The notes beneath the pieces are model-generated. The model worked only from the letters and a program-made list of their open reading frames with translations, was not told where the DNA came from and ran no database searches. From the NCBI GenBank assembly GCA_030728245.1, contig JANQZX010000005.1, forward strand, positions 8,853 to 50,916: a stretch of DNA of 42,064 nt. Direction: 5' to 3'. The position numbers and the translations under genes were made by a program. The stretch comes from Saprospiraceae bacterium (GTDB taxonomy: Bacteria; Bacteroidota; Bacteroidia; Chitinophagales; Saprospiraceae). Shown here in pieces: positions 1 to 42,064 of the stretch (position 1 is its first letter; each line of letters begins with the position of its first letter).

Positions 1-4
1 ATTT

Positions 5-295
5 ATGAAAAAATTCGGATTTACGGAATACCAGGAAGATAATCAGCTGAAATTAGCACAATATTTTATCTATGAAAGTACAGTTGTAGATTTTTCCCCT
101 TTAGACAGAATTACCCTTTTGTTTGACAAACAGAATTTGGTAGGCTATTTTCATACCAGAAATATAGTAATAAAAGGCTTTAAAACGCACGATTTGGTTC
201 GGGATCATAAATTAAGTGTTCTGGAAACCATGGCAAATCAGGAGGTAAAAAACCTGAAACAAAAAAGGAATGCCTATTATAATTCAGTGGATTAA
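5..295 (+). CDS. Hypothetical protein, possibly the C-terminal part of a longer gene
   Basis: I do not recognise this 96-residue protein. It is soluble-looking, with no signal peptide or membrane segment, many charged residues and a lysine-rich, probably helical C-terminus (VKNLKQKRN). The first ATG lies four bases from the window edge and the frame remains open upstream, so the true start may be outside the window. It ends about 110 bases before the next gene, and the operator/promoter region lies in between, so it is probably not co-transcribed with that module. Confidence 0.45.
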   Translation: MKKFGFTEYQEDNQLKLAQYFIYESTVVDFSPLDRITLLFDKQNLVGYFHTRNIVIKGFKTHDLVRDHKLSVLETMANQEVKNLKQKRNAYYNSVD

Positions 296-323
296 ATAAC
301 TTATGAAACATTAAAAAACATCT

Positions 324-347
324 AAATGTAAAATATTTCTTACATTT
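324..347. promoter_or_regulatory. Palindromic operator-like box 1
   Basis: The core TGTAAAATATTTCTTACA at 327-344 is a near-perfect inverted repeat. The outer arms AAATGTAA (324-331) and TTACATTT (340-347) pair exactly. A second copy of the same 18-base pattern lies at 369-386. The centres are 42 bp apart, close to four helical turns, so two bound dimers would sit on the same face of the DNA. The small XRE regulator encoded at 866-1078 is the obvious candidate ligand, giving autoregulation. That assignment is inference from position. Confidence 0.55.
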
Positions 348-359
348 ATTAATTTATAA

Positions 360-390
360 TTGACATTTTGTAAAATATACTTTACATTTG
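360..390 (+). promoter_or_regulatory. Promoter overlapped by palindromic operator-like box 2
   Basis: TACATTTG at 383-390 matches the Bacteroidota -7 element TAnnTTTG exactly. A TTG at 360-362 lies 20 bases upstream as a possible -33 element. The palindrome TGTAAAATATACTTTACA (369-386; arms TGTAAA/TTTACA) lies between these elements and covers half of the -7 box, the usual position for a repressor site. Transcription would begin near 396, leaving a leader of only a few bases before the ATG at 403. Confidence 0.5.
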
Positions 391-402
391 ATAAAAAAAC
401 AA

Positions 403-876
403 ATGAAGAACTATTTATTTCCAACCAGATTTAAAAATATCTCTGGATTGATATTTTACCTGACCACTATGATAGGCGCGGTGGTTTATATTTCAGATGT
501 CAATATGGATGAACTATTGGTAATGAAGATACCCGCACTAATAAACGAACCCATTTTCACGGACAACATGGGGATGTGGATTGAAACCGGTCTTTTTGAT
601 GAACTCATCACTGTAGTATTAATTATATCAGGCATCATCCATTCATTTTCCAGAGAAAAAATGGAAGATGAATATATTTCCAGTATCAGACTACAAGCCT
701 TGACCTGGTCCATTTTTGTAAACTATGGTTTAGTATTATTGGCTACCCTTTTAATATTTGGCATGGCATATTTTCATGTAATGATCATACATTTATTCTC
801 CTTAATCATCCTTTTTAATCTTCGCTTTCAATATAAATTGAGAGCATACTATAAAATAAGCATCGATGAAGAATAG
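403..876 (+). CDS. Four-helix membrane protein of an HTH-linked module (DUF2975-like)
   Basis: This 157-residue protein has about four hydrophobic segments: near residues 12-32, 64-82, 103-125 and 126-142. The segment between helices 2 and 3 contains a charged motif (REKMEDEYISSIR), a pattern I recall from Bacteroidota membrane proteins encoded directly before a small XRE regulator. It resembles the DUF2975 type in size and topology, but I am not sure of the family. I chose ATG 403 rather than an in-frame TTG at 388 because the -7 promoter element covers 383-390, which would put the TTG upstream of the transcript. Its 3' end overlaps the regulator gene by 11 bases, so the two are probably translationally coupled. 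The function is unknown; it may sense the membrane or inhibit the regulator (inference). Confidence 0.7.
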   Translation: MKNYLFPTRFKNISGLIFYLTTMIGAVVYISDVNMDELLVMKIPALINEPIFTDNMGMWIETGLFDELITVVLIISGIIHSFSREKMEDEYISSIRLQALTWSIFVNYGLVLLATLLIFGMAYFHVMIIHLFSLIILFNLRFQYKLRAYYKISIDEE

Positions 877-1078
877 GATAAAAGTTTTGCGGGCGGAGCT
901 TTCAATATCACAGGATTATTTGGCACAGCAACTCGGAGTTAGCAGGCAGACCATACATGCCATAGAAAACAATAAATACTCTCCATCCTTATCGTTAGGA
1001 ATGAGCATAGCAAAGTTATTTAACAAAACGGTGGAGGAAGTATTTCAAATGGAGGAGGAAACGGATGAAGAAAAATAA
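866..1078 (+). CDS. Small XRE-family helix-turn-helix regulator
   Basis: This 70-residue protein is almost entirely one Cro/C1-type HTH domain. Residues 3-60 hold the typical pattern: LRAELSISQDYLAQQLGVSR as helices 1-2, then RQTIHAIENNKYSPSLSLGM as recognition helix and following turn, then an IAKLFNKTVEEVF helix. The acidic C-terminal tail (MEEETDEEK) has no effector domain. It resembles the YozG-like group of small regulators. The start lies inside the end of the preceding membrane protein gene. The two palindromes upstream of the pair are its likely binding sites, though no sequence feature proves this. Confidence 0.85.
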   Translation: MKNRIKVLRAELSISQDYLAQQLGVSRQTIHAIENNKYSPSLSLGMSIAKLFNKTVEEVFQMEEETDEEK

Positions 1079-1085
1079 CGATATT

Positions 1086-1484
1086 TTATTTTTTAAGTAC
1101 CCCTAAGGCGGTAAACAACCATCCAAAAATTAAGAGAGAACCGCCAATGGGAGTTATTGGGCCTAAAAAAGGAATACTAATGTTGAGTATTGACTGGGTA
1201 GATAACAGGTAAAGAGAACCTGAAAAGAGAATTATACCTATAAAGAAAAGGAATCCAGCCAGTTTGAACGATTTATCTCCTTTTGGAAAATGAGCTCCTA
1301 AAAGACCTAAAACAATGAGCGCAAAGGCATGATAAAATTGATATTTTACGCCCGTTTCAAAATTATTAACCTCTTTGAGGGATAATAAAGGTTTTAAACC
1401 ATGTGCTGCAAAGGCGCCGATGACGACACCCAGACAGGCAAAGCTTAATCCAAAAAGAATATGAAATCTGGAAGATGGACTCAT
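1086..1484 (-). CDS. DUF423 family membrane protein
   Basis: This 132-residue protein has four transmembrane helices and fits the DUF423 family (YgdD/YwdK type) in length and motif: an N-terminal G-x-x-x-G-A-F-A-A-H-G-L-K segment, a YQFYHAFALI segment and a terminal LGWLFTALG-like helix. The molecular function of the family is not established. It is the last gene of the long minus-strand respiratory block, 20 bases after the CPMC membrane protein gene. It converges on the HTH gene with only seven bases between the two stop codons, so there is little room for a terminator. Confidence 0.85.
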   Translation of the reverse strand: MSPSSRFHILFGLSFACLGVVIGAFAAHGLKPLLSLKEVNNFETGVKYQFYHAFALIVLGLLGAHFPKGDKSFKLAGFLFFIGIILFSGSLYLLSTQSILNISIPFLGPITPIGGSLLIFGWLFTALGVLKK

Positions 1485-1504
1485 AAAAAAGGACCTAAAA
1501 AAGA

Positions 1505-1735
1505 TTATTCAATAGCCTTTTTTCTGTTTTTAAACCACCAAAAAGCCAAACCACCCACTAGTAAATAAGGAGTAAGTAACATATAGAGGATACCAGCATT
1601 CAAACCTTTGCCAGCAGTACCCCCATTTTTCAAATTACTTTCAGCAGCCATTTTGCACATTGGGCACTGAGCAAATAACTCACTACCTAAAATCATAATG
1701 GCAAATATAAAACCTAAAACAATCCATTTTTTCAT
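1505..1735 (-). CDS. Small membrane protein with exported CPMC motif, oxidase-operon associated
   Basis: This 76-residue protein starts with a signal-like hydrophobic segment (residues 4-22), followed at once by QCPMCKMAAESN (about residues 23-34), a Gly-rich linker, a second hydrophobic segment (about 47-67) and a basic tail (FKNRKKAIE). The likely topology puts the CxxC motif outside the cytoplasmic membrane with the C-terminus inside. Similar short proteins lie in oxidase operons of other Bacteroidota, as far as I recall, but I know of no assigned function. The CPMC-x-M arrangement recalls copper-binding or redox-active motifs such as that of NosL, so a role in oxidase copper delivery is possible (inference). 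Spacing is 10 bases after the DUF420 gene. Confidence 0.75.
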   Translation of the reverse strand: MKKWIVLGFIFAIMILGSELFAQCPMCKMAAESNLKNGGTAGKGLNAGILYMLLTPYLLVGGLAFWWFKNRKKAIE

Positions 1736-1745
1736 AAAGTAATAT

Positions 1746-2318
1746 TTAGACGTAATAAGGCATTAATAGAAAATAACAAACAGGACCGGTTATAGCAACA
1801 TATAACCAAACGGGAAATAGGTAGCGAGCCATCATTTTATGCTTATCAAATTGATTCGTGTAAGCTCTGATGAAGGTCAGTAAGATAAATGGCAAACTAA
1901 TCGCTGCGAGTGTTATATGGGAAAATAATAAGATTAGATAAGGCATACGACTATTATCAACCAATAAAAGTTCTTCACTATCAAGAATACCATCATGATT
2001 CAAGTCACCAAATATAGTTTCAGGAGTGGTAAAATGATAAGCAACATAAGATAACAAAAAGAGGACGGACAGACCCAAAGCGGTAAGCATAAATCTCTTA
2101 TGAAGTTCCATGTTTTTTGCCTTAATGAAATAAAGGGCAAATAAAAGAACAATAGCTGTTAATGCATTTAAAGAAGCATGAAAAGGAGGTAAAAAACTAA
2201 AATCTACACCTATATCCAACTTATACCTCCTCATTAGACCTACTAAAACTAAAACGACAAAAGTTAGAACATAAGCAACCTTATTTAACTTTTTCTCGAG
2301 TACAATATTACTATCCAT
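1746..2318 (-). CDS. DUF420 family membrane protein (CtaM/YozB-like) with EF-hand loop
   Basis: This 190-residue protein has about five transmembrane helices. Conserved histidine positions are visible in FHASLNA (residue 47), LHKRFM (73), YHF (95), SHITLA and DKHKMMARYLFPVW. DUF420 proteins such as B. subtilis YozB and staphylococcal CtaM are linked to maturation of heme-copper oxidases, which fits this location after the oxidase genes. The loop between helices 3 and 4, probably outside the membrane, carries DLNHDGILDSEE (residues 105-116), a textbook 12-residue calcium-binding EF-hand loop with acidic residues at positions 1, 5, 9 and 12. The start is two bases after the SCO-like gene's stop, so the two are tightly coupled. 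Confidence 0.85.
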   Translation of the reverse strand: MDSNIVLEKKLNKVAYVLTFVVLVLVGLMRRYKLDIGVDFSFLPPFHASLNALTAIVLLFALYFIKAKNMELHKRFMLTALGLSVLFLLSYVAYHFTTPETIFGDLNHDGILDSEELLLVDNSRMPYLILLFSHITLAAISLPFILLTFIRAYTNQFDKHKMMARYLFPVWLYVAITGPVCYFLLMPYYV

Positions 2319-2320
2319 AG

Positions 2321-2935
2321 CTATTTTTCTTTCTCTCTTTTGAAGATAAGTTCATCTCTAGTTGATTCTATAGGAAGTAACATAGCGAGATGTTCCGTTA
2401 ACCTTGTTAATTCTTTCCCTGAAGCAAGATTATAATGTTTCCTAACGGTACCGGAGGTATCTACAAGAGCGACAGGAATCTCACCTACGGAAGGTTTCAT
2501 AAAATAATACATCCGTTGAACGCCAAGATCAGGAAAATAAGAAATAATAGGAGAAGGAAACAATTTATTACGTTTCACGAAAGCGATAAGCGAATCTGGC
2601 TGCGGTGTACTGGTAAAAATATAAAAAGAAATATCTGATCTACTTTTGAATTGTTCATGAAGTTCATCAAGGAACTTCATAGAACTACTTTCATTTTCAA
2701 GACCATCAGGGTACCAAATGCCTAAATGAACCTTACCTTTAGTTTTATCCGCCGGGAAAACAATTTTATCAAAAGAAACCCTTGTTTCTCTTTCCATAGG
2801 ACCTAAGTCACCCAATTCAGCTAACGCTTTTAATCTGTAATCTAACCCCGTTTGAAGGTAGTACCAACTGACAACTGGTACACCACCGAAAATTGCTAAT
2901 AGAAAAATAAACTGCCAAATAGATTTGCTGGTCAT
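2321..2935 (-). CDS. SCO1/SenC-like thioredoxin-fold protein lacking the copper cysteines
   Basis: This 204-residue protein has an N-terminal membrane anchor (residues 7-25) followed by a thioredoxin-like domain. Strand and helix patterns recall SCO proteins: VHLGIWYPDG at the position of the first strand and active-site loop, ISFYIFTSTPQPDSL, and near the end PVALVDTSGTVRKHYN. The SCO hallmark CxxxC is absent; the whole protein contains no cysteine. It therefore cannot bind copper in the canonical way and may be a structural or chaperone relative. It sits between subunit IV (8-base gap) and DUF420 (2-base gap), where SCO genes normally lie. The family call is moderately certain and the function is inference. 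Confidence 0.7.
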   Translation of the reverse strand: MTSKSIWQFIFLLAIFGGVPVVSWYYLQTGLDYRLKALAELGDLGPMERETRVSFDKIVFPADKTKGKVHLGIWYPDGLENESSSMKFLDELHEQFKSRSDISFYIFTSTPQPDSLIAFVKRNKLFPSPIISYFPDLGVQRMYYFMKPSVGEIPVALVDTSGTVRKHYNLASGKELTRLTEHLAMLLPIESTRDELIFKREKEK

Positions 2936-2943
2936 AGTTAATA

Positions 2944-3363
2944 TTAAAGTCTAAAAAGGCTTGTATCCTCAACGTAACCTTGTTTACCCTTTAAAGGTTC
3001 AACTGTTTTAGCATTTTTTTCCTTAACAAATTCTCTCCTTGCTTTCCACGCAGTTCCTTCTTGGAAAAAGGCAAAAAGTGCCCAAATTAATAAAGAAGTT
3101 GGTAATAGAACGGTTAAAGCAAGACCTTTTACCTCATAGGCCATGTGCATAAACTCATATATAATGAAATAGGCCTTGTAAATAGATAAAACAGCAATAA
3201 TTAAACCAGCAGCGTAAGCTATCCAAACAATATCATTAACACCTGAAATAATATGACCTTTAGCAAATAGAGAAATAAACACTTCGATAAGCGTAACAAA
3301 ACCCAATAGCAACAAACCCTTAACGACTGCCTTTTTACTTTCTTCGTACGTTTTATGACTCAT
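2944..3363 (-). CDS. Cytochrome c oxidase subunit IV family protein
   Basis: This 139-residue protein has three hydrophobic helices (about residues 15-33, 45-66 and 78-100) and the small-subunit pattern of prokaryotic oxidase subunit IV (COX4_pro type), including YKAYFIIYEFMHMAYE in helix 2. It is a structural accessory subunit of the aa3-type oxidase with no cofactors. The charged C-terminal tail of about 40 residues (EKNAKTVEPLKGKQGYVED) is longer than the roughly 100-residue family core. The gene follows the second subunit III gene by 33 bases in the same direction. Confidence 0.85.
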   Translation of the reverse strand: MSHKTYEESKKAVVKGLLLLGFVTLIEVFISLFAKGHIISGVNDIVWIAYAAGLIIAVLSIYKAYFIIYEFMHMAYEVKGLALTVLLPTSLLIWALFAFFQEGTAWKARREFVKEKNAKTVEPLKGKQGYVEDTSLFRL

Positions 3364-3396
3364 AACAAAACGAATTAAAATGTGATAAAATAAAAA

Positions 3397-4326
3397 TTAA
3401 AACAAGTAAAATACAAGGAAAACAAAAACCCAAACTAAATCGACGAAATGCCAATATAGCCCTATTTTCTCAACCATCTCATATCCATTTTTCCTTGATG
3501 CATATACTCCACTTGCCACATTAATCATAATAATCAACAAAAATGCAACACCAGATAAAACGTGGAAACCATGAAAACCAGTAATAAAGAAAAATAATGC
3601 TCCGAAAGCTTTAGGACCAAATTCTTCCATTTGAACTTGACCTGTAGCTGGTCCAGAAGTTACTTTAAATTTCTTATGTATAAAACCATCATTATCTACA
3701 AACGCATTGGGATGATCACCTTTAGCCATTGCATGATGACCTTCAGCATGTCCTTCAGCATGTCCACCCTCTTCCGATTTATGTAAAAGATAGGAAGCAC
3801 CGGCTTTAAAAGTTTCGCCGGTAGCATTACCCTTTTCGTCAAGATATGTACCCGCATCTATATGACTACCAAAAGGATTAGTAGTTACCGACATATTTTC
3901 TTTACCAATTAAATTTGTCCATTCCCAAGCCTGGCAACCCAAAAATCCAGCTCCACCAATAATAGTAAGGAGCATCCAAAAAACAACACCTCTTTTATTT
4001 TCCCTATGCCCCTCCTGAACGGCTCTTACCATTGTAACGGATGAAATAATTAAAAGAAAAGACATTACCGTAACGAAAATTAACGGAGCATCATGAATAC
4101 CAAATGGTGCTGTTGAGAATACAAAATCAGGCACAGGCCAGCTAGGGCTACTGAAACGAAGCGCACCGTAAGCAATTAAAAAACCAGCAAAAGTAAATGC
4201 ATCAGAAAGCAAGAAATACCACATCATCAGTTTACCATAACTGATATTAAAGGGTTCAGCAGCTCCTTCCCAAGAACCACCATGATTTTCACTATGCTGA
4301 TGTAGCACATTTTCATTTGTCTCCAT
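3397..4326 (-). CDS. ctaE: Cytochrome c oxidase subunit III, long form with His-rich insert
   Basis: This 309-residue subunit III shows the family signatures: MMWYFLLSDAFTFAGF in the N-terminal helices, CQAWEW with the conserved Glu near residue 135, ITGFHGFHVLSGV (about 248-260), and YWHFVDLVWVFVFLVFYL at the end. Between CQAWEW and the FHGFHV helix is an insert of about 100 residues where ordinary subunit III has a loop of a dozen. It contains GHAEGHAEGHH (188-198) plus further histidines at 205 and 217. In mitochondrial subunit III this loop faces the intermembrane side, so the insert should be periplasmic. It lies 30 bases after the shorter subunit III gene; both are probably in the same complex or alternate. 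Confidence 0.92.
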   Translation of the reverse strand: METNENVLHQHSENHGGSWEGAAEPFNISYGKLMMWYFLLSDAFTFAGFLIAYGALRFSSPSWPVPDFVFSTAPFGIHDAPLIFVTVMSFLLIISSVTMVRAVQEGHRENKRGVVFWMLLTIIGGAGFLGCQAWEWTNLIGKENMSVTTNPFGSHIDAGTYLDEKGNATGETFKAGASYLLHKSEEGGHAEGHAEGHHAMAKGDHPNAFVDNDGFIHKKFKVTSGPATGQVQMEEFGPKAFGALFFFITGFHGFHVLSGVAFLLIIMINVASGVYASRKNGYEMVEKIGLYWHFVDLVWVFVFLVFYLF

Positions 4327-4356
4327 TCCTAAAATTTTAAAAATTAAAATGATTTC

Positions 4357-4941
4357 TTACGATTGCTGTTGTAACCATAGGAAAACGATTAAATATATCC
4401 ATAATATATCAACAAAATGCCAATATATTTGAGTCATTTCAAAGCGCAGTTTCCTTTTAGCAGAAACCTCATAAGGTAAAATAAAAGCATGTAAAATAGC
4501 TACAAAAACAGCAGCGAGCCCTCCTAAAATATGTGCAGCGTGTAAACCCGATAACACATATAGAAAAGATCCGGAAGGATTTGTACCTAATTCAACACCC
4601 ATAGATACTAATGCCATCCAACCTTTATATTGTAGGTAAATAAAAAGGACTCCAAGAGCAAAAGTAAGAAGCAATAAATATTTATATGACTTAACATTAC
4701 CTGCAAGAAAACCTTTATAAGAAAAATGCAAGGTCAAACTACTTACAATTAATGTGAGCGTACTATATAAAAATAAAACGGGCATTGGGAACTCAAGCCA
4801 ATTACCTGCTGCCTGACGAACCACATAAGCACTAGTTAATGCTGCAAACAACATAACAACACTTGCACAACTTACCAAGAGTGCAAATTTTTGAGGATGA
4901 ATCTTATTCCTGCTATATACTGTATTTTCTAATGTTGACAT
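4357..4941 (-). CDS. Cytochrome c oxidase subunit III, short form
   Basis: This 194-residue protein has five predicted helices. It carries the subunit III signatures SGLHAAHILGGL (about residues 130-141) and YWHFVDILWIYLIVFLWL at the C-terminus. It lacks the His-rich insert of its neighbour. Two adjacent subunit III genes of unequal length are a common arrangement in Bacteroidota oxidase operons. The gene starts 11 bases after the ctaB stop. A third relative stands alone at 26275-26904. Heme and copper ligands are not expected in this subunit, which stabilises the proton path of subunit I. Confidence 0.9.
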   Translation of the reverse strand: MSTLENTVYSRNKIHPQKFALLVSCASVVMLFAALTSAYVVRQAAGNWLEFPMPVLFLYSTLTLIVSSLTLHFSYKGFLAGNVKSYKYLLLLTFALGVLFIYLQYKGWMALVSMGVELGTNPSGSFLYVLSGLHAAHILGGLAAVFVAILHAFILPYEVSAKRKLRFEMTQIYWHFVDILWIYLIVFLWLQQQS

Positions 4942-4952
4942 TTAATAACCTT

Positions 4953-5858
4953 TTAATTTAGTTTATCCATTAAAAATACACCTAAAACTATAGGAATATA
5001 AAAAAACGAAAAGAATAATAAAGTTAAAGCAGCCTTCTTATTGTTCGCCGAATATAACCTGTAACTCAATATAATATATACTAATGAGAATACAAGAAAC
5101 AAAAATAAACCTGTATTCCCTAAAATATTAAAATACTGGCTTAAAAAATAAACGGGAACAAGAAATAAAGAATAAATGAAAGCTTGAAAACCAGTCGTAT
5201 TTGTAGGAACATCACCTAAACTAGGCGTAATCCTAAAACCCGCTTTAATATAATCCTGGTGACCTAACCATGAAATAGCCCAAAAATGGGGAAATTGCCA
5301 AAAAAATTGAATAGCAAATAAACTCAATCCTAATGTAGTTAAATCTCCTTGCGCAGAAACAGTTCCAATTAAAACAGGTAAAGCCCCTGGGATAGCTCCG
5401 ACAAAGACAGCAATAGAAGAAACCCTCTTTAATGGGGTATACACAAAGGCATAAAGTAGTAAAGAAATAGCCCCTAATAAAGCAGACCAAAGACTTAAAT
5501 TGGCCAAAATTATGAGACCGAATACGCTCATTACCCCAGCAATTAAAACGGCAGTAGATTCATCCATCCTTCCTGAAGGCAAAGGCCTGTTTACCGTTCT
5601 TGCCATTTTGGCATCGTACCCTTTTTCTAAAGCCTGGTTTAACGCATTAGCAGCTCCAGTAATTAAAAATCCACCAAAAAAAATGGAAAATAATTTATAA
5701 GTCAAGGAACGATCAATAGGCAGTGCAATCCAATAAGCCATAAGAGCAGAAAAAACAACGGTTAAGGTTAATCGAAGTTTTACCAATTGAGTAAAATCGA
5801 TGATTGCTAAAAGCCATTGTTTTTTCTCTCTTTTAAGAGCCCCTGAATGCAGGTTCAT
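4953..5858 (-). CDS. ctaB: Protoheme IX farnesyltransferase (heme O synthase)
   Basis: CtaB/CyoE transfers a farnesyl group from farnesyl diphosphate to the vinyl side chain of heme B, giving heme O, the precursor of heme A for subunit I. The 301-residue protein has the UbiA prenyltransferase fold with about nine helices. The first aspartate-rich signature appears as NALNQALEKGYDAKMARTVN (about residues 84-103), followed by RPLPSGR. Also visible are YTPLKR, GAIPGALPVLIGT and WQFPHFWAISWLGHQDY with the second conserved acidic region. The position between subunit I and subunit III genes supports supply of heme to this oxidase. Confidence 0.95.
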   Translation of the reverse strand: MNLHSGALKREKKQWLLAIIDFTQLVKLRLTLTVVFSALMAYWIALPIDRSLTYKLFSIFFGGFLITGAANALNQALEKGYDAKMARTVNRPLPSGRMDESTAVLIAGVMSVFGLIILANLSLWSALLGAISLLLYAFVYTPLKRVSSIAVFVGAIPGALPVLIGTVSAQGDLTTLGLSLFAIQFFWQFPHFWAISWLGHQDYIKAGFRITPSLGDVPTNTTGFQAFIYSLFLVPVYFLSQYFNILGNTGLFLFLVFSLVYIILSYRLYSANNKKAALTLLFFSFFYIPIVLGVFLMDKLN

Positions 5859-5903
5859 TATTTATTCAAATTTAGTTCAACTAAATAAAAACCAATAAAA
5901 GAA

Positions 5904-7760
5904 TTAATGTGTCTCTATTTCACCCTCTTTCAACGGTGTTATCTGAGAAATAAAATCCTGCCCATCTTTTGCATAATCATAAGCCCATCTGTGAACAACA
6001 GGAAGTTTACCAGCCCAGTTACCGTGTCCTGGATCCACTTCAGTAGTCCATTCCAATGTAGTTGCACCCCATGGATTTTTTTCAGTAACCTTCTTACCAT
6101 ACCAAATACTGTAGAAGAAATTAATGATAAGAATCAACTGAAATCCAAAAGTAACTATAGCTGCAATAGTAATAAACTTATTCATATCATCAAACTGAGA
6201 AAAAGACTGGAAGGTATCAAAGCGATAATATCTTCTCGGAACACCCGCCATACCTATGTAATGCATAGGCCAGAATATAAGATATGCACCAACCATTGTA
6301 CCCCAGAAGTGTAACTTACCTAGTGTTTCATTCATAAATCTGCCATACATTTTTGGAAACCAATGATAAACACCAGCAAACATTCCAAAAAATGCAGCAA
6401 CACCCATTACTATATGAAAGTGTGCAACGACAAAATAGGTATCGTGCATCTGAATATCAATCGCCGAATTACCCAGGAATATACCAGTTAAACCACCAGA
6501 GATAAACATAGAAACGAAACCAATACCAAACAAACTAGCAGCGGTAAATCTAATATTTCCACCAAACAAAGTAGCAATCCAGTTAAACACTTTAACCGCC
6601 GAAGGAACGGCAATAATTAGAGTAAATACAACGAAGAAATTAGAAATAAACGGATTGACACCTGACATAAACATGTGGTGAGCCCAAACTATAAAGGATA
6701 AGAAACCAATAGCTAAGATTGAAAAAACCATGGCCTTATAACCAAAAACAGGTTTTCTACTGTGAACGGCAAGTACTTCCGAAACAATACCCATTGCTGG
6801 CAAAATAATGATATACACTTCAGGGTGTCCTAAGAACCAAAATAAATGCTGATATAAAACAGGACTTCCACCAACATGATCTAAAGCCTGACCACCAATA
6901 AAGATTTCATTTAAAAAGAAACTAGTTCCTAAACCTCTATCACACATTACCAAAAAGAATGCTGAAGCTAAAACTGGGAATGAAAGTAAGCCTAAAATAG
7001 CTGTAACGAAAAATGCCCAGATGGTAAGCGGCATTCTCCACATATTCATACCTTTCGTTCTTAGGTTTAACACGGTAGTGATGTAATTAATACCACCTAA
7101 AAGAACAGATACTACGAAGAAAACCAAGCTAATTAACCATAAAGTCATACCTGCTCCTGAACCAGTACTTGCCTGAGGCAAGGCACTTAAAGGAGGATAG
7201 GCAGTCCAACCACCGGAAAAAGGTCCGGTATTTAAGAATAGCGAAATGAACATGATAACTCCTGCAAGGAAGAAAAACCAATAAGACATCATGTTCAATA
7301 ACGGCGAAGCCATGTCACGTGCTCCCAATTGAAGAGGAATCAAGAGGTTACTAAAAGTACCACTTAAACCAGCTGTTAATACGAAAAACACAAGAATGGT
7401 ACCATGCATAGTAACTAATGCATAATAAAAGTCCGGTGAAAGAGCCCCCATACCTGTTTCAGCATTAATCTCAATCCATTTGCCTAAAACGGGTTTAAGC
7501 CAAGCCATACTTTCCTCAGGAAAACCAAGTTGAAGTCTGAATACAAGAGACATTAATCCACCAATAACACCCCAAAACATACCTGTTATGAGGAACTGTT
7601 TAGCGATCATTTTATGATCTTGACTAAAGATATAGGTAGTAATAAAATTAGATTGAAACTTGTCACCATCATGGTGCTCATGGAAATGATCATCATATCC
7701 CATTTGTTCAATCAAAACATCTTCTTCTGAATGTGGAGCAGCAGTTAAAACATTTGCCAT
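5904..7760 (-). CDS. ctaD: Cytochrome c oxidase subunit I (A-type)
   Basis: This catalytic subunit of about 618 residues holds low-spin heme a and the heme a3/CuB site. Visible are the MHGTILVFF helix with a heme a histidine, a GARDMASPLLN segment aligned with the D-channel aspartate, and WFLGHPEVYIIILP, in which the His ligand, the Glu of the A1 class and the cross-linked Tyr are all present. WAHHMF supplies two further CuB histidines and HDTYFVVAHFHIVM the heme a3 and second heme a histidines. I chose ATG 7760 (MANVLTAAPHSEED) because an upstream in-frame start would run 20 bases into the subunit II gene. There is no subunit III fusion. The C-terminal tail is soluble and acidic. Confidence 0.96.
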   Translation of the reverse strand: MANVLTAAPHSEEDVLIEQMGYDDHFHEHHDGDKFQSNFITTYIFSQDHKMIAKQFLITGMFWGVIGGLMSLVFRLQLGFPEESMAWLKPVLGKWIEINAETGMGALSPDFYYALVTMHGTILVFFVLTAGLSGTFSNLLIPLQLGARDMASPLLNMMSYWFFFLAGVIMFISLFLNTGPFSGGWTAYPPLSALPQASTGSGAGMTLWLISLVFFVVSVLLGGINYITTVLNLRTKGMNMWRMPLTIWAFFVTAILGLLSFPVLASAFFLVMCDRGLGTSFFLNEIFIGGQALDHVGGSPVLYQHLFWFLGHPEVYIIILPAMGIVSEVLAVHSRKPVFGYKAMVFSILAIGFLSFIVWAHHMFMSGVNPFISNFFVVFTLIIAVPSAVKVFNWIATLFGGNIRFTAASLFGIGFVSMFISGGLTGIFLGNSAIDIQMHDTYFVVAHFHIVMGVAAFFGMFAGVYHWFPKMYGRFMNETLGKLHFWGTMVGAYLIFWPMHYIGMAGVPRRYYRFDTFQSFSQFDDMNKFITIAAIVTFGFQLILIINFFYSIWYGKKVTEKNPWGATTLEWTTEVDPGHGNWAGKLPVVHRWAYDYAKDGQDFISQITPLKEGEIETH

Positions 7761-7788
7761 TAGTTCTGATTTTTTTTGTTTGTTTTGA

Positions 7789-9240
7789 TTATAATGAAAG
7801 TCCAGCACCTAACAGAGTAAATACCCATTTAGTTGTCGTATTGTCTTCAGTAGCTATAGATACAGGTGATAAATCTATTTGAGATGAATTAACGCCATTA
7901 GCGTATAAAACATCTAAAATTAACTTTGTTTTTGCTTCTGCAACCACATTATCGCTCTCAGTAGGAATGGTAACCGCTAAATTAACACTACTACCTTGTT
8001 TAGATTTTAGTGTTTCAGCTAATAAAACCAACTGATCTTTAGAATACCCAGCTAAACTAAATTCCTTATCACCTTTGAAAATTAGAGCATCTATAGGTAA
8101 TTCTTTGCCAATGTTATCAAATACAAAAGCTGAGTTTAACGCTTCCTTCTTTGAAGAAACCTCTATATCAAATAATTTATCAGTCCAAGGATCGCTTTCT
8201 TTAAATCGTATATTGGAAAGATAATATGAAGATTGAGAGGATAACCAAGTATCATATTCCTCTTGAGAAACAATTTTTACAGGGCGCTTCATACTGTAGT
8301 GACCACGACCGCACAATTCCGCACAAGCCAGTTCATATTCAAAAGTTTCCCAAAGCATTTTAGTAGGATCCGCAGGATCAGGAACATTATATTCCGGATA
8401 TTTTTTAAGTTCCTGACGATACTCTTCAGTAGTTTTCGACGGTGTAAACACAAAATAAGTTGGCATACCAGGAATGGCATCCATTTTAACTCTGAAATGT
8501 GGAAGATAAAAATTATGAAGAACGTCTTGTGCTGTAATTCTAACCCTAACCTTTTGCCCAACAGGAAGAACAAGTTCAGTTGCCAGAAAATCATCAAGAT
8601 TTTTCTCATCTTTCCAATTCTGGCCTAATGGATTCTCGCTTGAAATCAATTTATAATTCTTCTCACCAATCAGACCATCAGCTCCAGGATACCTCAAATT
8701 CCAACCAAATTGAAATCCAGTTGCTTCAATTTCTAAATATTTATCATCATCTGAAACATCTGCCATTACCTCATTCCATGCATCCAAACCACCAACAACC
8801 AAAAAGGTCATTACTACTGCAGGAATAGCTGTCCAAATAATTTCCAATTTGTTATCATGAGGAATAAATAAAGCTTTTTTACCCTTTTTAGCACTATATT
8901 TCCAGCTAAAATAAAAAAGCAGAATATGAGTAATAACAAATACAATACCGGTAAAGAATAGCGTTACATTGAACATCTTATCTAAGATGGAACCATGTTC
9001 TGACGCTGGCAAATGAGGGCCATAGCCCAACATATAGTTTTTAAAGTAAACAGCTGAAACGATACATCCAATTAAAAACACAACCAAAAAGAGAATCATG
9101 TAGCCGCCCTGACTACGATTAACTTCATACTGCATTTCTTCCTCTCCTCTTATTTTTGCAGCAAGTTCAGTTACCTTCCCTATTTGTACAACAATAACAG
9201 CGATAAGAATTATACTAATTATTACAAGAAGAATAGTCAT
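7789..9240 (-). CDS. ctaC: Cytochrome c oxidase subunit II with CuA site and extra C-terminal domain
   Basis: This subunit takes electrons from cytochrome c or the ACIII heme chain at the binuclear CuA centre. The CuA ligands are complete: H242 in VLHNFYLPHF, then C306, C310, H314 and M317 in CAELCGRGHYSMK. At 483 residues it is much longer than the usual 250-350. There are four hydrophobic segments (about 2-20, 47-66, 92-112, 131-151) instead of two. About 165 residues follow the CuA domain, the last 120 of which resemble a degenerate OmpA-like fold. No CxxCH is present, so this is not a cytochrome-fused caa3 type. The gene has its own promoter candidate at 9276-9308. Confidence 0.95.
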   Translation of the reverse strand: MTILLVIISIILIAVIVVQIGKVTELAAKIRGEEEMQYEVNRSQGGYMILFLVVFLIGCIVSAVYFKNYMLGYGPHLPASEHGSILDKMFNVTLFFTGIVFVITHILLFYFSWKYSAKKGKKALFIPHDNKLEIIWTAIPAVVMTFLVVGGLDAWNEVMADVSDDDKYLEIEATGFQFGWNLRYPGADGLIGEKNYKLISSENPLGQNWKDEKNLDDFLATELVLPVGQKVRVRITAQDVLHNFYLPHFRVKMDAIPGMPTYFVFTPSKTTEEYRQELKKYPEYNVPDPADPTKMLWETFEYELACAELCGRGHYSMKRPVKIVSQEEYDTWLSSQSSYYLSNIRFKESDPWTDKLFDIEVSSKKEALNSAFVFDNIGKELPIDALIFKGDKEFSLAGYSKDQLVLLAETLKSKQGSSVNLAVTIPTESDNVVAEAKTKLILDVLYANGVNSSQIDLSPVSIATEDNTTTKWVFTLLGAGLSL

Positions 9241-9275
9241 GATGTAAATTATTGTTTATGTAAAAATGTGAGCAA

Positions 9276-9308
9276 CAAAATTAGGTTATAATTAACTTAT
9301 TAAACAAA
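9276..9308 (-). promoter_or_regulatory. Promoter candidate for the oxidase operon
   Basis: Read on the minus strand, TAATTTTG (9283 to 9276) matches the Bacteroidota -7 consensus TAnnTTTG exactly. A TTTG -33 element lies at 9308-9305, with 21 bases between them, inside the accepted spacing. Transcription would start near 9270, giving a leader of about 30 bases before the subunit II ATG at 9240. The 100-base gap between actF and subunit II is the largest in the respiratory block, consistent with independent expression of the oxidase part. Confidence 0.55.
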
Positions 9309-9340
9309 ATTCGTCCACAATGGTTTCTTATTTAGAATGA

Positions 9341-10624
9341 TTATATATAAGGCCAAACATGGTGGTGAGTAGCTTCCTCTGCATAAGGATCATTCTTAGG
9401 GAACAACGCAGCTTTACTTAAACTCCTGAGGGTAATAAACAGGTAAAATGCAAGGAAGCCCAACATAGTACCTACCTCCAACAATCCAGGCATTGTAAAA
9501 CCCATTTGAAAAGGAAGAGTAGTATCATGACCAGCAGTATGATGATGACCCAACGCTTCTAAAGCTGTATGTCTTACTCCTGGTTTTATCATAAGGAAGA
9601 AATCGAGCCAATGACCGATAAAAACCATGATAGCGGCAAAAGCGAGCGGACCAAATTTTCTTTTATTATCATTACGCATTAAAACAAAGAAAGGCAGAAT
9701 GAAATTAATTAGAAGATTAGCGTAAAACAAAGGCTTGTAATTTTGCAATCTTTCATAAAAGTAAACTGTTTCTTCTCCAACGTTTGCGTACCAGATAAGC
9801 ATGTACTGAGAAAACCACATATAAGTCCAGAATATACTAAATGCAAATAATAATTTACCAAGATCATGCATGTGATCAGAAGTAATATGTGCGAAATATC
9901 CTAAGCTTTTAAGATAAATTAGGGTTAGTATGGTGATAGCAATCATACTAACAAACCAACTAACACCTGAATACCAGGCAAAAAGAGTACTATACCAATG
10001 AGCATCTACCGACATTATCCATTGCCAGATGACAGCAGCACTTGAAAAACCAGCTAAAGGCATAAAAATAACAGACCAAACTCTAATTTTTCTATGATGC
10101 TTAAAATTATCAGCCTGACCCTTGCCATTAATATCTTCGTCTAAAGAAATTTTACGAATATTATAAGAGAAAAACGCCCACATACCAACAATAACTAAAG
10201 TACCAAGCGTGTACCAATATTTATTCAGGAAAGACGCCTTACCCTTCATTACCGCATCTTTAGCAACTTCAGCTTCGTCAGACCAATGGTATAAATGATG
10301 GAAATGTCCCCAAAGACCTAAAGCTACTACAAGCATTAATCCAAGGCCAACCAAAATAAACTGCATATTTGCTTCCCAAATTCTTTTCATACCTACATAC
10401 CAACCGGCCCAAGCCGTAGTAAAAGCAGTAATAACGAATAGTGAAACAAATGAAATACCTGTAAAGAAGGTAGCATTATGTAGGAAATTACTCCAAAAAC
10501 GCGTATGCAAGGCATCATCAGAAAACCAGGTCAAAGCAAGACAAAGTAATCCGAGGCCCATAAAAGCAAATAATACGTTTTTTTGTTTGGATGTAAAAGT
10601 AAAATGATTCATCACATTTGCCAT
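9341..10624 (-). CDS. actF: Alternative complex III subunit ActF (NrfD-like quinol-site membrane subunit)
   Basis: ActF is the second large membrane subunit of quinol:cytochrome c oxidoreductase, related to NrfD and paired with ActC. This 427-residue protein has about ten transmembrane helices with many internal aromatic and His residues, for example WGHFHHLYHW (about residue 104), SVDAHWYSTLFAWYSG and YMWFSQYMLIWYANVGEETVYF. These last two segments are typical of ActF. No cofactor motif is expected. It follows actE by 28 bases and closes the act set; no actG is visible before the oxidase genes. Confidence 0.92.
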   Translation of the reverse strand: MANVMNHFTFTSKQKNVLFAFMGLGLLCLALTWFSDDALHTRFWSNFLHNATFFTGISFVSLFVITAFTTAWAGWYVGMKRIWEANMQFILVGLGLMLVVALGLWGHFHHLYHWSDEAEVAKDAVMKGKASFLNKYWYTLGTLVIVGMWAFFSYNIRKISLDEDINGKGQADNFKHHRKIRVWSVIFMPLAGFSSAAVIWQWIMSVDAHWYSTLFAWYSGVSWFVSMIAITILTLIYLKSLGYFAHITSDHMHDLGKLLFAFSIFWTYMWFSQYMLIWYANVGEETVYFYERLQNYKPLFYANLLINFILPFFVLMRNDNKRKFGPLAFAAIMVFIGHWLDFFLMIKPGVRHTALEALGHHHTAGHDTTLPFQMGFTMPGLLEVGTMLGFLAFYLFITLRSLSKAALFPKNDPYAEEATHHHVWPYI

Positions 10625-10652
10625 TTAAGTAAGCAGATTTAATATTAGAAGA

Positions 10653-11480
10653 CTATTTAACTGAAACAGAAGCCAATTGATTTTTCATTTTCAATGGCAC
10701 ACCAAATTCAGCATTTAAAGTATTCATTTTCTCGTTGTAAATTAATGTTTTAGAAGCCGCCTGTAAAGACCTGATATAGTGAATTACCTGCCAGCGTTCT
10801 TCGAAACTTAATTTGTCGGCATAACCACCCATAACATTTTTTCCGTAAATAAGACTGAAGTAATAACGACCATTCGAGGAGTTAATCAAATCGTCCAACA
10901 TAAAATTTGCAGGTGCTGCAGGATATTTACCACCAGGATCACCTGTTGCAGGATTGGCATCACGTACTAAATAACCAGCACCGTCACCGGCATCACCATG
11001 ACAAATAGCACAATTAATAGTATATAATTCTTTACCAATCTCTAAGCCTTTTTTTGTAATTGGAAAAGGATTAGCTTTGATTTCTGCTATTGCACGAAGC
11101 CTTTCATCTTCATTATCAGCATAATAAAAACCAACGTGACCATTTACCGTAGTTGCCTGGGCATTCAATTGATTTTTTCCTCTAATCATATCTATTTTAG
11201 ATTGGTCTATTTCACCATTTGACATAGCACCACTATATCCACGTGGAACTGTTCCATTTACAGGCTTACCAGGAACAGAAAGTGCTCTCCTTGATCTGGA
11301 ACTCTCTTTATCCCAGGTATTGTGAGAAGAGGAACCATAAACATTAGCCTCATAAGCAATTGCATGCGCCATATCAGGCATATACTCATGTCCAGTCTTA
11401 TTCTTACCAGAGGGTGAACAACTCACCATGAAAACAGAAAGAGACATTATCAAAACAACAAATTTTCTTATTGGTATCAT
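10653..11480 (-). CDS. actE: Alternative complex III subunit ActE, lipid-anchored monoheme cytochrome c
   Basis: ActE carries one heme c at the outer face of the complex and helps pass electrons toward the oxidase. I chose the start MIPIRKFVVLIMS because it gives a clean lipoprotein signal ending in FMVSC with lipid-modified Cys at residue 21. An upstream in-frame start would overlap actD. The heme site is NCAICHGDAGDGAG. A likely Met ligand lies in GKNVMGGYADKL, followed by the terminal helix FEERWQVIHYIRSLQ. Length is 275 residues, with about 140 residues before the cytochrome fold rich in Ser and Asn. The gap to actD is 34 bases. Confidence 0.93.
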   Translation of the reverse strand: MIPIRKFVVLIMSLSVFMVSCSPSGKNKTGHEYMPDMAHAIAYEANVYGSSSHNTWDKESSRSRRALSVPGKPVNGTVPRGYSGAMSNGEIDQSKIDMIRGKNQLNAQATTVNGHVGFYYADNEDERLRAIAEIKANPFPITKKGLEIGKELYTINCAICHGDAGDGAGYLVRDANPATGDPGGKYPAAPANFMLDDLINSSNGRYYFSLIYGKNVMGGYADKLSFEERWQVIHYIRSLQAASKTLIYNEKMNTLNAEFGVPLKMKNQLASVSVK

Positions 11481-11514
11481 ATACTTCTTTTTTAGAAGAT
11501 AATAATCAGGTTTA

Positions 11515-12045
11515 TCAGATCGATTTAACATTAACTTCTTCAGCACCTGTATCGGTTAAAAACTGTCTAAGGGCTGCCTGCTTTGATTCATCAGCATTAT
11601 CGACATCAAAAGCAATACAAAACTTATCATCTGTAATTCGGTCATCCAAGGTTGGATTATCTACACCAGGACCCATACCACAAATAGTGTAAAAAGTAAC
11701 TACCATACCAACGGAAGCAAAAAGAACCGTTACTTCGAAGGTAATGGGTATAAATGAAAGAGCTGAAAAATAAGGCTTACCACCGAATATAATTGGCCAA
11801 TCTCTGGTAAACACCCAGGTCATAAATAAAAAGGCACTTAAAGAGCCAATTAAACCATATATAAAACCTGCAATATGGATACGGCTTTCAGTCAAACCTA
11901 ATATATTATCAAGACCGTGAACTGGGAAAGGTGAATAAACATCCATTATATCTAAATGATCTTCTTTAGCCTTTTTTACTGCATGGAGCAGTACTTCCTC
12001 GTCGTTATATAAACCGTAGAGTACTTGGGTTGATTCTTGTTTCAT
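11515..12045 (-). CDS. actD: Alternative complex III subunit ActD (DUF3341)
   Basis: ActD is a small membrane subunit of the complex on the cytoplasmic side. This 176-residue protein has a soluble N-terminal alpha/beta part (VLYGLYNDEEVLLHAVKKAK and the characteristic DVYSPFPVHGLD), two transmembrane helices (about residues 56-78 and 98-122), then a short soluble tail FCIAFDVDNADESKQAALRQFL. All this matches DUF3341. No cofactor residues are known. It lies between actC (29-base gap) and actE, the standard order. Confidence 0.93.
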   Translation of the reverse strand: MKQESTQVLYGLYNDEEVLLHAVKKAKEDHLDIMDVYSPFPVHGLDNILGLTESRIHIAGFIYGLIGSLSAFLFMTWVFTRDWPIIFGGKPYFSALSFIPITFEVTVLFASVGMVVTFYTICGMGPGVDNPTLDDRITDDKFCIAFDVDNADESKQAALRQFLTDTGAEEVNVKSI

Positions 12046-12074
12046 TTAAAATTTCTTTTTAGAGCAAACAATGC

Positions 12075-13484
12075 TTAATGATGTGTTGATTCTTTGTGAG
12101 CGTTGTCATGTTTAATGTTTGGACCTACATACTGATCTCCACCTGTTTTAAGAATACCCTTAATTTCAGCTACAGCAACTACGGGAGCCACTCTCATGAA
12201 AACAAGATACAACGTAGAGAATAAACCCAATGTACCAATAAACAAACAAACCTCAACCCAAGATGGAGAATAGTAACTCCAACTTGAAGGAAGATAATCT
12301 CTGGCCAACGTGGAGGCAATGATAACAAAGCGTTCGAACCACATACCGATATTAATAAATATAGACATAAAGAAAGTAACCAGAATGCTTCTTCTCATTT
12401 TCTTACTCCAGAAGATTTGAGGTGAGATAACATTACAACCCATCATACCTATATAAGACCAGAAATAAGGTCCCATTACTCTATTATAAAAAGCAAATTG
12501 CTCATAAATATAGCCAGAATACCAAGCGATGAACAATTCTGTCAAGTAAGCAACACCAACGATACTTCCTGTAGCCAGAATAACCTTGTTCATACTATCG
12601 ATGTGCTCCAATGTAATATAATCTTCTAATTTTAGCACCTTTCTGGTCATAATCATCAATGTTTGCACCATAGCAAATCCTGAGAATATAGCTCCAGCAA
12701 CGAAGTAAGGAGGAAAAATGGTAGTATGCCAACCGGGAATAACCGAGGTTGCGAAGTCGAAGGATACTATAGTATGAACTGATAATACTAAGGGCGTAGC
12801 CAAACCAGCTAATACCAAAGACAACGATTCCCACCTTTGCCAATGCTTTGCTGATCCAGTCCATCCGAAAGATATATAACTATAAATTTTTCTTCTTAGC
12901 CCTTTCGCTCTATCTCTTACTGTCGCGAAGTCAGGAACAAGTCCGGTGTACCAGAAAAGTAAAGAAACGGTGAAATAAGTGGATATAGCGAATACGTCCC
13001 AAAGAAGAGGTGAATTAAAGTTTACCCATAATGGGCCTCTTGTATTTGGATAAGGGAAGATGAAAAAACCAAGCCATAATCTACCCATGTGAATCAGTGG
13101 AAACTGACCCGCACACATTACGGCAAAGATTGTCATTGCCTCTGCGGCTCTGTTTACACCCGTACGCCACTTTTGTCTAAAAAGTAATAATATGGCAGAA
13201 ATAAGCGTACCAGCGTGACCGATACCAACCCACCAAACGAAGTTGGTAATATCCCAACCCCAATTTATTGTTCTATTCAGGTTCCAGGAACCAATACCAA
13301 CCCAAATTGTCCAGGTAACGCTAAAAACATATAACGCTAATCCTGTTACTGCTACAATAAAAGCAATGACCCAGGCAGTCGTTGGGGTCTTTTCCGTAGG
13401 CCCACATATATCTTCGGTGATGGTATGGTAGGTCTTGCTCCCAGTAATTAAAGGTTCCCTAATCGCAGAAATAGGTGCACTCAT
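12075..13484 (-). CDS. actC: Alternative complex III subunit ActC (NrfD-like, quinol-binding membrane subunit)
   Basis: ActC is a NrfD/PsrC-family subunit with about ten transmembrane helices that lies beneath the Fe-S subunit and contributes a quinol site. The 469-residue length is normal. Typical segments are NWGWDITNFVWWVGIGHAGTLISAILLLF (about residues 73-101, given in part), FIFPYPNTRGPLWVNFNSPLLWDVFAI, SVHTIVSFDFATSVIPGWH and IGMWFERFVIIA, several containing the conserved His, Asp and Arg residues of the family. It begins 46 bases after actB. The soluble C-terminus (DNAHKESTHH) is His-rich. Confidence 0.95.
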   Translation of the reverse strand: MSAPISAIREPLITGSKTYHTITEDICGPTEKTPTTAWVIAFIVAVTGLALYVFSVTWTIWVGIGSWNLNRTINWGWDITNFVWWVGIGHAGTLISAILLLFRQKWRTGVNRAAEAMTIFAVMCAGQFPLIHMGRLWLGFFIFPYPNTRGPLWVNFNSPLLWDVFAISTYFTVSLLFWYTGLVPDFATVRDRAKGLRRKIYSYISFGWTGSAKHWQRWESLSLVLAGLATPLVLSVHTIVSFDFATSVIPGWHTTIFPPYFVAGAIFSGFAMVQTLMIMTRKVLKLEDYITLEHIDSMNKVILATGSIVGVAYLTELFIAWYSGYIYEQFAFYNRVMGPYFWSYIGMMGCNVISPQIFWSKKMRRSILVTFFMSIFINIGMWFERFVIIASTLARDYLPSSWSYYSPSWVEVCLFIGTLGLFSTLYLVFMRVAPVVAVAEIKGILKTGGDQYVGPNIKHDNAHKESTHH

Positions 13485-13530
13485 GAGTTATATTTTAAAG
13501 TAATCAACATATGATGGCTAACCATTTATA

Positions 13531-16500
13531 TTAAGCGTCTAAATTTTCGCTTCGGTTAACAACCTTAGCAGTATAATTTACAGAAGAACGAACGCCAATT
13601 TCTTCCAACACAATATAGTTTAGTGGATTATCTAATTTCTTAGATAAATCACCGGACTTATTATTTCTGTCACCAAAAACAATAGCTCCCGTAGGACAAG
13701 CTGTTTGACAAGCTGTTCTTACATCGTTATCTTGTAAAGCACGACCTTCTTTTTTAGCTGTCAATTTACCTTCTTGTAATCGTTGTACACAGAAGCTACA
13801 TTTTTCAATAACACCTCTTGAACGAACAGTTACATCAGGATTTAACACCATTCTTGTTAAATTGTCAGCACCAAATGGTAGTGATTCATTACCTAATGTA
13901 GGCTCATTAATGGCAAACATATCAGCTTTGGTATAATCCAGCCAATTAAATCGTCTTACTTTATAAGGACAATTGTTTGCACAATAGCGAGTACCGATAC
14001 AACGGTTGTAAGTCATTTGATTTAAACCCTCAGAGCTATGAGGCGTAGCAGCCACTGGACAAACATTTTCACAAGGCGCATTATCACAATGTTGACACAT
14101 CATTGGTTGATAGACCGTATTAGGGTTTTCATATTCACCAAAGAAATATCTGTCAATACGCAACCAACTCATCTCATGATGACGACCCACCTCTTTTTTA
14201 CCTACAACGGGAACATTGTTTTCAGCCATACAAGCGATGGAACAAGCTCCACATCCGATACATGCATTTAAATCGATATGCATAGCCCACCAATGACCTT
14301 GAGAATATTGATTATCTACAAATTCATTGATTGGATAAAGCGTTTTACTATTTAACTCTGCAGCTTCCGCTCTTTTCTCTTCTACATGATGAACCAACTC
14401 ACTTAATTCATCTAAATTACCTTTATAAATAATAGATCTATCTACGATTCCTCCCTGATAACCAGAACCGATGGTCATAGAAGTTTTTTCATCTACATTT
14501 AAGGTTTCACCCGTTTTAGGATCCTTTCCGGTAACCCCCATTGCGTGGTGATATTGAACGCAGGCAAATAAATCCTCTTTGTCAATAGGATCACTTACTT
14601 TAGCTTTTGTTGCATAATACTGGGTATTCCCTTGAGCATCAACAGATAACCAAGGATAAACATTTATTCCCACATTATTTCCTAAGGCTTTCCCCATGTA
14701 ACCTGTTACGGTACGACCGTAACCTATGGCTAGTCCCACAGTATCTTCTAACTGTCCAAATTGTCTTACGGCAGTTACTGCCTGTTTGATTCCATTTACC
14801 TCTAAATCAACAATATCAGCTTCACCGTAAATTTCACGGGGATTGATATTATTTAAAGAAGAAATTTTATTACCACCCTCCCATTTAACAGGAACGGCTA
14901 GATAATTACCCCAGGAAGTCCTTGAAACAGGATCTGCTAATTCAGAAAGCCAAGGGTTATTGGCATATTGCCCACCACCCATATTCACTGTTTCGAAAAA
15001 CGAAATCTCTAATGCGTTTTGAACTGGCTTTCTTACCTGAGATGCCGCTTTTTGAACATCTCCGTTAAATGAAGGTACTGAAGTCAAAGCCATTGGTGCC
15101 TCATAAATACCATCATGAAGACAACTATCCCAAAAAGCACGGAAAATAGCGAATCTGCTTTGGGTTGGAAAAATAGTCGTTTCCCAATACTTCATTAGAT
15201 AATCTAATGCAGGTTGTTCGGATGCTGCATCTAAGGCAGTACTTTTAGCCCAGGTTAGCAAAGAAACCTCTACCTGACGTGTATCAAACAAAGGAGATAT
15301 CGTTGGCTGTACTAAACTATAATGACCCTTTTTAGGTTGAGCATCTCCCCAACTCTCTAAGAAATGGTGCGTTGGTGTGACATAATCACATAAAGCAGAT
15401 GTCTCATTAGGAACTGTAGAGAAAGATACTTTAAGTTTAACTTTCTTAGATAGAGTGGCAAATTCATCTGCACGAGGTATATCCCAGGCAGGATTGGCAC
15501 CGTCCATAAAGAAAAGAGCATCTACTTTACCTGATTTCATTTCTGAAATCAAATCATTCACTGATTTATCGATACCCTGTCTTTGCAATGAAGCATTGGC
15601 GAAATCAATGGTTGAACCATAATTTCCCAACAAATAATTTATTCCATTAATTAAAGTTTGTTCACCTACATTGTTAGAACCAGACACAACCAACGATTTA
15701 CCTTTTGCATTGAAAAGAGTCGTTGCCAGTGTTTTGAATTTCTTTGCCTTTTCAGCGGCTAGTGAAGGCCCACTCTGTGAGGGTAATCCTGCTAAAGCAG
15801 CTAATGCATTATATAAAGAGAGAATGGCGGCACCCTGTTCAGAAGGTTTAACCATAATTCTATTATCAGCATTAGAACCAGTTAAGCTCATGTGGCTTTC
15901 CACCTGAATATGTTTAGACATTTTAGGATTTTTCAAATCCTCAATTCGTCTATTCTTTACATATTGAGTGGCAAACTCAATAGGAGAAACCCAGGTACCA
16001 AGGAAATCAGCTTCAAAAGAGACAATAACCTCTGCATTTTGAAATTGATAATTAGGCACGACAGCCTCACCGAAACAAGCTTCATTTGCCTGAATCAATG
16101 CAGACGCCGAAATAGCGTCATAAGTTACTACCCTGGTATTTGGAAAAGCGATGGTAAAATCAGCTATAGCTTTTTTGGTTGTTGGGCTTTGAATGGTTGG
16201 GGTAACAATTCTTATTTGACTTGTTGCATTCAATGCGGCCATAATTTCCGCATCAATCACCTCCCAACCTGGACCCTTTTTATTTCTGGATGCCGGCTTT
16301 TCAATCTGACCATTCTTCACTCTGAAAGCACTGGCAATTCTACTCGTGTCATAAAGACTTAGCACACTGGCTTGTACTCTGGCACTTGTTCCACCTTTAG
16401 ATACAGAAGAAAGAGAGTTACCTTCAATTTTGATAGGACGACCTTCTCTTGTTTTTACTAAAATGGAGCAATAATCCCCTCCCTGAGCAAAGGAAGAGGC

Positions 16501-16785
16501 ATAATAGGTTGCTATACCTGGAACGATTGCATCCGGTTTAATAACATAGGGAATGGCCTTTCTAACAGGAATTTCACAACTTGCAGCCACTGTAGCGGCG
16601 CCAAGACCAAAACCAAGATATTTCAAGAAATCACGACGATTACTATTCAAATCTACCTGACTAGGGTCTTCAAGCTGTTGAACCACAGTAAGACTATGAA
16701 ATTCTTGATTTGATTCGCTTAGGTATGCAGGATCGTTTGCTATTTGAGCATCACCAATCCAGACTTCATTCGATTTATTCTTCAT
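13531..16785 (-). CDS. actB: Alternative complex III subunit ActB (molybdopterin-type fold plus Fe-S domain)
   Basis: This 1084-residue fused subunit carries two parts. The N-terminal ~800 residues resemble a molybdopterin oxidoreductase but serve structurally, as known for this family. The C-terminal ~240 residues form an NrfC/PsrB-like ferredoxin domain. A Tat-like stretch NRRDFLKYLGFGLGAATVAA begins near residue 48. Cysteine clusters in order are CIGCGACSIACM (from about 841), CQHCDNAPCENVCPV, CIGTRYCANNCPYKVRRFN, and CSFCVQRL paired with CQTACPTGA. In the third cluster the second cysteine is Thr, consistent with three [4Fe-4S] and one [3Fe-4S] centres known for ACIII. It lies 52 bases after actA. 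Confidence 0.95.
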   Translation of the reverse strand: MKNKSNEVWIGDAQIANDPAYLSESNQEFHSLTVVQQLEDPSQVDLNSNRRDFLKYLGFGLGAATVAASCEIPVRKAIPYVIKPDAIVPGIATYYASSFAQGGDYCSILVKTREGRPIKIEGNSLSSVSKGGTSARVQASVLSLYDTSRIASAFRVKNGQIEKPASRNKKGPGWEVIDAEIMAALNATSQIRIVTPTIQSPTTKKAIADFTIAFPNTRVVTYDAISASALIQANEACFGEAVVPNYQFQNAEVIVSFEADFLGTWVSPIEFATQYVKNRRIEDLKNPKMSKHIQVESHMSLTGSNADNRIMVKPSEQGAAILSLYNALAALAGLPSQSGPSLAAEKAKKFKTLATTLFNAKGKSLVVSGSNNVGEQTLINGINYLLGNYGSTIDFANASLQRQGIDKSVNDLISEMKSGKVDALFFMDGANPAWDIPRADEFATLSKKVKLKVSFSTVPNETSALCDYVTPTHHFLESWGDAQPKKGHYSLVQPTISPLFDTRQVEVSLLTWAKSTALDAASEQPALDYLMKYWETTIFPTQSRFAIFRAFWDSCLHDGIYEAPMALTSVPSFNGDVQKAASQVRKPVQNALEISFFETVNMGGGQYANNPWLSELADPVSRTSWGNYLAVPVKWEGGNKISSLNNINPREIYGEADIVDLEVNGIKQAVTAVRQFGQLEDTVGLAIGYGRTVTGYMGKALGNNVGINVYPWLSVDAQGNTQYYATKAKVSDPIDKEDLFACVQYHHAMGVTGKDPKTGETLNVDEKTSMTIGSGYQGGIVDRSIIYKGNLDELSELVHHVEEKRAEAAELNSKTLYPINEFVDNQYSQGHWWAMHIDLNACIGCGACSIACMAENNVPVVGKKEVGRHHEMSWLRIDRYFFGEYENPNTVYQPMMCQHCDNAPCENVCPVAATPHSSEGLNQMTYNRCIGTRYCANNCPYKVRRFNWLDYTKADMFAINEPTLGNESLPFGADNLTRMVLNPDVTVRSRGVIEKCSFCVQRLQEGKLTAKKEGRALQDNDVRTACQTACPTGAIVFGDRNNKSGDLSKKLDNPLNYIVLEEIGVRSSVNYTAKVVNRSENLDA

Positions 16786-16837
16786 TTTATGCGGAAAATA
16801 AGCATTTGGAGAAATAATTTTTTAGGACAATTTGATT

Positions 16838-18310
16838 TTAGTAGTGACATTTCTGGCACTCCAGGCCACCAATCTCCTCTACTGTTACCTTTTCTCTTTC
16901 ACCTTTGGCCATTTGCTTGTGCATGCGCTCATAAGATTGATAGTAAGGATTATCAGCAAATTTCACTTCCGTTTTTCTGTGGCAATTGATACACCAACCC
17001 ATAGATAAAGGAGAGAATTGGTGAACCTCATCCATTGTCTGTACGGGTCCATGGCAATTTTGGCAAGCTACTTTACCAACGGTAACGTGCTGAGCATGAT
17101 TGAAATACGCATGATCAGGTAAATTATGAATTCTCACCCATTCGATGGGGCCCTGAATTTTATAATCCCCAGACTTTTTATCTGTTAATGAAGTAACGAT
17201 AGCATCCCACTGATTTTCTATTAAGGCCTCACCCTCATCGTCAATCGTTCCTTTTTCTTGTACATAAGAGTCGGCAAACCATTTTTTGAAAATACGCTCA
17301 ATTTTAGCTTTGCTTAAATTGTCATAATTTTCTATATATTGATCTGTATTAGGATTATAACCAATAGAAGCATATATTTTTGAAATTTCAGCCGTTCCAT
17401 ACTGTGAACCAACTTTGATTGCCTTATGACAATTCATACAAGTGTTTGCTGCTGGAATAACACTTTGCTTGCTTCTTCTTGCACCGTCATGACAATACTG
17501 ACAATCTATTTTATGCAAGCCAGAGTGAGTAGCATGAGAAAACTTAATAGGTTGAGTGGGTTGATATCCCTGCTGTCTTCCCAGATTAATAGCGTTATTT
17601 ACCGTAGTATAACCCCCTAAAACAACGAGAGAAAAAAGCACAAATCCAATAACGCCTTTACCCGTAACAATCTCCATCAGGGTTTTTCGTTTAGCCTCAG
17701 TATTACCCTCGCTAACTTGAACCATAAAATTCAGATTGGATAAGATTCTAGAGAGAATAACCGCCAATAAAATTAAAATACCCGTTAGAAGAATATATAA
17801 ATTGGTGTTATCAGCTGGCTCAACCGTTGCTACTGTACCTGTTGTTCCACCTGCAGTTGACACTGGATTTGCGCCATTCACATGTACATCCTGAATGTAA
17901 CCTAAAATATTGTCAATTTCACTATCAGTTAGTGAAGTAAAACTAGTCATGATAGTAGGTTTCCATGTATTCCAAAGCTCCACCGCTTTAGGATGCCCAC
18001 TATTAATCATCGCCTGAGAATTTCTTATCCAGGAATATAAATCTTCTTTAGGATAAGCAGCCCAACGTTCTTGAACACCACCCAAAGCAGGACCAGTAAG
18101 CTTATCCTTCATATTTTTATTATGACAGGCAGCACATTGGTTTTTAAATAAGGTTTTACCTGCAGCAATATCAACACTCGCAGGTGCATCCGCAGAAGCC
18201 GCGGCAGCAGGCATAGCTGCATCCTGAGAGGATACAGGAAAATATTGTAACAGTAATACACCTGTCAGAAGGAAAACACGCAACATCGATTTAAAAATCA
18301 TTTTATTCAC
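16838..18310 (-). CDS. actA: Alternative complex III subunit ActA, six-heme cytochrome c
   Basis: ActA forms the heme wire of ACIII. This version has a signal peptide (about residues 1-29), an Ala-rich linker, and a class I cytochrome c domain (about 47-148; heme motif C59-A-A-C-H63, likely Met ligand M121). Two transmembrane helices (171-190 and 218-236) follow, then a C-terminal pentaheme domain with CQYCH, CMNCH, CQNCH, CINCH and CQKCH. The six CxxCH motifs exceed the five of the core pentaheme subunit. It is the first gene of the respiratory block, and a -7 promoter element lies about 57-64 bases upstream. The start is supported by the signal peptide. Confidence 0.95.
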   Translation of the reverse strand: MNKMIFKSMLRVFLLTGVLLLQYFPVSSQDAAMPAAAASADAPASVDIAAGKTLFKNQCAACHNKNMKDKLTGPALGGVQERWAAYPKEDLYSWIRNSQAMINSGHPKAVELWNTWKPTIMTSFTSLTDSEIDNILGYIQDVHVNGANPVSTAGGTTGTVATVEPADNTNLYILLTGILILLAVILSRILSNLNFMVQVSEGNTEAKRKTLMEIVTGKGVIGFVLFSLVVLGGYTTVNNAINLGRQQGYQPTQPIKFSHATHSGLHKIDCQYCHDGARRSKQSVIPAANTCMNCHKAIKVGSQYGTAEISKIYASIGYNPNTDQYIENYDNLSKAKIERIFKKWFADSYVQEKGTIDDEGEALIENQWDAIVTSLTDKKSGDYKIQGPIEWVRIHNLPDHAYFNHAQHVTVGKVACQNCHGPVQTMDEVHQFSPLSMGWCINCHRKTEVKFADNPYYQSYERMHKQMAKGEREKVTVEEIGGLECQKCHY

Positions 18311-18366
18311 AGTTTGGAATTCAGAATTGTTTCTAAGTGAAATGAAATGTCATTTTTTTGTCACCG

Positions 18367-18374
18367 CAAATATA
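18367..18374 (-). promoter_or_regulatory. -7 promoter element for the act operon
   Basis: TATATTTG on the minus strand fits TAnnTTTG exactly. Transcription would start near 18361, about 50 bases before the actA ATG. No TTTG -33 element is seen at the right distance, which would suit a promoter that needs an activator; the 17-base palindrome at 18410-18448 is centred at about -68. Confidence 0.4.
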
Positions 18375-18409
18375 TTAAGCCTAGCTTGTTTTACCATCTT
18401 TTTTTAAGA

Positions 18410-18448
18410 ACTATTCACTATTTAGATAATTTCTAAATAGTGAATAGT
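18410..18448. repeat. Perfect 17-base inverted repeat upstream of actA
   Basis: The arms ACTATTCACTATTTAGA (18410-18426) and TCTAAATAGTGAATAGT (18432-18448) pair without a mismatch around a 5-base centre (TAATT). Each arm contains ACTATT twice, spaced by one base. On the thyA/actA strand the hairpin is followed by an A-tract, not a T-tract, so it is a poor intrinsic terminator in that direction. On the other strand it is followed by GATTTTTG, but no gene there needs stopping. It could be a regulator site, an RNA hairpin protecting the thyA 3' end, or a small repeat element. Confidence 0.7.
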
Positions 18449-18530
18449 GATTTTTGTTCTTTGAATAAATTATATATGGTAAAACAGAATAATTAATAGA
18501 TAATAATCAAAATACACGCTTCTTTTAACT

Positions 18531-18567
18531 ATAATATTTTGAAAAAATCATGAATACAAAATATTAT
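18531..18567. repeat. 11-base inverted repeat downstream of thyA
   Basis: ATAATATTTTG (18531-18541) pairs with CAAAATATTAT (18557-18567) around a 15-base loop. It lies 46-82 bases after the thyA stop and may act as its 3' hairpin. The composition is almost purely A and T and there is no T-tract after it in the thyA direction, so the terminator role is weak. Confidence 0.35.
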
Positions 18568-18612
18568 TTTATTAATATTTTATTAATTTGTATTTAGTTC
18601 ATTTTCAATGTT

Positions 18613-19518
18613 TTAAACAGAAACATCTGCCTTTATCGGTGGGTGTGGGTCGTAACCTTCTAATATTATGTCAGGAAAATCAAACTGAAACAAGTCATTT
18701 ACCTTTTCATTAAGTGAAATGGTGGGTAATTCCCTGGGTGTTCTCGATAATTGTTCCTTTATCTGAACGATGTGGTTGTTATATATATGTGCGTCTCCAA
18801 AGGTATGTATGAAATTGCCTGGCAGCAATTGGGTAACATGAGCTATCAGATGAGTTAGCAAGGCATAAGAGGCAATATTAAAAGGTACCCCCAGAAACAC
18901 ATCGGCGGATCTTTGATAGAGCTGACAACTTAACTTACCTTCTGATACATAAAACTGAAACAATGTATGGCAAGGAGGTAATCCACTTTTTATCATCCCA
19001 GGTATATCAACTGGGTTCCATGCAGAGACAATAAGTCTTCTGGAATCTGGATTAGATTTTATATCTGCTATAACCTGAGAAAGCTGATCTACGCCACCAA
19101 AATTTCGCCATTGTTTACCATAGACAGGACCCAGGTCGCCCCATTTGTCTGCAAAATCTTTGTCATCTATTACATGCTGAACGAACTCTCGCATTTTATC
19201 TTTCCATTCCGTTGAATATTTAGGAAAATCAGATGCCCAACCATTTTTTTCAAGCCAATATTGAAACGGCCATTCATTCCAAATACTTATTCCCTTCTGA
19301 ACGAGCGGTCTTATATTCGTCTCTCCTTTAATGAACCAAAGCAATTCCTCAGCTAACCACCTAAAAGCAACTTTTTTGGTTGTGAGTAAGGGAAATCCTT
19401 CTTGAAGGTTTATCTTCATTTGGTAGCCAAAAATACTTTTTGTGCCCGTTCCCGTCCTATCCATTTTTTCAACACCTTCCTTTAAAATGTGCTGAAGTAA
19501 GTCGTGATAAGCTTTCAT
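18613..19518 (-). CDS. thyA: Thymidylate synthase
   Basis: ThyA methylates dUMP to dTMP using 5,10-methylenetetrahydrofolate. I chose the start [15 protein letters not shown] (ATG 19518), which matches the family N-terminus; an upstream in-frame start would add a 19-residue hydrophobic extension. Visible signatures are [14 protein letters not shown] for phosphate binding, [27 protein letters not shown], the catalytic Cys in [35 protein letters not shown] and GDAHIYNNH. Length is 301 residues, because of a segment of about 35 residues after IWNEW that is absent from the E. coli enzyme but seen in longer thymidylate synthases. There is no folA in the window. Confidence 0.97.
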
Positions 19519-19614
19519 AGCAATTGCATTTGAAGAAATAAAAATATTAAAATCAAAAAAAAACAATGATAACAATATAATTTAATAATTTGCTTAACAA
19601 ATAATTTTAAAGTT

Positions 19615-20925
19615 ATGCAACTGATATTTTCCCTTTTCCCTTTTTTGTTCCTTTTTAATATTCAATTAAATAACGCTGATCCGGTGGCGGTCGATAAACA
19701 AGGCATTAAAGAGGATTTACCCTATTTGATTCCATTTTACAAAAAATTACATCAAATGCCAGAGGTTTCATTACAGGAGAAAGAGACTTCTGCTTTGTTA
19801 GCCTCTGAATTAAGAAAAATTGGCGTGACGGTGACAGAAAATGTGGGAAATTCTTACGGCATTGTAGGTATTTTCAAAAACGGCGAAGGGCCAACTATTT
19901 TATATCGCACCGATATGGACGCGCTACCTATGGCAGAAAAAACGGGTTTACCATACGCAAGTACTAAAACATACACCACTAATGGAACTACATCGGGTGT
20001 CATGCATTCATGTGGTCACGACATGCACATGACAACCTGGTTGGGCACTGCAAGGGCGCTCATAAAAATGAAAGATCAATGGAAAGGCACGCTCATGCTC
20101 ATTGGACAACCTGCCGAAGAAATAGGCGCCGGTGCAAAAGCATTGTTAGAAGGCGGAATTTACGAAACTTTCGGTGTTCCCAATTATGCTGTCGGATTGC
20201 ATTGTAGTCCCACCATTCCCGCCGGAAAGGTAGGCTACGGAAAGGGTTATACCATGGCTGCTTCTCAGTCGGTAACTATTACCGTGTATGGAATAGGAGC
20301 TCATGGTGCGTCTCCTCACATGTCTGTGGACCCCATTGTTCTCTCCAGTATGTTAATCATGGAATTACAAACTATCACCAGTAGAAGTCTGAAACCTATT
20401 GAATCGGCGGTGGTTACCGTGGGTTCCATTCATGCTGGTACGGCCAGCAATATTATTCCCGACGAAGTTAAACTAGGTTTAACCCTTCGAACTTTTAAAG
20501 AGGAGGTTAGAACAATGATACACAAGAGAATAACGGAAATTTGCCATGGTACAGCTATGGCTGCTGGTTTACCCCCTGAAAAATATCCTAAAATAGAATT
20601 TTCCCCCGTTTATATAGCCGCAAATTACAACAATGAATCATTAGTTGATAAATTATCGGGCAGTGCAAAAAAAAGTATTGGTGAAAGTATGGTGGTAAAT
20701 GCTGAGGTTCAAATGGTTGCTGAAGATTTTTCCGCTTACGGAAGGACTTCTCATAAGGTTCCCTCTGTATTATTCTGGCTTGGAACTGCTCCTGAGGAAC
20801 GTATCAAAAAGAATGATTTACCAGGATTACATTCTCCTTTTTACTATCCTGACCCTGAAAAATCTCTTGAAACAGGTATTTTAGTTACCTCCCAATCGTT
20901 ACTCGATTTATTTACCGGAAAATGA
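19615..20925 (+). CDS. Exported M20D-family amidohydrolase (hippurate/N-acyl-amino-acid hydrolase type)
   Basis: This 436-residue metallopeptidase-fold hydrolase probably removes acyl groups from N-acyl amino acids or similar amides. The metal-site motifs are present: MHSCGHDMHMTTWLG with the Cys-Gly-His of the M20D group (about residues 130-144), IGQPAEEIGAGAKALLEGG with the catalytic Glu pair, GLHCSPTIPAGKVGY, and a GAHGASPHMSVDPI dimerisation-domain segment. LHSPFYYPDPE near the end supplies the last metal ligand. A hydrophobic N-terminus (MQLIFSLFPFLFLFNIQL) suggests export to the periplasm. The substrate cannot be deduced. Its 3' end overlaps the convergent DUF6702 gene by 18 bases. Confidence 0.92.
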   Translation: MQLIFSLFPFLFLFNIQLNNADPVAVDKQGIKEDLPYLIPFYKKLHQMPEVSLQEKETSALLASELRKIGVTVTENVGNSYGIVGIFKNGEGPTILYRTDMDALPMAEKTGLPYASTKTYTTNGTTSGVMHSCGHDMHMTTWLGTARALIKMKDQWKGTLMLIGQPAEEIGAGAKALLEGGIYETFGVPNYAVGLHCSPTIPAGKVGYGKGYTMAASQSVTITVYGIGAHGASPHMSVDPIVLSSMLIMELQTITSRSLKPIESAVVTVGSIHAGTASNIIPDEVKLGLTLRTFKEEVRTMIHKRITEICHGTAMAAGLPPEKYPKIEFSPVYIAANYNNESLVDKLSGSAKKSIGESMVVNAEVQMVAEDFSAYGRTSHKVPSVLFWLGTAPEERIKKNDLPGLHSPFYYPDPEKSLETGILVTSQSLLDLFTGK

Positions 20926-21414
20926 TACCGTTTGCCAGGAATCCCCTTCTTTAAATTTTAAAAACCTATTGGCTGACCCCTCGGTTTTTATCTGAATTAT
21001 ATTTTGTTGTGATGGAAATAGCTCAGTAAAGAAGGTCGCCTTGATTTTCAGTTCTTTACCATCTGCCGGGCAGGTAAAAGAAAAATGTAAGGATAAACTA
21101 TCCCCTACTTTTTCACAGCCCGACCACTGCAATTTTATATATCTATCATTTATTTTAATTGGCATATTTTCAGTAAAATAGGAAAGAATCAGGCTTTCTT
21201 TGGCACATATATCAGTAGGTGCTAATTTACCTTTGTTGTATAACCGCAGAATATTTTCAAAATCGTCCGAAAATATCTTTACATTAATATGGCTTTTGCT
21301 GTTGTCTTTTGACAAACTTACTTCGGATACTGAAAGGTAAATACCGTGATCATTATCTGTATTCAGGTCAGAGAAAGATAGGTAAACCCACAAGAAAGCA
21401 CTTATTAAAGACAT
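20908..21414 (-). CDS. DUF6702 family protein
   Basis: This 168-residue protein has a short hydrophobic N-terminus (residues 2-15) that may be a signal or anchor, followed by a beta-rich domain. The pattern HGIYLSVSEVSLSKDNSKS then HINVKIFSDDFENILRL matches DUF6702, a Bacteroidota family of unknown function in which such proteins begin with 'H-x-x-Y-V-S-x-x-E'. A later motif, SYFTENMPIKINDRYIKLQWSG, also fits. It is convergent with the M20 hydrolase (18-base overlap) and divergent from the aldehyde dehydrogenase gene, with only 19 bases between the two start codons. Confidence 0.75.
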   Translation of the reverse strand: MSLISAFLWVYLSFSDLNTDNDHGIYLSVSEVSLSKDNSKSHINVKIFSDDFENILRLYNKGKLAPTDICAKESLILSYFTENMPIKINDRYIKLQWSGCEKVGDSLSLHFSFTCPADGKELKIKATFFTELFPSQQNIIQIKTEGSANRFLKFKEGDSWQTVSFSGK

Positions 21415-21433
21415 AATTTGGTATTTTTACAAT

Positions 21434-22930
21434 ATGGCTATCCATTTAAAGGCTCCAACAAAAATGAATCGTTTACCCATTGATTTAAAAAACGCTGATT
21501 TATTCAAGCAGGAAGCATTTATCAACGGTCAATGGACTAAAGGTACTGAGAAAAAGACTTTCCCTGTTTATAATCCATTTAACAAAATGATTATTGCAGA
21601 AGTCAGTGATTTACAGGTCAGCGATCTTGATCATGCTGTACAAGCGGCCAACATTGCATTTCCTACCTGGGCTAAATTAACGAGTTATGAAAGAAGCAGC
21701 ATATTAACTAAATGGCATAATCTTATTATTGAAAATGAGCGGGATCTGGCAACCATATTAACCCTGGAACAAGGAAAACCATTTCAAGAAGCCTTGGGGG
21801 AAATTCGCTATGGGGCCACATTTATTGATTGGTTTTCTGCGGAAGCCGTTCGGGTTTATGGTGATATTATTCCGTCACCCGATGCAAATAAGCGAATATC
21901 AGTTATTAAGCAACCCATTGGCGTGGTGGTTGCTATAACTCCCTGGAACTTCCCAAATGCCATGATTACCCGAAAAATTGCCCCGGCATTAGCTGCAGGT
22001 TGTACTGTATTGGTAAAACCTGCTGAGGACACCCCTCTTTCTGCTCTGGCGCTGGCTGTTTTAGCTAAAAAAGCGGGTATTCCCAAGGGCGTACTAAATA
22101 TTTTGCCTACCAGTAAACCAGTGATTGCGGGAGACTTTTTTTGTGCTCATAAAAATATTCAAAAAATATCCTTCACAGGTTCAACCAAAACAGGCAAGTA
22201 TTTAATGGAAAAAGGGGCTGCCACTCTTAAAAAATTATCGCTCGAACTAGGCGGTAATGCTCCATTTATTGTTTTTGACGATGCCGATGTCGATGCTGCT
22301 GTAAAAGGGGCTATACTATCAAAATATAGAAATGCAGGACAAACCTGTGTTTGTACCAACCGATTTTTAATACATGCTAATATTTTAGATGCTTTTAATG
22401 AAAAATTAGCCCTTGAGGTGAATAAAATGAAGGTTGGCGACGGATTCTTAGATGACACCCAAATTGGCCCATTAATCAATGAAGCAGCTATAAAAAAAGT
22501 AAACTTTTTGCTAAACGACGCCATTGAAAAAGGGGCAAAGATTTTTTATTCCAAAAATACATCGGTAGATATTACGGTTATTTCTCCGATCATATTAACG
22601 CAGGTTACCCCTGATATGGCCTTATCAAAAGAAGAAATTTTTGGACCTATTTCGGCCATAACTTCATTTTCAACAGAAGAGGAAGCCATTTATATAGCTA
22701 ATAATACCGAATTTGGTCTAGCTTCCTATATCTATACTAAAGACAATGCAAGAATACATCGCGTCACTGAGGCTTTACAATATGGCATGGTTGGCGTGAA
22801 TACCGGCATTATTTCTTATGCTGCCGTCCCTTTCGGAGGAATAAAAGAAAGTGGATTTGGTAGAGAGGGTTCTAAATATGGCATAGACGAGTTTCAAATT
22901 TTAAAATATATTTGTACAGATATCAGCTAA
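21434..22930 (+). CDS. gabD: NAD(P)-dependent succinate-semialdehyde dehydrogenase
   Basis: This enzyme oxidises succinate semialdehyde to succinate. The 498-residue protein is a full-length aldehyde dehydrogenase. Visible are ITPWNFPNAMITRKIAPALAAG (cofactor-binding entry), KPAEDTPLSALA, FTGSTKTGKYL, the catalytic Glu in LELGGNAPF and the nucleophile Cys in GQTCVCTNRFL. The GQTCVCTNR form is characteristic of the GabD group rather than generic aldehyde dehydrogenases. Also present are EEIFGPI and PFGGIKESGFGREGS. An internal start at MNRLPIDLKNADLF (ATG 21464) is equally possible. It would give more room for a promoter in the 19-base divergent gap. No GABA transaminase gene is nearby. Confidence 0.93.
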   Translation: MAIHLKAPTKMNRLPIDLKNADLFKQEAFINGQWTKGTEKKTFPVYNPFNKMIIAEVSDLQVSDLDHAVQAANIAFPTWAKLTSYERSSILTKWHNLIIENERDLATILTLEQGKPFQEALGEIRYGATFIDWFSAEAVRVYGDIIPSPDANKRISVIKQPIGVVVAITPWNFPNAMITRKIAPALAAGCTVLVKPAEDTPLSALALAVLAKKAGIPKGVLNILPTSKPVIAGDFFCAHKNIQKISFTGSTKTGKYLMEKGAATLKKLSLELGGNAPFIVFDDADVDAAVKGAILSKYRNAGQTCVCTNRFLIHANILDAFNEKLALEVNKMKVGDGFLDDTQIGPLINEAAIKKVNFLLNDAIEKGAKIFYSKNTSVDITVISPIILTQVTPDMALSKEEIFGPISAITSFSTEEEAIYIANNTEFGLASYIYTKDNARIHRVTEALQYGMVGVNTGIISYAAVPFGGIKESGFGREGSKYGIDEFQILKYICTDIS

Positions 22931-22941
22931 AAATAAATAAT

Positions 22942-23823
22942 ATGGAACTTAGCCTATACAGTAAATTAATTCCCGCCGCCGTTCTATTAATTCTGGGCAT
23001 TCTGGAAGCATTGGGAGGCCTTTACTTTAGTGGAAAAAGATCAAAAACGGACTACACTATCGAACTGGTCAGCCTTGCAACGCTGCCAACGCTCATTCAA
23101 CCTGGTATTTTTTTAGTTACCTTTTTGGGAATGAATTTTTTCTTACCAAACCTTGAAAACTATTTTATCAATCTTCATTTTACTTGGCAGATTGTTACCT
23201 TTTTAATATTAGACGACATGGTGCAATATTGGTGGCATCGCTGGTCTCATACTAATATGACTATGTGGAAATTGCATCGACCCCACCATGTTGTTGAAGA
23301 AATGGGCGTCTTGGTAACCTACAGAAACGCCATTCTTTATTATGCATTCATGCCGGGGATCTGGTTTTCAGGCATACTCATTTATCTTGGCATGGGCTAC
23401 GTTTACATCTTTTATGTAACTGTTAAATTGATAGTTATTCTTTTAGCACACAGTGAAACCAGATGGGACCGTTTCTTATACCGTTATAAGGTACTTCATC
23501 CTTTGGCATGGATTATTGAAAGAACCATTTCAACCCCAAGCACTCATTTTGCACATCATGGTCTAACCGCTGAAGATGACATTTCCCATCCTAACGGTAA
23601 CTTTGGTAACCTCTTGTTTTTCTGGGATATCCTCTTCGGGACAGCAAAAATTACCCGTAAATATCCTGAAACATTCGGTGCATGGAATCAGACAAAAGAA
23701 CCCTGGTATATTCAGTTGTTATTCCCTATTTTCCGTTCTAAAGATCCCAGAAGCGAGCTTCATGCCTGGAAAACAAAGCAAGATTATGATCCTTCCGTCG
23801 ATTTTAAAAAATTTAACCGCTAA
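22942..23823 (+). CDS. Sterol desaturase/fatty acid hydroxylase superfamily protein
   Basis: This integral membrane di-iron enzyme would hydroxylate or desaturate a lipid. The 293-residue protein has the superfamily's histidine boxes in order: WWHRWSH (HxxxH), LHRPHH (HxxHH) and THFAHHG (HxxHH), between pairs of hydrophobic helices, with a membrane N-terminus (residues 6-27). I chose ATG 22942 (MELSLYSKLIP), 11 bases after the aldehyde dehydrogenase stop; an earlier in-frame start overlaps that gene. The substrate is unknown; carotenoid, sterol-like and sphingolipid substrates all occur in this superfamily. The stop codon forms part of a small hairpin shared with the convergent gene. Confidence 0.9.
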   Translation: MELSLYSKLIPAAVLLILGILEALGGLYFSGKRSKTDYTIELVSLATLPTLIQPGIFLVTFLGMNFFLPNLENYFINLHFTWQIVTFLILDDMVQYWWHRWSHTNMTMWKLHRPHHVVEEMGVLVTYRNAILYYAFMPGIWFSGILIYLGMGYVYIFYVTVKLIVILLAHSETRWDRFLYRYKVLHPLAWIIERTISTPSTHFAHHGLTAEDDISHPNGNFGNLLFFWDILFGTAKITRKYPETFGAWNQTKEPWYIQLLFPIFRSKDPRSELHAWKTKQDYDPSVDFKKFNR

Positions 23824-23833
23824 CTTTTTAGCG
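23818..23833. terminator. Short hairpin spanning both convergent stop codons
   Basis: CGCTAA (23818-23823) and TTAGCG (23828-23833) pair exactly around CTTT. The left arm contains the stop of the hydroxylase gene and the right arm the stop of the VCBS-repeat gene. With a 6-base stem it is a weak terminator, but it is the only structure in the 4-base gap between two convergent genes. Confidence 0.3.
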
Positions 23834-26083
23834 AATAAAAGTGGTATGATATTTTTCCAACCCGTCCTCTAATTGGATCTGGTAGAATCCATTTGGGAGC
23901 GATGAAATATTTATGGGTGAATTTTCATTGTAATTCTCCAATGTCATAAGACACCTTCCCAATACATCCAATACAGAAATCTTAACGTTAGAAAATGAAT
24001 TTGCCGATTCGTATTTTAACCGTATAAAATCATTAGAAGGATTTGGATAAACGATTATTTTAGCTGAGCTAGCATTTTTAATTTCCTTAGTATTGGTCGT
24101 TAATTTTTGCCAGGGAGTTTGGTAAAGTTGTAGCCCTCCCCTTGCATTACCTACTAATAACTCATAAAAACCATCATTATTGATATCGGCCAACGCAGGT
24201 TTTACCTGAAATCCATTTTTCAACGTACTTAATCCATTTTCCACGAGATTAAACTTTTGGCTGGCTTCCGAAACTTCGTATAATAGTAATCCTTTATCAT
24301 CGGATCCTGTCAATAAACGAAGTCCCACATTAGTATAAAACATTATTGGCGCAGTTGAACCATTTAAATAGCCAGGTTTATTTGTATTAACGCCTCCCCA
24401 ACGGGTGATATTAGGCAAAATATCAGCATTGGTATCAAAAAAAGGTCTGGTTGTTGAACCTATATTTTGAAAATAATTGATATTTCCACCTCTTTCGCCA
24501 ACAAGTACATCTGGTAATCCATCGTTATTAACGTCAAAAACAAAAGGTGTGGCATACAAACCAACGTCAATATCCATGAACGGATATACAAATTGATCTA
24601 TTTTTAGTGGCTTCCCCTTACCCGCCATATTTTCGCCATAAAACAACTGACCTGACTCATCACCGATGAGAACATCTGCATCGCCGTCGCCGTCCATGTC
24701 AGCAAAAACGGGTGAAAAATCTCGAGAAACCGAATTAAATCTGTTAAGGCTTAAGAAATTACTGTCTTTTAGAATAAAAGATGGTTTATCGTAAGTTCCA
24801 TTGTTTTCGAAATAAAATAATCCAGAAGGATAAACGCCAGGTTCTTTAAAATTCCCATAATTGCCTATCACCAAATCTAACAGTCCATCGCCATTTATAT
24901 CGGCAAAGGTCGGACTTGCTCCTTTGCCAACATCGAGGGTATTTTCAGATAAAAAATTCTTCCCCACCAAAGTATATAAGGCTTTATCTTTTGTACCGAT
25001 ATTTTTGTATAACAAAAAAGCCCCTTCATCTATTGAATTAAAAATAGCATTAGGAGCAAAAATCAAATCTTTCAGACTATCCTGATTAACATCGAGGGCA
25101 AAAGAAGCGGGAAAGGAAGGCAAATCAACGGGAAAATCATACATCGGAAAATAATTATCCTGTTTATTCATCCAGGCTGTTTTGGCATTTCCCCCATTGG
25201 TAAGAAGTGTGATATTTGGATAAGAAATATCGCCAAGAAACAACTCTTTGTCGCCATCGCCATCCAGATCAAGCGTCAAAAGGGTGCTTCCAGAATGTCT
25301 GAAATTCCCTGCTAATTCACCTGGTGTAATTTTAAAGCAAATACCCGGAGCAGGAGAAAAATCTATTCTGGATGAAGAACCCGATTCATAAAAACCGCCC
25401 CAACACTGACTATCCAGGCGAAATAAAAGGGAATCATTTTTAAAATTCTTTTCAACAGATTCATTTCTATAAAATTCTGCAAAACCACCATTTATATTAA
25501 AAGTAACAATATCTAAATCGCCGTCACCGTCAATATCATCCAATGCAGGAATATCAATTCTGGTAACGTATAGATTAGATTGACCGCCTACGAATAAGGG
25601 AAAAAAAATGATATTATAAGGCGCTTTAAAGTTTATCCTATTAAAATCCAGTATGTTATCTTCATTATAAAATCCCTTCCAAACCTGAATACCATCAACA
25701 CCTGGGACATCGGAATAGGCAAAAAAGTCAGAAATTCCATCTTTATCATAGTCTCGCAATAACACCCAACTTTCTGCGGGAGGAAAATGAGAAACATATT
25801 CAGGGGAAAAAACATAATTCACCTTTTCTTCGCCGGGCATTTTTCTTTTACCCAAATAGACACTGTGAATATTTCCGACCCTGTCAAAGACATAAATATC
25901 GGTAATACCATCGTTGTTAACATCGGTTTCAGAAAATTGGGGACACTTCATTCCCCCCGTAAAAGGGTCAGCAAACGTTTTTTGTGCATTTGAAACGGGT
26001 AAAATAATTTCCTTGAACGTTTGCCCGAGTAAAAAGAGGGGTAAAAAAAGAAAAACAGTACAACGGACAAAGAAAAATATCAT
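23828..26083 (-). CDS. Secreted VCBS/FG-GAP repeat protein with type IX sorting domain
   Basis: This 751-residue surface or secreted protein has a signal peptide (about residues 1-20, ending in LLGQ). Nine aspartate-rich loops of the form D-x-[DNK]-x-D-x-x-x-[DE] recur through it: DVNNDGITD, DYDKDGISD, DIDGDGDLD, DLDGDGDKE, DVNQDSLKD, DINGDGLLD, DMDGDGDAD, DVNNDGLPD and DINNDGFYE. They mark calcium-binding FG-GAP/VCBS blades of a beta-propeller type. The last 75 residues (IIVYPNPSNDFIRLKY ... VLDVLGR ... LPNGFYQIQLEDG) are a typical type A sorting domain for the type IX secretion system, which would be removed on export. The ligand or role is unknown; adhesion is common for such proteins. Confidence 0.93.
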   Translation of the reverse strand: MIFFFVRCTVFLFLPLFLLGQTFKEIILPVSNAQKTFADPFTGGMKCPQFSETDVNNDGITDIYVFDRVGNIHSVYLGKRKMPGEEKVNYVFSPEYVSHFPPAESWVLLRDYDKDGISDFFAYSDVPGVDGIQVWKGFYNEDNILDFNRINFKAPYNIIFFPLFVGGQSNLYVTRIDIPALDDIDGDGDLDIVTFNINGGFAEFYRNESVEKNFKNDSLLFRLDSQCWGGFYESGSSSRIDFSPAPGICFKITPGELAGNFRHSGSTLLTLDLDGDGDKELFLGDISYPNITLLTNGGNAKTAWMNKQDNYFPMYDFPVDLPSFPASFALDVNQDSLKDLIFAPNAIFNSIDEGAFLLYKNIGTKDKALYTLVGKNFLSENTLDVGKGASPTFADINGDGLLDLVIGNYGNFKEPGVYPSGLFYFENNGTYDKPSFILKDSNFLSLNRFNSVSRDFSPVFADMDGDGDADVLIGDESGQLFYGENMAGKGKPLKIDQFVYPFMDIDVGLYATPFVFDVNNDGLPDVLVGERGGNINYFQNIGSTTRPFFDTNADILPNITRWGGVNTNKPGYLNGSTAPIMFYTNVGLRLLTGSDDKGLLLYEVSEASQKFNLVENGLSTLKNGFQVKPALADINNDGFYELLVGNARGGLQLYQTPWQKLTTNTKEIKNASSAKIIVYPNPSNDFIRLKYESANSFSNVKISVLDVLGRCLMTLENYNENSPINISSLPNGFYQIQLEDGLEKYHTTFIR

Positions 26084-26274
26084 AGCAGCCTATTTAAGCG
26101 AACAATCTAATCAAATTGTGAGGTAATCGCAACCACAAACGTTTCAAATAATAAGCACTACACAAAAAAAGTTTAAAATAACATCATATAAAAAAGTAGT
26201 AGCGATTAATATTGGAAAATACCTATAACTTGAACTAAAGATTTAGGATATTGTTAGTTGTAAAATCTTAAGAT

Positions 26275-26904
26275 ATGACCTCTTTACCTCAAAATAATGA
26301 GTTGGATAACCAGCAGAATGCGTCTTTAATTTTTCATCCAAAAAACATCATATTATTCCTGACTTTAGCGGGATTAACCATGTTATTTTTGTCCCTATCC
26401 TTCGCCTACGTTTACACCAGAACACTGTCGAAATTACCTCCGCTTCAATTACCCTGGTTATTTTATGTTAATACGTTTGTGCTATTAGCATCAAGCTATA
26501 CATTATGGCAAAGTAAAAAAGCGTATCTGGAGGACAGAACTGACAGGTATCAACAAACGTTATATATAACGATAACTTTATCGTTCCTATTCCTTGTTCT
26601 TCAAGGCATTGCGTGGTATAGTTTATTTAATCAGAATATTATGATACAAACAGATAATTCTGCGGGGTATTTGTATGTTATATCGGGTCTTCACTTTTTC
26701 CACGTTGTAGCTGGACTACCCTTCCTTATTTATTTCAGCTTTCAGGCAAAGAAATACATGATTGAGCCAGTCAGCGTATTGGTTTATTTTTCGGATCCAC
26801 ATAAGCGGCTAAACTTGCGATTAATAAGTATCTATTGGCACTTTCTTGATATCCTTTGGGTCTATTTAATGGTATTTTTCATAATAAATAAAATAATAGC
26901 TTAA
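26275..26904 (+). CDS. Orphan cytochrome c oxidase subunit III family protein
   Basis: This 209-residue, five-helix protein shows the subunit III signatures SGLHFFHVVAGLPFL and YWHFLDILWVYLMVFFI. It resembles the short subunit III at 4357-4941 in length and helix layout, but many core residues differ. No other oxidase gene accompanies it; it sits between the divergent VCBS-repeat gene and purL. It could serve another oxidase encoded elsewhere, be an alternative subunit III for the main oxidase, or have drifted to another role. The ATG at 26275 is the first plausible start; the 190 bases upstream hold no gene. Confidence 0.88.
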   Translation: MTSLPQNNELDNQQNASLIFHPKNIILFLTLAGLTMLFLSLSFAYVYTRTLSKLPPLQLPWLFYVNTFVLLASSYTLWQSKKAYLEDRTDRYQQTLYITITLSFLFLVLQGIAWYSLFNQNIMIQTDNSAGYLYVISGLHFFHVVAGLPFLIYFSFQAKKYMIEPVSVLVYFSDPHKRLNLRLISIYWHFLDILWVYLMVFFIINKIIA

Positions 26905-26947
26905 GCTAAAGTAATTTTTTAAAACCTACTTTTTTTCCAAATCGTAT

Positions 26948-26955
26948 TATATTTG
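26948..26955 (+). promoter_or_regulatory. -7 promoter element for purL
   Basis: TATATTTG matches TAnnTTTG exactly and lies 28 bases before the purL ATG, so the leader would be about 20 bases. A purine-rich AGGGG stretch precedes the ATG by several bases and may serve as ribosome binding site. No clear -33 TTTG is seen. Confidence 0.4.
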
Positions 26956-26982
26956 TCCAAACTAAACGATTAGGGGTAGCTT

Positions 26983-29229
26983 ATGCAAAATCAAAGCGAA
27001 ACATTGGTAACTGTCGAAACGGGTAAAAAGTTAGGGATAACTGAAGCAGAATTCGAACAGATTGTTAGCATAATGGGCAGGACGCCTAATTTCACAGAAT
27101 TAAGTATTTACTCTGTGATGTGGTCGGAACACTGTAGTTATAAAAATTCCATTCACTGGCTGAAAACGCTACCACGAGAGGGAAAAAGACTTCTTGTTGG
27201 TGCGGGAGAAGAAAATGCCGGATTGGTTGATATTGGTGACGGTTTAGCTTGTGCTTTCAAGATTGAATCTCACAATCATCCTTCGGCCATAGAGCCATTT
27301 CAAGGTGCTGCCACAGGTGTTGGGGGAATTCACAGAGATATTTTCACCATGGGAGCCAGACCTATTGCTTCCTTGAATTCTCTTCGTTTTGGTAATATCG
27401 ATTTGCCTCAAACCCGTCGCTTAGTCGAAGGAGTTGTTGCCGGTATAAGCCATTATGGTAATTGTTTTGGTGTTCCTACCGTAGGCGGCGAAGTTTATTT
27501 TAATGATTGTTACAATCAGAATATTTTAGTAAACGCCATGTCTGTGGGAATTGTAGAGGTAGGAAAAACGGTTTCTGCCATAGCAGAAGGACTTGGTAAT
27601 CCTGTTTTCATTGTTGGCTCGGCTACTGGAAAAGACGGTATTCACGGCGCTACCTTTGCCTCGGCCGATTTAACGGAAGATTCCGCTGAAGATTTACCAG
27701 CGGTTCAGGTCGGTGACCCTTTTCAAGAAAAATTATTGCTGGAAGCCACCCTGGAAGCCATAAAAACAGGTGCCATCGTTGGCATGCAAGACATGGGTGC
27801 TGCGGGTATAACCTGTTCTACCTCTGAAATGAGTGCTAAAGGGGGCGTGGGCATGATTATAGATTTAGATAAGGTGCCTACCAGACAAAAAAACATGAAG
27901 CCTTTTGAGATTTTACTCTCTGAAAGTCAGGAACGTATGTTAATTGTCTGCCATAAAGGGCAAGAACAACTTTTATTGGACGTATTTGAGAAATGGGATC
28001 TTGAATGTGCTGAAATTGGGGAAGTTACTGATACGGGAACGCTTGTTTTTCATACTTCAGGTACAAAAGTAGCCGAAGTAAACGCTCATTCTCTTGTTCT
28101 GGGTGGTGGTGCACCTGTATATCAAAGAGAATATAAAAGACCCGCTTATGTTGAGGAAATAAGAAAAATAAATACAAAATCTATTCCTCTTAATACTAAA
28201 TACGTAGCCTCAGCTAAAAAACTGGCTGCCAGTCCAAATTTAGTTTCTAAGCGGTGGATTTATGAACAGTATGATTCCATGGTAAGAACAGGTACCATGA
28301 CGACAAATAAACCCTCTGATGCTTCGGTCGTATGGGTAAAAGACACTAAAAAAGCCATTGTACTAACTACTGATTGTAATAGTTCTTACGTACATGCCGA
28401 CCCATATCAGGGAGCAATGATTGCTGTTGCTGAGGCGGCCCGAAACATTGTTTGTTCTGGGGGTACACCCGTAGCTATTACCAATTGTTTAAATTTTGGA
28501 AATCCTTATAACCAAGGTGTTTACTGGCAGTTTGTTCAGGTTATTAAAGGAATGGGCGACGCCTGCAGGAAATTCAATACGCCAGTTACAGGCGGCAACG
28601 TAAGTTTTTATAATCAATCAGTCCTTAAAGACGGTACCGAACCTGTTTTCCCTACACCTACTATTGGTATGTTAGGTGTTATGGATGACATTTCATGGCA
28701 TACTACCTTACACTTTAAAAAACCGGGCCATGTTATATATATGCTTGGAACTCCGGTAAATGATTTGGGAAGTTCAGAATACTGTAGAACCGTCCTCGGA
28801 ATTCCTCTGTCTGCTCCCCCATCGTTTGATATGGATGAGGAATTGCATTTACAACAAAACATCACCCAATTGATTCGTAAAAAATACATTGAATCTGCCC
28901 ATGATATTAGTGAAGGAGGACTGTTTCACTGTTTATTGGAATCGGCGATAGCGGGAAATGTAGGATTTGACATTGAAACTGATAATAACTTCCGGAAAGA
29001 TGCCTATCTTTTTGGAGAGAGTCAGAGTCGATGTGTTGTTACCATTAATCCTCAAAAAGAGGATGCTGTGGTTAATTTTCTAAATACCCATAATGTTCCT
29101 TTTTCTCGTATTGGAGAGGTGATAAAGGACGAAATTAAAATTGATGCTGAGTCATTTGGCAACATTGGAGAATACGCCTTAATTTATAATAATACCCTTG
29201 GTCAGAAAATGGCCGGAGTTCAAAACTAA
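26983..29229 (+). CDS. purL: Phosphoribosylformylglycinamidine synthase subunit PurL
   Basis: PurL performs the fourth step of de novo purine synthesis, turning FGAR into FGAM with ATP and ammonia. This is the small form (748 residues), which needs separate PurQ and PurS subunits; neither gene is in the window. Signatures are [19 protein letters not shown] (about residues 37-55), the ATP-binding [40 protein letters not shown], and in the second half [22 protein letters not shown] and HDISEGGL. The two AIRS-like halves are intact. The TlpA-like gene follows after 6 bases. Confidence 0.97.
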
Positions 29230-29235
29230 TTTTAT

Positions 29236-30357
29236 ATGAGAACGATATCTTATTTTGTCGGCATAGCCGGTATTTTGTTTTTATCTCTAAGTTGTGATGC
29301 CCTGAAAGGCGGTGTTACCATAAAAGGAAAAATCAGTGGCGCTGAAAATCTGCAAGCATTCATTGATAAAACCATCATTGGAAAAGTAAATGTAGTTCTT
29401 GAAAAAACGGAGATAGACGGCACCGGTTCATTTAAAATAAATTTCCCAAAGGGATTAGGAGCGGGTATTTATAATGTGCGTATAGGCGCTAAAAGAATGT
29501 TAATGGTACTCAATGGGTCAGAAAAGGAAATTTCCATAGATGGCTCTTTAGAATCATTGGATCAATATAATTTTACCATAAATGGTTCTCCGGAAACGGC
29601 TCAATTAAAAGACCTTATTCAAGGGCTTCAAAGTCAGCAAAAAACAGCTAACGATGTAGTTACCTTTATAGATCAAGCAGAAAATCCAATGTTAGGTGCT
29701 TTGGTGGCCAACATGGTTTTTGGACAAAGCCCTGATTATCTGCCTCTTCAAAAAAAGGCTTATGACAAGTTAGTTGCTAAATACCCAAATGATGAGTTAA
29801 CCACTGCTTTTGGTGAATTTATCGCTTTGAAAGAACAGGAGAATGCAGCTGCCATGTCACAGCAACTTATCCAGGTAGGTCAACCTGCTCCGGATATCGC
29901 ATTACCTGATCCAACGGGAAAAATCAGGAAGCTATCCGACTTGAAAGGGCAAGTAGTTTTGCTCGATTTTTGGGCTAGCTGGTGTGGTCCTTGCCGCAGA
30001 GAAAATCCAAATGTTGTGGCCGTTTATGAAAAATATAAAAACAAAGGTTTTACCATTTTTAGCGTAAGCTTAGACGGTTTAGATGATCGTACGTTGTCGC
30101 GTTTGGAAGATCCTTCAATGGCGAGTGCCTATATTGCGCAGGGAAAACAAGCATGGATTGATGCCATTGCCATAGATAAATTATCTTGGCCACATCATGT
30201 GAGTGACTTAAAAAAATGGTCCTCTGCTGCTGCCGCTTTATATGGAGTGAATTCCATACCCAGAGCCTTTATGCTTGATAAAAATGGGGTAATCGTTTCC
30301 ACCAGTGTTCGTGGTTCTCAAGAAATTGAAAGCACTCTAATTAAATTACTTGAATAA
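29236..30357 (+). CDS. TlpA-like lipoprotein: DUF4369-type domain plus thioredoxin domain
   Basis: This 373-residue protein begins with a lipoprotein signal ending in LFLSLSC (Cys at about residue 20). An N-terminal beta domain of the DUF4369 type follows (about 27-120; ITIKGKISGAEN, then KRMLMVLNGSEKEISIDG), then a helical linker. The C-terminal thioredoxin/AhpC-TSA domain (about 215-373) has WASWCGPCRRENPNV with a CxxC active site and a cis-Pro region NSIPRAFMLD. Such proteins act as envelope thiol-disulfide reductants in Bacteroidota. It lies 6 bases after purL and 79 bases before the GMC gene, so co-transcription with purL is likely while its job is separate. Confidence 0.92.
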   Translation: MRTISYFVGIAGILFLSLSCDALKGGVTIKGKISGAENLQAFIDKTIIGKVNVVLEKTEIDGTGSFKINFPKGLGAGIYNVRIGAKRMLMVLNGSEKEISIDGSLESLDQYNFTINGSPETAQLKDLIQGLQSQQKTANDVVTFIDQAENPMLGALVANMVFGQSPDYLPLQKKAYDKLVAKYPNDELTTAFGEFIALKEQENAAAMSQQLIQVGQPAPDIALPDPTGKIRKLSDLKGQVVLLDFWASWCGPCRRENPNVVAVYEKYKNKGFTIFSVSLDGLDDRTLSRLEDPSMASAYIAQGKQAWIDAIAIDKLSWPHHVSDLKKWSSAAAALYGVNSIPRAFMLDKNGVIVSTSVRGSQEIESTLIKLLE

Positions 30358-30436
30358 TGTAATTTATTTTTGATTATATTTACAAAGGGAACAAAAACCA
30401 AATTTTGTATTTGACATTTAAAACCTAATAACTGAT

Positions 30437-32179
30437 ATGACCTTTCAAATTAAAGAAACGCCAGAAATTTTCGATGTAGTTATTGTTGGTTCTGGAGCCG
30501 GCGGTGGCATGGCAGCTTATACCTTAACCAAGGCAGGCGCAAAAGTTTGCTTATTGGAAGCTGGAAGTTATTACGATCCTGCTGATCCTCAATATATTAC
30601 CCAAATGAAAAATCCTTGGGAATCTCCTCGTCGCGGTGCTTCAAGTACCAGACCTTTTGGAGATTTTGATGCAGCTTACGGAGGTTGGCAAATCGAAGGA
30701 GAGCCTTACTCAGCGGTAAAAGGTACCGAATTTCATTGGTTCAGATCCAGAATGTTAGGGGGACGAACTAATCACTGGGGTAGAATTTCTCTTCGCTTCG
30801 GTCCAAATGATTTCAAAAGAGGGTCTTTAACTGGTATTGGAGATGACTGGCCTATCGGATATGACGATTTGAAGCCTTTTTATGACAAAACAGATAAACT
30901 AATTGGTATTTTTGGTTCTGTCGAAAATATATACAATGAACCGGACGGTATTTATCTTCCTCCACCTCCTATGAGATTGCATGAGCATTTTATAAAGAAA
31001 GCAGGAACGAATTTAAAAATTCCTGTTATTCCATCCAGACTTTCTATTTTAACCAGACCGATAAATAACGAAAGAGGCTCCTGTTTCTATTGCAGCCAAT
31101 GTAGCAGAGGTTGTAATAAATATGCAGACTTTTCTTCTTCTTCTGTATTGGTTATTCCTGCCATGAAAACAGGAAACTTAACCCTTATCAATCATGCAAT
31201 GGTTCGTGAGGTACTTACTGACCAGGCGACAGGTTTGGCAACTGGGGTTTCCTATGTTGATACTAAAACCATGGCTGAAGTCTCTGTTCGTGCAAAACGA
31301 GTGGTTTTAGGTGCTTCTGCCTGTGAATCTGCCCGTTTACTATTGAATTCTAAATCTGCGCGTTTCCCTCAGGGATTAGCCAATACAAGTGGGGTAATCG
31401 GTAAATATCTAAATGATTCTACGGGAGCCAGCCGAAGTGCTTTTGTTCCTTCTCTGATGAACCGGGATCGTTACAATGAAGACGGAGTTGGCGGAAGTCA
31501 TATCTATTCTCCATGGTGGCTGGATAATAATAAATTAGATTTTGCCAGAGGATATCATATCGAATATGGTGGTGGAATGGGTATGCCAGGATACGGTTTT
31601 GGTATGGGTATGCAAAATAGTAATGGAAAATATCCTTATCCAAATGGAGAAAAGTTACCCGCTGGTGGCTATGGTTCCAGATTAAGAGAAGATGTGAATC
31701 GCTTTTATGGTGCTCATATTGGTATGGCGGGTCGTGGTGAACCAATTCCTTTAGAAACCAATTACTGCGAAATCGATCCAGGCAAAGTGGATAAATATGG
31801 TATTCCAACGCTACGATTCCATTACAAATGGTCTGATCATGAAATAAAGCAGGCTAAACACATGCAGGACACTTTTGAGGAACTTATCATCGAAATGGGC
31901 GGTATTCCGTTAGGTAATAAACCTGGAGCAGATACAAATTACGGTTTAGAGGCACCTGGAAAAATTATACATGAAATTGGTACTGTTCGTATGGGCGATA
32001 ATCCAAATCGTTCTGCATTGAATAAATATCAGCAGGCACATGATGTTAAAAATTTGTTCGTTGTTGATGCAGGTCCATTTGTTTCTCAGGGTGATAAAAA
32101 CGTAACCTGGACTATCTTAGCGTCCTCTATGCGTACTTCTGAATACATCATTGATCAAGTTAAAGCTAATAAAATCTAA
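30437..32179 (+). CDS. GMC-family FAD-dependent dehydrogenase with a four-cysteine motif
   Basis: This 580-residue enzyme oxidises an alcohol or sugar at FAD and probably passes electrons to the membrane chain. The FAD fold is at the N-terminus (DVVIVGSGAGGGMAAYTL, about residues 13-30, then CLLEAGS), with GGRTNHWGRISLRFGPNDF after it. The C-terminus has VVDAGPFVSQGDKNVTWTI, the region of the GMC active site. A cluster C216-C219-C222-C226 (CFYCSQCSRGC) has ferredoxin-type spacing and could hold an Fe-S cluster, as in bacterial FAD-glucose dehydrogenases. There is no signal peptide; export with its Tat-bearing partner, encoded 5 bases downstream, is expected. The substrate is unknown. Confidence 0.88.
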   Translation: MTFQIKETPEIFDVVIVGSGAGGGMAAYTLTKAGAKVCLLEAGSYYDPADPQYITQMKNPWESPRRGASSTRPFGDFDAAYGGWQIEGEPYSAVKGTEFHWFRSRMLGGRTNHWGRISLRFGPNDFKRGSLTGIGDDWPIGYDDLKPFYDKTDKLIGIFGSVENIYNEPDGIYLPPPPMRLHEHFIKKAGTNLKIPVIPSRLSILTRPINNERGSCFYCSQCSRGCNKYADFSSSSVLVIPAMKTGNLTLINHAMVREVLTDQATGLATGVSYVDTKTMAEVSVRAKRVVLGASACESARLLLNSKSARFPQGLANTSGVIGKYLNDSTGASRSAFVPSLMNRDRYNEDGVGGSHIYSPWWLDNNKLDFARGYHIEYGGGMGMPGYGFGMGMQNSNGKYPYPNGEKLPAGGYGSRLREDVNRFYGAHIGMAGRGEPIPLETNYCEIDPGKVDKYGIPTLRFHYKWSDHEIKQAKHMQDTFEELIIEMGGIPLGNKPGADTNYGLEAPGKIIHEIGTVRMGDNPNRSALNKYQQAHDVKNLFVVDAGPFVSQGDKNVTWTILASSMRTSEYIIDQVKANKI

Positions 32180-32184
32180 TTGCC

Positions 32185-32799
32185 ATGAAACGCAGAGATC
32201 TTATAAAAAATATAACGCTTACCTCGGTAGGGCTTGCTACTGCTCAGGTTTTACCCGCTCAAACAGAAAATGTGGCTGCCGGTAAGCCTAAAAAGCAGAA
32301 ATCTAATTATGGTAGAACACCCGATGAGATAAAAAGAGACGAGAAGCTTGCTTCAGAAACGTTTTTTACCCCAGGTGAAATGGCTGTTATTACGCGTTTA
32401 TGTGATATTATCCTTCCAGCTGAAGGATCTTCGCCTTCTGCCGTGCAAGTGGGCGTTCCTGCTTTCATTGAATTTATCGCTAAGGACATGCCTTATCAGC
32501 AAGTTCCGCTCAGAGGTGGTATCATGTGGTTAGAAAATTACTCGCGCAAGTTATTTGGAAAATCTTTTGTTGCTATTACCCCAGCGAATCAGATTACCAT
32601 CGTTGATGCTATCGCTTATCCTGAATTGGCCACTCCCGCTGTTTCTGCAGGAGTAGCTTTCTTTAATCTAATGAGAGATTTGACATTAACAGGTTTTTAC
32701 ACCACAGAGGCCGGCTTTGAAGACCTTGGTTATGTAGGTAACAGACCCAATAACTGGGAAGGTCCACCAGCTGAAGTACTAAAGAAATTTAATTTTTAA
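32185..32799 (+). CDS. Gluconate 2-dehydrogenase subunit 3 family protein with Tat signal
   Basis: This 204-residue small subunit belongs with the GMC dehydrogenase before it. The N-terminus MKRRDLIKNITLTSVGLA contains a twin-arginine motif and hydrophobic stretch, so it probably carries the folded FAD subunit across the membrane. The family core is visible: FFTPGEMAVITRLCDIILP, VGVPAFIEFIA, FGKSFVAITPANQITIVDAI, FFNLMRDLTLTGFYTTEAGFEDLGYVG (given in part) and a final NNWEGPP. No cytochrome subunit follows, so the electron route is open. It ends 24 bases before the aldolase gene, so it probably shares the rhamnose transcript. Confidence 0.9.
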   Translation: MKRRDLIKNITLTSVGLATAQVLPAQTENVAAGKPKKQKSNYGRTPDEIKRDEKLASETFFTPGEMAVITRLCDIILPAEGSSPSAVQVGVPAFIEFIAKDMPYQQVPLRGGIMWLENYSRKLFGKSFVAITPANQITIVDAIAYPELATPAVSAGVAFFNLMRDLTLTGFYTTEAGFEDLGYVGNRPNNWEGPPAEVLKKFNF

Positions 32800-32823
32800 G
32801 GTTATTTCAAATTTTAAGTTCCA

Positions 32824-34917
32824 ATGCGTTCTTTTGATCATGTTTTAAATTTATGGGATGATCGTAAAGAGGCATCTTATAACAATAACCAAGTAGATTT
32901 ATTCCTTTATCGGTCTAATTTACTTGGGGCAGATTTAAGGATTACTAATTTTGGAGGAGGAAATACCTCCTGTAAAACAATAGAATCTGATCCATTAAGT
33001 GGTGAATTAAAAGAAGTTATGTGGATAAAGGGTTCCGGTGGAGATATCGGAACCCTTACCCGAAAGGGTATCGCTGGCTTGTTTACCGACCGCCTGCATT
33101 CCTTAAAACAAATATATAAAGGGCTTCCCTTCGAGGATGAAATTGTTCCCTTATTGCAACATTGTCTCTACGACCTGAATAGTGCTGCACCGTCCATTGA
33201 TACACCACTGCATGGTCTTTTGCCTTTTCCTCATATAGATCACCTTCATCCGGATGCACTCATTGCTATTGCAGCAGCGAAAGACGGTGAAGCTATTATG
33301 AAACAAATATGGGGTAATTCAATAGCCTGGATTCCCTGGCAAAGACCTGGTTTTGATCTTGGATTACAACTTGAAAAGTGCTATGAAGAAAATCCAGGTA
33401 TTAAAGGCATTATCCTGGGCAGTCATGGTCTATTTACCTGGGGAAATACCTCAAAGGAATGTTATTTCAATAGTCTGACAGTCATTGAGGAGGCTTCCAT
33501 TTTTCTTGCAAAGGCTCAAGAGAAAAAGGGCTCTATTTTCGGAGGATTAAAAATTGAGAGTCCACCTGCGCCTTATAGATTAAGTCAGGCGGCTCAATTA
33601 ATGCCAATATTGCGTGGTCTTTGCTCTGAAAAAAATCAAATGATAGGTCATTTTTCAGATGATTCTGCCGTGTTGGCTTTTATAAACAGTCATGATTTGC
33701 AGCGACTTGCTCCTCTTGGCACTTCCTGCCCGGATCATTTTCTACGCACTAAAATAAAACCCCTGGTTTTATCTCTTGCTATTACTGAAGATTTATCAGA
33801 CAGTTCAGGCATAAGAGAAATTATTAAACCAGCTTTCGAGCAGTATAGAGCGGACTACGCTGAATATTATGAAGCCTGCAAAAAGGATGATAGTCCGGTT
33901 ATGCGAGATGCAAATCCGGTGGTAATTATATATCCAGGCATTGGTATGTTCACTTTTGCCAAGGATAAGCAAACTGCCAGAGTTGCAGCAGAATTTTATC
34001 AAAATGCCATTAACGTGATGCGTGGAGCGGAAGCAATTTCAAGCTACACGGCTCTTCCAAGGCAAGAGGCATTTAATATAGAATATTGGTTGTTAGAAGA
34101 GGCTAAACTACAACGTATGCCTGCTGAAAAACCACTTTCCCGCCGTATTGCCCTTATTACAGGGGGTGGCGGAGGTATTGGAGGCGCTATTGCTAAGAAA
34201 CTGGCTGCTGAAGGAGCTCACATTGTTATCACTGACCTGTCGGAAGAAAGATTAAAGGAGGGTATTCAATCCTACAACAAGGATGTCGCCAGGTACTTTT
34301 CAGCAGATATAACCCAGGAAAAAGATCTGTTGAAATTAATTGATTTTACTTGTTTGCAATTCGGTGGGGTAGATATCATTGTTCATAGTGCAGGTCTTGC
34401 CATATCGAAATCTTTGACCGATACTTTGGAATCTGACTGGGATATTTTACAAAATGTATTGGTCAAAGCGCAGTTTCAACTTTTCAAGTTGGGCGTTAAT
34501 CTTATGAAAAAGCAACAATTTGGTGGAAATCTGGTGACCATTGCCAGTAAAAATGGATTAGTTTCAGGTCCAAATAATGTAGCTTATGGAACAGCAAAAG
34601 CGGCGCAACAACACATGACCCGATTACTCGCCGCCGAATTAGCGAAAGAAAATATAAGAGTAAATACCGTCAATCCTGATGGAGTTATCGTTGGAAGCAA
34701 AATATGGGAAGGTGATTGGGCAGAAGGAAGAGCAAAAGCTTACGGCATATCAGTGTCTGACTTACCGGCACACTATGCCAAAAGGAATCTCTTGAATCAA
34801 ATTATTTTACCAGAGGACATTGCCAACGGTGTTTTTGCCCTTTTATCAGTGCTCAATAAATCGACAGGACTTACCATTAATGTTGACGGAGGCATACCTG
34901 AAGCATTTGTTCGTTAA
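32824..34917 (+). CDS. rhaD: Bifunctional rhamnulose-1-phosphate aldolase/lactaldehyde dehydrogenase (class II aldolase-SDR fusion)
   Basis: The N-terminal ~400 residues are a class II zinc aldolase: NFGGGNTSCK, WIKGSGGDIGTLTRKG, the zinc-site histidines in DTPLHGLLPFPHIDHLHPDA and GSHGLFTWG. The C-terminal ~260 residues are a short-chain dehydrogenase: LITGGGGGIGGAIAKKLAAEG, the catalytic Ser in TIASKNG, YGTAK for the Tyr/Lys pair, and NVDGG at the end. Fusions of this type (TIGR02632) split rhamnulose-1-phosphate into DHAP and L-lactaldehyde and oxidise the aldehyde to L-lactate. Length 697 residues is typical. Neighbours encode the isomerase and kinase for the two preceding steps. Confidence 0.94.
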   Translation: MRSFDHVLNLWDDRKEASYNNNQVDLFLYRSNLLGADLRITNFGGGNTSCKTIESDPLSGELKEVMWIKGSGGDIGTLTRKGIAGLFTDRLHSLKQIYKGLPFEDEIVPLLQHCLYDLNSAAPSIDTPLHGLLPFPHIDHLHPDALIAIAAAKDGEAIMKQIWGNSIAWIPWQRPGFDLGLQLEKCYEENPGIKGIILGSHGLFTWGNTSKECYFNSLTVIEEASIFLAKAQEKKGSIFGGLKIESPPAPYRLSQAAQLMPILRGLCSEKNQMIGHFSDDSAVLAFINSHDLQRLAPLGTSCPDHFLRTKIKPLVLSLAITEDLSDSSGIREIIKPAFEQYRADYAEYYEACKKDDSPVMRDANPVVIIYPGIGMFTFAKDKQTARVAAEFYQNAINVMRGAEAISSYTALPRQEAFNIEYWLLEEAKLQRMPAEKPLSRRIALITGGGGGIGGAIAKKLAAEGAHIVITDLSEERLKEGIQSYNKDVARYFSADITQEKDLLKLIDFTCLQFGGVDIIVHSAGLAISKSLTDTLESDWDILQNVLVKAQFQLFKLGVNLMKKQQFGGNLVTIASKNGLVSGPNNVAYGTAKAAQQHMTRLLAAELAKENIRVNTVNPDGVIVGSKIWEGDWAEGRAKAYGISVSDLPAHYAKRNLLNQIILPEDIANGVFALLSVLNKSTGLTINVDGGIPEAFVR

Positions 34918-34957
34918 AAGTTGGGCTCAAGCTTTTTATCCTTAAATTACTTTCTTT

Positions 34958-36241
34958 ATGCGAATAGATTCATTGCATATTTCAAGACATAATGATTTGT
35001 TTTTGGAAAAACATAGCCAATCATTTCATTTTCTCAAAAGAGAACTTTCCGATAAAGGTGTTGATGTTGAGTCTATTATAACCAAAATACAACAATTCCA
35101 AGTAGCAATTCCTAGTTGGGCGCTTGGTGCAGGGGGTACCCGATTTGGCAGATTTTCTATCGGTGGTGAACCTGGAGATCTCTTTCAGAAAATATCCGAC
35201 ATTAGTATCATCAACGATTTAACGGGGGCTGCTGGCGCCGTTTCATTACATATCCCCTGGGATATTCCGGAAAATGTGTCAACATTAACTCGTTACGCGA
35301 GTGAATGCGGTATAACTTTCGATGCCGTAAATTCGAATACCTTCCAAGATCAACCAGATCAAGCCCTTAGCTATAAATATGGTTCTCTCTGTCATACAGA
35401 TAGAAAAGTAAGAGAACAGGCAATACAACACAATATAGAGGTCATTCATTATGGTGAAGCATTGGGTTCAAAAAGTATAACCGTATGGTTATCTGACGGA
35501 TCTACTTTTCCAGGTCAAACTAATTTTAGACAAGCTCTGTCGAGAACTAAAGAATCTTTACAAGAAATATACAGACATTTACCCGCCGATTGGCAAATGT
35601 TTATTGAGTATAAACCCTACGAACCTCAGTTTTACAGCACCGTAATTCAAGATTGGGGAACCTCCCATTTATTGGCTTCCGCTTGTGGACCTCAGGCTTT
35701 TAGCTTAGTCGATTTGGGTCATCATTTACCAAATACCAATATTGAACAAATTGTTGCGACCTTGTTGTCTTTGGGGAAATTAGGTGGATTTCATTTTAAT
35801 GACAGTAAATATGGAGATGATGATCTCACGGTTGGCAGCATAAAACCTTACCAGTTATATTTGATTTTTTTAGAATTAGTCAGTGGCCTTGCTGATCCAA
35901 CGGTGATAAATCCCCCCATTTCATACATGATCGATGCGAGCCATAATGTAAAAGATCCACTGGAAGATCTTATGCAAAGTGTAGAGGCCATTCTCCTTTG
36001 CTATACACAGGCATTATTGGTGGATTTTAATAAACTAAATGAGCTGAGAGATAAAAACGAAGTGGTTTTAGCTCAGGAACTGATACAAGATGCCTATAGA
36101 ACAGATGTGAGACCACTACTTAGAGAGGCCAGATTACGAAAAAAAGCGGCATTTTCTCCAATTCAATGCTACAGAGATAATGAAATAAGGAGTCAGCTCA
36201 TCAGAGAAAGAGGAATTACCAATAAAGCAAAAGGATTGTAA
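34958..36241 (+). CDS. rhaI: L-rhamnose isomerase (RhaI type, TIM barrel)
   Basis: This enzyme converts L-rhamnose to L-rhamnulose. The 427-residue protein fits the TIGR02635 group (Gram-positive/Pseudomonas RhaI type) rather than E. coli RhaA. Visible are GAGGTRFGRFSIGGEPGDLFQKI (in part), SLHIPWDIPEN, LSDGSTFPGQTNF, and metal-site segments FIEYKPYEPQFYSTVIQDWG, VDLGHHLPNTNIEQIVATLL and GGFHFNDSKYGDDDL. It follows the aldolase fusion after 40 bases, and its stop codon touches the start of the kinase gene. Confidence 0.93.
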   Translation: MRIDSLHISRHNDLFLEKHSQSFHFLKRELSDKGVDVESIITKIQQFQVAIPSWALGAGGTRFGRFSIGGEPGDLFQKISDISIINDLTGAAGAVSLHIPWDIPENVSTLTRYASECGITFDAVNSNTFQDQPDQALSYKYGSLCHTDRKVREQAIQHNIEVIHYGEALGSKSITVWLSDGSTFPGQTNFRQALSRTKESLQEIYRHLPADWQMFIEYKPYEPQFYSTVIQDWGTSHLLASACGPQAFSLVDLGHHLPNTNIEQIVATLLSLGKLGGFHFNDSKYGDDDLTVGSIKPYQLYLIFLELVSGLADPTVINPPISYMIDASHNVKDPLEDLMQSVEAILLCYTQALLVDFNKLNELRDKNEVVLAQELIQDAYRTDVRPLLREARLRKKAAFSPIQCYRDNEIRSQLIRERGITNKAKGL

Positions 36242-37549
36242 ATGATGTCCATCCTCATTTTTGATGTGGGTAAAACAAATAAAAAAGCCATTTTATATGA
36301 TTATTCATACAAAGAAATATGGCAAACGTCCACTGTTTTACCTGAAATAAGGGATGAAGATGGCTTTCCTTGCGACGACATTCATGCCATATTAGCATGG
36401 ATGAAAAACGTTTTGTCAAATCTTATCAGTGATAGAACTTATCAGATAACCCATCTGAATTTTTCTGCTTATGGAGCGAGTTTTGTTCATGTCGATGAGG
36501 CTGGGAATATTTTGACTCCACTTTACAATTATACAAAACCGATACCATCGGACATCAGAGCTTCATTTTATGAAAAATACGGGGATGAAAAGAAATTGGC
36601 TTTAGAAACCGCTTCGCCAAGTCTCGATTTTTTAAATTCCAGTTTACAATTATATTACATAAAATACCGGTATCCGTCTGTATTTGAGCGTATTAAATGG
36701 AGCCTGCATTTACCTCAATTTTTAAGTTATTATTTCACACAATGGCCGGTTTCAGAATTAACCAGTATTGGTTGCCACACGGCCTTATGGAATTTTTCAG
36801 AAAATGATTATCATACCTGGGTTTATGAAGAAGGGATAACAGAAAAATTTCCTCCCTTAACATCTACGGGTGCCTGTTCAGAAACAACCATTTCAGGAAA
36901 ATTACTAAATATTGGCGCAGGTATTCATGACAGCTCTGCTGCCTTGTACCCTTTTTCTTTATTATCGGATGAACCCTATTTACTTTTATCGACGGGAACC
37001 TGGAGTATTGTATTTAACCCCTATTCAACGCAACCTTTAACGGCCGAAGTTCTGGAAAGAGACTGTTTACTTTTCCTTCAACCCAATGGAAATCCTGTAA
37101 AAGCGGCCAGACTTTTTTTAGGCTATACCTATCAGCAAAAATTGGAAGAAATAGGTCATTATTTTAAATACGACCTTAAAAATGTGTCTAAAGAACCTTT
37201 TGATAATCTTCTTTTGGATACCATTTCAACATCTACACAAAGGTATTTTTCATTTCCTTTGCTAAATATGGAGGAAGTGCCAGCATCAGCAACCGATTTA
37301 TCCCATTTTACCACTTTTGAATCTGCCTATTACCAAATGGTTTGGGAATTAAGTACTTATCAAATTAAGGCAATAAAAATAGCCACTGAGGGAAATGAAT
37401 TTCATCGAATGTACATAGATGGAGGATTTTCAAAAAATAAAATATTCATTCACAGTTTAAAAATACAACTTCCTGCTACGGAAATAATTGTATCTGAATT
37501 TTCATCAGGGGCATCATTAGGTGCGGCCATGCAGGTAAAGGGACATTAA
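36242..37549 (+). CDS. rhaB: FGGY-family rhamnulokinase
   Basis: This kinase would phosphorylate L-rhamnulose at C1. The 435-residue protein has the FGGY fold: an ATPase domain 1 motif ILIFDVGKTNKKAILYDY at the N-terminus, the substrate-side region LSAYGASFVHVDEAGNILTPLYN (in part), then LLLSTGTWSIVFNPYS, and a final YIDGGFSKNKIFI plus EFSSGASLGAAMQ. Either of two adjacent ATGs (36242 or 36245) could start it; the first is directly after the isomerase stop. Its sequence is less typical of RhaB than the surrounding genes are of their families, so the substrate rests mainly on context. Confidence 0.88.
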   Translation: MMSILIFDVGKTNKKAILYDYSYKEIWQTSTVLPEIRDEDGFPCDDIHAILAWMKNVLSNLISDRTYQITHLNFSAYGASFVHVDEAGNILTPLYNYTKPIPSDIRASFYEKYGDEKKLALETASPSLDFLNSSLQLYYIKYRYPSVFERIKWSLHLPQFLSYYFTQWPVSELTSIGCHTALWNFSENDYHTWVYEEGITEKFPPLTSTGACSETTISGKLLNIGAGIHDSSAALYPFSLLSDEPYLLLSTGTWSIVFNPYSTQPLTAEVLERDCLLFLQPNGNPVKAARLFLGYTYQQKLEEIGHYFKYDLKNVSKEPFDNLLLDTISTSTQRYFSFPLLNMEEVPASATDLSHFTTFESAYYQMVWELSTYQIKAIKIATEGNEFHRMYIDGGFSKNKIFIHSLKIQLPATEIIVSEFSSGASLGAAMQVKGH

Positions 37550-37648
37550 TATTTTCGACATTTTAGTATGAAAAAGAAAAATATAATGATTATAGTCTAA
37601 AAATCAGAATAATTATATACTTTTAGCTAACAACTTAAAATTTAAACA

Positions 37649-38392
37649 TTGAAAGTAGGATTATTCATTCCCTGTTATATGGATCAATTTTATCCACAAG
37701 CCGCCATTGCAACCTACAAACTGTTGCTAAAACTAGGCTGTGATGTAGAATATCCTGAAGGACAAACCTGTTGTGGTCAACCTTTGGCCAATGCTGGAAA
37801 TGAGGCAGCATCGAGAGGAAGTTACCTTCATTTTGTAACTATGTTTGAAAAATATGATTATATCGTTGCCCCTTCAGGAAGTTGTGTTTATCATGTGCGA
37901 CACCATTTTGACACTTTGGATCAAACCGATGCCGTTAAAAAAGTACGTGCAAAGACCCTTGATTTAACAGAATTTTTACTTGACGTATTACAAATCAGTT
38001 CTTTACCCGCCAAATATCCTCATAAAGTAGGATTACATCAGAGTTGTCATGGACTACGAGGTTTACATTTAGCCACATCAAGTGAACTGGTGAACAAACC
38101 AGCTGCCTCCAAACTACATGAATTATTAAGCATGGTAGAAGGCCTGACATTGGTTGAATTGGATAGAAAAGACGAATGTTGTGGATTTGGGGGAACATTT
38201 TCTGTAAAAGAGCCTGCTATTTCTGTAAAAATGGGTAAAGATCGAATTCGTGATCATTTTTCAAAAGGGGCAGAGGTCATAACTGCCGGAGATATGAGTT
38301 GCCTCATGCATTTAGAGGGCATAATATCGAGGCAGAACATACCTATCAAAGTAATACATATTGCAGAAATTCTAAATGCTGACGAAATATGA
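37649..38392 (+). CDS. lutA: L-lactate utilisation protein LutA (CCG-domain Fe-S oxidoreductase subunit), TTG start
   Basis: LutA is one of three subunits of the LutABC complex, which oxidises L-lactate to pyruvate. The 247-residue protein has the two cysteine-rich CCG domains: GQTCCGQPLANAGNEA (from about residue 43) and DECCGFGGTFSVKEPAIS (from about 181), plus HQSCHGLRGLH between them. The start is TTG (MKVGLFIPCYMDQFYPQ), which matches the conserved family N-terminus; no in-frame ATG lies nearby upstream. A 99-base gap separates it from the kinase gene. Its stop overlaps the lutB start (ATGA), so the two are coupled. Confidence 0.93.
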   Translation: MKVGLFIPCYMDQFYPQAAIATYKLLLKLGCDVEYPEGQTCCGQPLANAGNEAASRGSYLHFVTMFEKYDYIVAPSGSCVYHVRHHFDTLDQTDAVKKVRAKTLDLTEFLLDVLQISSLPAKYPHKVGLHQSCHGLRGLHLATSSELVNKPAASKLHELLSMVEGLTLVELDRKDECCGFGGTFSVKEPAISVKMGKDRIRDHFSKGAEVITAGDMSCLMHLEGIISRQNIPIKVIHIAEILNADEI

Positions 38393-39759
38393 CGCCACAT
38401 GCTCAAAAAGCGGCTATTTTTAATAAAGACGAAGTGCGAACTGACTGGCACGATGCCTCCTTATGGATGGTCAGGAAGAAGCGGGACTTTGCTGTTTCCG
38501 AGATACCCGAATGGGAATTTCTCAGAGAATTTGCTTCCGATATAAAAATGCACACCCTGTCAAAACTCGATGATTACCTGGAATTATTTGAAAAAGCGGC
38601 GATTCAAAATGGTGCCACAGTACATTGGGCTGAAGATGCAAAGGAGCATAATGACATCGTTTTAACTATTTTAAATAAGCACCAGGCGAAAAAAATGGTC
38701 AAGAGCAAATCTATGCTCACTGAGGAATGTCACCTCAATGAATTTTTAGAACGTCATAACATTGAGGTTATCGATTCCGACCTAGGCGAAAGAATCATTC
38801 AAATGTTGAACGAACCACCCAGCCATATAGTAATGCCCGCTATACATTTGAAGAAAGAAGAAATTGGAGAACTATTTCATAGAGAGTTACATACAGAAAA
38901 GGGAGCCACGGATCCGCAATATCTTACCGAAGCGGCACGGCATCATTTAAGGGAAAAATTTCATACGGCACAAGTTGCATTAACCGGCGTTAATTTTGGT
39001 ATAGCTGAAACGGGAGAAGTGGTTGTTTGTACCAATGAGGGGAATGCAGATATGGGCGTTCATTTAACACCTGTACAAATTCATAGTATGGGTATCGAAA
39101 AACTGATACCCAGGAGAAGCGACCTCGCTGTTTTTACCCGTTTATTGGCTAGAAGTGCTACTGGACAACCCGTAACAGTTTTCACCTCCCACCATAGAAA
39201 TCCAAAACCTGCGGGTGAAATGCATATTATTTTAGTGGATAATGGAAGGACGGAACAATTAGGTAAACCTGATTTCCGAAGTTCCCTGAAGTGCATTCGT
39301 TGTGGAGCTTGTATGAACACCTGCCCCATTTACAGAAGAAGTGGCGGGCATAGTTATGAGACCACTATTCCAGGACCGATTGGTTCGATATTAACACCTG
39401 GTATAGATTTAAAAAAACACGGACAATTACCCTTTGCTTCCACTCTTTGTGGTTCATGCACCGATGTTTGCCCGGTGAAAATAGATATTCATACGCAACT
39501 TTATAAATGGCGACAGATTGTCAGCGAAGCAGGTTTGCCTGAAGCGGGTAATAAAACCATGATGAGCATAATGGGAAATGGCTTGGCCTCTCCCACTTTT
39601 TTCCATCGTTTGGGTAATATCGGAAGGAAACTATTGCGTCTTTTTCCAGGAAAAGAAAGATTTCTCTCCTTCACAGTCTGGACAAAAGACAGAGATTTAC
39701 CCAAAGCCCCCGTCGAATCATTTAGGGAATGGTATGCAAAACAAGCTAAGGATGCCTAG
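38389..39759 (+). CDS. lutB: L-lactate utilisation protein LutB (Fe-S subunit)
   Basis: LutB is the large Fe-S subunit of the lactate-oxidising LutABC complex. The 456-residue protein has an N-terminal LUD domain (about residues 60-290; LTGVNFGIAETGEVVVCTNEGN is characteristic, given here in part). Two [4Fe-4S] motifs follow: CIRCGACMNTCPIYR (from about 302) and LCGSCTDVCPVKIDIH (from about 353). A C-terminal domain ends in FREWYAKQAK. It overlaps lutA by four bases and lutC by eight. Confidence 0.95.
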   Translation: MTPHAQKAAIFNKDEVRTDWHDASLWMVRKKRDFAVSEIPEWEFLREFASDIKMHTLSKLDDYLELFEKAAIQNGATVHWAEDAKEHNDIVLTILNKHQAKKMVKSKSMLTEECHLNEFLERHNIEVIDSDLGERIIQMLNEPPSHIVMPAIHLKKEEIGELFHRELHTEKGATDPQYLTEAARHHLREKFHTAQVALTGVNFGIAETGEVVVCTNEGNADMGVHLTPVQIHSMGIEKLIPRRSDLAVFTRLLARSATGQPVTVFTSHHRNPKPAGEMHIILVDNGRTEQLGKPDFRSSLKCIRCGACMNTCPIYRRSGGHSYETTIPGPIGSILTPGIDLKKHGQLPFASTLCGSCTDVCPVKIDIHTQLYKWRQIVSEAGLPEAGNKTMMSIMGNGLASPTFFHRLGNIGRKLLRLFPGKERFLSFTVWTKDRDLPKAPVESFREWYAKQAKDA

Positions 39760-40336
39760 TAAAGAAACTATTTTAACTAAAATCAAGGCCAATAGACCAA
39801 ATCTTTGGCCCCTACCCGATGTTCCTATTTTCGAAACATTGGCAACCGACAAGAAGAAATTGTTTATACAAATATTGGAAAGAGGAGGAAGTAAAGTACA
39901 TTGTGTTGACGATAGTACACAAATACATCAGGTAATAACCACCCATTTTCCCGAAAATAAAAGGATGGTCTCTGCCCTACCCTTTTTAGAGGGAATAGAG
40001 GGAATTACCACCCTTCATCCCGATTTTTATGAAGGAACTGAAGTAGCCATTATTGAAGGACTTATTGGCGTAGCTGAAAATGGGGCGCTTTGGGTTACTG
40101 AAAATGAGCTGGGAGATGTGCGCGTTTTACCTTTTATTGCACAACATTTAGTCATGGTCATTAGTGAAAAAAATATTGTTGGCACCATGCATGAAGCTTA
40201 TAAAAAATTAGGCTTACCCACTACAGAGGGCTTTGGTGTATTCATCGCCGGTCCCTCCAAAACCGCTGACATAGAACAATCCTTAGTTATTGGGGCTCAG
40301 GGAGCTCGTAGTTTATTGGTCATCCTCACCCCTTAA
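39752..40336 (+). CDS. lutC: L-lactate utilisation protein LutC (LUD domain)
   Basis: LutC is the third subunit of LutABC. The 194-residue protein is a single LUD domain: VAIIEGLIGVAENGALWVTE, then LPFIAQHLVMVISEKNIV and FGVFIAGPSKTADIEQSLVIGAQGARSL (in part) with the conserved GP-S-TADIE motif. I chose ATG 39752 (MPSKETILTKIKANRP), which overlaps the lutB stop by eight bases and matches the short N-terminus of the family. An ATG at 39734 is possible. The longer open frame upstream lies inside lutB and is not coding. Confidence 0.93.
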   Translation: MPSKETILTKIKANRPNLWPLPDVPIFETLATDKKKLFIQILERGGSKVHCVDDSTQIHQVITTHFPENKRMVSALPFLEGIEGITTLHPDFYEGTEVAIIEGLIGVAENGALWVTENELGDVRVLPFIAQHLVMVISEKNIVGTMHEAYKKLGLPTTEGFGVFIAGPSKTADIEQSLVIGAQGARSLLVILTP

Positions 40337-40346
40337 TCGATTCATC

Positions 40347-41741
40347 ATGCTTTTAGAAAAACTTAGCGCCCACCTCGAAGAAGTAAAAGAATACGAAAGA
40401 GAACCTGTTCCGGCTTCCCGCTGGCGAGGATTTAAAAGTTTTTTAGGAATGTATGCCGGTGAACACACTGCGGGAACAGAATTTGTCATCGGCCCCCTGT
40501 TTGTTGCACATGGCGCGGGGGCTATGGACCTTATATTAGGTTTACTCCTTGGTAATTTTTTAGCCGTACTTTCATGGGCGTTTATCTGCGCGCCCATTGC
40601 CGTAAGAGAAAGAGTAACGTTATATTTTCTGCTCGAAAAAATATGTGGTAAACATCTTACCAATGCTTACAATCTGGTCAATGCCCTCATGTTCTGCTTT
40701 TTAGCAGGTTCCATGATAGCCGTTTCAGCCACTGCTATAGGCATTCCATTTAATATACCGCTGGCAAAATTAACCGATTGGCTACCTTCGGGCCTACCCT
40801 GGATAATTATCGTGGTCCTGGTGGGAACCGTTACTACTTTTGTAGCTACTTTGGGCTATGATAAGGTAGAAAAGTTTGCAAGCATTGCTGCACCCTGGAT
40901 GATTTTAGTATTTTTAGCTTCAGCTATTGCAGTTTTACCCGAATTGGGCGTAAAAAACTTGGGCGATTTTTTTCAGGTTGCGCAAGATAAAATATGGACG
41001 GGAAAGCCACTTGCCGGACAAAGTAAATTCACCTTTTGGCATATCTTATTTTTTGCCTGGTTCTGTAATATGGCTATGCACATAGGAATGGCTGATTTGT
41101 CCATACTTAGGTATGCGAAAAAATGGACTGCTGGATTTGCTTCAGCAGGAGGAATGTACGTCGGACACTATGTTGCCTGGTTAGCTTCAGGTATTTTATA
41201 TGCACTTTTTCTACAACAAAGCAATGAAAATTTAGAATTTGCACCAGGTCCTGTTGCCTATTCCGCCGTTGGAATTACTGGGGCATTATGTGTAATCATT
41301 GCGGGTTGGACAACGGCTAATCCCACCATTTATCGGGCAGGACTCGCTTTACAAGCTATCATGCCCAAAGCAAAAACCTGGAAAATTACTTTAATTGTAG
41401 GCTCTATAACCACTTTAGCCGCTTGTTTTCCTGCTTTGGTCATGCAATTACTCGATTTTGTGGCCCTTTATGGTTTGGTTCTCATGCCCATGGGAGCCAT
41501 TATTTTTATCGACTACTGGCTTTTTCCTCGTATAGGATTACAATCTAATCTGGCGGCAGTGAAAAATCTTACCTATAATGTTGCTGCGTTAATCACCTGG
41601 CTCGGAAGTTTGTTAGCCTGCTATTTAATTGCCAAAACGACTGGATTGGAAATATTTTTCCTAGGACTTCCAGGCTGGTTTCTAGCTGCCCTGATTTATA
41701 TTATTTCTTCTTATGCGTATCAAAAAAAATGGTCAAAATGA
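40347..41741 (+). CDS. NCS1/CodB-like permease of a rhamnose-lactate cluster
   Basis: This 464-residue membrane protein has about twelve transmembrane helices and belongs to the purine-cytosine permease (NCS1) superfamily by its layout: SFLGMYAGEHTAGTEFVIGP in helix 1, GLLLGNFLAVLSWAFICAPI in helix 2, ATLGYDKVEKFASIAAPW in helix 5 and AGWTTANPTIYRAGLALQA in helix 8. The start MLLEKLSAHLEEVKEYEREP follows the lutC stop by 10 bases; an earlier in-frame start would overlap lutC. It is the only transporter in the cluster, so uptake of rhamnose, lactate or a related compound is more likely than nucleobase uptake (inference). The 54-residue gene after it overlaps by four bases. Confidence 0.88.
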   Translation: MLLEKLSAHLEEVKEYEREPVPASRWRGFKSFLGMYAGEHTAGTEFVIGPLFVAHGAGAMDLILGLLLGNFLAVLSWAFICAPIAVRERVTLYFLLEKICGKHLTNAYNLVNALMFCFLAGSMIAVSATAIGIPFNIPLAKLTDWLPSGLPWIIIVVLVGTVTTFVATLGYDKVEKFASIAAPWMILVFLASAIAVLPELGVKNLGDFFQVAQDKIWTGKPLAGQSKFTFWHILFFAWFCNMAMHIGMADLSILRYAKKWTAGFASAGGMYVGHYVAWLASGILYALFLQQSNENLEFAPGPVAYSAVGITGALCVIIAGWTTANPTIYRAGLALQAIMPKAKTWKITLIVGSITTLAACFPALVMQLLDFVALYGLVLMPMGAIIFIDYWLFPRIGLQSNLAAVKNLTYNVAALITWLGSLLACYLIAKTTGLEIFFLGLPGWFLAALIYIISSYAYQKKWSK

Positions 41742-41902
41742 AGATATTACTAAAATTAGTATCGATTGTAGGACTTATTCTAACTCTTCTGCCTTCTATT
41801 GGGGTATTCTATGAGGTAATTAGTCAAGAGGAGAATAAGTATTTTATGCTTATTGGTACGCTACTTTGGTTTGGACCTAAGATTATTTTTAAGGCAAAAT
41901 AG
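41738..41902 (+). CDS. 54-residue two-helix membrane protein coupled to the permease gene
   Basis: The ATG overlaps the permease stop (ATGA), which suggests translational coupling. The protein has a first helix at about residues 5-24 (LVSIVGLILTLLPSIGVFYE), a short acidic loop (SQEENKYF) and a second helix (about 37-50; MLIGTLLWFGPKIIF), ending in KAK. I recall similar short proteins encoded next to transporters in Bacteroidota but know of no function. A small accessory subunit of the permease is possible (inference). Confidence 0.7.
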   Translation: MKILLKLVSIVGLILTLLPSIGVFYEVISQEENKYFMLIGTLLWFGPKIIFKAK

Positions 41903-41905
41903 GTT

Positions 41906-42064
41906 TTATCCGGGATTCAATTGCCTTTTCAACGATTCTATTTCCATTTGCAAGGCTATATTTTTTTGAATTTCAACTGCTGAACGTTTTTTCTCTTTCT
42001 CGGTTCGTCTTTTCTGTAATTCAATTCGCCTATTTGCGTTTTCCACTTGCTTTTTCGTCCGCTC
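41906..42064 (-). CDS. C-terminal end of a coiled-coil protein (partial)
   Basis: An open minus-strand frame enters from the window's right edge and ends at a TAA at 41906-41908, giving 52 residues. The sequence is highly charged and helical, with dense Arg, Lys, Glu and Gln (ENANRRIELQKRRTEKEKKR) and regularly placed hydrophobic residues, as in a coiled coil. It ends in SLKRQLNPG. The family cannot be judged from this piece. It is convergent with the 54-residue gene, with three bases between the two stop codons. Confidence 0.6.
   Translation of the reverse strand, partial: ERTKKQVENANRRIELQKRRTEKEKKRSAVEIQKNIALQMEIESLKRQLNPG

Follow-up and report, generated by a model that had tools for sequence, protein, structure and literature searches.

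A probable L-rhamnose importer of Bacteroidota from a sister branch of the NCS1 carriers

In a rhamnose operon of a Saprospiraceae bacterium lies a gene for a membrane carrier, here called PERM, which is very probably the operon's inner-membrane importer of L-rhamnose, most likely coupled to Na+, in place of RhaT. The DNA we analysed, referred to throughout as the window, is a stretch of 42,064 nucleotides of contig JANQZX010000005.1. An initial annotation, made from the letters of the window, had proposed that PERM belongs to a subgroup of NCS1-like permeases that may be a previously undescribed rhamnose or lactate transporter. The rhamnose half of that proposal is now strongly supported; the lactate half is not supported. 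What we have computed is the operon itself, the co-occurrence of PERM with the isomerase RhaI, its exchange with RhaT, the fold of a model, the distant homology to NCS1 carriers and a pair of threonines shared with them. The substrate, the direction of transport and the choice of Na+ over H+ as coupling ion are what we infer.

PERM is a frame of 464 residues from its ATG and begins 10 bases after the lutC stop codon (40334-40336), just as the initial annotation had it (Table 1). Downstream, the ATG of the gene for a small protein, SMALL, which the initial annotation passes over, overlaps the PERM stop by four bases (ATGA). PERM is a real gene and not a chance open reading frame, and it finds a match at E <= 1e-3 in 36 of 395 genomes of the phylum (the window's own included), 35 of them at E <= 2e-98. 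Two other assemblies (loci L068 and L069) contain PERM, 97-98% identical, and as far as their sequence reaches the genes stand in the same order. The window ends where its contig of 50,916 bases ends, so the operon is seen only up to that point, and further genes of the operon may lie beyond it, downstream of SMALL. The earlier description of PERM as the only transporter of the cluster therefore holds within the sequence available and goes no further. RhaT is absent from the window's genome (PF06379 search of the genome), and the three matches to the sugar-porter family found there (PF00083; 363, 52 and 29 bits) are all on other contigs. At the other end of the cluster, the GMC oxidoreductase and the Gluconate_2-dh3 subunit (together 30437-32799) may provide a periplasmic sugar oxidation step.

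Table 1. Genes around PERM in the window, and carriers of the 40%-identical clade at three other loci
Feature	Coordinates	Strand	Remarks
GMC oxidoreductase	30437-32179	+	Directly upstream of the rhamnose genes
Gluconate_2-dh3 subunit	32185-32799	+	Directly upstream of the rhamnose genes
RhaEW, rhamnulose-1-phosphate aldolase/dehydrogenase fusion	32824..34917	+	TIGR02632, E 1.2e-269, above cut-off
RhaI, L-rhamnose isomerase	34958..36241	+	TIGR02629, E 6.1e-150, 499.7 bits, below the 646.8-bit cut-off
FGGY-family kinase, predicted rhamnulokinase	36242..37549	+	Best NCBIfam match TIGR02627, 43 bits, far below cut-off
LutA/LldE-type protein	37649..38392	+	Two cysteine-rich CCG stretches; TTG start as called
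LutB/LldF-type iron-sulfur protein, L-lactate oxidation	38389..39759	+	TIGR00273, E 1.4e-119, 399.8 bits, below the 444.8-bit cut-off
LutC (LUD domain)	39752..40336	+	Start codon uncertain, 39734 also possible
PERM carrier	40347..41741	+	Sister branch of NCS1; predicted L-rhamnose:cation (probably Na+) symporter
SMALL, 54 aa, two hydrophobic stretches	41738..41902	+	Proposed carrier partner subunit
40%-clade carrier, L064	9240-10952		C-terminal extension
40%-clade carrier, L065	8902-10617		C-terminal extension
40%-clade carrier, L066	9207-10925		C-terminal extension

Much of the case for rhamnose comes from the company PERM keeps across the 395 genomes. The 36 positive genomes comprise 33 with the main clade, two with only a clade 40% identical to it (G107 and G130) and one with a weak match (G312); these last three were left out of the count. 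RhaI, counted at E below 1e-60 with seven weak matches set aside, is present in all 33 main-clade genomes, compared with 67 of the full 395 (Fisher p 1e-29, a value that ignores shared ancestry). The RhaI match reaches at least 476 bits in 32 of the 33 and stands at 231 bits in G345, where it may be another isomerase.

The 67 RhaI genomes divide between two carriers: 31 have PERM only, 32 have RhaT only, two have both and two have neither. RhaT was counted here on strong matches only, which leaves out G178, G182, G313, G352 and G376. When these five weaker matches to the RhaT family (about 79-87 bits, which clears the Pfam cut-off) are admitted, G178, G352 and G376 shift to having both and the numbers become 28, 32, 5 and 2. 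Counted by genus on strong matches (42 genera), the division is 20, 18, 2 and 2 (p 1e-7), which eases the effect of shared ancestry only in part. Of the 34 genomes with both RhaT and RhaI, 29 have the two genes no more than 12 kb apart. Given this proximity and the near-exclusive exchange, PERM and RhaT fill the same slot, and lineages with PERM seem to use it instead of RhaT. The two share a genomic role and differ in family: RhaT is an L-rhamnose:H+ symporter of the DMT superfamily (PF06379), a model that PERM does not match at E 1e-3. The genomes with RhaI and neither carrier are G004 and G096, where a further rhamnose importer may exist. In three others (G064, G162 and G219) no rhamnose gene lies near PERM (loci L058, L032 and L041) and RhaI is on another contig, G162 carrying RhaT as well; in G179, RhaM sits beside PERM.

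The neighbourhoods of PERM tell of the same association. We compared 117 loci, of which 37 are places in the phylum genome set and 80 are named loci, the top 80 from a set of at least 500 relatives, which tilts the named loci towards the window protein. Setting aside one weak locus (L067, E 6e-4) leaves 116, and removing six duplicates leaves 110 distinct loci, 107 of the main clade and three of the 40%-identical clade. A first scan of neighbours preferred longer overlapping frames and left seven of the 117 loci (L067 among them) without their carrier frame, so the neighbour numbers come from a recount of the 116. A rhamnose gene (RhaI, RhaEW, RhaK, RhaA, RhaM, GH78 or GH106) is near PERM at 84 of the 107 main-clade loci, and at 59 of the 70 that have 7 kb or more of flanking sequence on both sides. 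With RhaI, RhaEW or RhaA as the sole criterion, the figures are 68 of 107 and 48 of 70, the remaining 16 of the 84 being linked by a kinase, mutarotase or rhamnosidase only. Gene by gene, RhaI occurs at 59 of the 107 loci, RhaK at 41, RhaEW at 39, RhaM at 20, the alpha-L-rhamnosidase families GH106 and GH78 at 19 and 12, and RhaA at eight. At the thresholds applied, the other 23 of the 107 lack any rhamnose gene; some of these are short contigs, and one (L072) was scored this way despite a cut piece of RhaEW at its edge. Eleven of the 70 well-flanked loci also have none, and some members of the PERM family may stand alone or carry another solute.

Judged by label, the set of named loci is drawn from Bacteroidota, Balneolales, Rhodothermales, KSB1, Calditrichaceae, Neomarinimicrobiota, Aminicenantes, Planctomycetes, Kiritimatiellae, Verrucomicrobia and single metagenome-assembled genomes (MAGs) otherwise labelled. 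Three PERM genes sit in MAGs labelled Thalassovita, Acidobacteria and Actinomycetota (L121, L123 and L143), through binning error or transfer. At 33 of the 117 loci (for example, L092:12982-14037), a neighbour of PERM is a GntR-type regulator that carries a periplasmic-binding-protein-like domain. This protein is a candidate rhamnose regulator and is not among the ten window proteins scanned.

Relatives in the 40%-identical clade keep different company. At all 14 distinct loci of this clade (L064-L066 and 11 from L197-L208, with L201 left out as a repeat of L064), a gene of the mannitol dehydrogenase family adjoins the carrier, and the tie to rhamnose thus does not hold for the wider family. 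For these dehydrogenases the nearest NCBIfam names, neither of which reaches its cut-off, are fructuronate reductase and D-arabinitol 4-dehydrogenase, and the simplest guess is that the clade holds candidate polyol carriers. Their C-terminal extension bears a weak resemblance to SMALL (HMM E 6e-4 to 4e-3 in the set of three; hhalign 34%).

If substrates can shift in this way, as the clade suggests, might PERM move not rhamnose but a compound related to it, such as rhamnosides, rhamnogalacturonan fragments or another 6-deoxy sugar that feeds the same enzymes? The GH78 and GH106 genes often found among its neighbours would suit such a substrate, and PMC3870299 describes oligosaccharide carriers in some genomes without a carrier for free rhamnose. 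We nonetheless hold this unlikely. PERM exchanges with a symporter of free rhamnose in the same genomic slot, and no rhamnosidase is among the ten window proteins scanned around it.

With L-rhamnose as the substrate of PERM, the operon gives a route from import to pyruvate. The sugar would enter through PERM by alternating access coupled to Na+, and RhaI, the FGGY kinase and RhaEW would convert it in turn to DHAP and L-lactate; LutABC would then finish the pathway by taking L-lactate to pyruvate. According to PMC3870299, L-lactate arises inside the cell from L-lactaldehyde through RhaEW, and lldEFG belongs to the rhamnose regulons of other groups. Lactate made within the cell needs no importer. 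A carrier of lactate (or of lactaldehyde or propanediol) serving the adjacent lutABC, inward or outward, would fit the 10-base spacing from lutC, the presence of lutA or lutB at 33 of the 107 main-clade loci and the absence of an LctP-type lactate permease from the window's genome. We judge it very improbable and have rejected it, since lutA and lutB are both missing from the stretch available at 53 of the 84 loci linked to rhamnose, and PERM is tied to RhaI and trades places with RhaT. The reverse arrangement, lut genes without rhamnose genes, occurs at two of the 107 loci, L075 and L070, the latter cut at its lut side.

What kind of protein is PERM? An AlphaFold2 model built from 33 sequences (pLDDT 89.2, pTM 0.87) has helices for about 12 membrane spans, of which the first and the sixth are broken. 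The best solved match to this model is CodB (7qoa; Z 38.7 over 394 residues, 2.8 A), with Mhp1 second (4d1a; Z 31.3) and carriers of the SSS family behind both (best Z 25.0, SiaT). As modelled, the fold is LeuT-type in its NCS1 form, a claim that rests on AlphaFold because sequence searches of the solved structures, with PERM alone or with its profile, gave no match. Profile comparison also reaches NCS1 (TC family 2.A.39): hhalign of 15 NCS1 against 33 PERM sequences gives 98.2% probability and E 3e-14 over 398 columns, a full-length match. The description of PERM as a twelve-helix CodB-like carrier is thus sound for fold and distant homology, and does not extend to the curated families. Against Pfam at E 1e-3 PERM has no match, whether to RhaT or to the MFS sugar-porter models (the kind of RhaY-type porters). 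TIGR00800, the NCBIfam nucleobase model, scores it at 30.9 bits against a cut-off of 353.1, and a PF02133 search of the window's genome found nothing.

The residues tell a similarly mixed story. According to PMC9379551, CodB binds Na+ through T278 and T279 and stacks its base on W108, and these residue numbers carry the same letters in E. coli CodB. T278 and T279 align with T322 and T323 on TM8 of PERM, which are invariant in 33 of 33 sequences, and the Na2 site residues on TM8 thus appear to be kept as a predicted site; Na+ would bind at this conserved Na2 site, between the TM1 break and the two threonines. CodB Arg216 and Tyr285 correspond in the profile alignment to PERM Arg255 and Tyr329. 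The TM3 tryptophan, present in all 15 NCS1 sequences aligned, has L119 as its counterpart in PERM (in an alignment of about 17% identity), with Leu in 30 of 33 sequences and Ile in the other three, which are the rows of the 40%-identical clade. At the TM6 break, where NCS1 carriers have a Phe or Trp, the alignment has a gap at CodB 202-204, and the predicted break in PERM holds the invariant N241 and H245. Together with E39, H40 and E45, these two set the PERM group apart from NCS1, and the five may form the sugar site. In a quick tree, to which we give little weight, a branch with 100% SH-aLRT sets off the NCS1 rows; this branch is very long and drew a warning of long-branch joining.

PERM is therefore a sister branch of NCS1 and not an ordinary member, for despite the CodB fold it lies below the curated NCS1 models, lacks the TM3 tryptophan and has invariants of its own. 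With CodB (7qoa) and Mhp1 (2jln, 4d1a) it has in common the fold, the full-length profile match and the TM8 Thr-Thr pair; it differs from them in its curated scores, in having Leu for Trp on TM3, in the sugar genes around it and in its small companion protein.

The initial annotation had counted neighbourhoods dominated by nucleobase genes as evidence against a rhamnose or lactate carrier, and a search for them with nine E. coli enzymes did not speak against the proposal. Eight (CodA, AllB, AllC, HyuA, SsnA, GuaD, XdhA and XdhD) have no match of at least 70 bits at the 107 loci. The ninth, AllD, has four (101-171 bits, at L070, L083, L087 and L091), which presumably reflect a general Ldh2-type dehydrogenase family, and three of these four loci also hold RhaM and GH106. 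That PERM is an importer of nucleobases, hydantoin or allantoin carried along in the operon, as its closest solved folds CodB and Mhp1 might suggest, is scarcely credible, and we have rejected it on this gene context and on the replacement of the base-stacking tryptophan.

The L-rhamnose importer we favour would probably not act alone. The SMALL profile finds a match no more than 2.7 kb downstream of PERM at 97 of the 107 main-clade loci, and within 400 bases at 86. Among the 11 more distant cases SMALL lies between RhaEW and RhaI in ten; in the eleventh (L120) the carrier frame is cut (186 residues) and the distance to SMALL is unreliable. Of the ten loci without SMALL downstream, six form a 51%-identical clade (L058-L063) that does without SMALL nearby, three (L049, L118 and L127) end soon after the carrier, and in the last (L140) SMALL is fused to the carrier's C terminus (E 3e-6). 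When 295 genomes of the class were screened for more fused carriers, none had the C-terminal extension seen in the 40%-identical clade; the family search did find carriers with it. From the linkage across many lineages and the one clear fusion we infer that SMALL is likely to be a partner subunit of PERM. By analogy only, the pair recalls SGLT2-MAP17, in which a sugar symporter of LeuT-type fold has a small membrane partner. SGLT2 belongs to a different family (SSS), SMALL differs in its two hydrophobic stretches, and the SGLT2-MAP17 entries score Z 19.4-21.2 against the PERM model.

There is a broader reading, on which we find ourselves evenly balanced. A LeuT-fold branch neighbouring NCS1 may have moved from nucleobases to sugars and polyols (L-rhamnose in one clade, mannitol or arabitol in another) as a two-part symporter with the two-helix protein SMALL, in Bacteroidota and several other phyla. 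SMALL would then be a MAP17-like subunit, separate in most genomes, fused in L140 and perhaps fused in the polyol clade too.

Our literature search found no paper that links NCS1 with rhamnose transport. One gene may already bear on the matter. Echvi_1617 of Echinicola vietnamensis is reportedly listed in GapMind as an L-rhamnose transporter, on the basis of the fitness of mutants, and may be an orthologue of PERM; the same search found no paper with this tag. All 11 Echinicola genomes searched have one copy of PERM, and two of the three that measure about 5.6 Mb have it at 1.85-1.86 Mb of contig 1, a position that fits the tag number 1617 and does not by itself prove identity with Echvi_1617.

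Plant and algal polysaccharides commonly contain the sugar rhamnose. For some genomes with rhamnose pathways, PMC3870299 reports that no candidate carrier was found. PERM has no Pfam family, and NCBIfam offers it only a sub-threshold nucleobase name. Naming PERM would fill the carrier gap in about half of the sampled RhaI genomes of the phylum (33 of 67). It suggests sugar transport by an NCS1-type fold and, together with SMALL, it raises a testable question about the small subunit.
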